Positions 1 through 64,000 of a stretch of 64,000 nt of DNA are shown one piece after another (position 1 is the stretch's first letter; the number at the start of each line of letters is the position of its first letter). Origin of the DNA: a bacterium (lineage in GTDB: Bacteria > Zhuqueibacterota > QNDG01 > DSAB01); assembly GCA_016931965.1 (NCBI GenBank), contig JAFGDT010000115.1, positions 62,001 through 126,000 of the forward strand, written 5' to 3'. A program made the position numbers and the translations under genes. A model generated the notes under the pieces. The model did no database searches. It worked only from the letters and a program-made list of their open reading frames with translations, and was not told the DNA's origin.

Positions 1-3000
1 CTTCGAAGGGTAAAACGTGCGCTCCCTGTGCAAACCACACCCCATAAATCTGTCGTCTCAAAAATGACATCCACCATTTCCTCTTCGCCACTGGTACGCA
101 TCCAGGTATTACCAAATTCTGGAACGATCACAATCCAGCTGTTTGGTTCTAAATTGGGATTGTATTGAATAAAACCATCAGCATAATCCGTCACTTCGCT
201 GTTATCCTCAAATCGTAATTTTAAATCCCACGATTGGATATCGACGGGTGTCATGACTTCGATTTGAACGCTGTCTCCCGGAATAACAATCCAGGGATTC
301 ACCCTCACCTGCGGATCAGGCGGTACAATGCCCTGTACCCATACAGTGTCACGTGTTGAGTTATTCCAGAGAATAGTATCCTCATCACAAAAAACAGTTG
401 CTTCATTAATCAGAGGCTCCACCCAGGGAGGCATAAACGTATCCACTTGACAACAATAGACAAACTCTTTTCTTCCACCCCGGGCATCCAATTTATTGAT
501 CGTCCATCTGAGCGTATCTCCGCTGACCCAATGGGACGGCTCAGCGAAATCAATAAATTCAACATCATCGGGTAAAATATCCTGTACAGTCATATCACGA
601 CAGATCATCTCTCCTTGGTTCACAACAGATACGTGATATTCGACTATTTTTCCGGGGAAAGTATACCAGACGGAATCTCCCTGAACAACGACAAGGGAAT
701 CTCCAACACCCACTTTTTCAATGGCTGCATCAGGCCCTTTTAGAGGAATGTTATAGACAAGTGTACTGTCCATATTGTTGTGAAGTAGAGTATCCTGAAT
801 GCAATCGATAGTCACCTTGTTCATCAGTGTAAATGTCTCTGACACCAACAAGGTATCAACAAAACAGCGGTAACTGAATCGAATGGATTCATGCAATGGA
901 ATAGAATCGACCATCCAGTTTATCATACTGCCTTGAACCGAGTCGGGCATTCTTTCAAATTCAACTGGTATTAAATTAGAGGGCAATACGTCCTCGATCG
1001 ACACATCTTCAACATCTTTGTGGCCGACATTCTGTACATGAACAGTATACTGGATGGTGTCTCCAGGTATTACAAACCAAGCGGTATCTTCATCCGAAAC
1101 AGAAAAGGATTCTGTGATAACCGATTTTGTCACAGCACAGTCAGCAGGCCCAGATGGAACCAGATAGTATCCTTTGTCTGCTGAAGTGAAACCATCGTAT
1201 AATACCGAAAGATCAATTGTTCTCCAATTCTGAGCTTGAATCGTATCGGGAGAAGCGTGAGAAAGAACAAAATAATACCGGAGGAAATGCTCAATGGCCT
1301 CGAAACCTTCTTCCGTATCTGTTCCTTCGTTGAGTTCAACATACCACCCCCCACTCTCAGTACACAACATCCTCAAACTATCGGTAAGACTTCCTTTACC
1401 TAATCCAACAAAATGGATGGGAATTCCCCTTTCTAAGGCTGCATCAGTAACCTCAGCAGAAGTGATGGTACTTCCCACATCCTCTCCTCCGACGATAGCC
1501 AAAACACCCTGTCTTCCCGAACGAGAATTCGCCAAGGATACAGCATCATAGAGCCCATCATACAAATGTCTCTGGTTTTCCGTAAATAAACGGTCGAATG
1601 CATCTTTGATGAGGGTGGTTTCTTGAGTAAAAGATTGCATCATCTCAACACCATTTCCAACACCGATAACGGCACCCCAATCGTCTTCTGTAAACTGATC
1701 GACAAAACCGGATAGCCCATCTCGCAAATTGTCACTCCATCCAGAAACTTGACTTGTAAAATCAACCACAAAAACCAATGAAAAATCGGATTTCGTGATC
1801 TCGGTTACTCTTAACCCCGGTTTGACATTTGGGTTTGCTGGAAAAAACGGGTCTTCTTTGTGATACTCCAACATTTTCTGCCATACATCACTTACTGGAT
1901 CACCCAGTTGGTTTACGTCTGAAATCGTCAACCACTTTGTGGTATCCGCCAATCCAAGAATATGCTTACCATTTTGATCGACCACATGGACTTTGGTAAG
2001 TACAGGTGCGGGAAAATCTCCTTGGACCCCCCGGATTTGATCGGTGTATGAAATATCACTGATCCTGACTGCGATGGAATCAATAGCGACAACAATATGA
2101 CATGAATCCCAGTTATTTACTTCGTTCATTTCAACGACGTCTTCCCCATAGTCGGCAAACAAATCAATCACATATTCACCTGGGTCAAGTCCTGGAAACA
2201 AACCTTGGACGACAATTGAATCATTGACAGCAAAAAATGATAGAGAATCTACATCAACCGGCTGAGCACCCAATTCTTGGGCAAAAAATGCTACTTGAAA
2301 AGGAATAATAACGTCCGCATTCCCCAGATTCTTTACAACTGCATTCACCTTGAAGGGATGTTTTGGAGAAATATGGCCTGATGGAACACACCTGATCGTC
2401 AAATCCGGAACGCCATAAGCATAGAGATCAGCATGAGCTTCATTATCTGTAGAAATCGAATCCGAAACACAATCGACATAGGCTGTGTTGGTTAAAATGG
2501 TCCCTTCGCTTGGCATTTTGGAACTCACCCGTGCCTGATAGTTCAGATGAACGGATTTGCCTGGATCAATTCTGGGAATGATCCATTGAATAGAATCTAC
2601 AGTAACCAGTTGGGGTTCTACTTCAAAATCAATCACATTAAGCGAATCGGCAAGAAAATCAACAACCTGCACATTGGCTGCTGTTCCATGTCCAGTATTG
2701 ATGATTTGAAGATCGTACGATACCGTATCATCTGCCACGGCATGATAGAGTGTGTCACCCATCTCTATGGTATATAAATCAGACTCAACCTTTTTGAATA
2801 AGGTGACATTGGGTGCCCAATAAGGAACATAGTAATATCCAACCCCCCTTCCAGTGACCCCATATTCGATATTTAACGTGACATCAACAACACGCCGCGT
2901 CCCATTGGTAAACGGATCGGTACTCATGTGGGCCAATGCATAATATGCTTGAAGTTCCTTCATAATCTCAAGATAAATCCCTGGCATATCATCTAATTTG

Positions 3001-3896
3001 GGTGCATGATAATATCGACCTCCAGTATTATCTGCCAACATCTGGAGACGCCAAGATTCTATATTATTTCCCAAGCCAATTGTATAAATAGAGACATTAT
3101 ATCTTATTGCATGCGCACCACATAGCAAATAGTCTGACTCACTTCCTTCATCTTTCCCATCAGTATATACAACAATATGTCTGCGTTCTTCATTGGGTTC
3201 ATATCTGAACAGGGCAACAGCGGCTTCAATTGCATCCCATAATAATGTACCATGTCGATCAGGATATTCCTCTTCAATCGCTTCAATCAGAACTGTCGTA
3301 TCGCTTGTAAAATCTTGACAGACAACCACATCTTGATCAAATTTGACAAGAGCGACGCGATCCAGTGGATTCATCTGCCTCACCAACATCTTTGCTGCAT
3401 TTTCTGCTTTGTAAACAGTATCACCCATACTGCCACTGTAATCCATAACCAAAACCACAGACGCACCTGCTTCTTTTACATCATAAACTTCGGTTACCAT
3501 ATAAGATGAATCGGTCTGTTTAACATCTGGATTCGGAGGTATACTGTGATTCTCATCATGGTATTCTAAAACTGTACCCCAGATATAATCAACCAGTCCA
3601 CCGCATTGAGCTATATCTGTAGGATATAACCAACGTGTTGTATCGGCCAAATCATGAACGTAGCGATTTTGTTGATCTTTAACTGTGATCAGAGACAAAA
3701 CCGGGTAGGGAAACTGTGCAGGAATCCCACGAAAAACAGTCGTATCGGCAATTGAAACATGATTAAATGTAACATTAAGAGATGTTACCGTTGAAAAAGA
3801 CGCCTGCACAAAAATGATAGAAAGAAGAGGAATGAAACGGAATCGGAGAAAATAATGGGCAAATCCAATCACCGGAGCAGAAAGCCTCTGAAACAT
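1..3896 (-). CDS. Large secreted VWA / CARDB / DUF11-like repeat protein (C-terminus beyond window)
   Basis: The reading frame is open from an ATG at 3896 to the left edge, at least 1298 codons, so the ORF track omits it. The ATG follows a GGAGG at ideal spacing. An N-terminal basic/hydrophobic segment (residues about 10-35) looks like a signal peptide. Two homologous units follow. Each has an Ig-like lead-in ending in a 'LADTTRWL' or 'LADTTKWL' motif, a von Willebrand A domain, and beta-rich repeats of the DUF11/CARDB type ('DTVSYDLQIINTGHGTAANV', 'GDTIQYTVHVQNVGHKDVED'). The first VWA keeps a MIDAS motif (DYSGS); the second has DFTSQ. A role as a cell-surface adhesin or scaffold is inferred from the architecture. 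The C-terminal anchor or sorting signal, if any, lies outside the window. Confidence 0.85.
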   Translation of the reverse strand, partial: MFQRLSAPVIGFAHYFLRFRFIPLLSIIFVQASFSTVTSLNVTFNHVSIADTTVFRGIPAQFPYPVLSLITVKDQQNRYVHDLADTTRWLYPTDIAQCGGLVDYIWGTVLEYHDENHSIPPNPDVKQTDSSYMVTEVYDVKEAGASVVLVMDYSGSMGDTVYKAENAAKMLVRQMNPLDRVALVKFDQDVVVCQDFTSDTTVLIEAIEEEYPDRHGTLLWDAIEAAVALFRYEPNEERRHIVVYTDGKDEGSESDYLLCGAHAIRYNVSIYTIGLGNNIESWRLQMLADNTGGRYYHAPKLDDMPGIYLEIMKELQAYYALAHMSTDPFTNGTRRVVDVTLNIEYGVTGRGVGYYYVPYWAPNVTLFKKVESDLYTIEMGDTLYHAVADDTVSYDLQIINTGHGTAANVQVVDFLADSLNVIDFEVEPQLVTVDSIQWIIPRIDPGKSVHLNYQARVSSKMPSEGTILTNTAYVDCVSDSISTDNEAHADLYAYGVPDLTIRCVPSGHISPKHPFKVNAVVKNLGNADVIIPFQVAFFAQELGAQPVDVDSLSFFAVNDSIVVQGLFPGLDPGEYVIDLFADYGEDVVEMNEVNNWDSCHIVVAIDSIAVRISDISYTDQIRGVQGDFPAPVLTKVHVVDQNGKHILGLADTTKWLTISDVNQLGDPVSDVWQKMLEYHKEDPFFPANPNVKPGLRVTEITKSDFSLVFVVDFTSQVSGWSDNLRDGLSGFVDQFTEDDWGAVIGVGNGVEMMQSFTQETTLIKDAFDRLFTENQRHLYDGLYDAVSLANSRSGRQGVLAIVGGEDVGSTITSAEVTDAALERGIPIHFVGLGKGSLTDSLRMLCTESGGWYVELNEGTDTEEGFEAIEHFLRYYFVLSHASPDTIQAQNWRTIDLSVLYDGFTSADKGYYLVPSGPADCAVTKSVITESFSVSDEDTAWFVIPGDTIQYTVHVQNVGHKDVEDVSIEDVLPSNLIPVEFERMPDSVQGSMINWMVDSIPLHESIRFSYRCFVDTLLVSETFTLMNKVTIDCIQDTLLHNNMDSTLVYNIPLKGPDAAIEKVGVGDSLVVVQGDSVWYTFPGKIVEYHVSVVNQGEMICRDMTVQDILPDDVEFIDFAEPSHWVSGDTLRWTINKLDARGGRKEFVYCCQVDTFMPPWVEPLINEATVFCDEDTILWNNSTRDTVWVQGIVPPDPQVRVNPWIVIPGDSVQIEVMTPVDIQSWDLKLRFEDNSEVTDYADGFIQYNPNLEPNSWIVIVPEFGNTWMRTSGEEEMVDVIFETTDLWGVVCTGSARFTLR

Positions 3897-4106
3897 ATCT
3901 ACCTCCATCGATAGAAGCGCTCTCCTAAAAATTGAATAAAGCAACCTCACTTCAGACGTTACTTTACCACTTTTACAGGAGAATAGATATCCAGAGACCA
4001 TGCAAATCAACAGTTCCCATGGACCCCTCTCGCATTCTTTTGTCCCTGGTATATAACTATGTCCACAGTATTAAAACTGTTGATTTTCCACCCCTAAAGC
4101 GCTATA

Positions 4107-4135
4107 TATTAATAAATAGATACCAAAAAGTCAAG
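4107..4135 (-). promoter_or_regulatory. Sigma70-type promoter for the VWA gene
   Basis: Read on the minus strand, TTGACT and TAATAT are separated by 17 nt, about 200 bp upstream of the VWA gene start. The resulting leader would be long. It contains two arms (near 4004-4015 and 4075-4087) that can pair with one bulged base. Confidence 0.5.
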
Positions 4136-4412
4136 TTAATAATTTTTTTCGATTTGTAAACGGAGTAATTACGCATTCTCACAAAATAATGAACATATGA
4201 TAGAACAAATAGAAAAGAAGTACAAAATTGATGGATCTCTTCGAAAAAGAAAGGGATAATCATTTGATCAAAAGGGATTTTTGTTTGTTGGTATCCAATT
4301 TCTTGAAGCCAATCATGTAACATCTGAGCTGAAGGAATTGCTCCTTTCATAGCCGAGTATAATAGAGGAATCAGACAGAATTTGTGTTTATGTTGAGTAA
4401 TAAAAAAATACC

Positions 4413-4441
4413 TTGCAATTTCCGCACGAAGTTAGTATAAT
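4413..4441 (+). promoter_or_regulatory. Sigma70-type promoter for the 4543 peptide and the propeller/CsgG-like gene
   Basis: TTGCAA and a consensus TATAAT are separated by exactly 17 nt, on the plus strand, about 100 bp before the small ORF and 270 bp before the 4709 gene. The rest of the 3897-4708 gap holds no other convincing gene. Confidence 0.6.
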
Positions 4442-4542
4442 TTGTTTAACTTACAAAGAAGAAAGCAAATTCACATCAGAGCCATATCAGAAAGATCAGT
4501 TATTATTGAAATAGAAACAATCAAAAAATAAAAAGCAATAAA

Positions 4543-4650
4543 ATGAAAAAGATGGGATATACGATTCTGTTGGGATTAACCATTTTATTTACATTGGCAA
4601 CTCTATTTTGTCTACGTACTAGAGCAATAAATGTAAAATCGCATCAATAA
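4543..4650 (+). CDS. Putative 35-residue single-helix membrane peptide
   Basis: A short frame beginning MKKMGYTILL has a basic start, a roughly 18-residue hydrophobic helix and a polar, basic tail ending in SHQ. It lies between a strong promoter and the next gene, so it would be transcribed. The Shine-Dalgarno match is poor, as the upstream sequence is only A-rich. It could be a true small membrane protein, an unprocessed signal-like peptide, or chance. No family is recognised. Confidence 0.3.
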   Translation: MKKMGYTILLGLTILFTLATLFCLRTRAINVKSHQ

Positions 4651-4708
4651 CAAAATATATACAAAAAACCTTCGTGCTAAGATTTTCATGCATTATTGGG
4701 AGGAGATC

Positions 4709-6025
4709 ATGAAAGATAAAATAAGTCATTCAATCTGCGTATTCATTGTTGCAGCATGGTTATTTTTGATTCCGAATCAAAGTCTGATTTTTCTTTTTGC
4801 TCAGGAAACGCTTTTGAGCAATGGATTCGCCTATATGGAGGATACCATTGCGAATGTATGGCAGACAATTGAAAGTGTGCCTTTTCCTGTTAAGTTGTTT
4901 ACAGGTAATATTGAAAGAGGATTGATTATCTTTGGAGGCACGGGAAGCCGACAAGGGGCTTTTTTAACAGATTTAGAAAGCAATCAGTGGGCGACCATTG
5001 CTGACGCCCCTTTTGATGTGATGGGTGTTTGCGGTGATAATGCATTTGGTCCCGTCGTATTTGGCGGAAATAACAACCGACAAGTATCCTACATGCGAAG
5101 ATACACCGACAATACCTGGATTGCAGTCCAGTCGGCTCCCTTTGCCATCAAAGATATAACTGGAACCAACGAATTTGGCCTCATCATTGCCGGTGGTATA
5201 GACAGCAAAGAAGTCGCTTACATAAAAAGCTACGCTTCAAATGAATGGATTCCGGTGGCCAATGCTCCATTCAGTATTACAAAAATAGCGGGATCAAATC
5301 AGAGGGGTGTTATCATCGTAGGGGGGAGAGAAAACAGACAGGTTGCTTATATGAAAGATTATTCAGAAAACAAATGGTATATCATTGCTGATGCTCCTTT
5401 TCCCGTCATTGATATTGCGGGGAATAATGCAACGGGACCAGTGATTATTGGTCAAAATCGCAAAATGGCGTATATGGACAACTACAAAGAAAATATTTGG
5501 AAGTTAATTGCAGACACACCTTATCCTGTATACCAAATAACCGGCACCAATGATGGCGGTGTAATCGTTTGTGGTAAAATTCCGGGAACTGTGGCAACCG
5601 ATTCGGAGCGACCTGTTCGGGGAATCGTCTTAAAAACATCGGTAGTTGAATTTACAGAAAGGGGAGATCTGGGTATTCAGGACGCGGGCGCCATTGTCGC
5701 TGAATGGTTGACGACCTCGCTCAACAAGACAGGAGCTTTTGAAGTTTACGAAAGATTATCTCTATCGACACTGATGGAAGAGCATAAATTGGGCATGACC
5801 GGGCTACTTGATGATGAAACCATCGCCGAGATCGGTCGAATTCGAGGCGTTGATGCCATCGTTACTGGAAGTGTGATCAAGTTTGGAGATATTATATCCG
5901 TAACAGCAAAAGTGATTGATGTAGAAACAGCCAAAATCATCAAATCTTCCGACATCAAAGTGACCGATATTAATGAAATCTCTTCAGGAATTGATGAACT
6001 GGCCGGAGAACTCGCCAGAGAATAA
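4709..6025 (+). CDS. Secreted six-repeat propeller-like protein with CsgG/FlgO-like C-terminal domain
   Basis: The start is taken at the second Met of the ORF-track frame, because GGGAGGAG sits just before it. A signal peptide covers residues about 1-32. Residues about 35-300 contain six copies of a roughly 43-residue repeat with a W..IA.APF.V core, a G.N..G.VI.GG turn and an .VAYM..Y end, which suggests blades of a beta-propeller. Residues about 305-438 resemble the CsgG/FlgO/TolB-N type nucleoside-fold domain of periplasmic lipoproteins ('AIVAEWLTTSLNKTGAFEVY', 'VDAIVTGSVIKFGD'). No lipobox is seen. In related families this domain helps assemble outer-membrane secretion or flagellar structures; here the function is unknown. 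The propeller reading is inferred from repeat periodicity only. Confidence 0.75.
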   Translation: MKDKISHSICVFIVAAWLFLIPNQSLIFLFAQETLLSNGFAYMEDTIANVWQTIESVPFPVKLFTGNIERGLIIFGGTGSRQGAFLTDLESNQWATIADAPFDVMGVCGDNAFGPVVFGGNNNRQVSYMRRYTDNTWIAVQSAPFAIKDITGTNEFGLIIAGGIDSKEVAYIKSYASNEWIPVANAPFSITKIAGSNQRGVIIVGGRENRQVAYMKDYSENKWYIIADAPFPVIDIAGNNATGPVIIGQNRKMAYMDNYKENIWKLIADTPYPVYQITGTNDGGVIVCGKIPGTVATDSERPVRGIVLKTSVVEFTERGDLGIQDAGAIVAEWLTTSLNKTGAFEVYERLSLSTLMEEHKLGMTGLLDDETIAEIGRIRGVDAIVTGSVIKFGDIISVTAKVIDVETAKIIKSSDIKVTDINEISSGIDELAGELARE

Positions 6026-6098
6026 ATGGGTTCCGGTTTCCAAGCAATGGATTTAAATATGTTTTCCACCTTCTATTGTTACAGGAAAGGAGATTTTC

Positions 6099-6134
6099 AT
6101 GTCGAGACAGGAAATGATTGAATTTATCGATTAA
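6099..6134 (+). other. Leader-like mini-ORF (11 codons) with strong ribosome binding site
   Basis: AAAGGAG stands 6 nt before an ATG that opens an 11-codon frame (MSRQEMIEFID) ending in TAA. A hairpin follows about 60 nt later and folC begins after it, which is a leader/attenuator-like layout. The same frame continues after the TAA as 39 codons with a hydrophobic stretch and a CPKC motif, so a broken small membrane gene is an alternative reading. Confidence 0.25.
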
Positions 6135-6197
6135 CCGTTCTTTCTATTTTCTGGTATTTTGGTTTATGTCGCTGCTCTCTATCGATATGGATTGTTT

Positions 6198-6235
6198 TGT
6201 CCGAAATGTCTATTATGGGCCTTCGGACATTTTTC
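6198..6235 (+). terminator. Hairpin with U-tract between the 4709 gene and folC
   Basis: A perfect 8-bp inverted repeat (TGTCCGAA / TTCGGACA) with a 16-nt loop is followed directly by TTTTTCT. It could end transcription from the 4709 gene or act as an attenuator in the folC leader. The long loop makes it only moderately strong. Confidence 0.5.
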
Positions 6236-6278
6236 TAAGGGATGGAGCAATTGAAATGGAGTGATACGTTCCCTTTTT

Positions 6279-7571
6279 ATGGACTACAACGAAACCACAT
6301 CCTATCTTTTTTCCAAACATGCCAAAGGCATGAAACTGGGACTGGACAATATCCAGTCTTTTTTAGATGGGATTAACCATCCTGAACAGGGCTTCCCCTC
6401 CATCCACATCGCAGGAACAAACGGTAAAGGATCCACAGCTGCCATTCTTGAATCCATTTTACGCGAGGCAGGATATAAAACCGGACTCTACACCTCACCC
6501 CATCTGATGGATATGAGAGAAAGAATTCAAATCAGCGGCCAATGGATCCCCCCTGAAAAAGTGATTCACTATATCCAATATTTCAAACCAGACATCGAAG
6601 CGACAAACCTTTCTTTCTTTGAAATACTCACAGCCATGTCTTTCCTCTATTTTCTCGAAAACAAGACAGACATTGCCATTCTTGAAACAGGTCTGGGAGG
6701 ACGGTTGGATGCAACCAATGTGGTTCTGCCCCTATTTTCAATGATTACAAAGATAGGACTCGATCACACACGGATTTTGGGCAAAACGCTGAAATCCATC
6801 ACTTACGAAAAAGGATCCATCTTCAAGTTCAATATCCCCTGTTTAATTGGTGTCAACAGCAACAAAGTGAAAACATATTTTCAAGAACTTGCTCGTGAAA
6901 GAACGCCTTTAATCTATTGTCAGAAACAAGTCCATATTTATAACACCCGACTCACCGATCAGGGAAGTTGGTTCGATGCGGAAGCAGAATATTTTTCTTA
7001 TCAAAATCTTTATCTACGGCTACTCGGTCATCACCAGGTTCAAAATTGCCAACTGGTTTTGTTGGCTGTGAATGAATTGATGAAGCGGGGGTGGATGATA
7101 TCGGAAAGGTCTGTTCGAGAGGGTTTGAAAAAAGTGCAATGGCCAACCCGGCTTGAACTCCTCTCTGAGCAGCCTAAACTCCTGCTGGATTCTGCGCACA
7201 ATCCTTTGGGCATCAAAAGCCTTGTCAAAGCACTGAAAACATTATTCGATTATGATCGATTGATATTCTTGTTTGGCGTTTTGCAAGATAAAGATTATCG
7301 GAAGATGATTGAACACATCATTCCCCTGGCTCAGGAATTGATTTTGACCAAACCACAAAGCGATAGAGCACTTGACCCAGAAAACCTTTACGGATTATCG
7401 ATAGGGCGGAAGAAATCCGTTCAAGTCATTCCAGATATCAGTCAAGCATGGGAGACGGCTGTCAACCTGGCCGGAAAGAATGATTTGGTTTGCGGAACAG
7501 GCTCCATGTTCCTGACAGGCGAACTTTTGCGTCTCTGGAAGAGAAAGAAAAATCATATTGTATACCAATGA
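6279..7571 (+). CDS. folC: Bifunctional folylpolyglutamate synthase / dihydrofolate synthase
   Basis: This Mur-ligase-fold cytoplasmic enzyme adds glutamate to dihydropteroate and to reduced folates using ATP. Visible motifs are the P-loop GTNGKGST (near residue 48), TSPHL, the 'LETGLGGRLDATNV' segment, GLDHT, and the C-terminal DSAHNP and FGVLQDKDY motifs. All are in the expected order for a protein of about 430 residues. The start is uncertain. The ATG at 6279 gives the usual FolC N-terminus (MDYNETTSYLF) but lacks a Shine-Dalgarno site; a GTG at 6261 adds six residues. It appears to be transcribed alone. Its stop is two bases from the shared downstream hairpin. Confidence 0.95.
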   Translation: MDYNETTSYLFSKHAKGMKLGLDNIQSFLDGINHPEQGFPSIHIAGTNGKGSTAAILESILREAGYKTGLYTSPHLMDMRERIQISGQWIPPEKVIHYIQYFKPDIEATNLSFFEILTAMSFLYFLENKTDIAILETGLGGRLDATNVVLPLFSMITKIGLDHTRILGKTLKSITYEKGSIFKFNIPCLIGVNSNKVKTYFQELARERTPLIYCQKQVHIYNTRLTDQGSWFDAEAEYFSYQNLYLRLLGHHQVQNCQLVLLAVNELMKRGWMISERSVREGLKKVQWPTRLELLSEQPKLLLDSAHNPLGIKSLVKALKTLFDYDRLIFLFGVLQDKDYRKMIEHIIPLAQELILTKPQSDRALDPENLYGLSIGRKKSVQVIPDISQAWETAVNLAGKNDLVCGTGSMFLTGELLRLWKRKKNHIVYQ

Positions 7572-7594
7572 AAAAGCCCGTCAATGACGGGCTT
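7571..7594 (-). terminator. Rho-independent terminator for the BFN-UVR gene
   Basis: A perfect 9-bp GC-rich stem (AAGCCCGTC / GACGGGCTT) has a 3-nt loop. The U-tract is on the minus-strand side, so it terminates the minus-strand gene; the same hairpin may also stall folC transcripts arriving from the other side. Confidence 0.8.
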
Positions 7595-7597
7595 GAA

Positions 7598-8173
7598 TTA
7601 CGATTCCTTTTTGTTCTTATTTTTCCCCTTAGGTTTTATTTTTTCCTTCATTTCGTTTATCTGATCTCTTAATCTCGCCGCATCTTCGTATCGCTCATCC
7701 TCGACTGCTTTTTGAAGTTCAAAACTCAGATTCTGAATTTTATCTTCTTTATCTGGTTTCGGCTTTTCAATATCATCACTGATCGCTGCTTTTTGCATCA
7801 CTTCTTCATCGACAAAAATAGGAGAATGGGTTCGCAGTGCCAGAGCAATGGCATCACTGGGTCTTGCATCAACTTTATGCTGAGAGCCGTTTAATTTAAT
7901 ATCAATAGTTGCATAATAGGTGTTTTCCTGCAAGTCACTCACAACAACGCGAGCGATATTGACTTCTATAGAATCGAGCAGACTTTTCATTAAATCATGG
8001 GTCATGGGCCGGGGAGGTGTTACCTTCTCAATTTGCAGTGCAATGGCCTGCGCTTCTGCAGGCCCAACAACGATCGGAAGCCAGCGACGGTATGTATCAT
8101 CTCTCAGGATGACGACAAACCGATTACTCGACGTATCTAAAGTGACCCTTTCAACCCGCACAGCAACAATCAT
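7598..8173 (-). CDS. BFN (bifunctional nuclease/DUF151) domain protein with C-terminal UVR motif
   Basis: Residues about 1-130 form a BFN domain ('LPIVVGPAEAQAIALQIE' and 'RPSDAIALALR' are family hallmarks). Residues about 145-180 carry a UvrB/UvrC-type UVR helix pair ('LQKAVEDERYEDAARLRDQI'), and a lysine-rich tail follows. BFN-UVR proteins are widespread in bacteria; a nuclease role is known for plant relatives but is not established for bacterial ones. The start at 8173 is preferred because a GAGG lies 8 nt upstream; GTG 8182 and ATG 8179 are nearby alternatives. It is probably monocistronic, with its own promoter and a strong terminator. Confidence 0.9.
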   Translation of the reverse strand: MIVAVRVERVTLDTSSNRFVVILRDDTYRRWLPIVVGPAEAQAIALQIEKVTPPRPMTHDLMKSLLDSIEVNIARVVVSDLQENTYYATIDIKLNGSQHKVDARPSDAIALALRTHSPIFVDEEVMQKAAISDDIEKPKPDKEDKIQNLSFELQKAVEDERYEDAARLRDQINEMKEKIKPKGKNKNKKES

Positions 8174-8200
8174 TCTCATCACCTCACCAATAGCCTAAAG

Positions 8201-8229
8201 TATCTAAGCTTATTGATAAAAAATGACAA
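8201..8229 (-). promoter_or_regulatory. Putative promoter of the BFN-UVR gene
   Basis: On the minus strand TTGTCA and TAGATA are 17 nt apart, roughly 30 bp upstream of the BFN-UVR start. The -10 box is imperfect. Confidence 0.4.
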
Positions 8230-8261
8230 AATCAAGAGAAATTTTTGTAATAATATAATGA

Positions 8262-9011
8262 TCATTTTTTATATTGAATCGATTTAATAAACCCATTCGA
8301 ATGATAGAGTGATCGAAAGATATTTTTCCGGATGTTGGCATACCTTTCCTCTGACTGAAGATGGTCGATGATTCCCTTGATCTTTTGTCTTCTGGACGAT
8401 CCATCTTCGGGACACAATTTCGGAAGTACAGGAAGTTCCAACTCACCAGCAAATTGCTTCAACAAAGTCTCTTCAATATAAACAAGAGGGCGGATGATCT
8501 GCATTTTTCCTTTGAAGACCTCTTGAACTGGATTCATCGCTTCTATTTTTCGGCCATAAAAAATATTGATGAGAAGTGTTTCAATGATATCATCCCGGTG
8601 ATGACCGTATGCAATCTTATTGCACCCTTCACGGTGAGCCGTTTCATAGATTTTCCTTCTCCGATACATGGAGCAAATAAAACAGGGATTTTTAACGGCA
8701 TCCGGATCAAAGGCGCGTTTATAAATCTCTGTATGCACGATACGATATTCTACACCCAATTGCCTAAAATAGGATTCCAATAGACTTGCCTTTTTTGGTC
8801 TTTTTTCTTGAAATCCCAAATCAATATGAACTGCAATAAGAGAGAAAGGATTGATTGACTGAATGAATGCATCGGACAACAAGTTTAAGAGAGAGAGACT
8901 GTCTGCCCCTCCTGATATTCCCACCAGAACGCGATCGCCCTTTTCAATCATACGATAATCATACAGGGCCTTGACCACTTTTTTTCGTAATTTTTTGTGG
9001 AGTTGTGTCAT
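8262..9011 (-). CDS. ttcA: TtcA-like PP-loop tRNA thiolation enzyme
   Basis: This N-type ATP pyrophosphatase probably adenylates a tRNA base before sulfur transfer (2-thiocytidine at position 32 in the TtcA family). The PP-loop SGGADS lies near residue 33, the CxxC pair in CFICS near residue 112, and GHHRDD near residue 137; a later cysteine sits in LCPED. The length of 249 residues is typical. The start lies 15 nt after the stop of the phosphomutase-like gene, so it is the last gene of the spoIID-era operon. The exact target base is inferred from family resemblance; related PP-loop enzymes of the TilS/TtcA superfamily are alternatives. Confidence 0.85.
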   Translation of the reverse strand: MTQLHKKLRKKVVKALYDYRMIEKGDRVLVGISGGADSLSLLNLLSDAFIQSINPFSLIAVHIDLGFQEKRPKKASLLESYFRQLGVEYRIVHTEIYKRAFDPDAVKNPCFICSMYRRRKIYETAHREGCNKIAYGHHRDDIIETLLINIFYGRKIEAMNPVQEVFKGKMQIIRPLVYIEETLLKQFAGELELPVLPKLCPEDGSSRRQKIKGIIDHLQSEERYANIRKNIFRSLYHSNGFIKSIQYKK

Positions 9012-9026
9012 CCCTGTTCATCCACC

Positions 9027-9926
9027 TTAAATATACACGGCAAACAAACGAAGCACAGCCGGCGTGATATCTTCAAGTGTGCGAATATGACTGACGACAC
9101 TTTCACTCCCCCTTCCCCATAACAACGTCATAACCTTATTCCGTGTATGTGTTTTCACTGAAAGATCTTCAATATTACCGTGATCACTCGTCAGAATAAC
9201 CAGATTCGCATTTAAATCCAGCTCACTTAAAAGCGAAGTCATAAAACGATCCAATTTTTTTATTTCTTTCTGGCATCGTTCCATTTCCTGACTATGGCCG
9301 GCGCGATCCGTCATAAAATATTCATAGAGAACAAAATCATATTGTTTTGATGCTTGCACCAAGATATGGGCTGCTTCCTCAGGAGAGAAGAGATCTACAT
9401 TAAATCCCCGTTTGATCAAACTCTCATTGGTGAAATCATGATAGATCGACCGTTTTTTACGGATATCATCAATCTGAAAGAATGGAATATCGGCAGACAA
9501 AGTGGCTACCGTGGTCGTTGAAAGGCACCATTGGATTTTTTTATTGAGGGCGAAAAAAAGCGGCCGGTATGCATTGATAAAGGCCGGACGGCATCCCATC
9601 TCTTTTACCTGTTTGAGAAGGGAATACTGCCTGAGAATATCACGCAGACGGCTGTTGGGATATCCCTGGAGATGTCTCCCCAACAGTTTTGAACAATTAA
9701 TGCCGGTCAAAAGGGTCGATTGACCTGTTCCGCTTTGAGGTAAACCATCAACACCTAATGTGGCATCTGTAGGCAAAAGGAATCCCCCTCTCCCTGCTGA
9801 GTGGATACCATCACCATTTTCATAACAATCGAAGATGTTTAAATGATCCTGAACACAGGGATTCCGTAACGGATCATCAGATCCCAAACCAAGACCATCA
9901 ACAAAAATCAATAGGATTTTGATCAA
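9027..9926 (-). CDS. Alkaline-phosphatase-superfamily metalloenzyme (phosphomutase-like)
   Basis: The metal site motifs of the superfamily are present: FVDGLGLG at the N-terminus, a threonine nucleophile context in SGTGQSTLLTG (near residue 67), TDRAGH and SDHGNIED toward the C-terminus. At 299 residues it is shorter than the 2,3-bisphosphoglycerate-independent phosphoglycerate mutase and lacks an obvious inserted domain. The specific substrate cannot be read from sequence. It overlaps the end of era by 4 nt (ATGA), showing translational coupling. Confidence 0.8.
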   Translation of the reverse strand: MIKILLIFVDGLGLGSDDPLRNPCVQDHLNIFDCYENGDGIHSAGRGGFLLPTDATLGVDGLPQSGTGQSTLLTGINCSKLLGRHLQGYPNSRLRDILRQYSLLKQVKEMGCRPAFINAYRPLFFALNKKIQWCLSTTTVATLSADIPFFQIDDIRKKRSIYHDFTNESLIKRGFNVDLFSPEEAAHILVQASKQYDFVLYEYFMTDRAGHSQEMERCQKEIKKLDRFMTSLLSELDLNANLVILTSDHGNIEDLSVKTHTRNKVMTLLWGRGSESVVSHIRTLEDITPAVLRLFAVYI

Positions 9927-10816
9927 TATCCCAACCGGGTTACAAGTTTGGCATCTTTACGCCACTTCTTCTTGATCTGAACCTGCAATTCCAAAAAGAC
10001 AGGACGTTTTAAAAAATGTTCAATATCTTCTCTGGCAAGGCTGCCCACTTTCTTCAGCGCCTGCCCCCCTTTCCCGATGAGAATGCCTTTCTGCGAATTG
10101 CGTTCGACATAGATCACCGCCCGAATAAAATCTTTATGTCCCCTTTTTTCCTCAAACGTTTCCACATGAACGGATGTAGCATAAGGTATTTCTTCACCAA
10201 AATGGAAAAATATTTTCTCCCGAATGATTTCAGCGACAAAAAAGCGTTCTGGCTCATCACTGATAACATCCTGCGAATAAAAAGGCAAACCCTCAGGAAG
10301 TTTCTCCACAATAAGCGAAAGAAGAAGATTCAGTCCGTCCTTTTTCAAAGCCGATATGGGTAAAATCTCCTGAAATAGATTCATCACTTGGAACCGGTCG
10401 ATGATTGGAAGGATTTTGTTTTTATCAACCAGGTCAATTTTGTTGATAATTAAAAATTTTGTTGCAGGAAATGATTTTAATGATTGGGAAATCTTTTCAT
10501 TCTGCAGCTGATCGCCTGTGACTTCGATCATCATCAAAATGAGATCGGCCTCCTTCATGGTGGCTTGGGTCGTGTTCAACATTCTCTTCTGAAGAAAATA
10601 TTTGGGTTGCATGATTCCAGGTGTATCCAGAAATACAACCTGATAATTGTCACCATTTAAAATACCCAAGATGCGGTGGCGTGTGGTCTGCGGTTTTGGA
10701 GTTACAATGGCCAATTTTTGTTGAATCAAATGGTTCAGTAATGTGGATTTCCCCACATTTGGTCTACCAACAATAGCCACATAGCCCGCACGAAAGGGCG
10801 ATATTTTTAAATGCAT
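9923..10816 (-). CDS. era: GTPase Era
   Basis: This ribosome-assembly GTPase binds the 3' end of 16S rRNA during 30S maturation. The G motifs are clear: GRPNVGKST (G1, near residue 16), DTPG (G3) and NKID (G4). The KH domain with GKGGQALKKVG occupies the C-terminal third. The length of 297 residues is normal. It starts 10 nt after the stop of the SpoIID-like gene and overlaps the next gene, so it is in the middle of a four-gene operon. Confidence 0.97.
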   Translation of the reverse strand: MHLKISPFRAGYVAIVGRPNVGKSTLLNHLIQQKLAIVTPKPQTTRHRILGILNGDNYQVVFLDTPGIMQPKYFLQKRMLNTTQATMKEADLILMMIEVTGDQLQNEKISQSLKSFPATKFLIINKIDLVDKNKILPIIDRFQVMNLFQEILPISALKKDGLNLLLSLIVEKLPEGLPFYSQDVISDEPERFFVAEIIREKIFFHFGEEIPYATSVHVETFEEKRGHKDFIRAVIYVERNSQKGILIGKGGQALKKVGSLAREDIEHFLKRPVFLELQVQIKKKWRKDAKLVTRLGY

Positions 10817-10826
10817 CGATTTAATC

Positions 10827-12452
10827 TTAATAGAGTTGTTTAATTTGGACGTCTTGATAATAATGTTTTAGTATTTGATCGAAACGATATCCGAGCAAAG
10901 CCATCACTGCAGCGCCAGTCTGACACATCCCGACGCCATGTCCAAACCCGGCACCCTTAAGGATAAATCCACTTGGAATTCCATTTTGTATGTCTTTCCT
11001 AATCACATAAAAGCAAGAACTCCAGAGTGTGTTCAGTGAAAGTTTTTGGCGGATGGCCAATTCTCTATCAACCGTGCATTCACCATCTGTCCCCACAATG
11101 AGCAGCTTGATAATACGACCTGAAACGCCTCTTTGAAGGGGAATCAGATCCAGAACGTCTCCGCCCTGCCATTCAATTTTGGTCTGAAGGATTTCTTTCA
11201 GCTCCTGTTGCGTGTATTGAACCTCCCAACGAAAATATTTTTTTGTATAATCCAAAGCTTCCGGAAACAGATCGGGTATTGTATTACAGTATGCAATGGG
11301 TTTGTCATCAATCCAATTTTGAATATTTTGTTCATCCGATAGCAATCCGTACCTATCCAATAGTTGCGATCCATCAAAACTCCCTTGAAGATAAGCTTTG
11401 GGTTCTCCTCCCCAGGTTTTGTTATTATCCTCACCATGTCCCCCACACACGGCGGAATATACGGCATCACAAACGGTATCATCATACCAAAGAACGAGCC
11501 CCTCTGTTTCCTGAACAGCTTGATTGGTGGTGGGATGATATCCCGATAAGCCGCTGTAAGACTGACAGTGTACCGTTGCACAGAGATCAAACGGGTCTGA
11601 CAGATGGACAGATCCCAACTTGGCCAATGCTTCACTTCTTGCCGCCACTGCCTGAGCTTTCAAAGCTTCAAAAGGAAAACCGTTCGGCATTTCTGCAGGA
11701 AGAACCCCCTGAAGATAGACTTCCAAAGGAATCGTATTGATAACAGCCAACTTCCCATCACTATCCAGCTCAAACCTGATTTGCTCGGGATAGGTCCGGG
11801 TTTCATTTCGTTCGAAATGAAATCCAGTACCCACCGGTACTTCGCAAAGTGTCACTTCGGTTCCCTGTATAACGATAGGATTTGAGGATTCAAATGTTTG
11901 ATTATTTTCAAGATTGCGCAGAATAATTATCCCTTGCGCCTTCTGTACTTCTTTTTCAACAACGGTTGTTTCCAGCTTTCCCCAAATAGAATCCCGATAA
12001 GCCTCTGCTGTTTCTTGACTGGCGAAAGCTTCTTGGAGACAGACACGAAAAGACCGATTGTCATGAATCACCTGATTGCCTATGAGACGTTTTTCTCCCG
12101 TTGGTTGAATAAATGCATGAAAACCCTTCTCGACTATTTCTTTGATCACTGTATCAGCCTTTTCTTCACTCTTTACCGAGGCGGCAACGAGTATATAGAG
12201 AACTTTATTGGGACTGCTTTCTCTGATTTCAGCTCTCCATCTGTTACCCTTAACCCCTGTCGCTATAAATGTTCCATCATGACTGGTAATTTGAAATGAT
12301 TTCTGCACAGAAAATTCGACAGCTTCTTGCCCCCACAATAGTCCCACCTGGATCATAGGCTCCAGTGAGTGTAATTTTTCCGGTTGCTTAACGGCGCATC
12401 GTACAAGAGACAAAAAAATGATCAATCCAACAAAAAGGCTGATTTTTTTCAA
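10827..12452 (-). CDS. SpoIID/LytB-domain lipoprotein with SPOR-like region
   Basis: The N-terminus has a hydrophobic signal ending in SLVRC, a plausible lipobox. Residues about 95-190 resemble a SPOR peptidoglycan-binding repeat ('FRVCLQEAFASQETAEAYRD'). Residues about 230-540 carry the SpoIID domain: 'PLEVYLQGVLPAEMP', 'EALKAQAVAARS', CGGHGE and the C-terminal GFGHGVGMCQTGA. SpoIID proteins are glycan-specific lytic transglycosylases. In a non-sporulating diderm it probably acts on denuded glycan strands at the septum; that role is inferred. It heads the operon with era, the phosphomutase-like gene and ttcA. Confidence 0.9.
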   Translation of the reverse strand: MKKISLFVGLIIFLSLVRCAVKQPEKLHSLEPMIQVGLLWGQEAVEFSVQKSFQITSHDGTFIATGVKGNRWRAEIRESSPNKVLYILVAASVKSEEKADTVIKEIVEKGFHAFIQPTGEKRLIGNQVIHDNRSFRVCLQEAFASQETAEAYRDSIWGKLETTVVEKEVQKAQGIIILRNLENNQTFESSNPIVIQGTEVTLCEVPVGTGFHFERNETRTYPEQIRFELDSDGKLAVINTIPLEVYLQGVLPAEMPNGFPFEALKAQAVAARSEALAKLGSVHLSDPFDLCATVHCQSYSGLSGYHPTTNQAVQETEGLVLWYDDTVCDAVYSAVCGGHGEDNNKTWGGEPKAYLQGSFDGSQLLDRYGLLSDEQNIQNWIDDKPIAYCNTIPDLFPEALDYTKKYFRWEVQYTQQELKEILQTKIEWQGGDVLDLIPLQRGVSGRIIKLLIVGTDGECTVDRELAIRQKLSLNTLWSSCFYVIRKDIQNGIPSGFILKGAGFGHGVGMCQTGAAVMALLGYRFDQILKHYYQDVQIKQLY

Positions 12453-12615
12453 TGATTGCCAATCCTATCAATCACATTTTCCGATGATTATTCAATGACT
12501 GTCAAAAAATATAATGACCATGATATCAAAATGCAAGGGGAAAAGGATGATCCCCCGTTCATTATTTAGCAGATGATGAAAGGGATTGTGATACAAATGT
12601 GATGCAAGTAAACGA

Positions 12616-12644
12616 TTGACATCAACAAATAAATTGTTTACTTT
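12616..12644 (+). promoter_or_regulatory. Putative promoter of the surface-glycan locus
   Basis: A perfect TTGACA box lies 17 nt before TACTTT, about 50 bp upstream of the epimerase ATG. The -10 match is only partial. Confidence 0.45.
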
Positions 12645-12693
12645 ATTGCTATTAGTGCGTAATCGTCTAATCTTGTAAAGAGAGAGGGAGAGA

Positions 12694-13671
12694 ATGTCAT
12701 TCAAGCAGATTAAATGTCTCATTACAGGCGGACTTGGATTTATCGGCAGTAATTTGGCCATAAAACTGGTCGAATTGGGCGCTGATATCACAATTGTTGA
12801 TTCTATGATACCCGAATATGGAGGCAATTTATTCAATATTGAACCTGTGAAAAATGATGTGAAAATCAATTTTTCAGATATGAGAGATACGCATACACTT
12901 CCCTATCTGGTAAAGAACAGTGACATTATTTTTAATCTGGCTGGGCAGGTGAGTCATATGGACAGTATGAAAGATCCATTGACCGATCTCGATATTAATG
13001 TTCGGGCTCAGATATTCCTCCTTGAAGCATGTCGCAAATACAACCCCAACGCAACCATTATTTACACTTCGACAAGACAATTTTATGGCAGACCGCGATA
13101 TTTACCTGTCGATGAGAACCATCCTCTCTGCTCAGTGGATACAAACGGAATCAACAAACTGGCTGGCGAACAATACCATATCCTGTATCACCAGGTGTAT
13201 GGGCTTAAAACAATCGCATTGAGACTCACAAATACATATGGGCCAAGGCAACTCATTAAAAACCCAAGACAGGGATTCATTGGATGGTTTGTCAAGCATA
13301 TTGTGTGTGATGAGACCATTGAAATTTTTGGGGATGGTTTGCAGATTCGGGATTTAACATATGTGAACGATGTGGTTGATGCTTTGATAGCTTGCGTGGA
13401 TTTGCCAAAATGCTATGGTGAAATATACAATCTCGGCGGGGAGAAAACATCCCTCATCGATCTGGCAAAGCAATTGATATCCATTGCAAGCAAGGGTTCT
13501 TATAAACTGGTCCCCTTCCCAGAGGAGAGGAAGAAAATCGATATTGGCGACTTTTACAGTGATTATTCAAAATTTAAAAAAGCGACTGGTTGGATTCCAA
13601 AAGTCACATTGCAAGAGGGATTGAAACGTACCATCCAGTATTATGAGACATATAAGGATTATTATTTATGA
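12694..13671 (+). CDS. Extended SDR NAD-dependent nucleotide-sugar epimerase/dehydratase, variant catalytic motif
   Basis: The Rossmann glycine motif GGLGFIGS begins near residue 11, followed by an NLAGQVSH segment and '[11 protein letters not shown]', as in UDP-glucose epimerases and dTDP-glucose dehydratases. At the place of the catalytic YxxxK the protein reads NGINK, so the tyrosine is replaced by asparagine while the lysine stays. The length of 325 residues is complete. The ribosome site is a GAGGGAGAG run. Its stop overlaps the aminotransferase start by 4 nt. It likely makes an activated sugar for the surface polymer; the reaction is not predictable. Confidence 0.88.
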
Positions 13672-14777
13672 GCTCAATGATTGTACGCTTTTTGGAATTG
13701 AGAAGAAATTATCTACAAAACAGAGATATCATTAATGCGGCCGTTTCACGAGTACTCTCAAGCGGCTGGTACCTATTTGGTCAAGAACTCGAACAATTCG
13801 AAAAGCACTTCTCGGAATATTGCGGCGTGCAACATGGCATTGGTGTTGCCTCTGGTACTGAGGCCATACAAATCGCACTTGAAGCATGTGGTATCGGAGC
13901 TGGAGATGAAGTATTGACCACGAGCAACACATGCGTTCCGACCATAACAGGGATTGAACTGTCGGGTGCCAAATGTATCTTTGTCGATATCGATCCGGAT
14001 ACATACATCATCGACCCCCATCAGATTGAAAACCGGATGATGTCCAACACAAAAGCCATTGTCGTGGTTCATCTTTACGGACAGTGTGCTGACATGAAGG
14101 AAATTCAACACATCGCTCAAAAAAATAATTTAAAAATAATCGAAGATTGTGCACAGGCTCATGGGTCTTCCTTCAATGGAAAACATGCGGGAAGTTTTGG
14201 AGATGTAGGCGCGTTCAGTTTTTATCCAACAAAAAATTTGGGTGCACTGGGCGATGCGGGTATCGTGGTAACCGATGACCAAACGATTGCAGAACGTGCT
14301 CGCATGCTCAGAAATTATGGGCAAAAAGAAAAATACTATCATTCGATTAAAGGAATAAACAGCCGTATGGACGAAATTCAGGCCGCTATCCTCAATGCCA
14401 AGTTACCTCTGCTCGATCAATGGATTGAAAGAAGACACCAAATAGCCACCCGATATATCACAGCTCTACAAGATCTAGAAATTCATTTGCCACACACACC
14501 CAAAACCAATAAACACAGTTATCATCTCTTTGTGATTAGAATTAAGAATCGCGATCGTTTTCGAGAGCGCTTGACGCAACAGGGTGTCCAGACCGAAATT
14601 CACTATCCCGTACCGGTCCACCGACAACCCGCTTACAAGGAGTACCTGGATCAGGGTCCATTTTTACCCGTCACAGATGCACAGGCAAGCGAATTGGTCA
14701 GTTTGCCACTTTACCCTGAGTTGACTGATCCGGAAGTCGATCATGTGATCGAATCCATTAGAGCAATTCTCTCTTAA
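13668..14777 (+). CDS. DegT/DnrJ/EryC1/StrS-family sugar aminotransferase
   Basis: This PLP-dependent fold-type-I enzyme transfers an amino group to a nucleotide keto-sugar. Visible are the [13 protein letters not shown] cofactor loop, VHLYGQ, 'EDCAQAHGS', and the Schiff-base lysine in '[14 protein letters not shown]' (near residue 190). The C-terminal half has the HSYHLFVIR and '[13 protein letters not shown]' signatures. At 369 residues it is full length. It is translationally coupled to the epimerase through an ATGA overlap, so the two probably act in sequence to make an amino sugar for the glycan. Confidence 0.93.
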
Positions 14778-14823
14778 TAGAGTAAAATTTAAAATATAAG
14801 GAGTTTTGAATCCGAAAAGCAAC

Positions 14824-14852
14824 TTGACAAAACCAATTGGAAGTTGTATATT
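14824..14852 (+). promoter_or_regulatory. Strong sigma70-type promoter before the radical SAM gene
   Basis: TTGACA and TATATT are separated by exactly 17 nt, about 130 bp before the ATG at 14980. It gives the radical SAM gene and downstream glycan genes their own transcription start. Confidence 0.7.
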
Positions 14853-14979
14853 TTTCAGGATTTTTGGGATTGAGCAAAACGCTTCGTTTGCCTTTTAAAT
14901 AAATAAAGTTAAACATCCAGATTATTATTGTGATGTTCATCAATACGTTCACCTAAAACGATAAAGTTGAAATTGTATT

Positions 14980-16569
14980 ATGAAAGTGATGTTTGTTATA
15001 AATGACTTGGGTATCAACGAACCATTTGGCCCGATGATTCTATCAGCAATTGTTAAAGAAAAAGGACACGAAACCCTTCTTGGCGTTATACAAAAAGAAG
15101 ACGTGATGAAAAAAATAGCTTCATGGAAACCCGATATGCTGGCCTACAGTATGATGAGTGTTGACATGGAAGATATGAGACAGTTTAACCGATCTCTTCG
15201 GGAAAAAACAAAGATATTTACATTATTAGGTGGCCCCCATGCTACTCTGGACAGGACTTGCATCAATGATCCGGATATCGATGCGATCTGTGTCGGAGAA
15301 GGGGATGGAGCGATTATCGATGTTATAGAGTATCTTGAGAATGGAAGAGAAAATCACATCGAGGAAATTCCCAACATCATGACTTCTGAGTCTTCACCCA
15401 TGGATCTACGTCCCTTTCTTGAAGATCTCGATAATCTGCCTTTTATGGATCGTGCACTTGTTTATGATTATCCTTTTATGGGACGTTTTGGAATAAAAGG
15501 CGTGTGGGCAACGAGAGGATGTATGTTCCGATGTCCATACTGTTTCAACAATCGGTACAATCAGTTGTACAAAGGAAAGGGGAAAATTGTCAGACGGCGC
15601 AGCGTTGATTCCATGATCCGAGAGACCAAAGAGCTGATTGATCATTACCGCGTCGATTTTATTCGCATTCAGGATGATGCCTTCATTCTAAAGGTAGACG
15701 ATTGGATCAAGGAGTTTGCCGAAAGATGGCCATCTGAAATCGGAATTCCATTTTATTGTCTGCTGCGCTCTGAATGCGTAACGGATGAAATGGCCTATTA
15801 TTTGAAGAAAGCCGGCTGCTTTTCAATATGCATGTCTATCGAAACCGCCGATGATGCAATTCGAAATCGCATGTTGAGACGCCCTTCCAGTCAGGAAGAG
15901 TTGGAGGAAGCATTCCATATTTTAAAAAAACACAATATTCACATTTATGCCAATACCATGCTCGCTCTGCCGTTTACCTCTCTAGAGCATGATATTGCTT
16001 CTGTCGATTTTGCTATTAAGTCCAAACCGGATATGCCTAACTTCTCAATTTTTATGCCATATCCAGGCACAGATCTGGGCGATTATTGTCAACGAAAAGG
16101 CATTTACGATCCACAAAAAGATCCCATAAACTATGGTATGCGGAATATGAGTCCGCTTACCTGTTTTTCAAGAAAAGAAATAGAAGCACAGTACAATATC
16201 TGTGAATTGGCTATTGTAGCCGTCAAATTGCCTTTCCTGCGAAATGTCATTGTAAATCATTTGATTTATTGGAAACCCAATAAGATCTTTTTCTTTATTC
16301 ATTATCTTTTTGCAATACACACCTATGGTAAAAAGATATTTTATTTTAAACATACATTTAAAGAATATATTGATCTTTTTATCCGGACGTTCAGACATTA
16401 CATGTATGATTTTTTCGGAAAAGAAAGAAATTCTGAACAACTTCCGAAAAAGAAAGATTTATATCGACCAAAAAAAATGGGAGATATCTATACAAGAACT
16501 GAAGAATTAGAGAAATGTATGGAAGCCATGACCACCCATTATCAAGCTGACTTGGAAAGAGGTGAATGA
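14980..16569 (+). CDS. B12-binding-domain radical SAM protein of the glycan locus
   Basis: Residues about 1-140 form a cobalamin-binding-like Rossmann domain ('LLGGPHATLD', CVGEGDGA) without the DxHxxG histidine motif. The radical SAM 4Fe-4S cluster motif CMFRCPYC is near residue 182, with later core strands such as IRIQDDAF. The last 120 residues are rich in aromatic and basic residues with no known domain. Such proteins methylate or rearrange unactivated carbons; the substrate here is unknown. A lipid or sugar of the surface polymer is inferred from position only. The following GT2 gene starts two bases after its stop. Confidence 0.88.
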   Translation: MKVMFVINDLGINEPFGPMILSAIVKEKGHETLLGVIQKEDVMKKIASWKPDMLAYSMMSVDMEDMRQFNRSLREKTKIFTLLGGPHATLDRTCINDPDIDAICVGEGDGAIIDVIEYLENGRENHIEEIPNIMTSESSPMDLRPFLEDLDNLPFMDRALVYDYPFMGRFGIKGVWATRGCMFRCPYCFNNRYNQLYKGKGKIVRRRSVDSMIRETKELIDHYRVDFIRIQDDAFILKVDDWIKEFAERWPSEIGIPFYCLLRSECVTDEMAYYLKKAGCFSICMSIETADDAIRNRMLRRPSSQEELEEAFHILKKHNIHIYANTMLALPFTSLEHDIASVDFAIKSKPDMPNFSIFMPYPGTDLGDYCQRKGIYDPQKDPINYGMRNMSPLTCFSRKEIEAQYNICELAIVAVKLPFLRNVIVNHLIYWKPNKIFFFIHYLFAIHTYGKKIFYFKHTFKEYIDLFIRTFRHYMYDFFGKERNSEQLPKKKDLYRPKKMGDIYTRTEELEKCMEAMTTHYQADLERGE

Positions 16570-16570
16570 C

Positions 16571-17524
16571 TTGAGACAGAAAATCAATGTATCCATAGTG
16601 ATCCCGGTGTATAACGGGGCTGCGACTATTGGGAGGCTTGTCGATAACCTGATTGAAAAACTGAACCATTTTGAACTTGAAATTGTACTGGTCAACGATC
16701 ACTCCCGAGACAACTCCGAGGATGTTTGCATCGCTATACAAAATAAATATCCCTATAGGGTCAGTTTTTACTCATTGGCAAAGAATGTGGGTGAACACAA
16801 CGCTGTCTTGGCGGGATTGAACCATGCGACAGGAGATTATATTGTGATTATGGATGATGATTTCCAAAATCCGCCATCCGAAGTGATTAAATTGATCTCC
16901 ACAGCGATGCATAGTGACTATGACGTGATTTATACTTATTATGATAAGAAAAAACACACGAATTTTAGAAATCTGGGAAGCTGGTTCAATGACAAGATCG
17001 CCAACATCATGTTAAAAAAACCAAAGGATCTCTATCTTTCAAGTTTTAAATTGCTGAACAAATTCCTGGCAAGTGAAATCATCAAATATAAATCGCCTTT
17101 CCCCTATATCGATGGACTCATCCTGCAAATCACAGACAACATTGGCAAAATAAAAGTCGAACATCATAAGCGCGAAGCAGGCCGATCCAATTATACAATA
17201 AAAAAGTTGATCTCTTTATGGATTAACATGTTTACCAACTTTTCAATTATTCCCTTAAGGGTTTCCATCGTTTTGGGTTTTATCTTCTCAATCTATGGTT
17301 TAATTTATGGGATTATTATCATTATCGAAAGAATATTGAATCCCGACATGGCTCCGGGATTAGCCTCACTCATTGTAACCGTCTCTATTTTGGCAGGGGT
17401 ACAACTCATTGCCATTGGTATGATAGGAGAATATGTAGGCCGAATATTCATCTCCCAAAATAAAAAACCACAGTATACCATAAAAAGACAATATCCCAAG
17501 AAGATAAAACCAAGAAAAAAATAA
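16571..17524 (+). CDS. GT2 glycosyltransferase, polyprenyl-phosphate sugar synthase type
   Basis: The GT-A domain begins with VSIVIPVYNG and carries IVLVNDHSRD and the metal-binding IVIMDDDFQNPP (near residue 96). Two transmembrane segments lie near residues 230-290, ending in 'IAIGMIGEYVGRIF', the pattern of DPM1/GtrB/ArnC enzymes that charge polyprenyl phosphate with a sugar. The TTG at 16571 is chosen because AAAGAGGTGA lies 5 nt upstream; the ORF-track GTG at 16562 sits inside that site. It probably supplies a lipid-linked sugar to one of the polytopic transferases downstream. Confidence 0.9.
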   Translation: MRQKINVSIVIPVYNGAATIGRLVDNLIEKLNHFELEIVLVNDHSRDNSEDVCIAIQNKYPYRVSFYSLAKNVGEHNAVLAGLNHATGDYIVIMDDDFQNPPSEVIKLISTAMHSDYDVIYTYYDKKKHTNFRNLGSWFNDKIANIMLKKPKDLYLSSFKLLNKFLASEIIKYKSPFPYIDGLILQITDNIGKIKVEHHKREAGRSNYTIKKLISLWINMFTNFSIIPLRVSIVLGFIFSIYGLIYGIIIIIERILNPDMAPGLASLIVTVSILAGVQLIAIGMIGEYVGRIFISQNKKPQYTIKRQYPKKIKPRKK

Positions 17525-17526
17525 TT

Positions 17527-18267
17527 ATGTACGTTGATGAATATAAAACTATGTTTGAGTATGAAGACCATTATTGGTGGTATAGAGCACTTCATGAATT
17601 GATTGAATTTTTCGTTCAAAAAGAACAAAAAAGGGGAAAGAGATTTTTAAATATTCTTGATGCGGGTTGTGGAACGGGCAAATTGCTGACCATACTTAAA
17701 AAATACGGGAACACCCATGGAATCGATTATTCCGAAGATGCAATTATGTACTGTAAGAAAAGGGGATTAAAAAATATAAAAATTGGAGATTTGTGCCATT
17801 ACCAATCCAATCCGTCTTTATATGACATCATTACCCACATCGATATTTTGTGTTGTGTGAAAAAAGAAAATGAAATAAGAATCATCAAAGAATTTCACAA
17901 TGCTCTTAAACCGGACGGTATTCTCATACTCAATTTACCAGCATTTCACTGTCTCAGAAGAAGGCATGACATCGCCGTTGGCAGTTATCGAAGATATCGA
18001 AGAAATAGATTTATTCCAAAATTAATTGATATTGGATTTCATATCGAAATCCAGAGTTACCGGTTACCTGTTCTTTTTATTCCCATATTGCTAAAAAAAT
18101 ACTTTGAAACAATAAACAAGAGGAAAGAAATCAGATCCGATTTTTCTCCTCTTCCATTCTTTATTAATTGGTCTTTGCTTCAAATGTTCAGAATCGAAAA
18201 TAAAATAATAGACAAAATCAATATCCCGTTTGGAACCTCATTGTTTATTGTAGCACGTAAAAGGTAG
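17527..18267 (+). CDS. Class I SAM-dependent methyltransferase
   Basis: The SAM-binding motif ILDAGCGTGKLL is near residue 42, then a HGIDYS acidic loop and an 'ALKPDGILILNLPA' strand. The protein starts YVDEYKTMFEYEDHYWWYR, an aromatic N-terminus common in methyltransferases of polysaccharide or lipid loci. At 246 residues it appears complete. It begins 3 nt after the GT2 stop, so it belongs to the same transcript. The methyl acceptor is unknown. Confidence 0.88.
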   Translation: MYVDEYKTMFEYEDHYWWYRALHELIEFFVQKEQKRGKRFLNILDAGCGTGKLLTILKKYGNTHGIDYSEDAIMYCKKRGLKNIKIGDLCHYQSNPSLYDIITHIDILCCVKKENEIRIIKEFHNALKPDGILILNLPAFHCLRRRHDIAVGSYRRYRRNRFIPKLIDIGFHIEIQSYRLPVLFIPILLKKYFETINKRKEIRSDFSPLPFFINWSLLQMFRIENKIIDKINIPFGTSLFIVARKR

Positions 18268-18277
18268 TTTACAGATC

Positions 18278-19876
18278 TTGAAAATCAACAAGATTGACAA
18301 ATTCACAACTTCCTTATTTTTCTTAATATTCCTAACCACAGGATTCTTCATTTATGATGATTATGGCATATCCTGTGATGAAGATATACAGCGTCAAATA
18401 GGAACCACAAATTATAATTACATCACCCACAAGGACAATGAATTAATTACCGATATTGATCGCTATCATGGACCCTTTTTTGAAATTTTCTTAATAGGTG
18501 CAGAAATTATATGGAACCATCTCAAATCTAATAACGGTTACCTGGATATAAGTGATGTATATTTGCTAAGACATTTGATAACATTTCTCACATTTTTTGT
18601 GGGTGTTTTTTTCTTTTATTTATTATGCAAACATCATTTTGGTAATTGGAAGGTTGCATTATTAGGAAGTCTGTTACTTATTTTAAGCCCCCGGATTTTC
18701 TCACATTCATTTTACAATTCGAAAGACCTCCCCTTTTTATCACTATTTATTATCAGTATTTATACGCTGATCAAATTCCTGGATAAAAAAACCATATTTA
18801 GAGCATTTTTACATGGTCTAACATGTGCGGTATTGATTGACATACGTATAATGGGCATTTTGGTTCCTTGCTTAACGTTTCTTTTTATCGGGTTAGACAT
18901 TTTCTGTGACCCAAAATCCATAATACAAAAATGTAAAAAAATGATACCCATTACTGCTTTTTACGGACTCATCTTGATTCTTTTTACGATACTATTCTGG
19001 CCGATTCTATGGAAAAACCCTGTTTACCATTTCATTGAAGCATTTAAAGATTTGTATCATCATGTGTGGTATCTGGATGTATTGTATTTGGGAGAGTACC
19101 TATCGGCTGCAGACGTGCCTTGGCACTACATTCCTGTATGGCTTTTGATCACAACACCTATTTTGTATATTCTATTTTTTATTATCGGTTTGTTTTTCAT
19201 GATGCGTTCATTTTTTATTGAATTCCGAACCATTCTAAAATACAATCAGATTCAAAGAAATCTTATTTTTTTATTATGGTTTTTTCTTCCCCTGTTTACA
19301 GTGATAGCGTTTCATTCTGTTGTGTATGATTCATGGCGTCACATGTTTTTTATCTATCCTGCTTTTTTGCTTATATCGGTAAATGGTATCACGAATTGTC
19401 ATACATGGATTCGACTGAAGCTAAAGGGATATTCAAGGAGAGTAGGAACAATCCTTTTTATTGCTTTTTTCCTTGGAGGACTGAGTCCTATTTTATATTT
19501 TATGGTGAAACATCATCCCTATCAGAATATCTACTTTAACCGTTTCGCCGGTAAAAACATGGCATCCAATAAACAGAAATTTGAGTTAGATTACTGGGGT
19601 TTATCATTCAAAAGTGCACTTGAATACATCGCATTGCACGATAACGATGAAATCATTAATCTTCATTTTGAAGATTACTGCGGGAAATCCACATTCTTTA
19701 TGATATTGCCCCGCAATCAAAGAAACAGACTCCGATATGTTAACCATATTGAGGATGCAAAATATTTTCTCGGCAATTATCGGTGGCACCGAGAGGAATA
19801 TCCTTTTAAAGAGAAGTTTTATTCGGTTAACATTGACGGGGCAGATATCATGGTTGTTTATCAATTGAAAGGATAA
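18278..19876 (+). CDS. Polytopic membrane glycosyltransferase-like protein (PMT/ArnT type)
   Basis: There are about ten hydrophobic helices. The first extracytoplasmic loop has a conserved acidic pair (GISCDEDIQRQ), as in GT-C enzymes that take a sugar from polyprenyl phosphate. The middle contains 'SPRIFSHSFYNSKDLPFL', a motif seen in related uncharacterised PMT-2-like proteins. The C-terminal 120 residues are soluble. The start is a TTG with a weak upstream AAAGGTAG. It follows the methyltransferase closely. Acceptor and sugar are unknown; the lipid donor is likely made by one of the neighbouring GT2 enzymes. Confidence 0.75.
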   Translation: MKINKIDKFTTSLFFLIFLTTGFFIYDDYGISCDEDIQRQIGTTNYNYITHKDNELITDIDRYHGPFFEIFLIGAEIIWNHLKSNNGYLDISDVYLLRHLITFLTFFVGVFFFYLLCKHHFGNWKVALLGSLLLILSPRIFSHSFYNSKDLPFLSLFIISIYTLIKFLDKKTIFRAFLHGLTCAVLIDIRIMGILVPCLTFLFIGLDIFCDPKSIIQKCKKMIPITAFYGLILILFTILFWPILWKNPVYHFIEAFKDLYHHVWYLDVLYLGEYLSAADVPWHYIPVWLLITTPILYILFFIIGLFFMMRSFFIEFRTILKYNQIQRNLIFLLWFFLPLFTVIAFHSVVYDSWRHMFFIYPAFLLISVNGITNCHTWIRLKLKGYSRRVGTILFIAFFLGGLSPILYFMVKHHPYQNIYFNRFAGKNMASNKQKFELDYWGLSFKSALEYIALHDNDEIINLHFEDYCGKSTFFMILPRNQRNRLRYVNHIEDAKYFLGNYRWHREEYPFKEKFYSVNIDGADIMVVYQLKG

Positions 19877-20057
19877 AATAGCTTCGAGTGAGAAACAAAA
19901 TGAGATAAAATGGAAATTGGAATAGATGGAGTATCCTATTAGAATAAATGGGTAAACGAGGATCCTCGTGCATGATTATCATGACACCATCTTGAAGTCA
20001 TTACAAACCAATATTTGGTATTTGTACCCACATAGGAAATGTAAGGATTTTTGAACA

Positions 20058-20990
20058 ATGAAGCATTGTGAAATTTCTATTGTCATACCTGTTCTCAATG
20101 AAGAGGAAACCCTTCGGGAATTGTATAAAAGATTAATTTCTATTCTTGAAAAGGAAATGAAAATCTCCTACGAAATTATTTTTATAGACGATGGAGGGCA
20201 TGACACTTCCTGGAATATTATTGAATCCCTGCACACAGAAAATAGTCGCGTCAAAGGCATTCAATTTTCGAGACGATTCGGACATCAATATGCATTAAAA
20301 GCAGGATTGGATTATGCAAAAGGTAAAGTCTTGGTATCCATGGATGCTGATCTGCAGCATCCTCCCGAAGTCATCCATGATCTCTATAAAAAATGGAAAG
20401 AAGGGTATCAAATCGTGCAGGCCCTTCGAAAGGACACAAAAGGCGAAAGCAAACTGAAAAAAATGACCTCAACATGTTTTTATCATCTCTTGAATTTCTT
20501 ATCAGACATTCAGATTGAACCGGGATCATCTGATTTTCGACTGCTTGATCGTCAAGTGGTGGATGAATTAAAAAGGTTAAACGAAAGACAATTATTCTAC
20601 AGGGGTCTCATCCAGTGGGTGGGTTTTAAGCACTATTCTCTTTTATATATAGCAGACAAACGATTTTCAGGCTCGACCAAATATTCCTTCTCAAAAATGA
20701 TGAGTTTTGCTTTGGATGGGATCATGTCTTTTAGCACAAAACCCTTACGAATCGCCATTGTATTGGGTTGCATTGTATCCCTTTTTGCCTTTTTCAACAT
20801 CATCTATGCACTGTTCGCCCATTTTGTTTATCAAAGGACTGTACCGGGTTGGACCTCTATTCTCATCTCAGTACTTTTACTCGGAGGTATTCAACTGATC
20901 ACAATAGGCATTATTGGAGAGTATGTTGGTAAACTCTATATTGAAAATAAGAAAAGGCAGAATTATATCATTCAGGAGACGATAGAATAA
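20058..20990 (+). CDS. Second GT2 polyprenyl-phosphate sugar synthase
   Basis: The protein has EISIVIPVLNEEETL at the N-terminus, FIDDGGHD, 'VSMDADLQHPPE' (DxD-type metal site, near residue 95) and two C-terminal helices ending in 'TIGIIGEYVGKLY'. It is a paralogue of the 16571 enzyme in the same locus. Its usual length of 310 residues indicates an intact gene. A 180-bp gap separates it from the preceding gene and may hold a separate promoter. It is followed 15 nt later by a polytopic protein. Confidence 0.92.
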   Translation: MKHCEISIVIPVLNEEETLRELYKRLISILEKEMKISYEIIFIDDGGHDTSWNIIESLHTENSRVKGIQFSRRFGHQYALKAGLDYAKGKVLVSMDADLQHPPEVIHDLYKKWKEGYQIVQALRKDTKGESKLKKMTSTCFYHLLNFLSDIQIEPGSSDFRLLDRQVVDELKRLNERQLFYRGLIQWVGFKHYSLLYIADKRFSGSTKYSFSKMMSFALDGIMSFSTKPLRIAIVLGCIVSLFAFFNIIYALFAHFVYQRTVPGWTSILISVLLLGGIQLITIGIIGEYVGKLYIENKKRQNYIIQETIE

Positions 20991-21005
20991 TCTTTTGACC
21001 TCAAT

Positions 21006-22814
21006 ATGGAAAACAACAAAGATATGAAAAATTTCAAGGAAGGAAATGAACTCGTATTATTCGGGAAAACCATTACACGAAAACGCTTAATTCTCATTTG
21101 TTGGATTGTGGCCATTATTCTGGGTGCTTTTCAGGCATGGGATACACGACATTACGTGAATCCGGATGGTCTATCTTATCTCGATATGGGAGATGCATAT
21201 TTACGTGGGGATTGGGATATGGCCATCAACGCCTACTGGAGTCCGTTTTATTCGTGGTTAACTGGACTTACCTTATCTATTATCAAACCTTCCCCATATT
21301 GGGAAGCTTCTGTAATCCATTTATTAAACTTTTTGATCTTTTTAGGTTCGATGGCCTGTTTTCATTTTTTCCTCAACCAATTGATCAAGTACAATCAATT
21401 TCAAATCGAGAGGAATAAAAAGACAAAGTACCAATCTTTCCCAGAATGGGCATGGATTATTTTGGGATATTCACTTTTTATTTGGACTTCTTTGGATCTG
21501 ATTACATTAACTAAAGTGACGCCAGACATATGTTTGACAGGTTTCGTATACCTGTCCTGTGGCCTTTTAATAAGAATGCGTATGGGTTTCTCAAGTGTTT
21601 TTATCTGCATCTTATTTGGTATTGTGTTGGGATTTGGGTACCTCGTTAAAGTACCATCTTTGCCCATTGCTTTCTTCTTTCTGGGGTCGAGCATATTTAT
21701 GATTGGCCATTTTCGTAATAATTGGACACGTGTCTTGATATCAAGTCTGTCTTTTGCCATTGTGTGTGGATCATTTGCAATCATGCTCTCCAAAGAACAA
21801 GGTCGTTTCACTTTTGGAGATAGCGGAAAATTAAACTACGCATGGTACGTCAATGGTGTATCCATGTGGGTGCACTGGCAGGGAGATGAGCTAAAAAGTG
21901 GCACACCAATGCATCCTACAAGAAAGATCTCTGATAAACCCGTTATTTATGAATTTGAAATACCCATACAATGCACCTATCCACCGTGGTATGATCCGGC
22001 ATATTGGCATGAAGGACTTACTATATATTTCAACATCAAACAACAAATAGCCGTATTACAATACATAATTGAGAATTTCTATGTAAACCTATTCTTCCAA
22101 CTTCAGGCACCTCTTGTCGTTGGCTTTTTAATATTTTTTCTTACAGGATGGAACCGACCCGACAATCACAAGATTCTTTTAAAACAATGGCCTCTACTCA
22201 TTCCAGCAATTATCGCTATGAGTATGTTTGCCTTGGTTCATGTGGAAACAAGGTTTCTCGGTGCCTATATTGTACTTTTATGGCTTGGATTATTTTCTGG
22301 TATTCATCTGTTTCAATCATCCAAGTCAATCAAGTGGGCAAAAAATATCATCCTGGCTGTGGTGATTACTTTAATGACCATCACCGTGATCCCATTTGGC
22401 ATGAGAACCTATCATCTGTTTGCCGATCTAATAGGAGGCAAAAGTGTATGGGTTCACAAACACTTTCAGGTTGCACAAGGAATCAAGCAATTGAATATTC
22501 ACGACGGTGATAAAGTTGGTTTTATCGGACATGCAATCGACGCTTATTGGGCTCGATTAGCCTCCATTCAAATTATCGCAGAGATTCCCTATAACAATAT
22601 TGACTCCTTTTGGGCAGCAGATTCTGCTGTAAAGAAAAAGGCCTTTCAAATATTTTCGGATATTCATGCAAAGGCCGTTTTAACTTCAGAGGTGCCCCAA
22701 TACGCTTTGTTATCTGAATGGCAAAGACTCGGGGACACCGGATATTTCTTCTATGATCTCAGGAAAAAGTCTATTGGAGAAGAAAAAAATAGTGAAACGG
22801 TTATTATTGAATAA
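21006..22814 (+). CDS. Polytopic membrane glycosyltransferase-like protein (GT-C fold candidate)
   Basis: About ten transmembrane helices follow a cytoplasmic N-terminus. The first periplasmic loop has 'YVNPDGLSYLDMGDAYLRGD' and AYWSPFYSWL, like dolichyl-phosphate-mannose mannosyltransferase relatives that carry a D/E in loop one. The C-terminal 130 residues form a soluble domain ('GDKVGFIGHAIDAYWARL'). It is next to a GT2 donor synthase, so it may use that lipid-linked sugar. Family membership is inferred from topology and the first loop. Confidence 0.7.
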   Translation: MENNKDMKNFKEGNELVLFGKTITRKRLILICWIVAIILGAFQAWDTRHYVNPDGLSYLDMGDAYLRGDWDMAINAYWSPFYSWLTGLTLSIIKPSPYWEASVIHLLNFLIFLGSMACFHFFLNQLIKYNQFQIERNKKTKYQSFPEWAWIILGYSLFIWTSLDLITLTKVTPDICLTGFVYLSCGLLIRMRMGFSSVFICILFGIVLGFGYLVKVPSLPIAFFFLGSSIFMIGHFRNNWTRVLISSLSFAIVCGSFAIMLSKEQGRFTFGDSGKLNYAWYVNGVSMWVHWQGDELKSGTPMHPTRKISDKPVIYEFEIPIQCTYPPWYDPAYWHEGLTIYFNIKQQIAVLQYIIENFYVNLFFQLQAPLVVGFLIFFLTGWNRPDNHKILLKQWPLLIPAIIAMSMFALVHVETRFLGAYIVLLWLGLFSGIHLFQSSKSIKWAKNIILAVVITLMTITVIPFGMRTYHLFADLIGGKSVWVHKHFQVAQGIKQLNIHDGDKVGFIGHAIDAYWARLASIQIIAEIPYNNIDSFWAADSAVKKKAFQIFSDIHAKAVLTSEVPQYALLSEWQRLGDTGYFFYDLRKKSIGEEKNSETVIIE

Positions 22815-24210
22815 TTCATTCCTCATAACAAAAATCTTACTGGTTATTGCCATCCTTGTTTTTCTCTTGCTCGCTTTTTTCTCTCAACCTGCAGCTGATG
22901 ATTATGGACAAATTCAGAGAATACAATCGACCAGTTTCTGGAATGCACAGGCTGTTCTATATAATCATATAAATGGTCGATTCTTTTACATGTTCGCGTT
23001 CAGTATTTATACTATGATTTTTGGTCTCTCAAATTACTGGATCTTTACCTGGCTGATCTACGGCTCTCTTTTCCTCTCCATCTGCTTACTCATTTCTACA
23101 TCAGGATCTGGACTTTTACACAGGCGAACATTGATCTGGAGCAGCCTGACGTTTCTTCTGATCTATGTCGGCAGAGTAATCCTACTAAGTGAAGCATTTT
23201 ATTGGCTTGCAGGTGCAATGACATATCAACTGGGCAATATTTTATTTATTCTTTTCATTGCAATGCTCTATCTCTTGTTTCGTGCATCTTCACCCTACAA
23301 GCGTCTGATATACACAACAATCGGGGGCTTACTTGGATCATTTACTGTTGCTACCAACGAAATATTTTTGGTTCCTGTATTTGCAGGTCTTATTTTGTGT
23401 ATGCTCTCTCTCGTGATCAATAAGAATCCAAGTTTTTTCTATGTACTCTCCATTTTCCTCTTATCTTGTATCAGTGCCTATTTCGTCATTACGGCTCCCG
23501 GAACCCATATCAGAAGTTTAAATTTTCCCAATCGCCACCAAATCGGATTCTCATTGAGTTCTTCTTTTATTTATGCATTTCGATTCTTTAGACAATGGGC
23601 TTTTGATCCTATTGTATTATCATCCACTTTACTTTTTTTACCTTCGGCATCACAATTTACCAATCAGATTAAGATCTCAAAAAAAGGCAAAAAAATACTC
23701 CCGTTTCTGCCTGTTGCCTGGTTATTTATTTTTACCTTTTCGTTTTTCCCTGCATTTTGGGCTTTGGGGAATGCCCCTCCAGATCGCACACTCAATTCAA
23801 TCTTTCTATTCTTTTTGCTGGGCTGGTATCCCTCGGTGTGTATCCTGACAATACTTTTACTGCCCCGGCAAAAACCGGATACAATTTTACCTCAACATAT
23901 TCGCAATGCTGCAATGATTATTTTCTTGCTCTCTCTTTTCTGTTTCCCCAATTTGTCGACTGCCATCAAAGACCTTCTCTTTCACGCCCATCCCTACCAC
24001 CAGGAAGTAAAACAACGGATCGAATCCACTCAAAAAAGTGTATCAGAAAATCGGGGATATGTCATCATACACCCACTCAAAAACCGTCCTGTTTCATTAT
24101 TCTCCCCTAATTTTGAATTTAGAGGCAATCCTGATCACTGGGTCGATTATGATTGGGAGTTATACTGGGGAGTCAAAGTCATTTATCAGGATGAATCGGA
24201 TGTTCAATAA
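22792..24210 (+). CDS. Polytopic membrane protein, DUF6056-like
   Basis: There are about eleven hydrophobic helices. The first loop reads QPAADDYGQIQR and ends in NHINGRFFYM, resembling DUF6056 proteins, which are GT-C-like and uncharacterised. The GTG at 22792 with a preceding GGAG gives a 23-nt overlap with the upstream gene; the ORF-track ATG at 22753 would give a 62-nt overlap. It is the last plus-strand gene of the glycan locus. No terminator was seen in the 106-bp gap before the convergent deacetylase. Confidence 0.65.
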   Translation: MKRLLLNNSFLITKILLVIAILVFLLLAFFSQPAADDYGQIQRIQSTSFWNAQAVLYNHINGRFFYMFAFSIYTMIFGLSNYWIFTWLIYGSLFLSICLLISTSGSGLLHRRTLIWSSLTFLLIYVGRVILLSEAFYWLAGAMTYQLGNILFILFIAMLYLLFRASSPYKRLIYTTIGGLLGSFTVATNEIFLVPVFAGLILCMLSLVINKNPSFFYVLSIFLLSCISAYFVITAPGTHIRSLNFPNRHQIGFSLSSSFIYAFRFFRQWAFDPIVLSSTLLFLPSASQFTNQIKISKKGKKILPFLPVAWLFIFTFSFFPAFWALGNAPPDRTLNSIFLFFLLGWYPSVCILTILLLPRQKPDTILPQHIRNAAMIIFLLSLFCFPNLSTAIKDLLFHAHPYHQEVKQRIESTQKSVSENRGYVIIHPLKNRPVSLFSPNFEFRGNPDHWVDYDWELYWGVKVIYQDESDVQ

Positions 24211-24316
24211 AATCTTGAGTAGCCAATCCAGTAATAGAATAGTGATGTTCACATGAAAATCAAATAGAAAATTGAGTCATAAAATACCAAAATCATATTC
24301 CCAATTTCAATTCAAT

Positions 24317-25195
24317 TTATGTAATACTGCTTATTTGAGTAAGATCTGACTTGTGATCTAGTAGATCTTGGTACGAAACGAGTTCAAATCCCTTTTGCCA
24401 AATAAGATAGGCAAGAGAAGGATCTGTGAGGGCATTTAATTCATCCGACCAGCGATATCCCCAGTGATGATAATCCGACTGTTCATTCTCCAGCCCTGGG
24501 TGACACATCAATTCGCATACTCCATCTTGAGGTAAATTGTCAAGCAGGGCTTCTAAATTTCTATGATTAATTTTGCCACTGTATAAAAAGCCGGAAAAGT
24601 GATCCGCACCCAAGAGAGATAGCCTTTTTACCTTCAAGCTAAGAAAATTCAAAATCATGAGCTGTATGACTCGAGATATTGAAACGCTTGACATGATTGT
24701 TTTAAAACGGATGGTTTCGCAAGGAAGACGAACTGCCAAGATATCATACCTCTTCATAAGTTTAAGCGTTACCGAAAGGATGCCGGGCAACATATGAAGA
24801 TGTTGATGACTATCAATATGGCTTGGTTTGATGCCAGAATCCATTACTTTTTGAATCTGCATTTCCAGTTCGTCTTCAACTTCCTTTAAACAAATCTTTC
24901 TTCTCAAATATTTCTTGACAAATATCCTTTGATCACGGTGGAGTTTCCCGTCTTCATCGACAAGACTCTTAATTCGGTCCTTTTCAAGAATGGGTAATTC
25001 TTCAATAAGGTTTAAATGGATACCGATATCAAGTGTCGGACTCAACCGATAGAGTTCGACTGCATGTTCAAAAGAAGATCCATTCGCCATAATCGATGCC
25101 GAAGTGACAATACCCTTCGTGTGTGCCTGAATGATACCTTCGTTAACTTGCTTTGTCAATCCAAAGTCATCGGCATGAATGATCAATTTCCCCAT
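24317..25195 (-). CDS. ChbG/HpnK (YdjC)-family carbohydrate deacetylase
   Basis: This TIM-barrel metal-dependent deacetylase removes acetyl groups from N-acetylated sugars or glycolipids. The metal and catalytic motifs are HADDFGLT at residue 7, GIHLNL, 'DSHQHLHMLPG' near residue 130, and a late CHPG. HpnK acts on hopanoid glycolipids and ChbG on chito-oligosaccharides; neither substrate can be assigned. Its place beside the glycan locus suggests it tailors a surface or lipid-linked sugar. It starts 15 nt after the FemAB-like gene and probably shares its transcript. Confidence 0.88.
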   Translation of the reverse strand: MGKLIIHADDFGLTKQVNEGIIQAHTKGIVTSASIMANGSSFEHAVELYRLSPTLDIGIHLNLIEELPILEKDRIKSLVDEDGKLHRDQRIFVKKYLRRKICLKEVEDELEMQIQKVMDSGIKPSHIDSHQHLHMLPGILSVTLKLMKRYDILAVRLPCETIRFKTIMSSVSISRVIQLMILNFLSLKVKRLSLLGADHFSGFLYSGKINHRNLEALLDNLPQDGVCELMCHPGLENEQSDYHHWGYRWSDELNALTDPSLAYLIWQKGFELVSYQDLLDHKSDLTQISSIT

Positions 25196-25210
25196 CTGGA
25201 TAGATCCTAT

Positions 25211-26263
25211 CTATGGTATATTACGAATAATGCGGTGACCTATGCGTTTTGTAATGAATACGGGCATCTTTTTCCATACGGAAACAGGGAAACTAAAAAC
25301 CGGATTTTCAGGATCAAAATTGGGTATCTTATGAACGCTATTCAGATAATATTGATAGTATAATTGAACCGGTTTTGCACCATATTGCATCTTAAATCGA
25401 TATGTTCCTGAATTTTGTTTGCTTCTGCCAAAATCGAAAAAACGGTATCCTTTTTCGTCCGCTCTTTGTATGGCTTCCCAGTAGAGAAGATTATTGGGTC
25501 TTAAATGAAAATAAGACTGGAGTGAAGCAATCCAGGGCATGAGAACCGTATTTTTAAAATAGACCAGAAACATGCCTCCGATAAATGTGCGTTTGAATCG
25601 AACCATGAGGAGTGTCGATTCTGGAAAGTATCGGATAATATTTGAAAAGAATCTATAATCATGAGCAGGTGTTCCCAAACGATGCATATTTCGCGCATTG
25701 ATATCCACAAAATATTTGAGATAATCATGTCCCTCTACAACGGCAAGTCCGGATCGGCATGCTTTCTGTATGTTCCGCCGTGTACTAGGATGCAAAGATG
25801 AATGCCAGATCTTCTTTATCCCCAGTGAAAGATTGAGGACCAAAGTGCAGTAGACAGATTTATTTTGTAAAGAATACACTATCGGTTTTTCATTCCGGAT
25901 CTCAATATAACGAACCTTTTCAATATGTGCAATTTGTATCGCCTGGTCAATAAGAGCAGCTGCTACATCTTCATCATCACTGACAAGCCCGCCAAATGTC
26001 AGATAGGGACTGGTAACCAGACATTTCCCGAATATAAAACTTTTTATTAAGAATAGGGGTAAAATTCCGACAACGGCGTTGTCTTTGAATCCCATTAAAT
26101 AAAATGGCTTATGCCCGTATGTTTCTGCAACGACATCTTTCCAACCCAAATGATGGCCAAAAACAGAATCAGGTGATTTGAGAATATAGCGATTCCACTC
26201 ATCTTGAAATGAGGGTTGATACAATTTAATTTGAACAGAATCCTGTTGTTGAATCTTATCCAT
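25211..26263 (-). CDS. FemAB-like acyl/aminoacyl transferase (exopolysaccharide-locus type)
   Basis: Two GNAT-like folds are evident. The C-terminal half has 'NLLYWEAIQRADEKGYRFF', DFGRSKQNSGTYRFK and QYGAKPVQLYYQYYL, hallmarks of the FemAB-related proteins found in exopolysaccharide and exosortase loci. FemAB enzymes add amino acids to peptidoglycan from tRNA, but this subgroup has no established substrate. Its position between a deacetylase and a GNAT protein points to glycan or cell-wall modification. No exosortase is visible in the window. Confidence 0.8.
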   Translation of the reverse strand: MDKIQQQDSVQIKLYQPSFQDEWNRYILKSPDSVFGHHLGWKDVVAETYGHKPFYLMGFKDNAVVGILPLFLIKSFIFGKCLVTSPYLTFGGLVSDDEDVAAALIDQAIQIAHIEKVRYIEIRNEKPIVYSLQNKSVYCTLVLNLSLGIKKIWHSSLHPSTRRNIQKACRSGLAVVEGHDYLKYFVDINARNMHRLGTPAHDYRFFSNIIRYFPESTLLMVRFKRTFIGGMFLVYFKNTVLMPWIASLQSYFHLRPNNLLYWEAIQRADEKGYRFFDFGRSKQNSGTYRFKMQYGAKPVQLYYQYYLNSVHKIPNFDPENPVFSFPVSVWKKMPVFITKRIGHRIIRNIP

Positions 26264-26321
26264 TTCCGACTTACCCTATTTCGGACTGATTGTTTATGAC
26301 GATACAAATGAAAGAAATCGT

Positions 26322-26942
26322 TTATCGACTATGATTCTGACAGGTTGATAAATCGAACGAATACCGAAGACGTTTGATGCCAAATTCCGTATAGACATAT
26401 TCCAATTGCATACCCAATTTTTCATTGAATTTTTGGGTTGATTCATTTTCAATTTCCACACTTGCTTCATATCTTGAAATCCCCTTCTGGATAAGATAAT
26501 CATGAAAATGGGTCATCAGTTTTTTCCCGATCCCGAGTTTTTGGTAGGGTGGATTGACCGCCAAAAAAACAAGTTCTGATTCACAACCCGTTTGATGTCG
26601 ATAAGTTCTGTAAAAAATAACTTTCAATAATAATCCAATTTTTTGGGGTTTTTTGAAAATCAGCCGAAACATTTGATACACAATGGGAAAGGCTCGCCTG
26701 AGAGCCACATCTTTATAAAGTGTCGATATGGCAGTTGTCCCGAATACAAATCCGGCTATTTTATTTTCTCTGAAATCAACAAAACCGAAATTATGTTCTG
26801 ATTTTAAAGCCGTTTCGTAAAAAAGATGGATCATTGGATAACCCAGTTCTTGAAGCAATCCAGGAATCAAATCGGCATGAAGGACCGAGACTTCTTGACT
26901 GTGATTCGGTTTTAATACTGTAATGGAGTTTCTGATATCCAT
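26322..26942 (-). CDS. GNAT-family N-acetyltransferase
   Basis: The acetyl-CoA motif 'LAVNPPYQKLGIGKKLM' (Q/R-x-x-G-x-G/A type) is near the middle and ends in an AxxEIENESTQKF helix typical of GNATs. The start is moved inward to MDIRNSITV, preceded by an AGAG; the ORF track begins 16 residues earlier without a ribosome site. It is the first gene of the GNAT, FemAB-like, deacetylase set, with small gaps. The acetyl acceptor is unknown; an amino sugar is a reasonable guess given the aminotransferase in the locus. Confidence 0.8.
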   Translation of the reverse strand: MDIRNSITVLKPNHSQEVSVLHADLIPGLLQELGYPMIHLFYETALKSEHNFGFVDFRENKIAGFVFGTTAISTLYKDVALRRAFPIVYQMFRLIFKKPQKIGLLLKVIFYRTYRHQTGCESELVFLAVNPPYQKLGIGKKLMTHFHDYLIQKGISRYEASVEIENESTQKFNEKLGMQLEYVYTEFGIKRLRYSFDLSTCQNHSR

Positions 26943-27063
26943 TTCTCTATTCGGCATAAAAACGATAACAGGGGACCTATTTTTGCACATTCTGTTATAC
27001 CATAAAACTTCATTTGGTTGCTTTATTCAGAAAGATAAAAAGTGCAACGTTATGATTGACTAT

Positions 27064-28113
27064 TCAGGATTTCAGTCGCTTCAGAATGATAAGGGAAAGA
27101 TCGTCGCTAATTTTAGCATCACCGATAAATCGATCGACTTCCTGAATAATGTGTTGTCCCATCTCTTTCACAGAAAGATACTCTGTAACTTTCAGAAATT
27201 CCCATAACCGCCTTTCACCAAAAAATTCGTCTTCCGCATTGCGCGCTTCTGTAATTCCATCCGAATAAACTACAAATACATCTTCCGGTTTCAGTTCTAT
27301 GCATTGATCTTGAAAGGTTATATTCTTTTTCAAGCCCAGAGCTGCCGTTCCATGATCAATTTCTTTTACCGTCTTATTTTGTACAATCAAAGGGGGTAAA
27401 TGGCCAGCGTTCAGAATGTGTATCGTTCCATTATCCGGTTTCAGTTCAAAATAAACCAGCGAAATAAAACGTTCGGGAAGACCGTCCCGACAGAATATTG
27501 CATTCAAATGTTTTCCCAATTTCGTAAGTGAACGAAATTGGGGCGCTATGGCTCTTATTGTGGCTTGTAATTTTGCCATAAAAAGAGCCGCACCCAATCC
27601 TTTACCTGCCACATCTCCCAAAGCGATACCCAATCTGTTATCAGGAAACTTCAAATAATCAACCAGATCACCCCCAACTTCTCTGGCAGGGCGTGTGAAT
27701 AGCCAGATATCCCAACCTTTCAATTCAGGATTTTTTTTGGGCATAAGTGCAAACTGCACAGCACGACCTGCTTCAAGTTCATTGTGCGCAAGAAGTTTAT
27801 CTTTAAGTTCAAGCATGAGTACTAACAAAAGGATAATAAAGCCGAATCCTTTTAATCCTGGATCTATTCGGAAATGACCAACGGTAAAGGTGATATTAAA
27901 ACTGAAAAATAGGACCAGACTAATAATCAGCAAGATTCGTCGGACTGGAGCAAGCTTATATAAGAGACTTTTAAAAAGCCAGATGAGAAGGGATAGCCAC
28001 CTCCTCAAACGACTCATATGGGTTAATCGATCCCGTGCTTCCTGGTTGAGGTAAAACTGATAAATATCTTTTAAATCCTGGCGGATTGTGTGTTTAAACT
28101 CACCTTTTTGCAT
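27064..28113 (-). CDS. Membrane-anchored PP2C/SpoIIE (RsbU)-type serine phosphatase
   Basis: Two transmembrane helices (residues about 55-115) precede a short linker and the phosphatase domain (about 125-349). The domain carries the 'PAREVGGDLVDYL' and 'GDVAGKGLGAALFMA' motifs, 'LNAGHLPP' and a late 'VYSDGITEARN'. Metal-binding aspartates are in place. Such enzymes dephosphorylate STAS-domain anti-sigma antagonists in partner-switching pathways. No STAS or anti-sigma kinase gene is in the window, so the partner must be elsewhere. Confidence 0.9.
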   Translation of the reverse strand: MQKGEFKHTIRQDLKDIYQFYLNQEARDRLTHMSRLRRWLSLLIWLFKSLLYKLAPVRRILLIISLVLFFSFNITFTVGHFRIDPGLKGFGFIILLLVLMLELKDKLLAHNELEAGRAVQFALMPKKNPELKGWDIWLFTRPAREVGGDLVDYLKFPDNRLGIALGDVAGKGLGAALFMAKLQATIRAIAPQFRSLTKLGKHLNAIFCRDGLPERFISLVYFELKPDNGTIHILNAGHLPPLIVQNKTVKEIDHGTAALGLKKNITFQDQCIELKPEDVFVVYSDGITEARNAEDEFFGERRLWEFLKVTEYLSVKEMGQHIIQEVDRFIGDAKISDDLSLIILKRLKS

Positions 28114-28259
28114 ATCATGCCTAATGTTTACAGAATCTGTCGAGGAATATCAAAATAATATTCCGCGACAGACATTGATAACATTGGAAACGCTTTTTAA
28201 ACAATATGGATCATACAGTGAAAAGATTGTCGGAATGTAATCAAAATGCACTTATCCAA

Positions 28260-28484
28260 TTAATTGACAGACTCCACGGATTTGATTTCAGGGATTTCCT
28301 CTTTCAGAATTTTCTCTATCCCTATTTTTAGCGTCATCTGGGACATGGGACATCCCCTGCATGCTCCCTGGAGTCGTACCTTAACCACACCATCTTCAAC
28401 ATCAATTAGCTCAACATCACCCCCGTCTGCCTGAAGTGAAGGTCTAATTTTTTCAAGTATTTTATCAACCTGTTCTTTTATCAT
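28260..28484 (-). CDS. NFU-domain (NifU C-terminal-like) iron-sulfur scaffold
   Basis: The 74-residue protein is one NFU domain with 'IRPSLQADGGDVELIDVEDG' and the paired cysteines CRGCPMSQ that bind a shared 4Fe-4S cluster. It delivers clusters to apo-proteins in the cytoplasm. The gap to the upstream alanine racemase gene is 52 nt, so the two may be co-transcribed. The ribosome site AGGAGAAAT is good. Confidence 0.92.
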   Translation of the reverse strand: MIKEQVDKILEKIRPSLQADGGDVELIDVEDGVVKVRLQGACRGCPMSQMTLKIGIEKILKEEIPEIKSVESVN

Positions 28485-28536
28485 TTTATTTCTCCTATGT
28501 TATGAAAATGATACAATTGTTCACTGATACCTATAC

Positions 28537-29676
28537 CTACTGAACCACAACACGGGGAATACGATCATTGATACGTGTGGTCACTTCATAATTGATTGTA
28601 CCTGCCCATTGTGCAAATACCTCTGCAGATATCGTTTCGTTCCCACTTTGGCCGATTAAAATCACTTCATCTTCGATGCTGACATTGGGAATATCTGTCA
28701 CTTCAACCATGATCATATTCATACAGATTCTTCCCCGAATGGGTGCTCTCTTCCCACGAATCAGGACATAACCTGTAGAGATTCCTCTGTCATATCCATC
28801 ATAGTAGCCAACAGGGAGAATAGCCAGTTTTGTCTTGTGGCTGGTTTGGTAAGTACATCCATAGCCGATGTATTCTCCAACCGGTACAGTTTTGACCTGA
28901 GCAATTTTTGTTTTCCAAGTTAATACAGGAACCAGTTTATATCCTTGATGACGTTCCTGTTGATACGAAACATATGTTTCGTTCGACGGCCACATACCGT
29001 AACTCGAGATACCGATCCGAACCATTTGAAAATAAATTTTTGGGAAAAGTAAAGTAGCAGCCGAATTGGCACAATGTTGAATGGGAATGTGAATGTTTGC
29101 GTTTGCCAGCTTGGATATCGATTTTTTAAAGCGCTGTATCTGTAGCATGGCATACGAATGATCTGTTGTATCTTCGATATTGGCAAAATGGGTGGACAAT
29201 CCTTCCATTTCAATGTACCGATATTTCTGAATGGCTTTCGCAAAATCGACCAGATCATTGAGCAATACACCCTGTCTGTTTGTACCTGTTTCGACCTTGA
29301 TGTGGACAGGTGTTTTCTTTTTCAAGCGTTCGGAGACCTTTCCAATTCGCTCAACCGTTTCATGATTGTAAACAACAATCCTGCAATTGAGTTTCAAAGC
29401 CTCTCTTATACCTTCAAGAGAGACATAACCGACAATCAGAATGGGCGACGGGATTCCGGACTGTCGAAGGGCTCTGGCTTCGTACAAACTGTTTACAGAC
29501 AGCCAATCCACACCTGCTTTTAACATCAATTGAGAACTTTCGATCATACCATGCCCATATGCATTGGCTTTCACACATGTGCAGAGTAACACATTCGGTC
29601 CGATCAGTCGCCGAAATTGTTGGATATTATGGTTCAGTGCTTTTTTGGATATCTCTACCCACGTCAGTTCACTCAT
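28537..29676 (-). CDS. alr: Alanine racemase
   Basis: This PLP enzyme makes D-alanine for peptidoglycan. The Schiff-base lysine lies in VKANAYGHG near residue 39, followed by the TIM-barrel strands with 'HIKVETGTNRQGV' and HFANIED. The C-terminal beta domain has 'GYGCTYQ', 'LPVGYYDGYDRG' and 'GRICMNMIMVEVTD'. The second catalytic tyrosine is in the YGCTYQ region. At 379 residues it is full length. Confidence 0.96.
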   Translation of the reverse strand: MSELTWVEISKKALNHNIQQFRRLIGPNVLLCTCVKANAYGHGMIESSQLMLKAGVDWLSVNSLYEARALRQSGIPSPILIVGYVSLEGIREALKLNCRIVVYNHETVERIGKVSERLKKKTPVHIKVETGTNRQGVLLNDLVDFAKAIQKYRYIEMEGLSTHFANIEDTTDHSYAMLQIQRFKKSISKLANANIHIPIQHCANSAATLLFPKIYFQMVRIGISSYGMWPSNETYVSYQQERHQGYKLVPVLTWKTKIAQVKTVPVGEYIGYGCTYQTSHKTKLAILPVGYYDGYDRGISTGYVLIRGKRAPIRGRICMNMIMVEVTDIPNVSIEDEVILIGQSGNETISAEVFAQWAGTINYEVTTRINDRIPRVVVQ

Positions 29677-29766
29677 CGAATTTCCATTTATATATTAAAA
29701 TGACTGTTCACCAGATCATCTTATTCGTACTCTCTTCTTCCATCCCAGTGCCGTTACAATGCCATT

Positions 29767-29795
29767 AAGATAATTTAAAAATATGGTTAATGCAA
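29767..29795 (-). promoter_or_regulatory. Putative alr promoter
   Basis: On the minus strand TTGCAT and TATCTT are 17 nt apart, about 90 bp upstream of alr. It lies after the terminator of the preceding OMP gene, as expected for a new transcription unit. Confidence 0.45.
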
Positions 29796-29900
29796 CAACT
29801 GTAGTGCTTTCTGTGCTTAGAAAAAAAATAACAGTGAGATCCTGCATGATAGATTGCTAGGCGGTTTAATCTTATTTTAAAAACTATTTTTCAATAAATG

Positions 29901-29934
29901 AAAAACAATCACAAGAAATAAAAAGCTGTGATTG
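29901..29934 (-). terminator. Terminator overlapping the end of the outer-membrane barrel gene
   Basis: Read on the minus strand, CAATCACA and TGTGATTG form a perfect 8-bp stem with a 13-nt loop, followed by TTTTTC. The gene's TGA stop is inside the second arm, so the last codons form part of the terminator. Confidence 0.65.
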
Positions 29935-30586
29935 TAATCTTAGGCCCGCTGAAATCTTCAACGCCTCCCAGAGCTTCTTTGAAGTGTACCAAATGGTACT
30001 GGAAAGACATACCTAATCCCAATTTCCCCGTAATGACCAGATCAAATCCTGCTCCGAGACTCGCACCCCAGCCAGCTCTTGCTTTTCGCAGTCTTGCTCC
30101 AAAGGGCGTGGTCTCATTTTCAATACCCCAATAAACACCCCCCCCGTACATCACATAGGCTGATAGCTTGTAATCCGGAACAAGCCAGTATTTCAGATCC
30201 ACACAGAGGGGATGAAGCGTTAAAGAATGGACGGTTTCTGTTTCTTCAAGATCACGCAATGACCAGTAACCCAGGGAAAACCGTACACCCAACTCCCCGG
30301 CGAGTGGCGTTGATAATGCAAAACCGTAAAAGGGTGTGGCACCAGCGGCTCCAAATGTATCGAAACGGGGTTCGTCATTTAAACTGTGTGGTTGCCAGTT
30401 TCCGATTTCAAAAGCAAGGGAGATTCGTTTATATCTGTCCGGGTCCTGTGAATAGACACGATGAGTAAAAATGAACAAAAACAGCATCAGTCCCCAAAAA
30501 GCCGGATGATGTTGAATAGGATATCTATATTTGTAAAACCGATTTGTTTGCATAGATTTGTTTTTTGAAAACAGTAAATCGATCAT
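29909..30586 (-). CDS. Predicted outer-membrane beta-barrel protein
   Basis: A basic N-terminus and a hydrophobic helix ending in VYSQD look like a signal peptide with cleavage near residue 47. The remainder alternates aromatic and polar residues with Gly-rich turns ('AYVMYGGGVYWGIENE', 'GWGASLGAGFDLVITGKLGL') and ends in a C-terminal aromatic residue pair (FYFL), as in small 8-stranded OmpA/OmpW-like barrels. Its ATG overlaps the stop of the DUF3467 gene by 4 nt. The function is unknown. Confidence 0.75.
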   Translation of the reverse strand: MIDLLFSKNKSMQTNRFYKYRYPIQHHPAFWGLMLFLFIFTHRVYSQDPDRYKRISLAFEIGNWQPHSLNDEPRFDTFGAAGATPFYGFALSTPLAGELGVRFSLGYWSLRDLEETETVHSLTLHPLCVDLKYWLVPDYKLSAYVMYGGGVYWGIENETTPFGARLRKARAGWGASLGAGFDLVITGKLGLGMSFQYHLVHFKEALGGVEDFSGPKITITAFYFL

Positions 30587-30906
30587 TTCTTTTTATCAAC
30601 TTCAATTGATGGTTTGAAACCAAATTGTTTTCCGTGTTCGCCGCCAATAATCTTGATCTCACCATATTCCTTTTCAAATTTTTCAATATTCTCATTAAGA
30701 GCCTTAGACAGCGACTTGGCATGTTGCGGTGTCATGATGACACGGGCATACACTTTGGTTTTGGGTACTCCTGGAAGCATCCGTGTAAAATCCAGTACAA
30801 ACTCCGCGGGCGAGTGACTGATCAATACCAGGTTGGAATAAATCCCTTCTGCTTCCTTTTCTCCCAGTTCCACATTGATCTGATGGGTTCCCGTTGGCTG
30901 ATTCAT
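30583..30906 (-). CDS. DUF3467-family protein
   Basis: The 107-residue protein matches the DUF3467 pattern: 'YSNLVLISHSPAEFVLDF' followed by 'VYARVIMTPQHAKSLSKAL' and a charged helix 'NENIEKFEKEYGEI'. The family is small, cytoplasmic and of unknown function. Translational coupling to an outer-membrane barrel (ATGA overlap) is seen here. It has a strong promoter upstream and heads this two-gene unit. Confidence 0.85.
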   Translation of the reverse strand: MNQPTGTHQINVELGEKEAEGIYSNLVLISHSPAEFVLDFTRMLPGVPKTKVYARVIMTPQHAKSLSKALNENIEKFEKEYGEIKIIGGEHGKQFGFKPSIEVDKKK

Positions 30907-30957
30907 CTCTATACCTCTTATTGTTCATATCCATTAAACGTTGTTTTTATTTGGTAT

Positions 30958-30986
30958 AGTATAATCATTCAAATCCACATTGTCAA
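30958..30986 (-). promoter_or_regulatory. Strong promoter of the DUF3467-barrel operon
   Basis: On the minus strand TTGACA and TATACT are exactly 17 nt apart, about 50 bp upstream of the DUF3467 start. The divergent rlmD-like gene begins about 80 bp away on the other strand. Confidence 0.7.
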
Positions 30987-31062
30987 GCCACAAAATTTAT
31001 CCTTGCTTTTATTTCTCTCTGTAGTTAGATTGCACAATCTTCCCTCTAAGCAAGAAAGAAAC

Positions 31063-32511
31063 ATGAATACAGAGCTCAAAAAGGGCGCGTTAATCGAAAT
31101 TGACATTGAGGACTTGGCTTTTGGAGGCCGTGGTGTCGCACGGTTGGATAATTTTGTCTGGTTTGTTGAGCGCGGCATACCCGGTCAGAGAGTCGCAGCA
31201 CGGATCAGACGATTGAGGAAAAATTATGGCGAGGGTGTTGTTGAACAGATTATCAAACCGTCTCCCCACCAGATTAAACCACCCTGCCCCTATTTCGGAA
31301 CCTGCGGAGGTTGTCAACTCCAACATTTACAATACGAAATTCAGGTTGAATTCAAAACAAAACAGATTCATGATATCCTTTCTCGAATCGGCGGATTTCA
31401 ACAGACAGTGATTCATCCCACGCTTCCTGCTGATGAAATATATGGTTATCGGAATAAAATGGAATTTACGTTTTCAGAACGGCGATGGAAAACACAGGCC
31501 GATCCTCCAGAAAAATTAAAAGATTTTGCACTGGGTCTTCACATGCCGGGACGTTTCGACAAAGTACTGGACATTGACGGTTGCCTGCTCCAGTCGGAAA
31601 GATGCAACACCATTTTCCTCACAACAAAAAAAATGGTTCTGGAAACAAGTCTAAAACCTTATAATGAAAAAACACACGAAGGATTCTGGCGGTTTCTCGT
31701 GATAAGAGAGGGAAAACAGACAAAAGATCTTATGATCAATTTCTTTACGACAAACCAGGACGCGACAAAAGGAGAAAAGGCTCTCGATCAGATTGTCCAT
31801 CAACTGCTTGACAATGATCTTGAACCGATGACCATCCTCCACAGTAAAACGGATCGCCGCGGACAGGCGGCCGTATGTGAATCGGAACGGCTGCTTCTCG
31901 GCACAGGAAAAATCAAAGAGCGCATCCATGATAAAGTCTTTGAAATTTCACCCAGCGCCTTTTTCCAGACAAATACAATGCAGGCGCAAAAACTCTTTGA
32001 CGCGATTGCCGATCTGGCCGACTGCAGGAGATCAGACATAGTATACGATCTCTACTCGGGTACCGGTGCAATCGGAATCAGCATCGCCGACAAAGTGGAA
32101 CAGGTTCTTGGAATCGAAGTGATCGAATCGGCTGTCGTGGATGCAAAGCACAATGCGGAGCTGAACAACCTGGACAATGTACAGTTTGTTCTGGCTGATA
32201 TGAAAAATGCACTAAAAAAGGCGGGTGATTTGATCAAAGCATATGGTGCACCTGACACGGTTATTCTTGATCCTCCACGCGGGGGCACACATCCGAGGAC
32301 AATTCAGGGACTGCTTCGTCTTTCACCGCCCAAAATTGTCTACGTCTCTTGCAATCCAACAATTTTGGCCCGTGATCTGAAGATCCTCTGTGAGCATCTC
32401 TACACACTGAAAGCTGTTCAGCCGATCGATATGTTTCCCCACACAGGTCATATTGAAGTAGTGGCCCTTTTGATCCGCAATCATGAATCGGTTTTTGTAA
32501 GGAGCTTTTGA
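31063..32511 (+). CDS. rlmD: RlmD/RumA-type 23S rRNA (uracil-5)-methyltransferase
   Basis: A TRAM-like RNA-binding domain covers residues about 1-65 ('EDLAFGGRGVARLDNFVWF'). The iron-sulfur cysteines are in CPYFGTCGGC near residue 78. The SAM domain has 'YDLYSGTGAIGISIA', ILDPPRGG and the catalytic 'YVSCNP'. The ORF-track start at 30625 is an upstream extension across the promoter region; the ATG at 31063 begins the real protein. Members of this family methylate U1939 or U747 of 23S rRNA or tRNA U54; the exact site is not certain. The ogt ATG shares one base with its TGA stop. Confidence 0.92.
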   Translation: MNTELKKGALIEIDIEDLAFGGRGVARLDNFVWFVERGIPGQRVAARIRRLRKNYGEGVVEQIIKPSPHQIKPPCPYFGTCGGCQLQHLQYEIQVEFKTKQIHDILSRIGGFQQTVIHPTLPADEIYGYRNKMEFTFSERRWKTQADPPEKLKDFALGLHMPGRFDKVLDIDGCLLQSERCNTIFLTTKKMVLETSLKPYNEKTHEGFWRFLVIREGKQTKDLMINFFTTNQDATKGEKALDQIVHQLLDNDLEPMTILHSKTDRRGQAAVCESERLLLGTGKIKERIHDKVFEISPSAFFQTNTMQAQKLFDAIADLADCRRSDIVYDLYSGTGAIGISIADKVEQVLGIEVIESAVVDAKHNAELNNLDNVQFVLADMKNALKKAGDLIKAYGAPDTVILDPPRGGTHPRTIQGLLRLSPPKIVYVSCNPTILARDLKILCEHLYTLKAVQPIDMFPHTGHIEVVALLIRNHESVFVRSF

Positions 32512-33098
32512 TGAAGATCACACGATTAAAAAATTCGAATCCCGAATCTGCCGATTCGGTTTCTCAAAAAGACCATCCCATATTCTATGCTTATATGAAC
32601 TCCCCAATCGGCCGTATTCTGGTAGCATCTCAGGATGACCACCTTATCCGAATTCATTTTAACAGCGGAAGAAAATCGGATTTGCTCTCCCAGCTTAAAA
32701 AAGAGCAGCCTGAAACGGTTTTTGTAGAAAACAAAAATAAAAATCAACCGATTCTCAACCAGCTCTCCGAATACTTTTCAGGAACCCGGCACCGATTTTC
32801 TATCCCTTACCGTTTTCAGGGAACGGCTTTCCAAAAATCGGTTTGGGAAGCCATATCCAGGATTCCCTATGGGCATACATCCAGCTACGGCGAGATCGCC
32901 CGTCAGATCGGCAATCCTAAAGCTTCCCGTGCGGTTGGAGGCGCCAACAAATCGAATCACCTACCGATTGTCATTCCCTGTCACAGAATCATCGGTGCAG
33001 ACGGTTCCATGACCGGTTATGGAGGCAAAGAAGGTATTCCGCTGAAGATAAAACTTTTAGATCTTGAGAAGCAGAATCAAAACATGATGCGAATTTGA
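32511..33098 (+). CDS. ogt: Methylated-DNA--protein-cysteine methyltransferase
   Basis: This suicide enzyme removes alkyl groups from O6-alkylguanine. The active site IPCHRIIG is near residue 160, after the wing-helix 'FQKSVWEAISRIPYGHTSSY' and 'QIGNPKASRAVGGAN' motifs. The N-terminal RNase-H-like domain is present. The start is the ATG at 32511 because GGAG lies 7 nt before it; the ORF-track TTG at 32508 is one codon upstream. It overlaps the stop of the RNA methyltransferase by one base, showing coupling. Confidence 0.95.
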   Translation: MKITRLKNSNPESADSVSQKDHPIFYAYMNSPIGRILVASQDDHLIRIHFNSGRKSDLLSQLKKEQPETVFVENKNKNQPILNQLSEYFSGTRHRFSIPYRFQGTAFQKSVWEAISRIPYGHTSSYGEIARQIGNPKASRAVGGANKSNHLPIVIPCHRIIGADGSMTGYGGKEGIPLKIKLLDLEKQNQNMMRI

Positions 33099-33364
33099 CC
33101 GATAAACACAACTGACATTTTCAATATCGAGTTAAAAAAATAACTCATATCCTCTTATTCATTTTTTAATAGTATTGAAATCCTTAAACGGACAGCATCC
33201 CTTTCCCCTGTTCTTGCAAATCAAATAAACCGGATAATCCGTTCGAACAACATTATTTCACATCGGTTCAATCCAATAAACGGGAGGAGAATTTCCTAAA
33301 AATAAATGTAGTCCTTTCACAATTTTTTTAGATCATCGATCCTCGCACGGGAACAGGAATGCCT

Positions 33365-33384
33365 TGGTCTGTTTAAACAGACCA
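33365..33384. repeat. Perfect 20-bp palindrome in the ogt-sulfatase gap
   Basis: TGGTCTGTTTAAACAGACCA is a perfect palindrome located 31-50 bp beyond the stop of the first sulfatase gene and 267 bp after ogt. No U-tract follows on either strand. It could be an operator or a transcript-end hairpin. Otherwise the 33099-33414 gap shows nothing coding. Confidence 0.6.
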
Positions 33385-33414
33385 TTAACCATTCATACAT
33401 CGTCTGTATGTGAC

Positions 33415-34806
33415 TTATTGCCAGGGTATCTCATTATATTTTTTTATTTGATTTGTTAGCGCTTCAGATAAAACATGATAAATGTCTTTTTCACGATCTG
33501 CCAAGTTATCCCTTTCCATCGGATCCGTTTCCAGGTTGTACAGCTCCATCGGCCCGCCGGGATAAGGTTCCAGCAGTTTCCACTCCCCACGCCGGATCGC
33601 ATAAATGGTTCCCCCACCTTCGTATCGAATGCCGTGATAACTGCCTTCTTTTCTTCCGAAGAAAATGTCCCGCATAAGATGAGCCTGTCTTTTACCGAGC
33701 AGTGTATCTAAAAACCCAAGTCCATCGATCTCATGCGTGATCGGGATACCGGCGATTTCGGTGATTGTGGGGAATAGATCCATCGTCAATAAAACATGGT
33801 CACTGACCGATCCCGGCCTGATTTTGCCCGGCCATTTCACAGCCATCGGCACTCTGAGCCCTCCTTCATACAAAAGCTGTTTCCCGGACCGATAAGGTCC
33901 GTTGTGTGCACAATCGGCCAACAATCCGCCGTTATCACTTGTAAAAATAACAACTGTATTTCGATCCAGACCTGTCTCAGCCAGTTTCTTGAGAACAATA
34001 CCGATATGATAGTCAAGATGCTCGATAAACGCGCAAAGGTTTGCCCTCGTGTTATTGCTCAGCCATTCCCATTCTCTATATTGTTGAACCCATTCTTCGG
34101 GAGGTTGAACAGGAGCATGCGGGGCGTTGTAGGCTATATAGAGGAAAAAGGGATTTGCCATTTCCTGACGTCCTTCCAGATAATCGCATGCCCATTCCGT
34201 AAACAGTTCAGTAGCATGACCCATTGGATGGATCTCATCTATATTCTCTCTCATATAGTTGATGCCGTGTCGCATGTGTGTGTAATAATCGTCCATCATA
34301 TCACCGAGGAATCCCTTGAAAAAATGAAAACCTCTTTCATTGGGGAGATCGGGAGATTCCAATCCGAGATGCCACTTACCGATGAGGGCTGAATGATAAT
34401 CGGCCTGTTTCAATATTTCAGGCAACAGAAACGCATCATCGATAAGATTCCCCCATGAGTTGTTGGGATGGGTTCGAATCACACCGGGAACACCCACCAA
34501 TTCAGGATATCGTCCGGTCAGTATCGACGCCCGTGTCGGAGAACAGACGGGACAATTTGCATAAAAATTGATAAATTTCATTCCTTCATTAACCAGGCTG
34601 TCAATATGAGGCGTACGTAAATCTCCTCCCCCGAAACTGGAGAGGTCTCCGTATCCCAGATCATCAACCAATATGAGGAGGATATTGGGTGGTGGATGAT
34701 TTTCTGTTCCAGTACACCGGTACAACATCAGACCCAGTGTACTGGAAGCCATCATTTTTAAAAATGCTCTTCTGGATTCTCTTGAAGGATTTGTGGGTAC
34801 ATTCAT
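33415..34806 (-). CDS. Sulfatase (type I, Cys-type) with twin-arginine signal
   Basis: The alkaline-phosphatase-fold sulfatase has the formylglycine motif CSPTRASILTG near residue 85, metal residues in 'LVDDLGYGDLSSFG', GKWHLG and TSDNGG. The cysteine is the residue converted to formylglycine. The start is moved to 34806 (MNVPTNPSRESRRAFLK), which gives a Tat-like SRRAFLK signal; the ORF-track extension of 43 residues lacks this logic. It acts outside the cytoplasm on a sulfated sugar. It follows the second sulfatase by 16 nt. Confidence 0.92.
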   Translation of the reverse strand: MNVPTNPSRESRRAFLKMMASSTLGLMLYRCTGTENHPPPNILLILVDDLGYGDLSSFGGGDLRTPHIDSLVNEGMKFINFYANCPVCSPTRASILTGRYPELVGVPGVIRTHPNNSWGNLIDDAFLLPEILKQADYHSALIGKWHLGLESPDLPNERGFHFFKGFLGDMMDDYYTHMRHGINYMRENIDEIHPMGHATELFTEWACDYLEGRQEMANPFFLYIAYNAPHAPVQPPEEWVQQYREWEWLSNNTRANLCAFIEHLDYHIGIVLKKLAETGLDRNTVVIFTSDNGGLLADCAHNGPYRSGKQLLYEGGLRVPMAVKWPGKIRPGSVSDHVLLTMDLFPTITEIAGIPITHEIDGLGFLDTLLGKRQAHLMRDIFFGRKEGSYHGIRYEGGGTIYAIRRGEWKLLEPYPGGPMELYNLETDPMERDNLADREKDIYHVLSEALTNQIKKYNEIPWQ

Positions 34807-34822
34807 AATCGTATTACCTTTT

Positions 34823-36313
34823 TTACGATGATTCAAATGAAGGATGCTTCGGTGCTCCTCCATAATAGGGATATTGGTCGAACCGGTCGCCTTCGCCCAA
34901 AACACGCGGATCTCGGCTCTCCGTAAGAAGATCAATCAAATGCTCAGCAAGCTGATTCTTGATTTCTGCAAAAGCCGGATCATCAGCGATGTTATTTAAC
35001 TGATCAGGATCTTTCCGGCAATCATAGAGCTCTTCTGCCGGTCTCATGCCGAAAGCCAACTCCCAGAGATGGCTGTGATATGCATCCCGATTCCTATTTT
35101 CGGTTATATATGTCTTGGTCGGGCTGTTATCGCAATCGGCCAGCCAGGCTCCCGGAATGGCAGCCTTCTGATAGTTGGGCGTTCCGGACGGCCATCGCTC
35201 CGGTTTGAAATTTCGGATGTAGAGAAAATCGTGCGTACGGATCGACCGGCAAGGATAACCGCCCATATGGCCTTCCTGAGCTGGCACATGCCGTTCTTTT
35301 CCGCAGAGAACAAATCCCCGTTTATCTGATGTGACGAAGCCTTCCTCATCACTGATGAGTAAATCAAAGAGACTTTGCCCCGTCATCACCGACGGGATGT
35401 TTACACCGGCTATCTGAAGAAAGGTTGGTGCCAGATCGGAGAGGCTCACAAAATCCTCGATAACCCTGCCTCTCTTTTTTATTCTCGATCCCCAGCGGAT
35501 GGCCAGGGGAGCACGCACACCTGAATCGTAGAGATTGCTCTTGCACCTGGGAAAAGGCATTCCGTTATCACCGGTCACCACAATAATCGTATTTTCGAGT
35601 TCACCGATCTCTTCCAGTTTTTCAATAGCATTACCCAGATCATGATCAAAGCCCTGTACCTCAAAATAATAATCTGCCACATCTCTTCGGACAATCCCGT
35701 TATCAGGAAAGTACCCAGAGAGTCTGATCTGATCAAGATCTATACCACTATCAGCACCTGAATTGAGGACATAAGGACGATGAGGATCGCTGGATCCGAG
35801 CCAGAAGCAAAAAGGTGCATCTTTCGGTCTTGCAGAAAGGAACTCTGAGAAGCCTTCTGAATAGGGTTTGCCTGCCGGATAATCTTCCCATCCCGTTAAC
35901 TCGCCTCCCGGCCCCCAGCTCTTCCGCCAGGATCCCACATGATAACCTGCTTGTTGCAACAGCAGTGGATAGACAGGCATCGTCGGATCAAGCGTGCTCC
36001 AGAGACTGGCACCGGGTCCCAGCCGCCAATGGTACTGGCCTGTTAAGATTGAATTTCGCGAAGGTGTGCAGGAAGGAGCCGTAACGTATGCATGGTTGAA
36101 TAACACACCTTCATTGGCTACCCGATCAAAATGGGGGGTTTTAACCACAGGATCACCATAGACGCCTGCATGGGGCCATCCCCAGTCGTCGGCTATGGCA
36201 AAGAGGATATTGGGCCGTTTCGAAAGAGATTGGCACCCGTTGAGTGAAAGCGCACCCGTATACAATCCTGCCGGAATGACCAGACCCTGTTTAAGGAATT
36301 CGCGCCTTTTCAT
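34823..36313 (-). CDS. Second sulfatase (type I, Cys-type) with twin-arginine signal
   Basis: The formylglycine motif is CTPSRNSILTGQYH (near residue 80), preceded by 'ILFAIADDWGWPHAG' with its metal aspartates and followed by VTGDNGMPFPR. The N-terminus KRREFLKQG is Tat-like. The start at MKRREFLK (36313) is preferred because GGAG lies 9 nt upstream; the ORF-track ATG is five residues earlier. It resembles heparan-N-sulfatase/sulfamidase-like proteins in overall layout ('WRKSWGPGGE' and a C-terminal 'ELYDCRKDPDQLNN'), but the substrate is not certain. It lies 20 nt after the isomerase-like gene, in one operon. Confidence 0.92.
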   Translation of the reverse strand: MKRREFLKQGLVIPAGLYTGALSLNGCQSLSKRPNILFAIADDWGWPHAGVYGDPVVKTPHFDRVANEGVLFNHAYVTAPSCTPSRNSILTGQYHWRLGPGASLWSTLDPTMPVYPLLLQQAGYHVGSWRKSWGPGGELTGWEDYPAGKPYSEGFSEFLSARPKDAPFCFWLGSSDPHRPYVLNSGADSGIDLDQIRLSGYFPDNGIVRRDVADYYFEVQGFDHDLGNAIEKLEEIGELENTIIVVTGDNGMPFPRCKSNLYDSGVRAPLAIRWGSRIKKRGRVIEDFVSLSDLAPTFLQIAGVNIPSVMTGQSLFDLLISDEEGFVTSDKRGFVLCGKERHVPAQEGHMGGYPCRSIRTHDFLYIRNFKPERWPSGTPNYQKAAIPGAWLADCDNSPTKTYITENRNRDAYHSHLWELAFGMRPAEELYDCRKDPDQLNNIADDPAFAEIKNQLAEHLIDLLTESRDPRVLGEGDRFDQYPYYGGAPKHPSFESS

Positions 36314-36333
36314 TTTAAAGCTCTCCATTATAA

Positions 36334-37260
36334 TTATACTTCAAAATCATCACATGCAACATAGGCATCGATCACGGCTTTTTCTCCCTCTAGTCCTCTT
36401 TTGCTTTTGCCATGCTCCATGCACAACACGCCATCATACCCTTTGTCATAGATATGCTTGAAAATGTTCTTGTAATTGATCTCACCCGTTGTCGGTTCAT
36501 TCCGTCCCGGATTATCCCCTAAATGAAAGGCTGCGATTTCTTCATACGCCATGTCGATATTGGGAATCAGATTGCCTTCCTGAATCTGCTGATGGTAAAG
36601 ATCATCCACGATCTTGCAGCTCGGGCTGTTTACCGCCTTACAGATCATATAAGCCTGTGGAATTTTGGTGAGAAAGAGACCGGGATGGTTCGTCCAGGCA
36701 TTCAAAGATTCAAGAACCATCACCAGACCGGCTGGTTCCAGAATCTCACAGCAGTGCTTCAGGTTGTCGATGACATTGGCTGTCTGATAATCCCACTCCA
36801 GCCCCTCATCAAATCGGCCGGGGACAACGAGGGCCCATTTGGCATTGAGGCGCTTCGCAGTCTCCACGCCCTGTTTCATCAGGTCGGTTAGCATTTGCCT
36901 TATTTCGGGATCACGAGTAACAAAGGATTTCGCATTAAAATCCGCATACAACACAAACGGTCCCAGATCCATGTTGAAATTGGCCAGTGCGCTGGCGATT
37001 TTTTCCTGAAGATCCACCGACTTGCTCATGATATTGTTATCAAAAATAGCCCGAAAACCGACATCATGGATAAACTTGATTTGATCAATGAGATCTTCCC
37101 CTGCGTGTTCCCGGAACATCCCGAAATTGGGAGCATATTTCAGTTTAAACCGGTGTTGTTCCTGACCCGCCAGGCTGGTTATTCCCATGGAAAGTGCGGC
37201 GGTCGCCGCCATACCACCGGTGATAAATTCCCGGCGCGAAAGAGTGTTTTTGTTTTTCAT
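36334..37260 (-). CDS. Hydroxypyruvate-isomerase-like TIM-barrel sugar isomerase/epimerase, Tat-exported
   Basis: This AP-endonuclease-2-type TIM barrel shows the Hyi family residues: MVLESLN, 'CKIVDDLYHQQIQEGNLI', FHLGDNPGRNEP and LCMEHG, which include the metal-binding Glu, Asp, His and Glu. The N-terminus SRREFITGG followed by an Ala-rich helix is a twin-arginine signal, so the enzyme is predicted to be periplasmic, unlike cytoplasmic Hyi. The start at 37260 has AAGGGGA 5 nt upstream. It heads the operon with two sulfatases, suggesting it acts on a released sugar. Confidence 0.88.
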   Translation of the reverse strand: MKNKNTLSRREFITGGMAATAALSMGITSLAGQEQHRFKLKYAPNFGMFREHAGEDLIDQIKFIHDVGFRAIFDNNIMSKSVDLQEKIASALANFNMDLGPFVLYADFNAKSFVTRDPEIRQMLTDLMKQGVETAKRLNAKWALVVPGRFDEGLEWDYQTANVIDNLKHCCEILEPAGLVMVLESLNAWTNHPGLFLTKIPQAYMICKAVNSPSCKIVDDLYHQQIQEGNLIPNIDMAYEEIAAFHLGDNPGRNEPTTGEINYKNIFKHIYDKGYDGVLCMEHGKSKRGLEGEKAVIDAYVACDDFEV

Positions 37261-37407
37261 ATTGTCCCCTTTTTTATTTGCAAAATGATTATGAAGGAAT
37301 CTTATAAACAATGCATAATCAATTGGTCACTTCCGAAAAATTTAATTGCATATGAAAATTGATCTTGTGCTCCATTTTGTACCGGATCTTGCAGTGAACT
37401 TGTTTCT

Positions 37408-37461
37408 GGATTGTCTCATCATCATCTCAACGTGACTTCGGCCCTTATTGAGACGAGATCC
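37408..37461. repeat. Imperfect 54-bp inverted repeat in intergenic region
   Basis: GGATTGTCTCA and TGAGACGAGATCC form imperfect outer arms around an inner CTCAA/TTGAG pair. The following bases ('GGATTCGGGATGACAGA') resemble the ends of dispersed intergenic repeats known in other genomes. Copy number cannot be judged from one window. The 37261-37599 gap holds no gene. Confidence 0.4.
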
Positions 37462-37599
37462 AAAAACGGATTCGGGATGACAGAAGAGGGTTAAGGAACG
37501 ATGCAGATGTTCCCATCCCCATATCCAGTATAAAAATATTCATGTCGGAATGATCCTCTGGACCGACCATTCACATTCTGGATTCTGATTCTTTTTTAC

Positions 37600-38958
37600 T
37601 TACCCGTCAAGCGTCCAGCCTTCGCGGTAGGTTCTGCGCATCAAGCGGTCGTCGTTTGCTTCTGCGATGTTTGTAATACGACCGGTAGTGCCATCATAAT
37701 CAATTTTTTGACCCACCCGGTAAGCAACAAGACCCAGCAGCATATTCTCGATGATTTCACTGCCGTATTCGAAATCGCACGAGGTCTTAAGATCGCCCTT
37801 GCAGGCATCGATCCACTCCTTCTGAAAGTTGCCCATATCAGGAATCAATTCATCTTCTGAACGGGGCCGATAATAGGTCATATCCGCCTCATCGCCGAAG
37901 GGGATCAACGCACGAGACTGGAAACCGGCGGCGAGAAAACCCCGGCTGCCTTTGAACAGAACACCGTGGCCGATGGCATCCAGATCAATGTACCGCATGG
38001 AGTTTTCCGGCATCGCACCACCCTGATACCAGGTCACCTGAATCGCAGGCCGCCAGTCATTGGCGGGATGCTCCAGTACGGCGGTCATTTCAACAGGAGT
38101 GACTTCAGGATTAAAGGGATCCCCGGTTGCTTCTATCGAGGTCGGAAAATCCGCATCAATGGCATTCCAGGCCAGATCCATTGTATGAGCCCCCATATCA
38201 CCAATCTGTCCCACACCAAAGTCCCAGTACATGTTCCAGTTCAGACAGTTCGTTCCAGGGTTGGCTTCGTGGTTGCCAAAATATTCAGGATTATAGGGAT
38301 GATCGGGTGTCGGACCGAGCCACAGATCAAAATGAAATGTATCGGGCGGATTCCCCAGGGCAGGCAGATAACCGGGTTTGGGTATCTGGCGATTACCGAA
38401 GGCATGGGCAGCTTCCAGTGTGCCTATCGCCCCGTCGATGATCAATTCGCGAACGCGGTTGAAATTGGGGAAAGCATGCCTCTGGGTGCCGTGCTGGGTC
38501 GCCAGTTTGTTTCTATTCCTGAGATAATTTTCTCGAACCGTCCGCACCTCCTCCACGGTAATTCCCAGCGGTTTTTCACAGTAAACATGAAGACCCCGAT
38601 TGATGGCCCAGTTGGCGACAAAAGCATGCGTAAAATCGGTGGTGCAGCAAACCACGGCATCCAGATCACTCTGATCGAGACACTTACGCCAGTCGATGTA
38701 TTGTTTGGCGTTGGGGAATTCCTTTGCAGCGAGTGCAAGAGCATTTTCATCCACATCACAAAGTGCCACAATATTTTCATCGGAGAGCGCCCTCCAGTGC
38801 TGCTGGCCTCTGCCCCCTGCACCGATCAGACCGATATTGAGCTTGTTGCTTTGCGCATTCCTGCCGGAAAGAACACCTCCAGGCAGAATAATCAATCCAG
38901 TCCCAACCGCGGCGGCTGTCTTAAGAAAATCACGCCGCTGGAGTATTTTTTTTGTCAT
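37600..38958 (-). CDS. Gfo/Idh/MocA-family oxidoreductase with twin-arginine signal
   Basis: The Rossmann domain carries 'NIGLIGAGGRGQQHW' near residue 40 and the EKP motif in YCEKPLGI near residue 125. The C-terminal alpha/beta domain has 'GDMGAHTMDLAWNAI'. The Tat-like LQRRDFLKTAAAVG signal is exact. The start is moved to 38958 because AAGGAG lies just upstream. Tat export of an NAD(P)-dependent enzyme requires it to fold with its cofactor before transport, as in glucose-fructose oxidoreductase. It probably oxidises or rearranges a sugar in the periplasm. Confidence 0.93.
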   Translation of the reverse strand: MTKKILQRRDFLKTAAAVGTGLIILPGGVLSGRNAQSNKLNIGLIGAGGRGQQHWRALSDENIVALCDVDENALALAAKEFPNAKQYIDWRKCLDQSDLDAVVCCTTDFTHAFVANWAINRGLHVYCEKPLGITVEEVRTVRENYLRNRNKLATQHGTQRHAFPNFNRVRELIIDGAIGTLEAAHAFGNRQIPKPGYLPALGNPPDTFHFDLWLGPTPDHPYNPEYFGNHEANPGTNCLNWNMYWDFGVGQIGDMGAHTMDLAWNAIDADFPTSIEATGDPFNPEVTPVEMTAVLEHPANDWRPAIQVTWYQGGAMPENSMRYIDLDAIGHGVLFKGSRGFLAAGFQSRALIPFGDEADMTYYRPRSEDELIPDMGNFQKEWIDACKGDLKTSCDFEYGSEIIENMLLGLVAYRVGQKIDYDGTTGRITNIAEANDDRLMRRTYREGWTLDG

Positions 38959-39197
38959 TTTTTTCTCCTTTCCTCGCATCAGATTTTGTTCAATACGTTT
39001 CTTTATTGAATTTTAAGAACGAACTTCCCAACATGGATCACAATGACGGTTCTTTTCACCATTGCGATAATGTACTCTGGAATAGATTGAAGTCAAAACC
39101 GATAGAGAAAATCAATCAATTAACGATATGCGTTGAAACGGTCAATGAGAGAAATCAAAACATTTTAGTAAATTATCGTGATAATATCAAGTTGTAT

Positions 39198-40163
39198 TTA
39201 TGGTGATTCGATTCCTGCCACATCCAAGTTGTCCCTTGTCATCAGTTCGATCCGAACAGGAATATTTTTTTCTATCCTTTCCCCGTTTATTAAACGGTAA
39301 GCACTTTCAATGGCAATTCTACCCATCTCAGATGGATGCTGAGCCACCGATCCATGCATGGTTCCTTTCAGGATCGCTTTCTTCGCATCATCAAGGGCAT
39401 CAAATCCTACAATGATGATTTCTCCTGTTTTGCCGGCTGCCTCAACCGCTTCAATGGCTCCCAGTGCCATCAAATCATTACAGGCAAAAAGCGCCTGAAC
39501 CTCAGGATGGGATTGCAGAATATTCTGGAAAACAGTAAATCCCTGGTCCCTTTCCCAGTTGGCTGTCAGGGATACAACAATTTCCATCCCGGGAGCCTGA
39601 TCCAATGCAGAGTGAAAACCTCGAAGCCGTGCATCACTCGTCTCATGTCCGGGAATCCCTTCCAGTACAGCCACTTTGCCACGACCCCCTAGCTGATTCA
39701 AAATATAATTTCCTGCAATTCTTCCCCCTTCCTCATTATCCGATCCGATAAACGTTTCAACAAATCCACCCGACTCGTTCAACAGAGATGTATCGATGCG
39801 TGTATCTACAATGAGTACAGGGATTTCAGCCTTATCGGCTTTCAAGATGGCCGGAATGATCTCTTTGGAACCACTGGGATCAATACAAATCGCATCGACT
39901 TTCCGCTGAATAAGATTCTCGATGATCTGCATCTGCTTTTCGACGTCCACTTCTCGTTCAGCCCCTTGAACAATTACATCCACCCCCAACCTTTTTGCTG
40001 CTTCCTCCGCACCATTTTGCATATCAACAAAGAATGGATGATTCACCGTCTTGACGACCAGTGCAATCGTGGGCTTACCAGCGGTCTGTTCTCCTCGCTG
40101 ACAGCCACACATGAAGATAAATATCAAAAATAAAAAAGCACATAAATGACCGAATGTTCTCAT
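39198..40163 (-). CDS. Sugar ABC transporter substrate-binding lipoprotein (RbsB-like)
   Basis: The signal peptide ends in FIFMCGCQRG, with a plausible lipobox. The type-I periplasmic binding fold shows 'ALVVKTVNHPFFVDMQNGAE', 'RKVDAICIDPSGS', 'ALFACNDLMALGAIEA' and 'VGFDALDDAKKAI', as in ribose/galactose binding proteins. The ATG at 40163 is chosen because GGAGGAGATT precedes it; the ORF-track GTG lies in that site. It is the last gene of the ABC operon and lies 16 nt after the permease gene. Confidence 0.95.
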   Translation of the reverse strand: MRTFGHLCAFLFLIFIFMCGCQRGEQTAGKPTIALVVKTVNHPFFVDMQNGAEEAAKRLGVDVIVQGAEREVDVEKQMQIIENLIQRKVDAICIDPSGSKEIIPAILKADKAEIPVLIVDTRIDTSLLNESGGFVETFIGSDNEEGGRIAGNYILNQLGGRGKVAVLEGIPGHETSDARLRGFHSALDQAPGMEIVVSLTANWERDQGFTVFQNILQSHPEVQALFACNDLMALGAIEAVEAAGKTGEIIIVGFDALDDAKKAILKGTMHGSVAQHPSEMGRIAIESAYRLINGERIEKNIPVRIELMTRDNLDVAGIESP

Positions 40164-40179
40164 AATCTCCTCCACGGAT

Positions 40180-41136
40180 CTAAGATGTTTGGTGTTTTTT
40201 TAAAGCCATATCAACCAGTACGGCGACAATAATGACCGATCCAATGATAATTTGCTGTATAAAAGAGGAAATTCCCAACAGATTGAGCCCGTTCCGGAGC
40301 ACCCCCATAATAAAAGCGCCTATCAGCGTTCCGATAACAGTTCCCTCCCCTCCCATTAAGCTCGACCCCCCTATCACTACGGCAGCAATCGCATCCAGTT
40401 CATACATCATACCTGCAATTGGTTGAGCTGAATTCAAACGAGCCGACAAAAGTACCGCAGCTGTGCCACTGAACAATCCACAGATTCCATATACAATCGT
40501 TTTATAAAATTTCACATTTACTCCGGATAAAATTGCCGCCTCCTCATTACCCCCTATCGCATAGGTATACCTCCCCAGTTTCGTACTTTTGAGAACAAAA
40601 TGTGCCACAATGTAAATCATAATCATCATAACAACAGGCATCGGGATACGAAGGATCTCTCCGGTAGCCAAAAAACGAAAATCTGCTGAAAAACCCGATA
40701 TGGGCCTTCCTTGCGTAAACAGCAGAGCCGTCCCTCTTGCCACGCTCATCATACCCAGGGTTGAAATAAAAGGTGGAAGCCGTCCTTGAGTAATCAGGAT
40801 ACCGTTCACCAATCCGCATAGAAAACCGACCCCCAAACCCATCATAATCGCAAAGGGAAGCGGAACACCCCGATGAAGCGTGCTCGCCAGAACGACCCCG
40901 GCAAGAGCAACGATCGATCCTACAGAGAGATCGATCCCCGCAGAGATAATGACAAAAGTCATGCCCACGGCAATAATGGCATTAATGGAAGTCTGCTGAG
41001 CCACATTCAATAGATTGGAAAATGTCAGGAAAAAGGGAGAGAATATCCATAACACGACAATCAACACAAAAAGACCGATCAGTGTCCCAAACTGGCGTCC
41101 ATGATGAATAAGAAAATTTTTTATCTGTTTATTCAT
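40180..41136 (-). CDS. Sugar ABC transporter permease (RbsC-like)
   Basis: About ten hydrophobic segments carry the family motifs 'FVIISAGIDLSVGSIVALAG' and 'AVVIGGSSLMGGEGTVIGTL', the latter contacting the ATPase. The length of 318 residues is normal. It overlaps the end of the ATPase gene by 8 nt, so the two are translationally coupled. Together with its neighbours it imports a monosaccharide, probably a pentose or similar, across the inner membrane. Confidence 0.96.
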   Translation of the reverse strand: MNKQIKNFLIHHGRQFGTLIGLFVLIVVLWIFSPFFLTFSNLLNVAQQTSINAIIAVGMTFVIISAGIDLSVGSIVALAGVVLASTLHRGVPLPFAIMMGLGVGFLCGLVNGILITQGRLPPFISTLGMMSVARGTALLFTQGRPISGFSADFRFLATGEILRIPMPVVMMIMIYIVAHFVLKSTKLGRYTYAIGGNEEAAILSGVNVKFYKTIVYGICGLFSGTAAVLLSARLNSAQPIAGMMYELDAIAAVVIGGSSLMGGEGTVIGTLIGAFIMGVLRNGLNLLGISSFIQQIIIGSVIIVAVLVDMALKKHQTS

Positions 41137-42628
41137 TTTTCACTCCCAACGCACATTGCAATATGGTTTCCTGTGCGGATTCATCAGGTAAAAACTCTCC
41201 CGCTATGTGACCGTGACGCATAACCAGAATGCGGTCGCTCATTCCCAGGATCTCTGGCATTTCGGATGACATCATAATAAGTCCTGACCCATTCTTTGTG
41301 AGCCTGTTCATCCATTGATAAATTTCAACTTTCGATCCCACATCAATACCCCGGGTGGGTTCATCAAAAATAAAAATATCGGCCTGAGTGGCCAACCATT
41401 TACCCATCACCACTTTTTGTTGATTCCCGCCACTTAAATACTTAACCTTCTGTCTGGATCCTGTTGTTTTTATCTTGAGCTCTTTAATGTATCGTTCTGT
41501 GATAAGATTTTCTTTTTGTACATCCATCATTCCCCAGCGTGAAAAACGTTCAATACTGGGGAGACAGATATTTTCTTGAAGAGATTGCTTGAGTATCAAT
41601 CCCTGGGACTTTCGGTCTTCTGTCAGGAAACCAATACCCAGATTGATTGCCTTTCGAGGCGATTGAATTGTGATCATTTTCCCTTTAAAAACAAATTGGC
41701 CATTGTCAAACTGATCCACTCCAAATAGGATTCGAGCCAATTCAGTCCTTCCGGCACCCATAAGCCCGGTAATACCTAAAATCTCACCCCGATGTAAAGA
41801 AAAAGTGATGTCTTTCAATATACCTTTTTTGTTCACATTTTCAACTCTGAGAATCTCCTCTCCCGCCTGCATCCTTATCCGCGGATATTGTTCTTTCAAT
41901 TCCCGATTCACCATCATTTTAATCAAATCCGTCTTCTGAATTTGATCCATATCACAAGTCCCGATATGTCTGCCATCACGAAGTACGGTCACTCTGTCAC
42001 CAATATCATACGCCTCTTCAAGACGATGAGAGATAAATATGATCGAAACACCCTTTTTTTTCAATCGACGAATCATCGAAAAAAGATCCTGAATCTCGCG
42101 GTCTGTCAGCGTTGAGGTGGGCTCATCCATAATGAGTATTTTGGCATCCATAGATAAAGCCTTGGCCACTTCAACCATCTGCTTCTGAGCAACGCCAAGT
42201 GTACGAACCGGAGCATGCACATCAATGGCCACACCCAGATCATCCAGAATTTCCTCCGCCTTTCGAATCATCTCTCCACGATTGGTGACTCCCGGTATAG
42301 ATACAGGTTCACGCCCGAGAAAAATGTTTTCATACACATTCAAATGAGGCACCAAATTGAATTCCTGATAGATCGTGGAGATACCCAGTGTCTGGGCATG
42401 CCGGGGATTTTTTATGTCGATTTCAACACCTTCAAGTTTAATCAAACCGGATGTTTTTTGATAGGCTCCGCTCAATATTTTGATTAATGTCGATTTACCA
42501 GCACCGTTTTCTCCTAACAGAATATGGACTTCTCCCCGCTGGAGATCAAAGTCAACATCATCTAATGCGATAACGCCTGGAAAGACTTGTCGGATATGAA
42601 ACATTTGTAGCATAATTTTATCGATCAT
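41129..42628 (-). CDS. Sugar ABC transporter ATP-binding protein with two nucleotide domains (RbsA-like)
   Basis: The first nucleotide-binding domain has a full Walker A (GENGAGKSTLIKIL) and Walker B with 'ILIMDEPTST'. The second has a degenerate Walker A (GLMGAGRTELARILFG) but a good signature LSGGNQQK and 'IFIFDEPTRGIDVGS'. This asymmetry is normal for RbsA/MglA proteins. The length of 499 residues is standard. An upstream inverted repeat (42687-42709) may be an operator. Confidence 0.96.
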   Translation of the reverse strand: MIDKIMLQMFHIRQVFPGVIALDDVDFDLQRGEVHILLGENGAGKSTLIKILSGAYQKTSGLIKLEGVEIDIKNPRHAQTLGISTIYQEFNLVPHLNVYENIFLGREPVSIPGVTNRGEMIRKAEEILDDLGVAIDVHAPVRTLGVAQKQMVEVAKALSMDAKILIMDEPTSTLTDREIQDLFSMIRRLKKKGVSIIFISHRLEEAYDIGDRVTVLRDGRHIGTCDMDQIQKTDLIKMMVNRELKEQYPRIRMQAGEEILRVENVNKKGILKDITFSLHRGEILGITGLMGAGRTELARILFGVDQFDNGQFVFKGKMITIQSPRKAINLGIGFLTEDRKSQGLILKQSLQENICLPSIERFSRWGMMDVQKENLITERYIKELKIKTTGSRQKVKYLSGGNQQKVVMGKWLATQADIFIFDEPTRGIDVGSKVEIYQWMNRLTKNGSGLIMMSSEMPEILGMSDRILVMRHGHIAGEFLPDESAQETILQCALGVKNE

Positions 42629-42686
42629 AAAGAAATCCTGAAATCAAATAACGAAAAGTGAAAAAGAGCATGGGTTGGATATAAAC

Positions 42687-42709
42687 TCAAATGAGAGGCG
42701 CCTATTTGA
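42687..42709. promoter_or_regulatory. Inverted repeat upstream of the ABC operon
   Basis: TCAAAT and ATTTGA arms flank the palindrome AGGCGCCT, 59-81 bp before the ATPase ATG. A repressor site for sugar-responsive control of the transporter is a plausible reading, but no regulator gene is adjacent. Confidence 0.35.
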
Positions 42710-42742
42710 CTGTTGAGTGCTGTCGATTCGTTTGCTTTGATC

Positions 42743-43723
42743 TCATTCCACATTGATTGCATCATAAATATAAAGGTTCGATTCATCATCTTCAGGCACA
42801 AAATAAAACCTGAGATGCTCATCAACCAATTCAAAAAAGAAAGGATTGTTATTCATTACCAGATCGGGTTTAATCCAGACAACAAAAGGAACCTGATGTA
42901 CGGCAACAAGCAGATCAAGATTAACCAGATCCAATCCCCCCAAAGCAATGTCACCCATATTGGGAATAGCATATTTATTTAATCCACTGCAGATCATCAA
43001 CTGATCCGTCAGGTAGTGACAATCCTGGTAATCAATATAATGATTGCCGTTCAATTTCATGTCATATCGGGGCAATGCGGATGGGTTAGCTGATCCGTTT
43101 CCTGAATCCAGCTCCCACACATAAAATCGTCTCGAACCCCAGCTGACACCGCACAAAGTATGGTTGGATGTATTGTGTATGATTCCACCTATATGATCCT
43201 GAAAACGAAAGATTTCAAGACTTTCTAAAGTAACTGGATTGACACGGTATATGATGGACCTGCTGTTTGGACGGTATTCCGCAACAGGCACCCAGATAAA
43301 TTCCCCATCATAATCTATGCCCCCCGGATGATAAATATCCCCTTCGCCCAATAGAATCTGGGAAATCAGATCCCCTTCTTGGTTAAAATGAAACAAGTGA
43401 CCAACTCCTTTGCCGGGAGTTCTGTCATAACCATCCTGAAGGGTATTAAACCTTTCGGGTCGCTCAACTTGTTCAACCGAAGACATATAATAATCATTCC
43501 CAATTCTAACCATACCCTGGGGATGATAGGTACGAAAATTCAACCTGACGGTATCTGTAAGTCTCCATTCTGTTGATCTGTTCAATTTTTTAAAACACGC
43601 AATAACCTTTTTTAAATCTTGCGCTTCGTGATTCTCTCCAGTCTGATTGATACAAACACTGATGAAAAAAATGAAAATCAATAATAACAATGCCCACACT
43701 TTTTTTATCGGTTTATGCTTCAT
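42743..43723 (-). CDS. Secreted DUF6454-like propeller protein
   Basis: A signal-like hydrophobic N-terminus (residues about 8-25) precedes repeated blades with 'TYHPQGMVRIGNDYYMSSVE', 'YHPGGIDYDGEFIWVPVAEY' and 'GVSWGSRRFYVWELDSGNG'. This pattern matches DUF6454, a predicted beta-propeller family of unknown function. A late stretch reads QDCHYLTDQLMICSG. It stands between the ABC importer and the esterase on the same strand and may bind or process a sugar. No catalytic site can be assigned. Confidence 0.7.
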   Translation of the reverse strand: MKHKPIKKVWALLLLIFIFFISVCINQTGENHEAQDLKKVIACFKKLNRSTEWRLTDTVRLNFRTYHPQGMVRIGNDYYMSSVEQVERPERFNTLQDGYDRTPGKGVGHLFHFNQEGDLISQILLGEGDIYHPGGIDYDGEFIWVPVAEYRPNSRSIIYRVNPVTLESLEIFRFQDHIGGIIHNTSNHTLCGVSWGSRRFYVWELDSGNGSANPSALPRYDMKLNGNHYIDYQDCHYLTDQLMICSGLNKYAIPNMGDIALGGLDLVNLDLLVAVHQVPFVVWIKPDLVMNNNPFFFELVDEHLRFYFVPEDDESNLYIYDAINVE

Positions 43724-43916
43724 TCCATTTCACCCGCTTTTACAGAATGGTTTTTGAATGATATTTTCACAAATCATCTGCCAATCAAGATTGAAAACAA
43801 TGATGCGCTGAGCTTATCATCCAAAAATGGCTGTGACCCTGACACAGGTAAATTTATGAACCAACGTTTCATTTACGTACAGTCATGAATGGGGGTGATG
43901 GACTCCTGCCCCTATT

Positions 43917-45119
43917 TTACCATTGTATGCCATCATTCGATCTGACGGCATGTTCCGGCAGAGGATGATCTTCATTAAAGACTTTGAGACGGTTTGGTTC
44001 TTCAATAATGATGTCACTCTCATCGATTGAGCCGTCCGCTCTTTGAACACGATCCAGTGCAAGATCCAAATGTTTGGCCAGGAAAAAATAGGAGCCGATG
44101 CGTTTTGAATAACCATAATCGTGTCCTTCATCTGGTAAATGAATATTCTCAACTTTATCTTCAGCATCAAACAAATGGTATACATTCTGAATGTATGGAA
44201 ACTCGACAACCGGCGTATTCTTTGTCCAGTCTTCCCCGTCTGAGATAATGAGTTGAGGACGGGGTGCTGCCAACGCAGCTATCTCAACATTGTTGGTTTC
44301 ATGATTTTCGCTTTTATGGATCGGCATCCCACTCTCACAAACACAGCCACCAAAGAAATGCGCTGAGACCTGAACAACCGGAACCGACACATCAATCCGG
44401 TCGTCAACCGCTGTGAGTAAAAACGTTTGTGTGCCTCCACCAGAGGCGCCTGTTATCGCAATACGATCTGGATCAACACCAAGAGACAATAGAAAATCGA
44501 CAGCACGCATGCTGTTCCACAACTGCAATTTTAATGCCTCTGGATGGTCATGTTTCCAGCCGACTTCAGAGAGCTCTCCGTATCCGACCATATCATAGGA
44601 AAACACAACAGCCCCTATTTGAGCCAGGATGGCGCACCGTTTCTGCATATCTGGCCTGTAGCGACCGTAATTATCCGGCTCATTCCAGTGTCCATGTGGA
44701 CAGAGGATTCCGGCAAGAGGTCCTTCTCCTATACCCGGCCGATAAAGACTGCCCGTTACAAAGACACCGGGAAGACTCTCAAAAGCCACATTCTCCACCG
44801 TGTATCCTCTGTAATACCGTTTGTCATACATGATGCTATTCAGCGGACACTTCTGCGGAAGCGGGACAAGACCGGCTCCTTCCAAAATCCCTTCACGAAT
44901 TCGATTGGCCCGCAATTGCCACTCTTCCAGATTAGAGTACGTTCCTTTGAATCGTACAAGCTGGGCTTTGGCTTCTTCTTCACTCTGGTAATAACCCTGA
45001 CAAAGTATGGATTCTGTACTGTGCTGACCGAAGAGCTTGATAAAAAACACCAGAGAAAAAAAGAGGGACAGAAATGATGGTTTCCAGCAATACATATAAA
45101 ATTTTTCTTGCATCACCAT
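43917..45119 (-). CDS. Secreted acetyl-xylan-esterase-like alpha/beta hydrolase
   Basis: A signal peptide (about residues 8-32, ending near LFGQ) is followed by an alpha/beta-hydrolase fold. The oxyanion region is CPHGHW, the nucleophile elbow GASGGGTQT near residue 214, and the catalytic histidine probably DEGHDYG near residue 353. The layout matches acetyl-xylan-esterase and related hydrolases common in polysaccharide loci. The ATG at 45119 follows AGGAGAAAA; the ORF track starts five residues earlier. Deacetylation or de-esterification of a plant or algal glycan is inferred. Confidence 0.82.
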
Positions 45120-45321
45120 TTTTCTCCTATTCATTTGATTTCATTTTTACATCAAGGAATAAAAACATCACCCCATTTGAGAAAAGACAAACTTTACAGC
45201 ATGCTGACATTTACTGAACAATCTTAAATGATCTAATAAATAAGGTAAAATGATCACCTAGAAAGAGGTTCATAAAGACAGAAGAAAATATTACCAAGCT
45301 ATTTCACCCGACATTTCACCT

Positions 45322-45340
45322 GTGTTTCTTTTTGAAACAC
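45322..45340. repeat. Short hairpin in the esterase-TPR intergenic region
   Basis: GTGTTTC and GAAACAC are separated by five T residues, giving a 7-bp stem about 200 bp upstream of the esterase gene. It could be an operator. The 45120-45697 region otherwise contains a promoter for the TPR gene and no coding frame. Confidence 0.35.
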
Positions 45341-45615
45341 CTTGAATATGATCCTTGTTGTAGAAACAATAAAAAAAGTATAACAAATTAAATATACAAT
45401 TTCAAGCGAAAAGAGACATCATCTATTCTTCTATTTTTTTAGAAAAAATAAGTTTATATTTCAATGGACAAGGACATTTATAAACAACATTCAAACAAAA
45501 AGAAAGAGATCATAAATCAACAATGAAAAGCCATTGTTTCTTTCTATTGTAATTCGGAGACATATTAAGTAAGCAGGAAATTTTGCTTTCTTAATATTTT
45601 GTAATGTTAAAAACA

Positions 45616-45644
45616 TTGACTTTATGATAAATTTATTGTATATT
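45616..45644 (+). promoter_or_regulatory. Strong promoter of the TPR lipoprotein gene
   Basis: TTGACT and TATATT are separated by exactly 17 nt. The start codon is 54 nt beyond the -10 box. The bases after the -10 extend it to TATATTTG, which also fits the TAnnTTTG element described for Bacteroidota. Confidence 0.7.
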
Positions 45645-45697
45645 TGAAGACTTGTTTTTTATTTGTATTCGTTTTTATGAAAGGGAGGTATTAGCCG

Positions 45698-46729
45698 ATG
45701 AAAAAAGTACTATTGCTAACGATGATGGCTTCACTCGCAACAATTCTCTTGCTAACCAGTTGTTCTCAAACAACAGTCTCTTCCGCAAAAATTTATATGA
45801 ACCAATTCGAATACGATCAAGCCATTGAACAATGTGAACTCGCCATTGAGCAAAAACCGGACAATCCTGAAGCTTATTTTATCATGGGTCGAGCATACGG
45901 TTTTAAAAAAATGTATCGCGAAATGAATGACGCATTTATCAAATCGCTCGAACTTTCCAATAAATATGCTTCTGATATCAGAGAAGACCGTCAAAAACAC
46001 TGGACGGATTTACAAAATGCCGGTGTGACTTCATTAAAACAAAACAGAATCAGTGATGCCATTGAAGAATTTTCAATGGCCATTGAGCTCGTTCCTGAGG
46101 AAACGGTTCCTTATAAAAATCTGGCCTTAGCTTATATCCAGAACAGAAATGATTCATTGGCTACACAAACTTATGAAAAAATACTGGAAATTGACCCCGA
46201 AGATCTTGAATCAAAGGGAATCCTCGGTGCACTCTATTATCGTAATCGGGACTATAACAATGCAATCGCTCATCTTGAACAGGTTGTCAATAATGCGGAC
46301 CCCACATCTTCTGCTTATTCCCAGGCTGTCTTTAATCTGGCCCTGGCTTATGATATGACGGAGCAATCAGACAAAGCCCTTGAAACCTATAAGAATGCTC
46401 TGGAAGTAAATCCCGATGAACAAAATCTTCTATTTAATATGGGTCGTTTGTATATAGTACAGCAGGATTACGAAAACGCGATAGTATATCTTAAAAGGGT
46501 TCTTGAACAGAATCCCGACGATCTCGAAGCCAATAGAACTATTGGATCGTGCTACAATCTGTTGAATAAATTCGAAGAAGCAATTCCTTATTTAGAGAAG
46601 GCTGTTGAACTGGATCCCAACGATGCCAATGCATGGAATCAGATGGGTATTGCCTATATCCGTACAGGACAAGGGGAAAAAGGGCAGGCAGCTTTTGATA
46701 AGGTCTTGGAGCTGCAAAATAACCAATAA
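45698..46729 (+). CDS. TPR-repeat lipoprotein
   Basis: The signal peptide ends in ILLLTSCSQ, a good lipobox (LTSC). About eight tetratricopeptide units follow, with clear ones at 'PEAYFIMGRAYGFKKMYREM', 'AVFNLALAYDMTEQSDKALE', 'QNLLFNMGRLYIVQQDYENA' and 'ANAWNQMGIAYIRTGQGEKG'. TPR arrays mediate protein-protein contacts, probably in an envelope complex. The ribosome site GGGAGG is strong. It is monocistronic, with its own promoter and terminator. Confidence 0.92.
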   Translation: MKKVLLLTMMASLATILLLTSCSQTTVSSAKIYMNQFEYDQAIEQCELAIEQKPDNPEAYFIMGRAYGFKKMYREMNDAFIKSLELSNKYASDIREDRQKHWTDLQNAGVTSLKQNRISDAIEEFSMAIELVPEETVPYKNLALAYIQNRNDSLATQTYEKILEIDPEDLESKGILGALYYRNRDYNNAIAHLEQVVNNADPTSSAYSQAVFNLALAYDMTEQSDKALETYKNALEVNPDEQNLLFNMGRLYIVQQDYENAIVYLKRVLEQNPDDLEANRTIGSCYNLLNKFEEAIPYLEKAVELDPNDANAWNQMGIAYIRTGQGEKGQAAFDKVLELQNNQ

Positions 46730-46756
46730 AATTTTATTAAATCTTTCCTAAATCGA

Positions 46757-46788
46757 AGGGGTCGAATTGAACAGTTCGACCCCTTTTT
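46757..46788 (+). terminator. Rho-independent terminator of the TPR gene
   Basis: A 10-bp stem (AGGGGTCGAA / TTCGACCCCT) with an 8-nt loop is followed by a T-run, 28 nt after the stop codon. Confidence 0.85.
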
Positions 46789-46840
46789 CTTAAATACAAG
46801 TTTATCCATTATTCATCTCATCGATAAAAACATCCTTCAT

Positions 46841-47239
46841 TTATGGTTCTTGCTCAAATTGGTTGATTCTATTTTGATAATAGAGACATTGTTCATTGGA
46901 AATGAAACGAACCAATTCAGCGACAGTGAAAGGCTTTGTCAATCGAGGATATTGATAAAGCATCTTTTTCTCTGGATCCTCTTCATCAAATCCATATGCA
47001 GACATGAGAATAATTCGAACCTGCGGATATTTTTCACGGAGTTGTGAAACCATTGTGTACCCATCCATAGGAGCCATACGAATATCGGATACAACAATTT
47101 CACACATATCTTCTTCCATAATCTTAAAAGCCTCTTTGCCATTCCGAGCTTCCCTAACGGTAAAATCAGAACGCTTAAGACCGATTGAAAGTGTTTTTAA
47201 AACGTTTTTCTCATCGTCAACGATAAGAACCTGTGACAT
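46841..47239 (-). CDS. Single-domain response regulator (receiver)
   Basis: The receiver shows the acidic pair in VLIVDDEKN, the phospho-acceptor aspartate in VVSDIRM near residue 53, the Ser in LMSAYGF and the conserved Lys in RLTKPFT. There is no output domain; the last 20 residues are a short helix. The start is an ATG with AAGGAG 9 nt upstream. It lies downstream of the NtrC/kinase pair on the same strand but is separated by 266 bp, so it may receive phosphate from that or another kinase. Confidence 0.92.
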   Translation of the reverse strand: MSQVLIVDDEKNVLKTLSIGLKRSDFTVREARNGKEAFKIMEEDMCEIVVSDIRMAPMDGYTMVSQLREKYPQVRIILMSAYGFDEEDPEKKMLYQYPRLTKPFTVAELVRFISNEQCLYYQNRINQFEQEP

Positions 47240-47505
47240 TCCGTTTTCTCCTTAACCAGAATTATGCAGTTGGAAATAAAATGACAAATATCATGCCAGA
47301 TTCCATCAATTTATAGGATAATATTATTGTCATTATTAACAAAAAGTTATGGGAATAAAAAAAGTTAACTTTTCCCCTTCACCATTGTGGCAATGGAAAA
47401 AAGTTTCATAATTGAATAGTTAAAATTTCAGAATGTATTGAAAATCAAATATTTGAATTCAGAATATAGATCTTTTTGTCATGCATAAGCCATCTTGAAA
47501 AGCGT

Positions 47506-48870
47506 TTACTCTTTTCTTTTTGGTTCAATTCCATAGGCTTTCAGTTTTCTCCAAAGCGTCGTTGTTGAAATACCAAGGACCTCTGAAGCTTTTTTCTGAT
47601 TCCAAGTATATTTTTCCAATGTTTTTAAGATATAATGTTTTTCCAACTTATCCAGTGTCGTCTCTTCAATACTCTCTTCCTGGATCGTCGTTTTCTTCTG
47701 AGTATCATGGATGTAGGATGGAAGGTCATCCCGGGTGATCACATTACGATTTGTTAAAATAACCGCCCTTTCTATCACGTTTTCTAATTCCCTGACATTT
47801 CCAGGCCAATCATATCCGGTAAGTATTTTTATTGCATCCATTGAAACCGATTCTATTTTCTTTTTCGACTTCGTTAAATATCTTTCAAGAAAATGATTAA
47901 TCAACAGAGGAATATCATCCCTTCTATTTCTTAATGGAGGCACATGAATCGGAATCACGTTTAATCGATAGTACAGATCTTCTCGAAAAGTGCCTTCTTC
48001 AATGGCTTTTTCCAGGTCTTGATTCGTTGCAGCCAAAAGGCGAACATCCACATAAACAGGTTCATTCTCACCTACCCGTCGGATTTCCCCATCCTGAAGA
48101 AAGCGGAGCAGTTTGACCTGTGTTGAGGGAGCTGTTTCTCCAATTTCATCTAAAAATAGAGTCCCGCCATTGGCCTCCTGAAATAACCCTCTCTTTTCTC
48201 GAATAGCCCCGGTAAAGGCGCCCCTGACATGCCCGAAGAGTTCACTCTCCTGCAAGTTTTCAGGTAAAGCTCCACAATTAATGGTCACAAAAGACCGGTT
48301 TTTTCTTCGACTGTGGAGATGGATGGCTTTGGCTATGAGTTCTTTACCCGTTCCGCTTTCCCCTGAAATAAGTATGGTGCTATCTGTCGGGGCTACTTTG
48401 GCAACCATGGAAAAAACATTGCGCATTTCATTGGAATTCCCAATGATATTTTCAAATTTATATTTTTCCTCCAATTCATCCTGAAGTTGCTCAACCTCAA
48501 CCAACAATTCTTTTCGTTCCAAAGCTTTGCCGACAACGATAAGAAACTCATCCTTGTCGAATGGCTTTTGAATATAATCATAAGCTCCCAGTTTCATGGC
48601 CTCCACACCACTCTCAACAGTTCCATAGGCCGTCATCACAACAACCTCTGTTAAGGGATTGATCTTTTTGACCATTTGAAGAACTTCCAACCCACCCATC
48701 GGTTTCATCTTCAGATCGGTAATAACCAAATCATAAGCAGTTTGTTTCAATTTCTCAGCCGCATCCTCACCATTTGCTGCTTCATCTACTTTGTATCCAC
48801 TTTTCTGCAGAAAAACAGAAAGCGTTGAACGAACAGATTTTTCGTCATCGATCAGAAGTACATCTGCCAT
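47506..48870 (-). CDS. NtrC-family sigma54-dependent response regulator
   Basis: The receiver domain (residues 1-120) has the phospho-site in LVITDLKM. The AAA+ domain (about 140-375) has Walker A GESGTGKE, the sigma54-contacting GAFTGA loop and Walker B TLFLDEIG. A Fis-type HTH ends the protein ('NQKKASEVLGISTTTLWRKL'). The ATG at 48870 with an upstream AAAGGAA is preferred over the ORF-track TTG. It begins 14 nt after the kinase stop, so the two form a two-component pair. Target promoters are not visible in this window. Confidence 0.96.
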   Translation of the reverse strand: MADVLLIDDEKSVRSTLSVFLQKSGYKVDEAANGEDAAEKLKQTAYDLVITDLKMKPMGGLEVLQMVKKINPLTEVVVMTAYGTVESGVEAMKLGAYDYIQKPFDKDEFLIVVGKALERKELLVEVEQLQDELEEKYKFENIIGNSNEMRNVFSMVAKVAPTDSTILISGESGTGKELIAKAIHLHSRRKNRSFVTINCGALPENLQESELFGHVRGAFTGAIREKRGLFQEANGGTLFLDEIGETAPSTQVKLLRFLQDGEIRRVGENEPVYVDVRLLAATNQDLEKAIEEGTFREDLYYRLNVIPIHVPPLRNRRDDIPLLINHFLERYLTKSKKKIESVSMDAIKILTGYDWPGNVRELENVIERAVILTNRNVITRDDLPSYIHDTQKKTTIQEESIEETTLDKLEKHYILKTLEKYTWNQKKASEVLGISTTTLWRKLKAYGIEPKRKE

Positions 48871-48884
48871 ATTGTACAATTCCT

Positions 48885-50480
48885 TTATTCTTTTCTATTA
48901 CTTTTTTGTATTGGTAAAATGACAGAGAAAGTAGTCCGTTTACCCGGTTTACTCTCAACATGTATTTCGCCATCGTGTTCACTAATAATGCGCTTACAAA
49001 TTGCCAGCCCCATACCGGTACCCTTTTCTTTGGTCGAATAAAATGGTTGAAATATTTTTGGCAACTCCTCTTTGGGAATGCCGATACCCGAATCTGAAAT
49101 GAGTATCAAAACCTGATACATTCCTCCATGTTTTACTTTCTGAGAATGAATTGCCAGAACACCACCATCTTGAATTGCATCCAGTCCATTGAGTAATAAA
49201 TTTGTGATGACCTGCCGAATCTGATAACGATCGATAAGAAGTTCTGGAAGGTCATCATCATAATGTTCCATCCAGTTCGCCTTACGGCTATTACAATCTT
49301 TCAATTTTTGGACAACATCCCTGAGAAGACTGTTAATATTTTCCTTTTGAAACGAGGGTTTTTTCGGTCTGGTGTATTTTAAGAAATCATCAACAATAAC
49401 TGCCAAATGGTCTGATTCTTCTTTAACGATGTCTAATAATTGTTGACCTTCATCAGAAAGTTGAGGTTCATCTTTGAGCAAATTCACTGATGTGGTAATA
49501 GCCACCAATGGATTGCGGATTTCATGGGCGATGCCGGCTGAAAGCTCCCCAATAGATGCCAATTCTTCACTGCGATTGACTCTTCTTTCCAACTCCTTCT
49601 GTTTCGAAATATCAATCAAAGAGACAAGTCGATTTGATGAATTGGCCATTCGGGTCACAGTCATATGAACATGCTTCACCAAACCCTTTTTATTTACAAA
49701 ATGGCATTCCCAAAACTGTGGGGACTGGTTCATTCCCCTGATCATTTCATTCCTTTTTTGACTTTCGCCACTTAAAAATTGATTCAACGTCATTTTATCA
49801 ATAAGAGCTTCCCTGCTATAGCCGCTCAGGTTTTCGAATGTTTGATTCACTGAACATATCCGTTGTTCGTGATCAATCACAGCCAAACCAATATTCATGG
49901 ACTCAAAAAGGGCGTGATACCGTTTTTCGCTCAATTTTATTTTTTCGTGAAGTTGGGCATTTTCTAAGGCTACTGCCGTCTGCTCCAATGCACTGAACAA
50001 TATTTCTGCATCACCCTTCTTCAAAACCCGATTTGTATGATAAAACGCACCGACAACACCAAATACTTTTCTCCCCTTCAAAATTGGAAAGTATCCGTAA
50101 CTTTGAATTCCCAATTTTTTTAACCAAAGATCGAATGTTTTCGGTCTATCTGCAATGGGTTGATTGATCACCCCCTTTTTTTGCATATAGGCCAGACAGG
50201 CTGGATTTTGAGAATCGGCGGTGATAGAATAACACGTTTTCATTTCACTTGCCTTGAACCCAAAACCTGCCACACCCTCAATCGTATTTGCCTCTTCATT
50301 GATCATGCCAATCCAGGATCGATCAAAACCCCATATCTTAACCAAAGATTCCGAAATGTCCTGTGAAATCTCAATCACTGTACCCGAAGATTTTCTGACA
50401 GCAATCGTTTTACTCATTATTTTAATGGGTACGATTTTGCCCGTCATTTGTTTACACATCATTGCATTTTTTACACTCAT
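48885..50480 (-). CDS. Sensor histidine kinase with GAF-like and PAS domains
   Basis: No transmembrane segment is evident, so it is probably cytoplasmic. Residues about 40-185 resemble a GAF domain with a CYSITADSQNPACLAYM stretch. A PAS domain follows (about 195-300; 'SMNIGLAVIDHEQRICSVNQ'). The HisKA motif 'SAGIAHEIRNPLVAI' carries the phospho-histidine and the HATPase domain has NLLLNGLDAI, DSGIGIP and GTGMGLAI. The start could be up to 21 residues later (MSKTIAV); no clear ribosome site decides. Its partner is the NtrC-type regulator encoded directly after it. Confidence 0.94.
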   Translation of the reverse strand: MSVKNAMMCKQMTGKIVPIKIMSKTIAVRKSSGTVIEISQDISESLVKIWGFDRSWIGMINEEANTIEGVAGFGFKASEMKTCYSITADSQNPACLAYMQKKGVINQPIADRPKTFDLWLKKLGIQSYGYFPILKGRKVFGVVGAFYHTNRVLKKGDAEILFSALEQTAVALENAQLHEKIKLSEKRYHALFESMNIGLAVIDHEQRICSVNQTFENLSGYSREALIDKMTLNQFLSGESQKRNEMIRGMNQSPQFWECHFVNKKGLVKHVHMTVTRMANSSNRLVSLIDISKQKELERRVNRSEELASIGELSAGIAHEIRNPLVAITTSVNLLKDEPQLSDEGQQLLDIVKEESDHLAVIVDDFLKYTRPKKPSFQKENINSLLRDVVQKLKDCNSRKANWMEHYDDDLPELLIDRYQIRQVITNLLLNGLDAIQDGGVLAIHSQKVKHGGMYQVLILISDSGIGIPKEELPKIFQPFYSTKEKGTGMGLAICKRIISEHDGEIHVESKPGKRTTFSVILPIQKSNRKE

Positions 50481-50758
50481 TCAGACTTGATAATAACGCT
50501 TTGGTAAAAGTCTGTCATTCTATTATCAAGGAAACCCACAATTCATTAAGGTTTATATTAATCAAAAAATGATACAATGAATAAGAATGAAAATTTCAAC
50601 TTTTTTACAATATAAATTCTGCAAAGCGCGGCAATATGAGTATTCACTCTATGATAATAATCTCTATTTCCCTTCCTTCATCCATAACTCATTAATTGTT
50701 GACCGCCAAGTTTCGTATAAATCTTTTTGACATTGAATGTGTCAACATATTCAATGTA

Positions 50759-51379
50759 TTAAATTTCAGGTAATGAAGGTCCATACGCTCCCAGAATGGC
50801 ACCTGTAATCCAGCTCCTGACAAGAGAAATCAGGATAACAGCGATAATAATGACAAAGGTATACGGCAGGGATTTTTGCTTTGGAATACCCATCACGATT
50901 GGAAGTCCAATGTAGAGAATATAGAGACCATAAAGTCCTGCAAAAAATATCAGAACGCTTAAGGATGGAATCAGATTCAAAACACCTGCCACCAGCATGG
51001 GTGAATAGCTATAGAGAGCTACCTGGAATCCTTTCACATCATCTCTGGTCGACCCAAAATTGGAAGCCAAAAGGCTGATAATTCTGCCTGTGATCCATAC
51101 ACTGACCACAATCAGAACATAATCAACGACCGAATTGACCAATGAAGCTCCGAATCCGAATCGATAAACACCTGCAAACGGAATTCGGATTCCGACAATC
51201 CATCTTCCCAAAAATGAAGCCAATGCAGGAACAGCAGCTAAAATGAGTAGATACGCTTTGAAAAGAACCGGAATTGTGGTTTGCTCCTGATTGATTGTCT
51301 CCCATGTCTCTCTTGGCTTAAGGACAATCTGTTTTACCCGCTCAATGATCTTTTTCATTTGTTCAACAATATTCTGCAT
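50759..51379 (-). CDS. Yip1-family integral membrane protein
   Basis: A basic, amphipathic N-terminus ('VKQIVLKPRETWETINQE') is followed by about five transmembrane helices with 'LILAAVPALASFLGRWIVGI' and 'ASNFGSTRDDVKGFQVALYS', as in bacterial Yip1-domain proteins. The function is unknown in bacteria. A perfect GGAGG ribosome site precedes the ATG. A 9-bp hairpin (50730-50757) follows its stop codon without a U-tract. The 37-nt spacing to the upstream parvulin gene suggests a common transcript. Confidence 0.85.
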   Translation of the reverse strand: MQNIVEQMKKIIERVKQIVLKPRETWETINQEQTTIPVLFKAYLLILAAVPALASFLGRWIVGIRIPFAGVYRFGFGASLVNSVVDYVLIVVSVWITGRIISLLASNFGSTRDDVKGFQVALYSYSPMLVAGVLNLIPSLSVLIFFAGLYGLYILYIGLPIVMGIPKQKSLPYTFVIIIAVILISLVRSWITGAILGAYGPSLPEI

Positions 51380-51415
51380 CGATGACCTCCTTCTTGAAAT
51401 GAAATAGGCAACATC

Positions 51416-51940
51416 CTATTCCGTTCGCTTGATGATATGATATCCCAATTCGGTTTTGACGATACCACTTATTTCGCCAGGTTTTAAATTAAAAATGGCA
51501 TTTTCAAAATCAGCTCGCAAATCTCCCCTTCCAAATTTACCCAAATCTCCCCCTTTTAAACCACTTGCAGTATCAATAGAATACTCTCGAGCAAGTTCTT
51601 CAAAAGTGTGCCCCTGTTTGAGTTGATCAAGAATAGTGCCCGCTTCTGCTTCAGATTCAACGAGTATATGACTTGCTCTTATTTTATAGCCTTCAACCAT
51701 TGTGTAATCCGAAGTTAAAGAGGGTTCCCATATCCACGCGTCTATTTGTACTTTAACCCAGTTGGATTGTCTCTCAACAACTTCCACTTCAGTTCCTGTA
51801 AGTATTTCTCCTATTTTGGTACCATTCGGTTCTGATCTTATATTTTCTTGTTCTACCTTCACATAGAGCTTTTCTGTTTGAGCGAACATATTTGAAATGA
51901 AAAATAAAACGATTACAACAATCCATTTCATTTTTACCAT
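51416..51940 (-). CDS. Secreted SH3b-parvulin peptidyl-prolyl isomerase
   Basis: A signal peptide (residues about 1-20, ending near FAQ) is followed by a bacterial SH3 domain (about 24-75; 'ENIRSEPNGTKIGEILTGTE') and a parvulin PPIase domain (about 82-174) with 'RASHILVESEAEAG', 'FEELAREYSIDTASGLKGGD' and a final 'GYHIIKRTE'. The SH3b may bind cell wall while the parvulin helps fold exported proteins. It is much shorter than SurA. The gene lies before the Yip1-like gene and after a predicted promoter. Confidence 0.9.
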   Translation of the reverse strand: MVKMKWIVVIVLFFISNMFAQTEKLYVKVEQENIRSEPNGTKIGEILTGTEVEVVERQSNWVKVQIDAWIWEPSLTSDYTMVEGYKIRASHILVESEAEAGTILDQLKQGHTFEELAREYSIDTASGLKGGDLGKFGRGDLRADFENAIFNLKPGEISGIVKTELGYHIIKRTE

Positions 51941-51993
51941 TTTTTATTTGCCTCCTTCATACTTTTTACTCATTTCACAAAAACAGTTGTTTT

Positions 51994-52023
51994 GGTATAT
52001 TCATATGATATAGAGTCTGTCAA
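51994..52023 (-). promoter_or_regulatory. Putative promoter of the parvulin-Yip1 unit
   Basis: On the minus strand a perfect TTGACA lies 18 nt before TATACC, about 55 bp upstream of the parvulin start. Confidence 0.45.
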
Positions 52024-52178
52024 TAAAATTCATTTCATTTTGAAAATAATCAATTTATTTATTAATTTCAAGTTTTTTTCATAAAATCCTCTTCTACTCA
52101 TTACTTAAGTAGCTAAACAAAACAGGTTAACGGATAATAAATAAATTAACCTCATTCGAGAACATGCTGTCAAACACT

Positions 52179-55049
52179 TTAAAAATCCCACCCGAAGAAA
52201 AATTGCGTAAAGGTTCTCGGATAAATTTCTTTAAAGTTCGTTCGTTTGCCAATATCCAATCTGAATACAATATACCCCAGAAATTGAAGGCGAATCCCCA
52301 AGCCAAAACTGCCTTTCACATCACCAAAATCTCTGTCCCAAACATTACCGACATCAAGAAACAATGCACCCCGTATTGAAGTAAATCCAACACCTCCAAA
52401 GGGGAATCCAAGATAAAATTGATCAATAAATGGGAAACGCAATTCATTCGAAATCAGCGCCAATTTTGTTCCCCAAAGAGACCAAAGCTTGTACCCTCTG
52501 AGATCCCACGAACCTCCCATAACAAAGGGCAGTGGTTCCTTTCCTTGGTTGAATTGCCCCCAAATGCGGACAGCGTGTGTAACCCGATAACTGAGACGAA
52601 AATACTTGCGAAGATCGATCATGATCGTTGTGAAATTAACATTGGACCGTCTCACATCCACTGTGTTTCCCAAAGTAATATTATACCGCTCGCCATCGAT
52701 TGGACCAGTCGGTCCCCAAAGAGAATTATCTTTAGTATAGGACACAAAATTTGAAACCAGTATGTCCCTTCTTGAATCAAACTGATCGAGCCAATCTTTT
52801 ACAGAATCTCTTATATTCAGGTTTGTTTCAATGCGTTCAAACTTGTTCAAGGGATAACTCAAAGCGACCGAGCCGCCAATCCGTCTATTATAAAAATACC
52901 CCTCGTATCTATTATAATAGTATCCGGCCAAACGGTAGATGCCCAATGCATAATTTAACCGTCTGGTGAGATCCACTTTTGTCATAGCCAAATTCCATCC
53001 ATCCCAGAATTCGGATTTCACCCTGGCACTGTTATAGACCAAAAAATAATGCTGCTCATCTCCTAACATATCCGTGATAAGCAATTCCGCTCCCCCGCTG
53101 GTTCCATAAATGGGATCCTGGATAACTTGACTCTGAGCGAAATCCAAACTGAACTTTCTCTTGTACTTTACTTTTTCTGTGTCCACAATACCACCGATCC
53201 TTGGGAAATTGGCCATCTCGGTATCGATTTCCGTAATGCTGGTCAAAAGGACTGAATTGTCATTCATCCACTTCGCTGCATCCGGAATAGCCCGAATCTG
53301 AAAACTGGATTTTTCAAACGCTGAAAAGAGCAGAGTCGAACTATCGGTCCAACAAGGAAAATAACCACCAGTTGTGAAGTGTGTGAGCTTTTTTAAAGTA
53401 TGGATTTTTTTCGGATTGAAAAGAGTGCAATACCCCATATCCACAGGACTCATTTCTTGGCAATTTTCTTCTTCTCCATTTATCTTGACGACCCAAATGT
53501 TATAGACACCATCTCGATCAGAAGAAAAAGCAATCAAACGGCCATCCGGTGACCAGGATGGCCATCGTTCACTGTAAGGTCCGTATGTCAGTTGCCGTAT
53601 GACTTCTTCATCCAAATGATAAAGAAACAGGTTTGAACAACCATTTTCTTTGATGTTCGATCTATCCGAATCGAAAACAATCCACTTGCCATCGGGGCTC
53701 CAATCCGGATTTTGATCATTAAAAAAATCATTCGTAAGACGTGTGATCGACCCATCATCAACTTGTACAAGATAAAGGTCATTTTTCCCCGAATAATCCA
53801 ATCCTGTTAATACAATCTGGGTCCCATCGGGTGACCAGGACGGAGAAAAGAGTGAAACGAGCCCCTGAAATTTGTATTGCTGGATCACTTCCCTTTGCTG
53901 AATATGATAGATAAAAAGAATATCCTGAGGTCCACTTTTAGCAATAAACGCCAGCCTTCCATTCTGATCAACATCAATACGACTCTTCTGAAGCTGTAAG
54001 GATTCCAGCTCGGGAGTGCTTTCCCCCTTGATGAGCAGTTCCGGATCCCCTTCACGGAAATCGGTGATCGGTTTCTGATAAATACTGGTGTATCCGTTTC
54101 GATTGGCCACAAAGATAACGACAGGGTTTCCATTATCGCGATAAAAGGATGAAACGGTATTGATACCCTCTTCGGTGAGTCGGGTGGATACCATGCCCGG
54201 AAAATCCTTCTCGCCCATAAGTGGATAGATTGACTTTTTCAGATAGTATAGCCACTCTTCGCTCAATTCATCATAATCTTTCCCGATGGTAATCTTCATG
54301 ATATCGGAAAATTTTTCTTCCTTCCACATGTTTTGCATAAGCTGAAGGATCTTTGCTTCACCATACTGTTCGGCGACAAACTTGACAATGGATTGTCCCT
54401 CTTTATACATCTGATAGGTTCCAGTAATGCGATACATTTCGGGTATCGGAACAATTGTATTATTCAAAATACCGTCTCGAATAATCATTTCTGCTTCTGA
54501 ACTCCACCCATCAGACCAGTATTCAGCCAGCCCTTCAATAAACCATAGGGGTATGGTTCGATATTGAAATATATTGCGGTCCTCATAGATGCGTTCCAAA
54601 TAATGATGTTGAAATACATGAACAAGTTCGTGCTGAATGGTCTGACGAAACCTGGATATCGAACCATCACTCGGCACGACAACCCTGCCTTTCATGAATT
54701 CGAAAAATCCCCCCAATCCCGGAGAAATCAAATAGGGTAAAGTATTGGTTTCTTCAAAATGAAAATGTGAGCTATAAAAGATGAGAGGAATTTTCTGAAG
54801 CACATTATGATTGAATTTATCCTGCAGAAAGTGATAACTTTCCTCTGCATAATAAGCCCCGATTTCGGCTAAAGACTCCATCTCTGGATAGAAATAGATA
54901 TCAAAATGCTCTGTTTTCAATACCTGCCATTGAAACTGATTATATTGAACTTTATTCCGGCCAAAATAATATTGAGCATTCAGTGCTGACACGTAAAACA
55001 TGAAAACAAATCCCATAAATTGAAGAAATGCGATTTTGGATTTTATCAT
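52179..55049 (-). CDS. Envelope fusion protein: gluzincin-like metallopeptidase, TolB-type propeller and outer-membrane barrel
   Basis: The ATG at 55049 follows GGAGG and begins a signal peptide ending near ALNAQ; the ORF-track start is 49 residues upstream. Residues about 30-290 form a peptidase-MA/M1-like domain with HELVHVFQHH (HExxH) and, 30 residues on, FIEGLAEYWSDG supplying the third zinc ligand. Residues about 330-600 hold TolB/WD40-like PD40 repeats ('FSPSWSPDGTQIVLTGLDYS', 'QNPDWSPDGKWIVFDSDRSN'). The last 330 residues are a BamA/Omp85-like barrel ending in TQFFFGWDF with a terminal phenylalanine. It should be an outer-membrane protease or processing machine facing the periplasm. 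Its substrate is unknown. Confidence 0.88.
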   Translation of the reverse strand: MIKSKIAFLQFMGFVFMFYVSALNAQYYFGRNKVQYNQFQWQVLKTEHFDIYFYPEMESLAEIGAYYAEESYHFLQDKFNHNVLQKIPLIFYSSHFHFEETNTLPYLISPGLGGFFEFMKGRVVVPSDGSISRFRQTIQHELVHVFQHHYLERIYEDRNIFQYRTIPLWFIEGLAEYWSDGWSSEAEMIIRDGILNNTIVPIPEMYRITGTYQMYKEGQSIVKFVAEQYGEAKILQLMQNMWKEEKFSDIMKITIGKDYDELSEEWLYYLKKSIYPLMGEKDFPGMVSTRLTEEGINTVSSFYRDNGNPVVIFVANRNGYTSIYQKPITDFREGDPELLIKGESTPELESLQLQKSRIDVDQNGRLAFIAKSGPQDILFIYHIQQREVIQQYKFQGLVSLFSPSWSPDGTQIVLTGLDYSGKNDLYLVQVDDGSITRLTNDFFNDQNPDWSPDGKWIVFDSDRSNIKENGCSNLFLYHLDEEVIRQLTYGPYSERWPSWSPDGRLIAFSSDRDGVYNIWVVKINGEEENCQEMSPVDMGYCTLFNPKKIHTLKKLTHFTTGGYFPCWTDSSTLLFSAFEKSSFQIRAIPDAAKWMNDNSVLLTSITEIDTEMANFPRIGGIVDTEKVKYKRKFSLDFAQSQVIQDPIYGTSGGAELLITDMLGDEQHYFLVYNSARVKSEFWDGWNLAMTKVDLTRRLNYALGIYRLAGYYYNRYEGYFYNRRIGGSVALSYPLNKFERIETNLNIRDSVKDWLDQFDSRRDILVSNFVSYTKDNSLWGPTGPIDGERYNITLGNTVDVRRSNVNFTTIMIDLRKYFRLSYRVTHAVRIWGQFNQGKEPLPFVMGGSWDLRGYKLWSLWGTKLALISNELRFPFIDQFYLGFPFGGVGFTSIRGALFLDVGNVWDRDFGDVKGSFGLGIRLQFLGYIVFRLDIGKRTNFKEIYPRTFTQFFFGWDF

Positions 55050-55085
55050 AACGAACCTCCAGTCGGACTTTAAATTTACAAAATA

Positions 55086-55115
55086 ATTATACCAAATCAA
55101 GTGATTTTTGTTCAA
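55086..55115 (-). promoter_or_regulatory. Promoter of the peptidase-propeller-barrel gene
   Basis: On the minus strand TTGAAC and a consensus TATAAT are 18 nt apart, 37 bp before the ATG. It is divergent from the S41 protease promoter 26 bp away. Confidence 0.6.
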
Positions 55116-55140
55116 TATAGTGCGTTCATTTTCATTCATC

Positions 55141-55169
55141 TTGACATTCAAAAAAGGATTCTTTATATT
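55141..55169 (+). promoter_or_regulatory. Promoter of the S41 protease gene
   Basis: TTGACA and TATATT are separated by exactly 17 nt, 60 bp before the S41 ATG. Confidence 0.7.
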
Positions 55170-55228
55170 GAAGTCGGTTTTTCTTCTACTATTCATGGCA
55201 GGAACAATAAAGGTAAAAATTTTTAGAA

Positions 55229-56848
55229 ATGATGCACATCCATAAAAAACAGATCAAGTTAACGATTGTATGCTTCATATCCATTATTCTTCTGACAGGC
55301 GTTTCCATCCTGGCGTACGATGTTGGCAGCAACCTTCTTTTACAAATTGAAATTTTCAGTGAGATTCTTCAAAAAATTCAATTGAGTTATGTGGATGAAA
55401 AAAACCCGCAGGAACTGATGCAGAGTGCCATTCGGGGAATGATTTCAGCGCTTGATCCCCATACAACTTATCTCACTTCTGAACAATTCAATCAATGGAG
55501 TAAGCAATATGAAGGGTACACCGGTATTGGAATCACATACGATGTGATACGCGAGCGGATTACAGTGATGTCCGTTTTCTCTGGTGGTCCTTCCGACAAA
55601 GCCGGTATTCTGGTAGGAGATCGAATCATCTCTATCAATGGAAAATCAGCTATTGGTATCAGCCGTGAAGAGGCGCCATTGTTACTGATGGGACCCAAAG
55701 GAACGAAAGTCGATCTCACCATTGAACGAAAAGGATTGGCCGAGACAAAAAATATTGTCGTTATTTGCGATGAGGTCCATTTAGACAGTATCCCCTATAT
55801 TTTCATTATTCAGCCTGGTGTAGGATATATTCGTATAAACCGTTTTACTGAAACCACTGAAGAGGAATTGGAGCAAGGTCTCAACAGACTTGAAGCTCAA
55901 GGAATGAGACAACTCATCCTCGATCTTCGAGGGAATGGGGGAGGATACCTCGAAGCAGCTGTTCAAGTTGTTGATAAATTCCTGCCAGGAGGTCGAAGAA
56001 TTGTCTACACCAAAGGACGGACAGAGGGATCCTCACATGAATTTTTCTCCACAAACCAAAATACCCATCCCCTATATCCATTAACTGTCATGATCGATCG
56101 GATTTCGGCTTCTGCATCAGAAATTGTTGCAGGTGCATTACAAGACTGGGATCGGGCACTCATCGTCGGCGAGACCAGTTTTGGTAAGGGATTGGTGCAA
56201 ACGCAATATCTGTTAAAAGACGGCTCTTCACTGCTCATGACGACGGCCAGATATTACACACCAAGCAATCGACTCATTCAGCGACCCTATGATAATATAT
56301 CTTTGGAGGACTATTATCGTGAAGTCACAGACGACGTTGCGAGAGAAGAGTGGGAAAATGATCCTTCACGTCCTATTGTCAAAACACAAATTTTAAAAAG
56401 AAATGTATACGGGGGAGGAGGTATCACACCAGATATTTTTCTAAGATCAAAACCTGACACCATAAGTACTGTTGTTCGAAGGATACTGTCATCTCCAGAA
56501 AAGTACTTTTTTACATTTATTGAAGATTACATGAAGGATCATTCTGAGCTGGTAGGAAAAGACTATAATCAATTCTTAAAAAATTATACACCGAATGGAA
56601 ATACGCTTCAATTGTTTCTTAAGCATATTCGGGAATTGGGTTTTCAAATTACAAATGAGGAATTCGTTAATAATAAAAAGGATATTGAATTTGTACTCAA
56701 ACAGCACATCGCTTCCAAAATATGGGGTGATGAAGCAAGTTATAAAGTCGAAGTGATGAGAGATTACCAATTGCTCGAAACGTTAAATTATCTATCCCAA
56801 TCAGAGAATCTAATAGCCCAATCCTATGGTCGATACAGAGATTATTAA
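55229..56848 (+). CDS. S41-family C-terminal processing protease
   Basis: An N-terminal helix (residues about 8-28) anchors or exports the protein. The N-terminal 'QLSYVDEKNP' and 'ALDPHTTYLTSEQF' motifs lead into a PDZ domain (about 90-170, 'SGGPSDKAGILVGDRIISIN'). The protease domain has 'LILDLRGNGGGYLEAAVQVV', the serine in DRISASASEIVAGAL and the lysine in GETSFGKGLVQT. About 140 extra C-terminal residues are helical and of unknown role. It degrades or trims envelope proteins. It is divergent from the metallopeptidase-barrel gene, so the two may be co-regulated. Confidence 0.93.
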   Translation: MMHIHKKQIKLTIVCFISIILLTGVSILAYDVGSNLLLQIEIFSEILQKIQLSYVDEKNPQELMQSAIRGMISALDPHTTYLTSEQFNQWSKQYEGYTGIGITYDVIRERITVMSVFSGGPSDKAGILVGDRIISINGKSAIGISREEAPLLLMGPKGTKVDLTIERKGLAETKNIVVICDEVHLDSIPYIFIIQPGVGYIRINRFTETTEEELEQGLNRLEAQGMRQLILDLRGNGGGYLEAAVQVVDKFLPGGRRIVYTKGRTEGSSHEFFSTNQNTHPLYPLTVMIDRISASASEIVAGALQDWDRALIVGETSFGKGLVQTQYLLKDGSSLLMTTARYYTPSNRLIQRPYDNISLEDYYREVTDDVAREEWENDPSRPIVKTQILKRNVYGGGGITPDIFLRSKPDTISTVVRRILSSPEKYFFTFIEDYMKDHSELVGKDYNQFLKNYTPNGNTLQLFLKHIRELGFQITNEEFVNNKKDIEFVLKQHIASKIWGDEASYKVEVMRDYQLLETLNYLSQSENLIAQSYGRYRDY

Positions 56849-56910
56849 AATATCCGGTTTTTTCAATTTTGATCAATTTCACCTTATCATATCCAAAAAA
56901 TTTAATATGA

Positions 56911-57312
56911 TCAATCTATCTCGGATGCTTTTCTCTCTCCTATTCGCTGTTCACGGCACGACAAACCGCGATTGACAAGATCCATCATCTGTTCCATTTC
57001 TATGGGCTTTGTAATATAAGTGTATCCATCCTCCTCAATTGTTTCAACAATGGTCTCCGCTGAGGGGTATCCTGTCAACATGATAATAATGGCATTGGGA
57101 TCCAGAGCTTTTGCTTTTTTTAGAAAATCAATGCCACTCATTTCTGGCATCTTGATGTCCACGATTGAAAGTGCAATCGAACCGTCTTGAAATATTTCCC
57201 ACGCTTCTCTGCCATTCTTGGCTTCTACGGGGACATGATTCATTTTCTGGATAATTTTTACAATGGTCGACCGTATAACATCCTGGTCATCCGCGATGAG
57301 AATTTTAGCCAA
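56911..57312 (-). CDS. Single-domain response regulator at the end of the pckG operon
   Basis: The receiver has ILIADDQDVI, the phospho-aspartate in LSIVDIKMPEMSG near residue 53, MLTGYPS and the lysine in YITKPIE. There is no output domain. The start is a TTG, 6-7 nt after AGAGG. It lies 95 nt after pckG on the same strand, in probable continuation of the operon headed by the two-receiver PPDK_N-like protein, so the two may share a kinase or exchange signals. Confidence 0.9.
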   Translation of the reverse strand: MAKILIADDQDVIRSTIVKIIQKMNHVPVEAKNGREAWEIFQDGSIALSIVDIKMPEMSGIDFLKKAKALDPNAIIIMLTGYPSAETIVETIEEDGYTYITKPIEMEQMMDLVNRGLSCREQRIGERKASEID

Positions 57313-57407
57313 AACAAACCTCTCATTTAATCATACTTCCGATTTTATTGATAAGGAAACGAAAAAATGATCTCTATTTGTATATCATCATCTATAAATC
57401 AACCATT

Positions 57408-59288
57408 TCAATAAATGAATTTTTGAGGAGCAATATAATCTCCAAATTGAGCTCTCGCCTCATTCAATCGTTGAGTTTCCTCAGCAGCGATTTCGAAAAG
57501 AATGTCGGGTGTGGTCGGCGCTTTTGTCTTATAAGTTTCAACAACGCGATGAATTTTGTTTAAAAACTCATTGACTCGTATCGTAAATTGCTGAACATAA
57601 TCCTCTTCAGTATATTCCTTCCCCAACAGATCATGAAACAACCTTTTAAGATCCTGATAAACGGGAATTCGCCCCACAGGCGTGTCAATGGCTTCGACTT
57701 CTCCATGAACACGTTGTTCCATCCATTTCAACCAGATTCTTTTATCCATCCGATCATTAACGAAATTGCCTTTTTTATCTTGTAAGAAATAATTTACACC
57801 AAAAATATGGGGCGGATTTTCAATATCACAACCAAAGTCTAAATTGATCTGAATATATTGACCCAGAGGTATGGGAATAAAATCAAGATTCGACATGGGA
57901 TTCAATTTCGGGACACCTTCTCTTCCCAAAGTGGCTGCCGTTGTTTCAGACTCAAGAGCCGATGCTACAGAAATAATGCCGTGCTTCCAATCAAAAGCTT
58001 CTCTGACAGGGACCCACGTATTTGAATCGCGTCCGCCATATATAAATCCGCTGACATGAACCCCAAATGGATTATCGATCTCTGCGCTCACATTTTCCAG
58101 GCATTTTAAATCAAGCGTAAATCGTGCATTTTTATGTGATGATGTAATTTCATTGCCTTTTTCATCTCTTTTACCGAGTGTCCATTCTCCTGAGTAATTC
58201 ACACCTTTTTCTGGAATCTCAGAATCTTTACCAATCCAATAAACAGAGCCATCCTCAAGCTTAAGAACATTTGAAAAGATGATCTCATTCGGTTTGTTTA
58301 GCGCTTCCCAAATGATGGGATCATCTTTTGAGTTAACACCCATAATAATCCCAAACATGCCTTTTTCGACATTCACGGCATATACTTTACCATCCCTCTT
58401 CCGTAAATAAGCAATATCGTCGCCAACGATTGTTTCCCCAACCAAAGTAGAAGTGGATGTCTTTCCGCAGAGAGAAGGGAAGGCTCCTGTGAAATAGGTT
58501 ATTCTTTCATGATTTCCATGCACTCCCATCACAAACATATGTTCACACAACCACCCCTCTTCAGATGCACGTTTAATGGCTAACCGCATGGAGAGTTTTT
58601 TTAATCCGAGCGTATTTCCGCCATACTGTGTGTTCGCACTGAAAACGACACCCTCTTCCGTATCAATATAGATCCTTCGATCAGCTACATTTTTACTGAC
58701 ACCATTCTCCAGTTCTCCGGCACTATGCACAATACGGAAAAATTTTGCTTTTTCCCCTTGACGTTTAAATTCTTCATACCCCTGCCGATAGAGTAAATCC
58801 AAGCTATGGGCCACATAGGCTGAATCGGTCAATTGCACAGTGAGCATTGAGAATTCAGATCGAGTAGGTCCGAGACAGAAAAATCGCACATAAAGCGTTT
58901 TGCCCACCATGATATTTTTCATGATCTTTTTAATTTCTTTCAATCCTTCTTCTTTGTCAATGCCGTTGATATAGGGACCGAGATCAACACCCTTTGGGAG
59001 AAGAAACTGTGTATGGGCTTTATCACGAGCCTGATCATGATACCCATCAAAATGGATTGTGTGTCCCTCTATAGCCAATTTTTCTTCTTCTCCATTTCGA
59101 ATTGCAGATTCGCGTATATACTGAAGATCTTCCTGTGAATCCGTACAAATATACACATCAGCAGGTTTGCACAGCTCAATATATTCAGCAACAAATTGAA
59201 CCAGATGGTGATTGTCTATATCTAAAAGTTTGGTATAGTGATTATCCTGTAATTTATTTCTTAATATCTCCAACCATTTTTCATTCAT
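57408..59288 (-). CDS. pckG: Phosphoenolpyruvate carboxykinase (GTP)
   Basis: This enzyme converts oxaloacetate and GTP to phosphoenolpyruvate, CO2 and GDP. The PEPCK-specific motifs are 'RRIYIDTEEGVVFSANTQYG' (substrate loop), the P-loop-like 'FPSLCGKTSTSTLVG' near residue 272 with the reactive cysteine, and 'KDDPIIWEALNKPNEIIFSN'. The 626-residue length is that of the GTP form. The ATG has GGAGATCC upstream. It follows the zinc-ribbon gene by 72 nt. It is central to gluconeogenesis and the PEP-oxaloacetate node. Confidence 0.96.
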   Translation of the reverse strand: MNEKWLEILRNKLQDNHYTKLLDIDNHHLVQFVAEYIELCKPADVYICTDSQEDLQYIRESAIRNGEEEKLAIEGHTIHFDGYHDQARDKAHTQFLLPKGVDLGPYINGIDKEEGLKEIKKIMKNIMVGKTLYVRFFCLGPTRSEFSMLTVQLTDSAYVAHSLDLLYRQGYEEFKRQGEKAKFFRIVHSAGELENGVSKNVADRRIYIDTEEGVVFSANTQYGGNTLGLKKLSMRLAIKRASEEGWLCEHMFVMGVHGNHERITYFTGAFPSLCGKTSTSTLVGETIVGDDIAYLRKRDGKVYAVNVEKGMFGIIMGVNSKDDPIIWEALNKPNEIIFSNVLKLEDGSVYWIGKDSEIPEKGVNYSGEWTLGKRDEKGNEITSSHKNARFTLDLKCLENVSAEIDNPFGVHVSGFIYGGRDSNTWVPVREAFDWKHGIISVASALESETTAATLGREGVPKLNPMSNLDFIPIPLGQYIQINLDFGCDIENPPHIFGVNYFLQDKKGNFVNDRMDKRIWLKWMEQRVHGEVEAIDTPVGRIPVYQDLKRLFHDLLGKEYTEEDYVQQFTIRVNEFLNKIHRVVETYKTKAPTTPDILFEIAAEETQRLNEARAQFGDYIAPQKFIY

Positions 59289-59360
59289 GTGGATCTCCTA
59301 CCATTCCATCTACATACAATTGACAAATCCGACAAAATGTTATTTATGAATTCAATTCAA

Positions 59361-59552
59361 TTAATGTTTCAATGAATCGTTCATTTGATTATTGGATTCT
59401 AAAGTGGTCTCATCAAAAGCATCGAGAATAATCCGATACCAACACCCTTTACACATCAAAGCACGATCGATACTTAAAAGGACTTTCTCCCACGGACTCA
59501 ATTCCCGTTTGCAGTGAGGACAGATTTCAGGTACATTTTCGTTTCCAGCCAA
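59361..59552 (-). CDS. 63-residue zinc-ribbon protein between the PPDK_N-like gene and pckG
   Basis: Two cysteine pairs, CPHC and CKGC, separated by 24 residues, form a probable zinc ribbon. The rest is acidic and helical. The start is TTG, preceded by GGAGG that overlaps the end of the upstream frame, so translation is coupled to the PPDK_N-like gene. No family is recognised. It may be a small regulator or adaptor in this operon. Confidence 0.7.
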   Translation of the reverse strand: MAGNENVPEICPHCKRELSPWEKVLLSIDRALMCKGCWYRIILDAFDETTLESNNQMNDSLKH

Positions 59553-59554
59553 TT

Positions 59555-62500
59555 CTAACCCTCCGGTTTAATCACAACCCCTTTATTATGATGACCACTC
59601 ATTTTAACAACGAGCGGTTTTTGAAACTCGATATGTCGCGTGTAATCCAATTTCTCCTTGACAGGTTGTTTCAGCAACCAATCCCAATCGACAAATCCAT
59701 GATTGCTTTCGGATTTTACTGTAAAATAACCCACCATAAACGTGTTCAGATTCTGGAAAAAATGGGAACCTTGAGAGGGTTCAACAACAAAATCCCGGAA
59801 TCCGGTTTCAATGATCACTTTCGCATTGGCAATCTGATCCCACGTTACGGGTATGCCCAACCAGGGATCCAATGTTCCCCATCTTCCGACACCAATCAAA
59901 AGATACCGTCGTTTATCACCAACCAGTTTTGTATTGAGATATTTGATTTCCTGGGCAACCTGATTGCTTTTTGATCGATCAAATAGATTACGATCGACCA
60001 TGACAATATCATAAATGGTGTCGATAAGACCGTTTCCCAATACTTGGTCACTCTGACAAATGAGATCTTTATAATCATAATCTTCAATTTTTAATACTTC
60101 CAACTCAGGATTCACCGCCATGGGTCGCATCTGTAAGAGACCAAATTCCTGTCTTTCCTCTTTTTTCTCAGATAAATCGACAGCAAATTCAATCTCAACA
60201 GGTGTTCCCATACCCCACATCCCCATATCCAGAATTAGATCCAGTATTTCAGCCAGTGGAAATATTTTATTTTTAAGGATGGGTGCAAAAGTAACCAGAC
60301 GGATGCCCTCCTTGGATGTTCCGTCATAAATCATATCATTTTCCGGTGAATAAGTCGATCCAATATGAAATAAAACCCCATTTTCTTCTGCAAGTTTTAA
60401 TGCATATTTTTTGACAAAACGATCTTTTGTTTCGTACTTATTTTCATTAATTCCATCAAGATCCAAAGCAAAAAAGTCCTTCTGGCTATTCTGGATAAGG
60501 GAATCCTTCGAGCCAAATTGATCCATATGAGCCGGATACTTCGGACAAAACCGAACAGACGATCCCCCTTCCATCACCATTTTCCCAAGCCCCAGAGCCA
60601 GTGAAGCGATCCCGTCCGAGGATTTCTGCGGAGGTACAGGATAAAAGTTATATGACCTTGCCACACCCGAAAAATCTGGATAAAACCGATTGTGATGAGA
60701 TGTTCCGATCATTTTTTGTACGATAACGGCCATTTTCTCATCTTCAAGTCGATAGGATGTTGCCCTGATATAATTTTTTGCAGATTGGAAAAATGTGGAA
60801 GCATAGACTCTCTTTATCGCTTTTACCAGTTCTCCCAAGCGTACCAATAGATCTGAATGGCTGTTGGGTAACATATAGGTTTTATATACACCTGCAAAAG
60901 GGTGATTGTGCGAATCTTCAAGAAGACTCGAGGAACGAACCGCCAATGGTCTATCAATGATATCTAGAAAAGCGGACAGTTCACCTAAAATTTCTTCAGG
61001 AAATTTTTTCGCTTCAATGAATTTTTTTAATATCAAACCATCTTCATCTGTATTGAGAGCAAAATTACGTAAATTATTTTCCTCAAGAAATTGATCGAAA
61101 ATATCTGTCCCGATGATGATGGCTGGTGGAATATATATTCTCACACCCTTAAATCGGTTTTGAACATTATAATTATTAATAATAATATTGATAAAACTCA
61201 GCCCTCGCGCTTTTCCTCCTAAAAATCCTCCACCAATTTTTGAAATGCTGCTGTAGGGATCAAAAGATTCTTTATCAAACTCCGTGATAATCCCTCTCTG
61301 TCTGAGTTTACGATACCCTTTTAGAGAGGCAATTAAATCTTTCCGCATTTCAGTAATCGAAGGGAAATCAGATACTTTTCGGGGTCTTAATTGGTGGGCC
61401 AACCAAAACTCCGTTCGGGCTTTTAACCAGTTTGAATAGTGATTCCGTTCAGCATGATATTCCATACTCTCATCGGGTATGGTATGCAGCTCTTTCTCCA
61501 ATGAAAGTAGATCATGAGCCCGGGCAACTTCGTGACCGTCCGGTGTTCGAAAAACAAAATCACCAAAACTTAAATACTCTGTCATGAATGTTCTTAAATC
61601 TTCCAATAAAGTGGGCGAATCTTTCACAATAAACGAAGCCCCGATCGCTTTGGCATTTTTTTCATTCTCAGGTAAGGTTGAATGAAGCAGTATCGGTATG
61701 TCTGCCTGTTGTTTTTGTACATTCTCTGCAAAATCAAAACCTGCCTGCGGATCCATTTTACCATTGTGGGGGAAATCGATGTCCGAAATAATGCCTAATA
61801 TGGTATCTTTATATCGGGTATAATAATTCCAGGCTTCCTCATAGTTATTACAAAGAAGTATTTTCGTCCTTGCTCTCTGGCGCAATTGCTTGTGTGATAG
61901 ATTGATACCTTCAGAAATGAGACGCTGAGATTGTCTCATAATTTCGAGGTAAATAATGGGTAAAAAATAGGAGTAATACCAAATATTATCTTCTATAAGA
62001 ATAATCGACTGGACGCCGACTATTTTTGTATCATGCTCGACATTCAAACGATCTTCAAGATGTTTGATAATGGCAATAAGCAGGCGGAAATCACCTTGCC
62101 ATATAAAAATCTGATCAAATACAGAAGCTTCTTCCTGTCTAAGCAAATCCGACAATTCACGGTTATCAAAAGCCAGTAACACAATAGGAATATCAATATT
62201 TTCTTCCCGTATTTTTTTTGCAAAAGAAGTCGGCTTCATATCTTCAATATGAAGGGTCGTTATGATCAGATCAAATCGTCTCTCTTCTTTCGCCAAAGCG
62301 ATACCTTCTCTTCCACTTGATACCCGGGTAAGTTCAGGTGCATGTGTTAGATTTAATTTCTGATATTGATCTCGAATGAGCTCGTACAATCGCCCATCTT
62401 CCTCAAAAACGTATAAATCATACAAACTCGAAACGAGAAGGATATCGCGAATTCTTAATCTCATAAGATTTTGGAAACCCTGAAATCGGGTACCATACCC

Positions 62501-62557
62501 ATGTTCCACCCATAGGGGATCGGCATGGGGCAAAGCTTTATTGAAATTATATTTCAT
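59555..62557 (-). CDS. Two-receiver protein fused to a PEP-synthase/PPDK N-terminal (ATP-grasp-like) domain
   Basis: Residues about 35-175 form a receiver-like domain whose phospho-site position reads TTLHIED rather than aspartate. Residues about 185-340 form a second receiver with a plausible aspartate in IISDIDFPHNG. Residues about 430-830 match the nucleotide-binding domain of PEP synthase / pyruvate phosphate dikinase ('IGGGFLGGKARGLSFINIII', 'PLAVRSSSLLEDSHNHPFAGVY'). The phospho-histidine swivel domain (TSHAA type) and the PEP-binding barrel are absent. It therefore cannot carry out the full PpsA reaction. Its operon with pckG points to a role at the PEP node, possibly as a signal-gated phosphotransfer or sensor protein. 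The ATG at 62557 has no obvious SD. Confidence 0.85.
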   Translation of the reverse strand: MKYNFNKALPHADPLWVEHGYGTRFQGFQNLMRLRIRDILLVSSLYDLYVFEEDGRLYELIRDQYQKLNLTHAPELTRVSSGREGIALAKEERRFDLIITTLHIEDMKPTSFAKKIREENIDIPIVLLAFDNRELSDLLRQEEASVFDQIFIWQGDFRLLIAIIKHLEDRLNVEHDTKIVGVQSIILIEDNIWYYSYFLPIIYLEIMRQSQRLISEGINLSHKQLRQRARTKILLCNNYEEAWNYYTRYKDTILGIISDIDFPHNGKMDPQAGFDFAENVQKQQADIPILLHSTLPENEKNAKAIGASFIVKDSPTLLEDLRTFMTEYLSFGDFVFRTPDGHEVARAHDLLSLEKELHTIPDESMEYHAERNHYSNWLKARTEFWLAHQLRPRKVSDFPSITEMRKDLIASLKGYRKLRQRGIITEFDKESFDPYSSISKIGGGFLGGKARGLSFINIIINNYNVQNRFKGVRIYIPPAIIIGTDIFDQFLEENNLRNFALNTDEDGLILKKFIEAKKFPEEILGELSAFLDIIDRPLAVRSSSLLEDSHNHPFAGVYKTYMLPNSHSDLLVRLGELVKAIKRVYASTFFQSAKNYIRATSYRLEDEKMAVIVQKMIGTSHHNRFYPDFSGVARSYNFYPVPPQKSSDGIASLALGLGKMVMEGGSSVRFCPKYPAHMDQFGSKDSLIQNSQKDFFALDLDGINENKYETKDRFVKKYALKLAEENGVLFHIGSTYSPENDMIYDGTSKEGIRLVTFAPILKNKIFPLAEILDLILDMGMWGMGTPVEIEFAVDLSEKKEERQEFGLLQMRPMAVNPELEVLKIEDYDYKDLICQSDQVLGNGLIDTIYDIVMVDRNLFDRSKSNQVAQEIKYLNTKLVGDKRRYLLIGVGRWGTLDPWLGIPVTWDQIANAKVIIETGFRDFVVEPSQGSHFFQNLNTFMVGYFTVKSESNHGFVDWDWLLKQPVKEKLDYTRHIEFQKPLVVKMSGHHNKGVVIKPEG

Positions 62558-62615
62558 ACACGATGCTCGAAATCGACCTTATAAATAAGCTAACTTTCTA
62601 TTTATAGTGTTTTAA

Positions 62616-62644
62616 AATGTAATACAACAAACTTACAATATCAA
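62616..62644 (-). promoter_or_regulatory. Promoter of the PPDK_N-like / pckG operon
   Basis: On the minus strand TTGATA and TACATT are separated by exactly 17 nt, about 60 bp upstream of the ATG at 62557. Confidence 0.55.
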
Positions 62645-62649
62645 GGGCA

Positions 62650-62690
62650 AAAAAAATCGAAATACAATAAAAATGCATTCCGATTTTTTT
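62650..62690 (-). terminator. Terminator after glutamate dehydrogenase
   Basis: On the minus strand an A-rich arm (AAAAAAATCGGAA) pairs with TTTCGATTTTTTT with one G-U pair, a 15-nt loop and a U-rich end. It lies 31 bp past the dehydrogenase stop and separates it from the pckG operon promoter. Confidence 0.55.
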
Positions 62691-62721
62691 ATCTTTGATT
62701 TTAAAAAATAACAAAAAGGTA

Positions 62722-64000
<1,279 letters not shown>

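Follow-up and report, generated by a model that had tools for sequence, protein, structure and literature searches.

In a KSB1-group bacterium we describe a nine-gene locus whose probable role is to charge membrane lipids with two sugars and deliver these to something outside the cell. It lies in a window of 64,000 nucleotides (contig C5, 62001-126000; positions given below are those of the window) from a genome assembly of 3.54 Mb that comprises 140 contigs and is 94% complete. The reading that we favour, and consider fairly likely, is that the locus serves a surface glycoconjugate through two branches running in parallel, each of which charges a lipid and transfers its sugar. In this pathway, the SDR enzyme and the DegT aminotransferase would make or modify a nucleotide sugar, possibly aided by the methyltransferase and radical SAM protein; GT2a and GT2b are predicted from close homology to load one sugar each from a nucleotide donor onto polyprenyl phosphate at the inner membrane face; a flippase, presumably encoded elsewhere, would turn the lipid-linked sugars to the outer face; and P1, P2 and probably P3 would, as GT-C transferases, hand each sugar to an extracytoplasmic acceptor, using an aspartate of the first loop as the putative catalytic base (suggested by the predicted fold for P2 and by profiles for P1, and presumed for P3). 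The most likely acceptor would be a surface glycan, such as a polysaccharide, whose Wzx/Wzy genes lie elsewhere in the genome.

Such a locus leaves the accepted mechanism of extracytoplasmic glycosylation unchanged. It would extend the set of enzymes that decorate bacterial surfaces by a GT-C family (P2) that is still uncharacterised, here in a candidate phylum that has been little studied. The P2 family lends itself to direct tests, since its predicted structure is confident and its candidate catalytic Asp invariant.

Organization of the locus

The ORF listing shows nine intact reading frames between 12694 and 24210, all on the forward strand and each with homologues, in the order SDR, DegT, B12-radical SAM, GT2a, methyltransferase, P1, GT2b, P2 and P3 (Table 1; families named by Pfam and NCBIfam scans). 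Chance is ruled out by the top Pfam E values of the non-polytopic genes (1e-12 to 1e-124) together with the full-length homologues of P2. Inside groups the genes overlap or are 2-15 bases apart (P3, counted from its listed start, shares 62 bases with the end of P2), and gaps of 202 and 181 bases lie between groups; this spacing suggests three units, SDR-DegT, radical SAM-GT2a-methyltransferase-P1 and GT2b-P2-P3. Each lipid-sugar synthase is thus followed by a polytopic partner of its own (GT2a-methyltransferase-P1 and GT2b-P2-P3). The G+C content is 33-39% across 16-24 kb, compared with about 41% upstream. An RsbU-like phosphatase gene, used as the synteny anchor for an empty site, has another context in related genomes.

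The earlier note had described an aminotransferase and a radical SAM protein in a locus beginning at 14824. The B12-binding radical SAM protein is indeed part of it, and the aminotransferase, of the DegT type, exists as well but ends just upstream of that start; since the SDR gene overlaps DegT by 4 bases, we place the true start of the locus at 12694.

Table 1. Genes of the locus, with positions in the window and the evidence for their assignment.
Gene	Product	Position	Strand	Evidence
SDR	SDR-type NAD-dependent nucleotide-sugar epimerase/dehydratase	12694-13671	+	Pfam Epimerase E 2.5e-41
DegT	DegT/DnrJ/EryC1/StrS sugar aminotransferase	13668-14777	+	Pfam PF01041 E 1e-123
Radical SAM	B12-binding radical SAM protein	14980-16569	+	PF02310 and PF04055; CxxxCxxC at residue 181
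GT2a	ArnC-like polyprenyl-phosphate sugar synthase	16562-17524	+	PRK10714 (ArnC) 164.8 bits; two C-terminal TM segments
Methyltransferase	Class I SAM-dependent methyltransferase	17527-18267	+	PF08241 E 1.6e-12; DAGCGTG motif
P1	Probable GT-C (PMT_2/GT39-like) polytopic transferase	18278-19876	+	PMT_2 E 3e-4; D34 in first outer loop
GT2b	GtrB/Sll0501/PgfS-like polyprenyl-phosphate glycosyltransferase	20058-20990	+	PgfS model 296.7 bits; two C-terminal TM segments
P2	Predicted GT-C glycosyltransferase of unnamed family	21006-22814	+	AlphaFold2 and Foldseek; putative catalytic D54
P3	DUF6056 polytopic protein, possible GT-C	22753-24210	+	PF19528 57.7 bits, cut-off 27

Lipid-sugar synthases and presumed sugar-modifying enzymes

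Two DPM/ArnC-type GT2 enzymes had been recognized from the letters of the sequence, and our searches agree: GT2a and GT2b both combine a GT-A domain, an acidic DxD-type motif (DDD at 98, DAD at 96) and a C-terminal TM pair with a solved match of the DPM/GtrB/ArnC type. For GT2a the best solved match is ArnC (9hwj, E 2.9e-40), over the full length including the TM pair. GT2b aligns end to end with the GtrB-like Sll0501 of Synechocystis (PDB 5EKP, E 6.6e-85), a polyisoprenyl-phosphate glycosyltransferase, and has ArnC as its next best match. Neither enzyme reaches the curated ArnC and PgfS cut-offs, so the scores make the GT2 class clear but not the sugar.

The upstream enzymes are likewise assigned by class. 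No NCBIfam model shown for the SDR enzyme reaches its curated cut-off, and the models nearest to DegT are PseC (270 bits, cut-off 423.5) and ArnB. From the neighbourhood, we infer that the carried sugars would be modified ones supplied by the aminotransferase and the radical SAM enzyme. The SDR enzyme has NGINK (residue 151) where the catalytic YxxxK of its superfamily is expected, apparently with Asn in place of the customary active-site Tyr.

The polytopic proteins and their relatives

Fold prediction of the polytopic proteins, named in the earlier note as the check on a GT-C identity, was run on P2 and gave a confident AlphaFold2 model (pLDDT 90.6, pTM 0.91; 44-sequence alignment). In a Foldseek search against the PDB, each of the best 25 matches (E from 1e-5) was a GT-C enzyme, a complex containing one, or PIGU, a subunit with the GT-C fold; OST, ArnT, PglB, AftB, ALG9, ALG3, PMT (Pmt1-Pmt2) and Emb enzymes stood at the top together with PIGU, and the first unrelated match followed at rank 26 with a probability of 0.07. 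With values of 0.27-0.47 by query length, the TM-scores are moderate, as commonly seen among divergent GT-C proteins. From this model, P2 is confidently predicted to have a GT-C fold. Searching the PDB with P2 by sequence profile returned chance matches only, so the kinship to solved enzymes is visible by fold only.

Helices 25-46, 53-67, 80-93 and 97-136 of the model can be read as TM1, JM1, JM2 and TM2. D54 stands at the start of JM1, where an acidic residue is expected in GT-C enzymes; it is invariant, together with D174 and K215, in the 44 P2-family sequences, and was already invariant in the first alignment, which consisted of sequences from the phylum. The catalytic Asp of PimE, ALG6, ArnT and PglB occupies the same place in JM1 (PMC12041525), as does the DD/DE motif of TMTC, ArnT and PMT (PMC7801869). 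Scans of the 44 sequences found no member with a dedicated Pfam or NCBIfam family, and eight of them showed a weak PMT_2 match; that P2 belongs to an uncharacterised, unnamed GT-C family is well supported.

For P1, the PMT_2 score (21.5 bits) is under the cut-off of 26.1, and the AlphaFold2 model, built on a five-row alignment, has a pLDDT of 41. Comparison of the P1 and P2 families by hhalign gave 92% (85% with another alignment, with D34 paired with D54), and D34, an acidic residue of the first outer loop as in GT-C enzymes, is invariant across P1 and seven GT-C-like relatives (8-sequence alignment). On these profiles P1 is a probable GT-C transferase. P3 is a possible one, its topology (N-terminus in, DDY straight after TM1, a first loop of 55 residues) fitting GT-C. 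A 30% relative in one of the genomes searched (G080) is likewise DUF6056. Pfam may place DUF6056 in the GT-C clan, a point that plays no part in our assignment. A comparison of P3 with the P1 and P2 families by hhalign, using a P3 profile of two sequences, gave no match. No relatives appeared in scans of viral contigs with P1 and P3 or in a plasmid tblastn with P3.

The proposal of three PMT-like polytopic proteins is thus well supported for P2 by its fold, moderately for P1 (PMT_2 and profiles) and indirectly for P3 through DUF6056. The joint presence of lipid-sugar synthases and GT-C transferases holds up, given the homology of GT2a and GT2b to ArnC and Sll0501 and the predicted fold of P2. 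The weak PMT_2 matches in P1 and in eight of the 44 P2-family members, together with Pmt1-Pmt2 among the fold matches of P2, could also point to a protein acceptor, i.e., a bacterial PMT-like O-glycosylation locus. We regard this as improbable: PMT_2 includes many non-protein transferases, the domain scans report no MIR domain in P1 or P2, and the locus is linked to no target protein or sorting signal.

A search of 85,000 species genomes with P2 recovered 80 loci with full-length homologues (E down to 2e-180). The family spans roughly ten phyla, with relatives in Acidobacteria, Nitrospirae, Cyanobacteria, Planctomycetes, Gemmatimonadetes, Chloroflexi, Omnitrophota, a Bradyrhizobium, WOR-3 and others; one locus of Candidatus Obscuribacter (L102:10001-18970) carries four P2-family genes inside 10 kb. 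Of 79 P2 relatives, 25 (32%) stand directly beside a GT2 gene, compared with 38 (6.5%) of 582 other genes with a length of 250 aa or more; this count covers the fetched loci and is inflated by treating related genomes as independent. Four distant relatives (L010, L012, L013, L015) have the GT2 gene immediately upstream, and a radical SAM relative (31%) follows the P2 relative in a Nitrospiraceae locus (L053). The gene combination recurs, because BMS3Abin15 (locus L048) has a similar set within 12 kb: P2 (49%), GT2b (50%), GT2a (40%), DegT, GNAT, a methyltransferase and a PMT_2 protein that scores above the cut-off.

The sequence of P2 is closer to proteins of Nitrospirae, Pyrinomonadaceae and BMS3Abin15 (40-49% identity) than to those of its own phylum (about 20%), which suggests that P2 was gained horizontally. 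The other genomes searched of the same phylum contain no close relatives of P1 or P2, so conservation near home cannot serve to check the module. It is conceivable, though doubtful, that the locus is a loose collection of genes, in which GT2b-P2-P3 were acquired horizontally beside unrelated nucleotide-sugar and radical SAM genes and the sugar may be plain glucose or galactose. The gaps of 202 and 181 bases that split the locus into three groups, the closer kinship of P2 to other phyla and the absence of DegT and radical SAM neighbours for most P2 relatives fit this account, whereas the single strand shared by all nine genes and the similar set in BMS3Abin15 speak for the two-branch locus. A more specific proposal, that P2 founds a GT-C family apart from those of Pfam and NCBIfam, paired with a GT2 synthase without GtrA and fed a modified (amino or methylated) sugar from DegT, the radical SAM protein and the methyltransferase, appears to us rather unlikely.

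Flippase, acceptor and known systems

The earlier note had advised a search for an associated flippase or polymerase outside the window. The locus itself encodes no flippase, and the flippase search, which covered the GtrA type, found no match to GtrA (PF04138) in the own genome (94% complete). Elsewhere in the genome there are seven Wzx-like and two Wzy_C genes; two of the former share the contig with the locus, about 38 and 60 kb further upstream. Comparable systems are known with flippases of other types; this role was assigned to a MATE-family protein in Citrobacter (PMC11127046), and in S. mutans the flippase was not identified (PMC11754754).

By analogy with known three-component systems, the locus may be seen as a two-branch version of lipid-carried extracytoplasmic glycosylation, its closest design being SccN/SccM with SccP/SccQ of S. 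mutans. That SCC side-chain system also has two GT-A polyprenyl-phosphate-sugar synthases and two GT-C transferases in one locus (PMC11754754), whereas the KSB1-group bacterium has three polytopic proteins and additional SDR, aminotransferase, radical SAM and methyltransferase genes. In the GtrA-GtrB-Gtr(type) system of O-antigen glucosylation, too, a variable GT-C transferase comes after a GtrB-type GT2 (PMC11127046), but here no GtrA was found in the genome and there are two synthases, not one.

The Arn pathway (ArnB-ArnC-ArnT) shares with the locus an aminotransferase, an ArnC-like GT2 and a GT-C transferase. An Arn-like route to a membrane lipid, in which DegT would make an amino sugar, GT2a would load it onto undecaprenyl phosphate and P1 or P2 would pass it to lipid A or another glycolipid, is nevertheless unlikely in our judgement. 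It is consistent with ArnC as the best solved match of GT2a, with the 245 bits of DegT on the ArnB model, with ArnT among the best fold matches of P2 and with a convergent YdjC-type deacetylase gene at 24317-25195. However, DegT (245 vs 631 bits for ArnB) and GT2a (165 vs 529 bits for ArnC) are far under the curated cut-offs, OST, PglB and AftB match P2 about as well as ArnT does, and the locus has neither an ArnA-type gene nor a member of the ArnD family, from which we take YdjC to differ.

Genes for the YdjC-type deacetylase (minus strand) and a GNAT acetyltransferase (26322-26990, minus strand) flank a FemAB gene (25211-26263, minus strand) and are convergent with the glycan locus; the deacetylase and the acetyltransferase may act on the same glycan. 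The FemAB protein scores 295.6 bits against a cut-off of 260.35 for TIGR03019, the XrtA/PEP-CTERM-associated FemAB family. An XrtA/PEP-CTERM exosortase system, considered on account of this neighbour, was rejected, with no PF09721 match in the own genome. Downstream of the locus lie two adjacent sulfatase genes (33415-36328, minus strand), and a second glycan region elsewhere in the genome, on contig C125 (about 4-39 kb), holds several GT2, Wzx-like and Wzy_C genes in about 35 kb.

Follow-up and report, generated by a model that had tools for sequence, protein, structure and literature searches.

The gene neighbourhoods examined here support well the conclusion that the recurrent partner of a 1000-residue receiver-PPDK_N fusion protein, henceforth referred to as the big protein, is glutamate dehydrogenase (GDH). 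Because it travels with GDH in many phyla, and not with the pckG gene that lies near it here, the big protein is probably a dedicated GDH controller. The fuller proposal, that it is a receiver-gated regulator dedicated to GDH and acting via an ATP-using output module, is given about an even chance. The gene lies near one end of the 64,000-nucleotide stretch of bacterial DNA that was analysed (the window), among the following features:

62722-63981, minus strand: gdhA, NADP-type glutamate dehydrogenase, with its true start past the window end
62650-62690, minus strand: A/U-rich hairpin with a U-run, a possible intrinsic terminator (RNA fold, 17-pair stem, z -1.9)
59555-62557, minus strand: big gene, 1000 aa, receiver-receiver-linker-PPDK_N-C-terminal domain, candidate GDH regulator
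62093-62446, minus strand: receiver 1 of the big protein, residues ~38-155, degenerate
61574-62008, minus strand: receiver 2, residues ~184-328, intact
61298-61567, minus strand: linker, residues ~331-420, with columns conserved across the family
60089-61246, minus strand: PPDK_N ATP-grasp domain, residues ~438-823
59558-60082, minus strand: C-terminal domain, residues ~826-1000, of no known family or fold
59361-59552, minus strand: zinc-ribbon-like protein, 63 aa, CxxC...CxxC, TTG start
57408-59288, minus strand: pckG, GTP-type PEP carboxykinase, 626 aa
56911-57312, minus strand: single-domain receiver, 133 aa (PF00072, E 1.9e-23)

The last four genes had been described in an earlier note on this DNA as a same-strand series with short gaps, and this arrangement was confirmed on the minus strand. 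The gaps between big gene, ribbon gene, pckG and lone receiver gene are 2, 72 and 95 nt, the ribbon gene starting 2 nt beyond the big-gene stop. The domains named there were likewise borne out, namely the receiver/receiver/PPDK_N series of the 1000-residue protein, the four-cysteine ribbon, the GTP-type pckG (Pfam PEPCK_GTP/PEPCK_N; NCBIfam NF003253, 655 bits, cut-off 504) and the lone receiver. The Pfam matches of the ribbon were all under cut-off, and its Cys-x2-Cys...Cys-x2-Cys pattern is kept in 16 further loci. In the lone receiver the canonical residues (acidic pair, acceptor Asp, Thr, Lys) can be read by eye from the sequence; another short ORF some 10 kb away (window positions 46841-47239, minus strand) clusters with its gene. 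The scan for promoters gave no proof of the single one suggested for the four genes, with 23 promoter-like matches where 20.1 are expected by chance.

Three points had been missed in that note: the upstream NADP-GDH, the lack of a phospho-acceptor Asp in receiver 1, and the conserved C-terminal domain. The NADP-GDH gene, which runs past the window edge, is separated by 164 nt from the big gene downstream of it; in the whole genome its open frame encodes 465 aa. It was identified by matches to PF00208/PF02812 and to NCBIfam NF006929 (709 bits, cut-off 536). The A/U-rich hairpin falls in the intergenic stretch from gdhA to the big gene; a consensus terminator scan gave no call at 62650-62690.

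The association with GDH was measured among 39 copies of the big protein, complete or partial, in 82 genomes of the window's phylum. In 33 of the 39 copies gdhA was found within 5 kb, mostly at a distance of 7-500 bp, and in all 33 it was an NADP-GDH gene upstream on the same strand. Counted per genome, 35 encode both proteins, 2 the big protein alone, 6 NADP-GDH alone and 39 neither (Fisher p 2.6e-14, uncorrected for relatedness among the 82 genomes). A GDH fusion was not seen among the open frames of the phylum, a point against a dedicated GDH regulator.

Similar linkage was observed over a wider range in 80 named loci, which represent the best 80 of at least 594 relatives and are biased towards close relatives. 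These loci come from KSB1, Calditrichaceae, Ignavibacteria, Acidobacteria, Gemmatimonadota, Planctomycetota, Zixibacteria, Eisenbacteria and others. A GDH gene was found within 3 kb in 59 of these best 80 loci, and in 44 of the 54 among them whose two flanks each reach 1.5 kb or more. Its placement in the 59 was upstream on the same strand (45), downstream on the same strand (8) or downstream and convergent (6), and the three arrangements indicate that the linkage survives rearrangement. Additionally, GDH is divergent from the big gene in two Bacteroidales. Query-free clustering of neighbouring ORFs placed GDH in 53 of the best 80 loci (of at least 594), and the next family in at most 7. Of 11 genomes whose copy is without a GDH neighbour, all carry a GDH elsewhere.

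The earlier note had placed the big protein at the PEP node, as an inferred phosphorylation-gated controller or partner of PckG. Tabulation of pckG linkage, named beforehand as the refuting test, revealed no recurrence: pckG lies near 1 of the 39 phylum copies, which is the window's own, and in none of the best 80 named loci of at least 594, and per-genome co-occurrence was not significant (p 0.21). The partner that does recur is GDH. The partnership with pckG was discarded on this lack of recurrence, while the other half of the proposal, that the protein is regulatory and gated by a receiver, is a reasonable one. The genes of about a dozen relatives run GDH, big gene, zinc ribbon and then a second GDH, whereas in the window the slot past the zinc ribbon holds pckG and the lone receiver, so that this layout appears from the gene orders to be a local substitution. 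In two other genomes (G003:C115, 10256-13463; G008:C244, 18409-21623), on contigs that lack the big gene, ~250 bp separate pckG from a GDH-family gene upstream of it. The presence of pckG here may thus make metabolic sense, as the gene can fit glutamate-linked neighbourhoods. Control of PckG, which has this and the adjacency in the window in its favour, is nonetheless highly improbable in view of the counts above.

The domains of the big protein were assigned from Pfam matches to PPDK_N (PF01326, residues 446-823, E 1.2e-38) and to Response_reg (E 3.4e-8, two stretches). Receiver 1 has in relatives mostly T, M, S or N instead of Asp at acceptor position 101. Receiver 2 displays the response-regulator residue set (acidic pair, Asp, Thr/Ser, Lys): in an alignment of 66 sequences E189, D259 and K312 are invariant, position 190 is D or N, and position 293 is Ser or Thr. 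The linker is weakly DUF5752-like in Bacteroidales relatives (PF19027, E 5e-5 to 0.008). In PPDK_N, K449, R541, E788, E790 and Q809 are invariant over the same 66 sequences and R811 is found in 65. These ATP-site residues align with those of the PPDK encoded in the same genome, the Lys being paired via the GGK motif and not by alignment column. Whether the ATP site is intact had been left as a check; with the structure predicted and the residues aligned, the ATP-site residues, like those of receiver 2, are intact as judged from the 66 sequences. AlphaFold models had a mean pLDDT of 85 for the whole protein and of 90 when the C-terminal domain was modelled by itself. The best PDB fold match of the receiver pair is PleD, and that of the whole protein is HpeI (9goj), the ATP-grasp subunit of a two-protein aromatic dikinase (PMC12167813).

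The C-terminal domain carries the motif GRWG...LGIP...PSxG[ST]HFFQN, in which H932 is invariant in all 66 sequences; in one more distant paralogue the position is occupied by Tyr. Sequence searches of Pfam and PDB with this domain returned nothing credible, and a PDB fold search with its model gave no match at E <0.04. The PEP-utilizers swivel (PF00391) had no Pfam match in the big protein, and profile-profile comparison with hhalign against 21 swivels gave a probability of 0.2%. A cryptic swivel was considered, as hinted by the order of secondary structure near His932, and was set aside when neither the profile-profile comparison nor the fold search with the confident model supported it. A PEP/pyruvate-binding barrel also had no Pfam match, and the protein ends ~175 residues past PPDK_N. 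The earlier note was consequently right to call the swivel missing and to deny that this is a PEP synthase, with the swivel unseen by Pfam, profile-profile comparison and fold search and the PEP barrel unseen as well; what had escaped attention is the C-terminal domain that occupies the place of the swivel. His932 may be a phosphoryl acceptor or a catalytic residue.

The C-terminal domain is common to all paralogue forms examined. Of 11 copies of a receiver-less paralogue of ~590 aa, 8 follow a second GDH at 182-322 bp, and at several loci this form is in turn followed by a PPDK_N form of ~920-1060 aa, of which three of the four read carry a C-terminal nucleotidyltransferase motif. Such PPDK_N proteins by the second GDH were observed at L048 (4446-7631) and L052-L054, where three of four read have the nucleotidyltransferase GS...DID end. 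It is possible, judging from these motifs, that the nucleotidyltransferase-bearing paralogues nucleotidylylate the adjacent second GDH. The genome of the window also encodes an 871-aa PPDK_N paralogue among genes of nitrogen metabolism, in the order amt, glnB, glnA, SPFH/Band_7, PPDK_N paralogue, second glnA, gltB, gltD (L147, G000 contig C72, 984-17214).

Elsewhere the PPDK_N and C-terminal module is joined to PAS and receiver domains, to a GAF-like N-terminus (a label given by eye, without a family match) or to a C-terminal nucleotidyltransferase. Signalling proteins are usually built in this way, from an output module combined with a variety of inputs, and the shuffling of this module among PAS, GAF-like and nucleotidyltransferase parts suggests that it is an ATP-dependent signalling output.

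A relative of the big protein was found in 87 of 99 sampled Bacteroidales genomes, with a GDH neighbour at part of the loci only. Universal co-occurrence with GDH was rejected for this order, as 8 of the 12 genomes without the big protein still have GDH; this looser link speaks against a dedicated GDH regulator. The Parabacteroides distasonis protein WP_041525632.1 is related to the big protein over its full length (41% identity, residues 28-998), and its gene adjoins gdhA. Bacteroidales relatives bear only the automatic name 'PEP/pyruvate-binding domain-containing protein', and the literature search yielded no function for them. In many Bacteroidales there is also a second copy, extended at its N-terminus by a sensor-like region; at L212-L222 these copies are 1150-1570 aa long, the extra N-terminus being PAS in one and GAF-like by eye in others, and in several cases they stand in tandem with the 1000-aa copy. 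At a Parabacteroides distasonis locus (L149, 8988-13715) rapZ, a nucleotidyltransferase-family gene and an endonuclease/phosphatase-family gene come after an NADP-GDH gene on its strand, over ~3.2 kb, in a run that converges on the PPDK_N gene beyond.

In the mechanism proposed for the big protein, receiver 2 would take a phosphorelay signal, and this signal would alter the state of the output module made up of the PPDK_N ATP-grasp and C-terminal domains. The module would use ATP, possibly to pass a phosphoryl group to a histidine as PPDK_N kinases do, and would switch the activity or the assembly of the neighbouring GDH. Three elements of this scheme are inferred: the big protein would bind GDH, it would work through phosphoryl transfer, and receiver 2 would gate it. 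The linkage data apply equally to a non-catalytic adenylate sensor, in which PPDK_N would bind ATP or AMP without phosphate transfer and act on GDH by binding, thereby coupling ammonium assimilation to energy charge as well as to a two-component signal. Such a sensor is consistent with the absence of an acceptor domain recognisable by profile-profile comparison or fold search. It is unlikely, however, as the phosphoryl-transfer residues are invariant or nearly so over the 66 sequences, beyond the need of simple binding.

The comparison with known PPDK_N kinases bears on a different reading, in which the protein is a metabolic dikinase that phosphorylates a small molecule of glutamate/2-oxoglutarate metabolism, as Rph, HpeHI and phenylphosphate synthase act on their substrates, and the linkage to GDH reflects a pathway. 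It would be in keeping with the fold match to HpeI and with the existence of PPDK_N kinases with separate subunits (PMC12167813). In HpeI/CreI/PpsB and rifampin phosphotransferase the PPDK_N ATP-grasp is detached from the PEP barrel, as in the big protein, but these enzymes rely on a swivel His domain together with a small-molecule site, whereas the big protein has receivers before the ATP-grasp and an unrelated C-terminal domain after it. The two-component dikinases known so far depend on a swivel/His protein, and none is encoded beside the big gene: an HpeHI-type partner with swivel and substrate domains is absent from the window operon, and there is no recurrent non-GDH neighbour among the best 80 of at least 594 relatives. 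Receiver, PAS and GAF-like inputs are, moreover, typical of signalling proteins, and a metabolic dikinase is accordingly rather improbable. The big protein could also make new GDH active by folding, assembly or a one-time modification instead of tuning it. By its title, a 1996 study by Baggio and Morrison reportedly found GDH activity in B. thetaiotaomicron to be dependent on one or more trans-acting genes situated downstream of gdhA, which would suit a maturation factor. That title was not taken as direct support, because the Parabacteroides gene order makes another gene equally possible; in Parabacteroides distasonis one NADP-GDH directly precedes rapZ and the genes after it, and the trans-acting gene may be a different one. 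Many GDHs also occur without the big protein, and the chance that it is a maturation factor is slim.

The receiver-gated GDH regulator can be placed against several known systems. PEP synthase and pyruvate phosphate dikinase have an ATP-grasp with the same conserved ATP-site residues, but the big protein is without their GGxTSHA swivel and PEP/pyruvate barrel. As in PleD/PorX-type response regulators, receiver folds are joined to an effector, although here there is no GGDEF or PorX-type output and the effector consists of PPDK_N and the C-terminal domain without known fold. The proposed role is comparable to that of the GlnD/GlnE-type nucleotidyltransferase regulators, each a dedicated regulator of an ammonium-assimilating enzyme, and one paralogue class beside the second GDH indeed has a nucleotidyltransferase domain (GS...DxD). 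The window protein has no such domain, however, and the analogy is functional only. The literature that was searched, mostly outside subscription journals, on the fusion, on GDH with PPDK or PEP synthase and on GDH histidine phosphorylation, contained no description of the big protein.

It is conceivable, though we put it forward tentatively, that the PPDK-derived module and the new C-terminal domain constitute a widespread and undescribed system that reversibly modifies GDHs, and perhaps GS/GOGAT, by a phosphoryl transfer new to bacterial nitrogen control, with receiver, PAS, GAF-like or nucleotidyltransferase parts. How GDH is controlled in Bacteroidota and their relatives, abundant gut species among them, is poorly understood relative to the enterobacterial GlnD/GlnE/P-II scheme. 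The big protein is a concrete candidate for a GDH regulator, present in most sampled Bacteroidales and located beside gdhA in the window's phylum and at many named loci. If the module does act on another protein, a metabolic-dikinase domain would have been turned into a signalling output.
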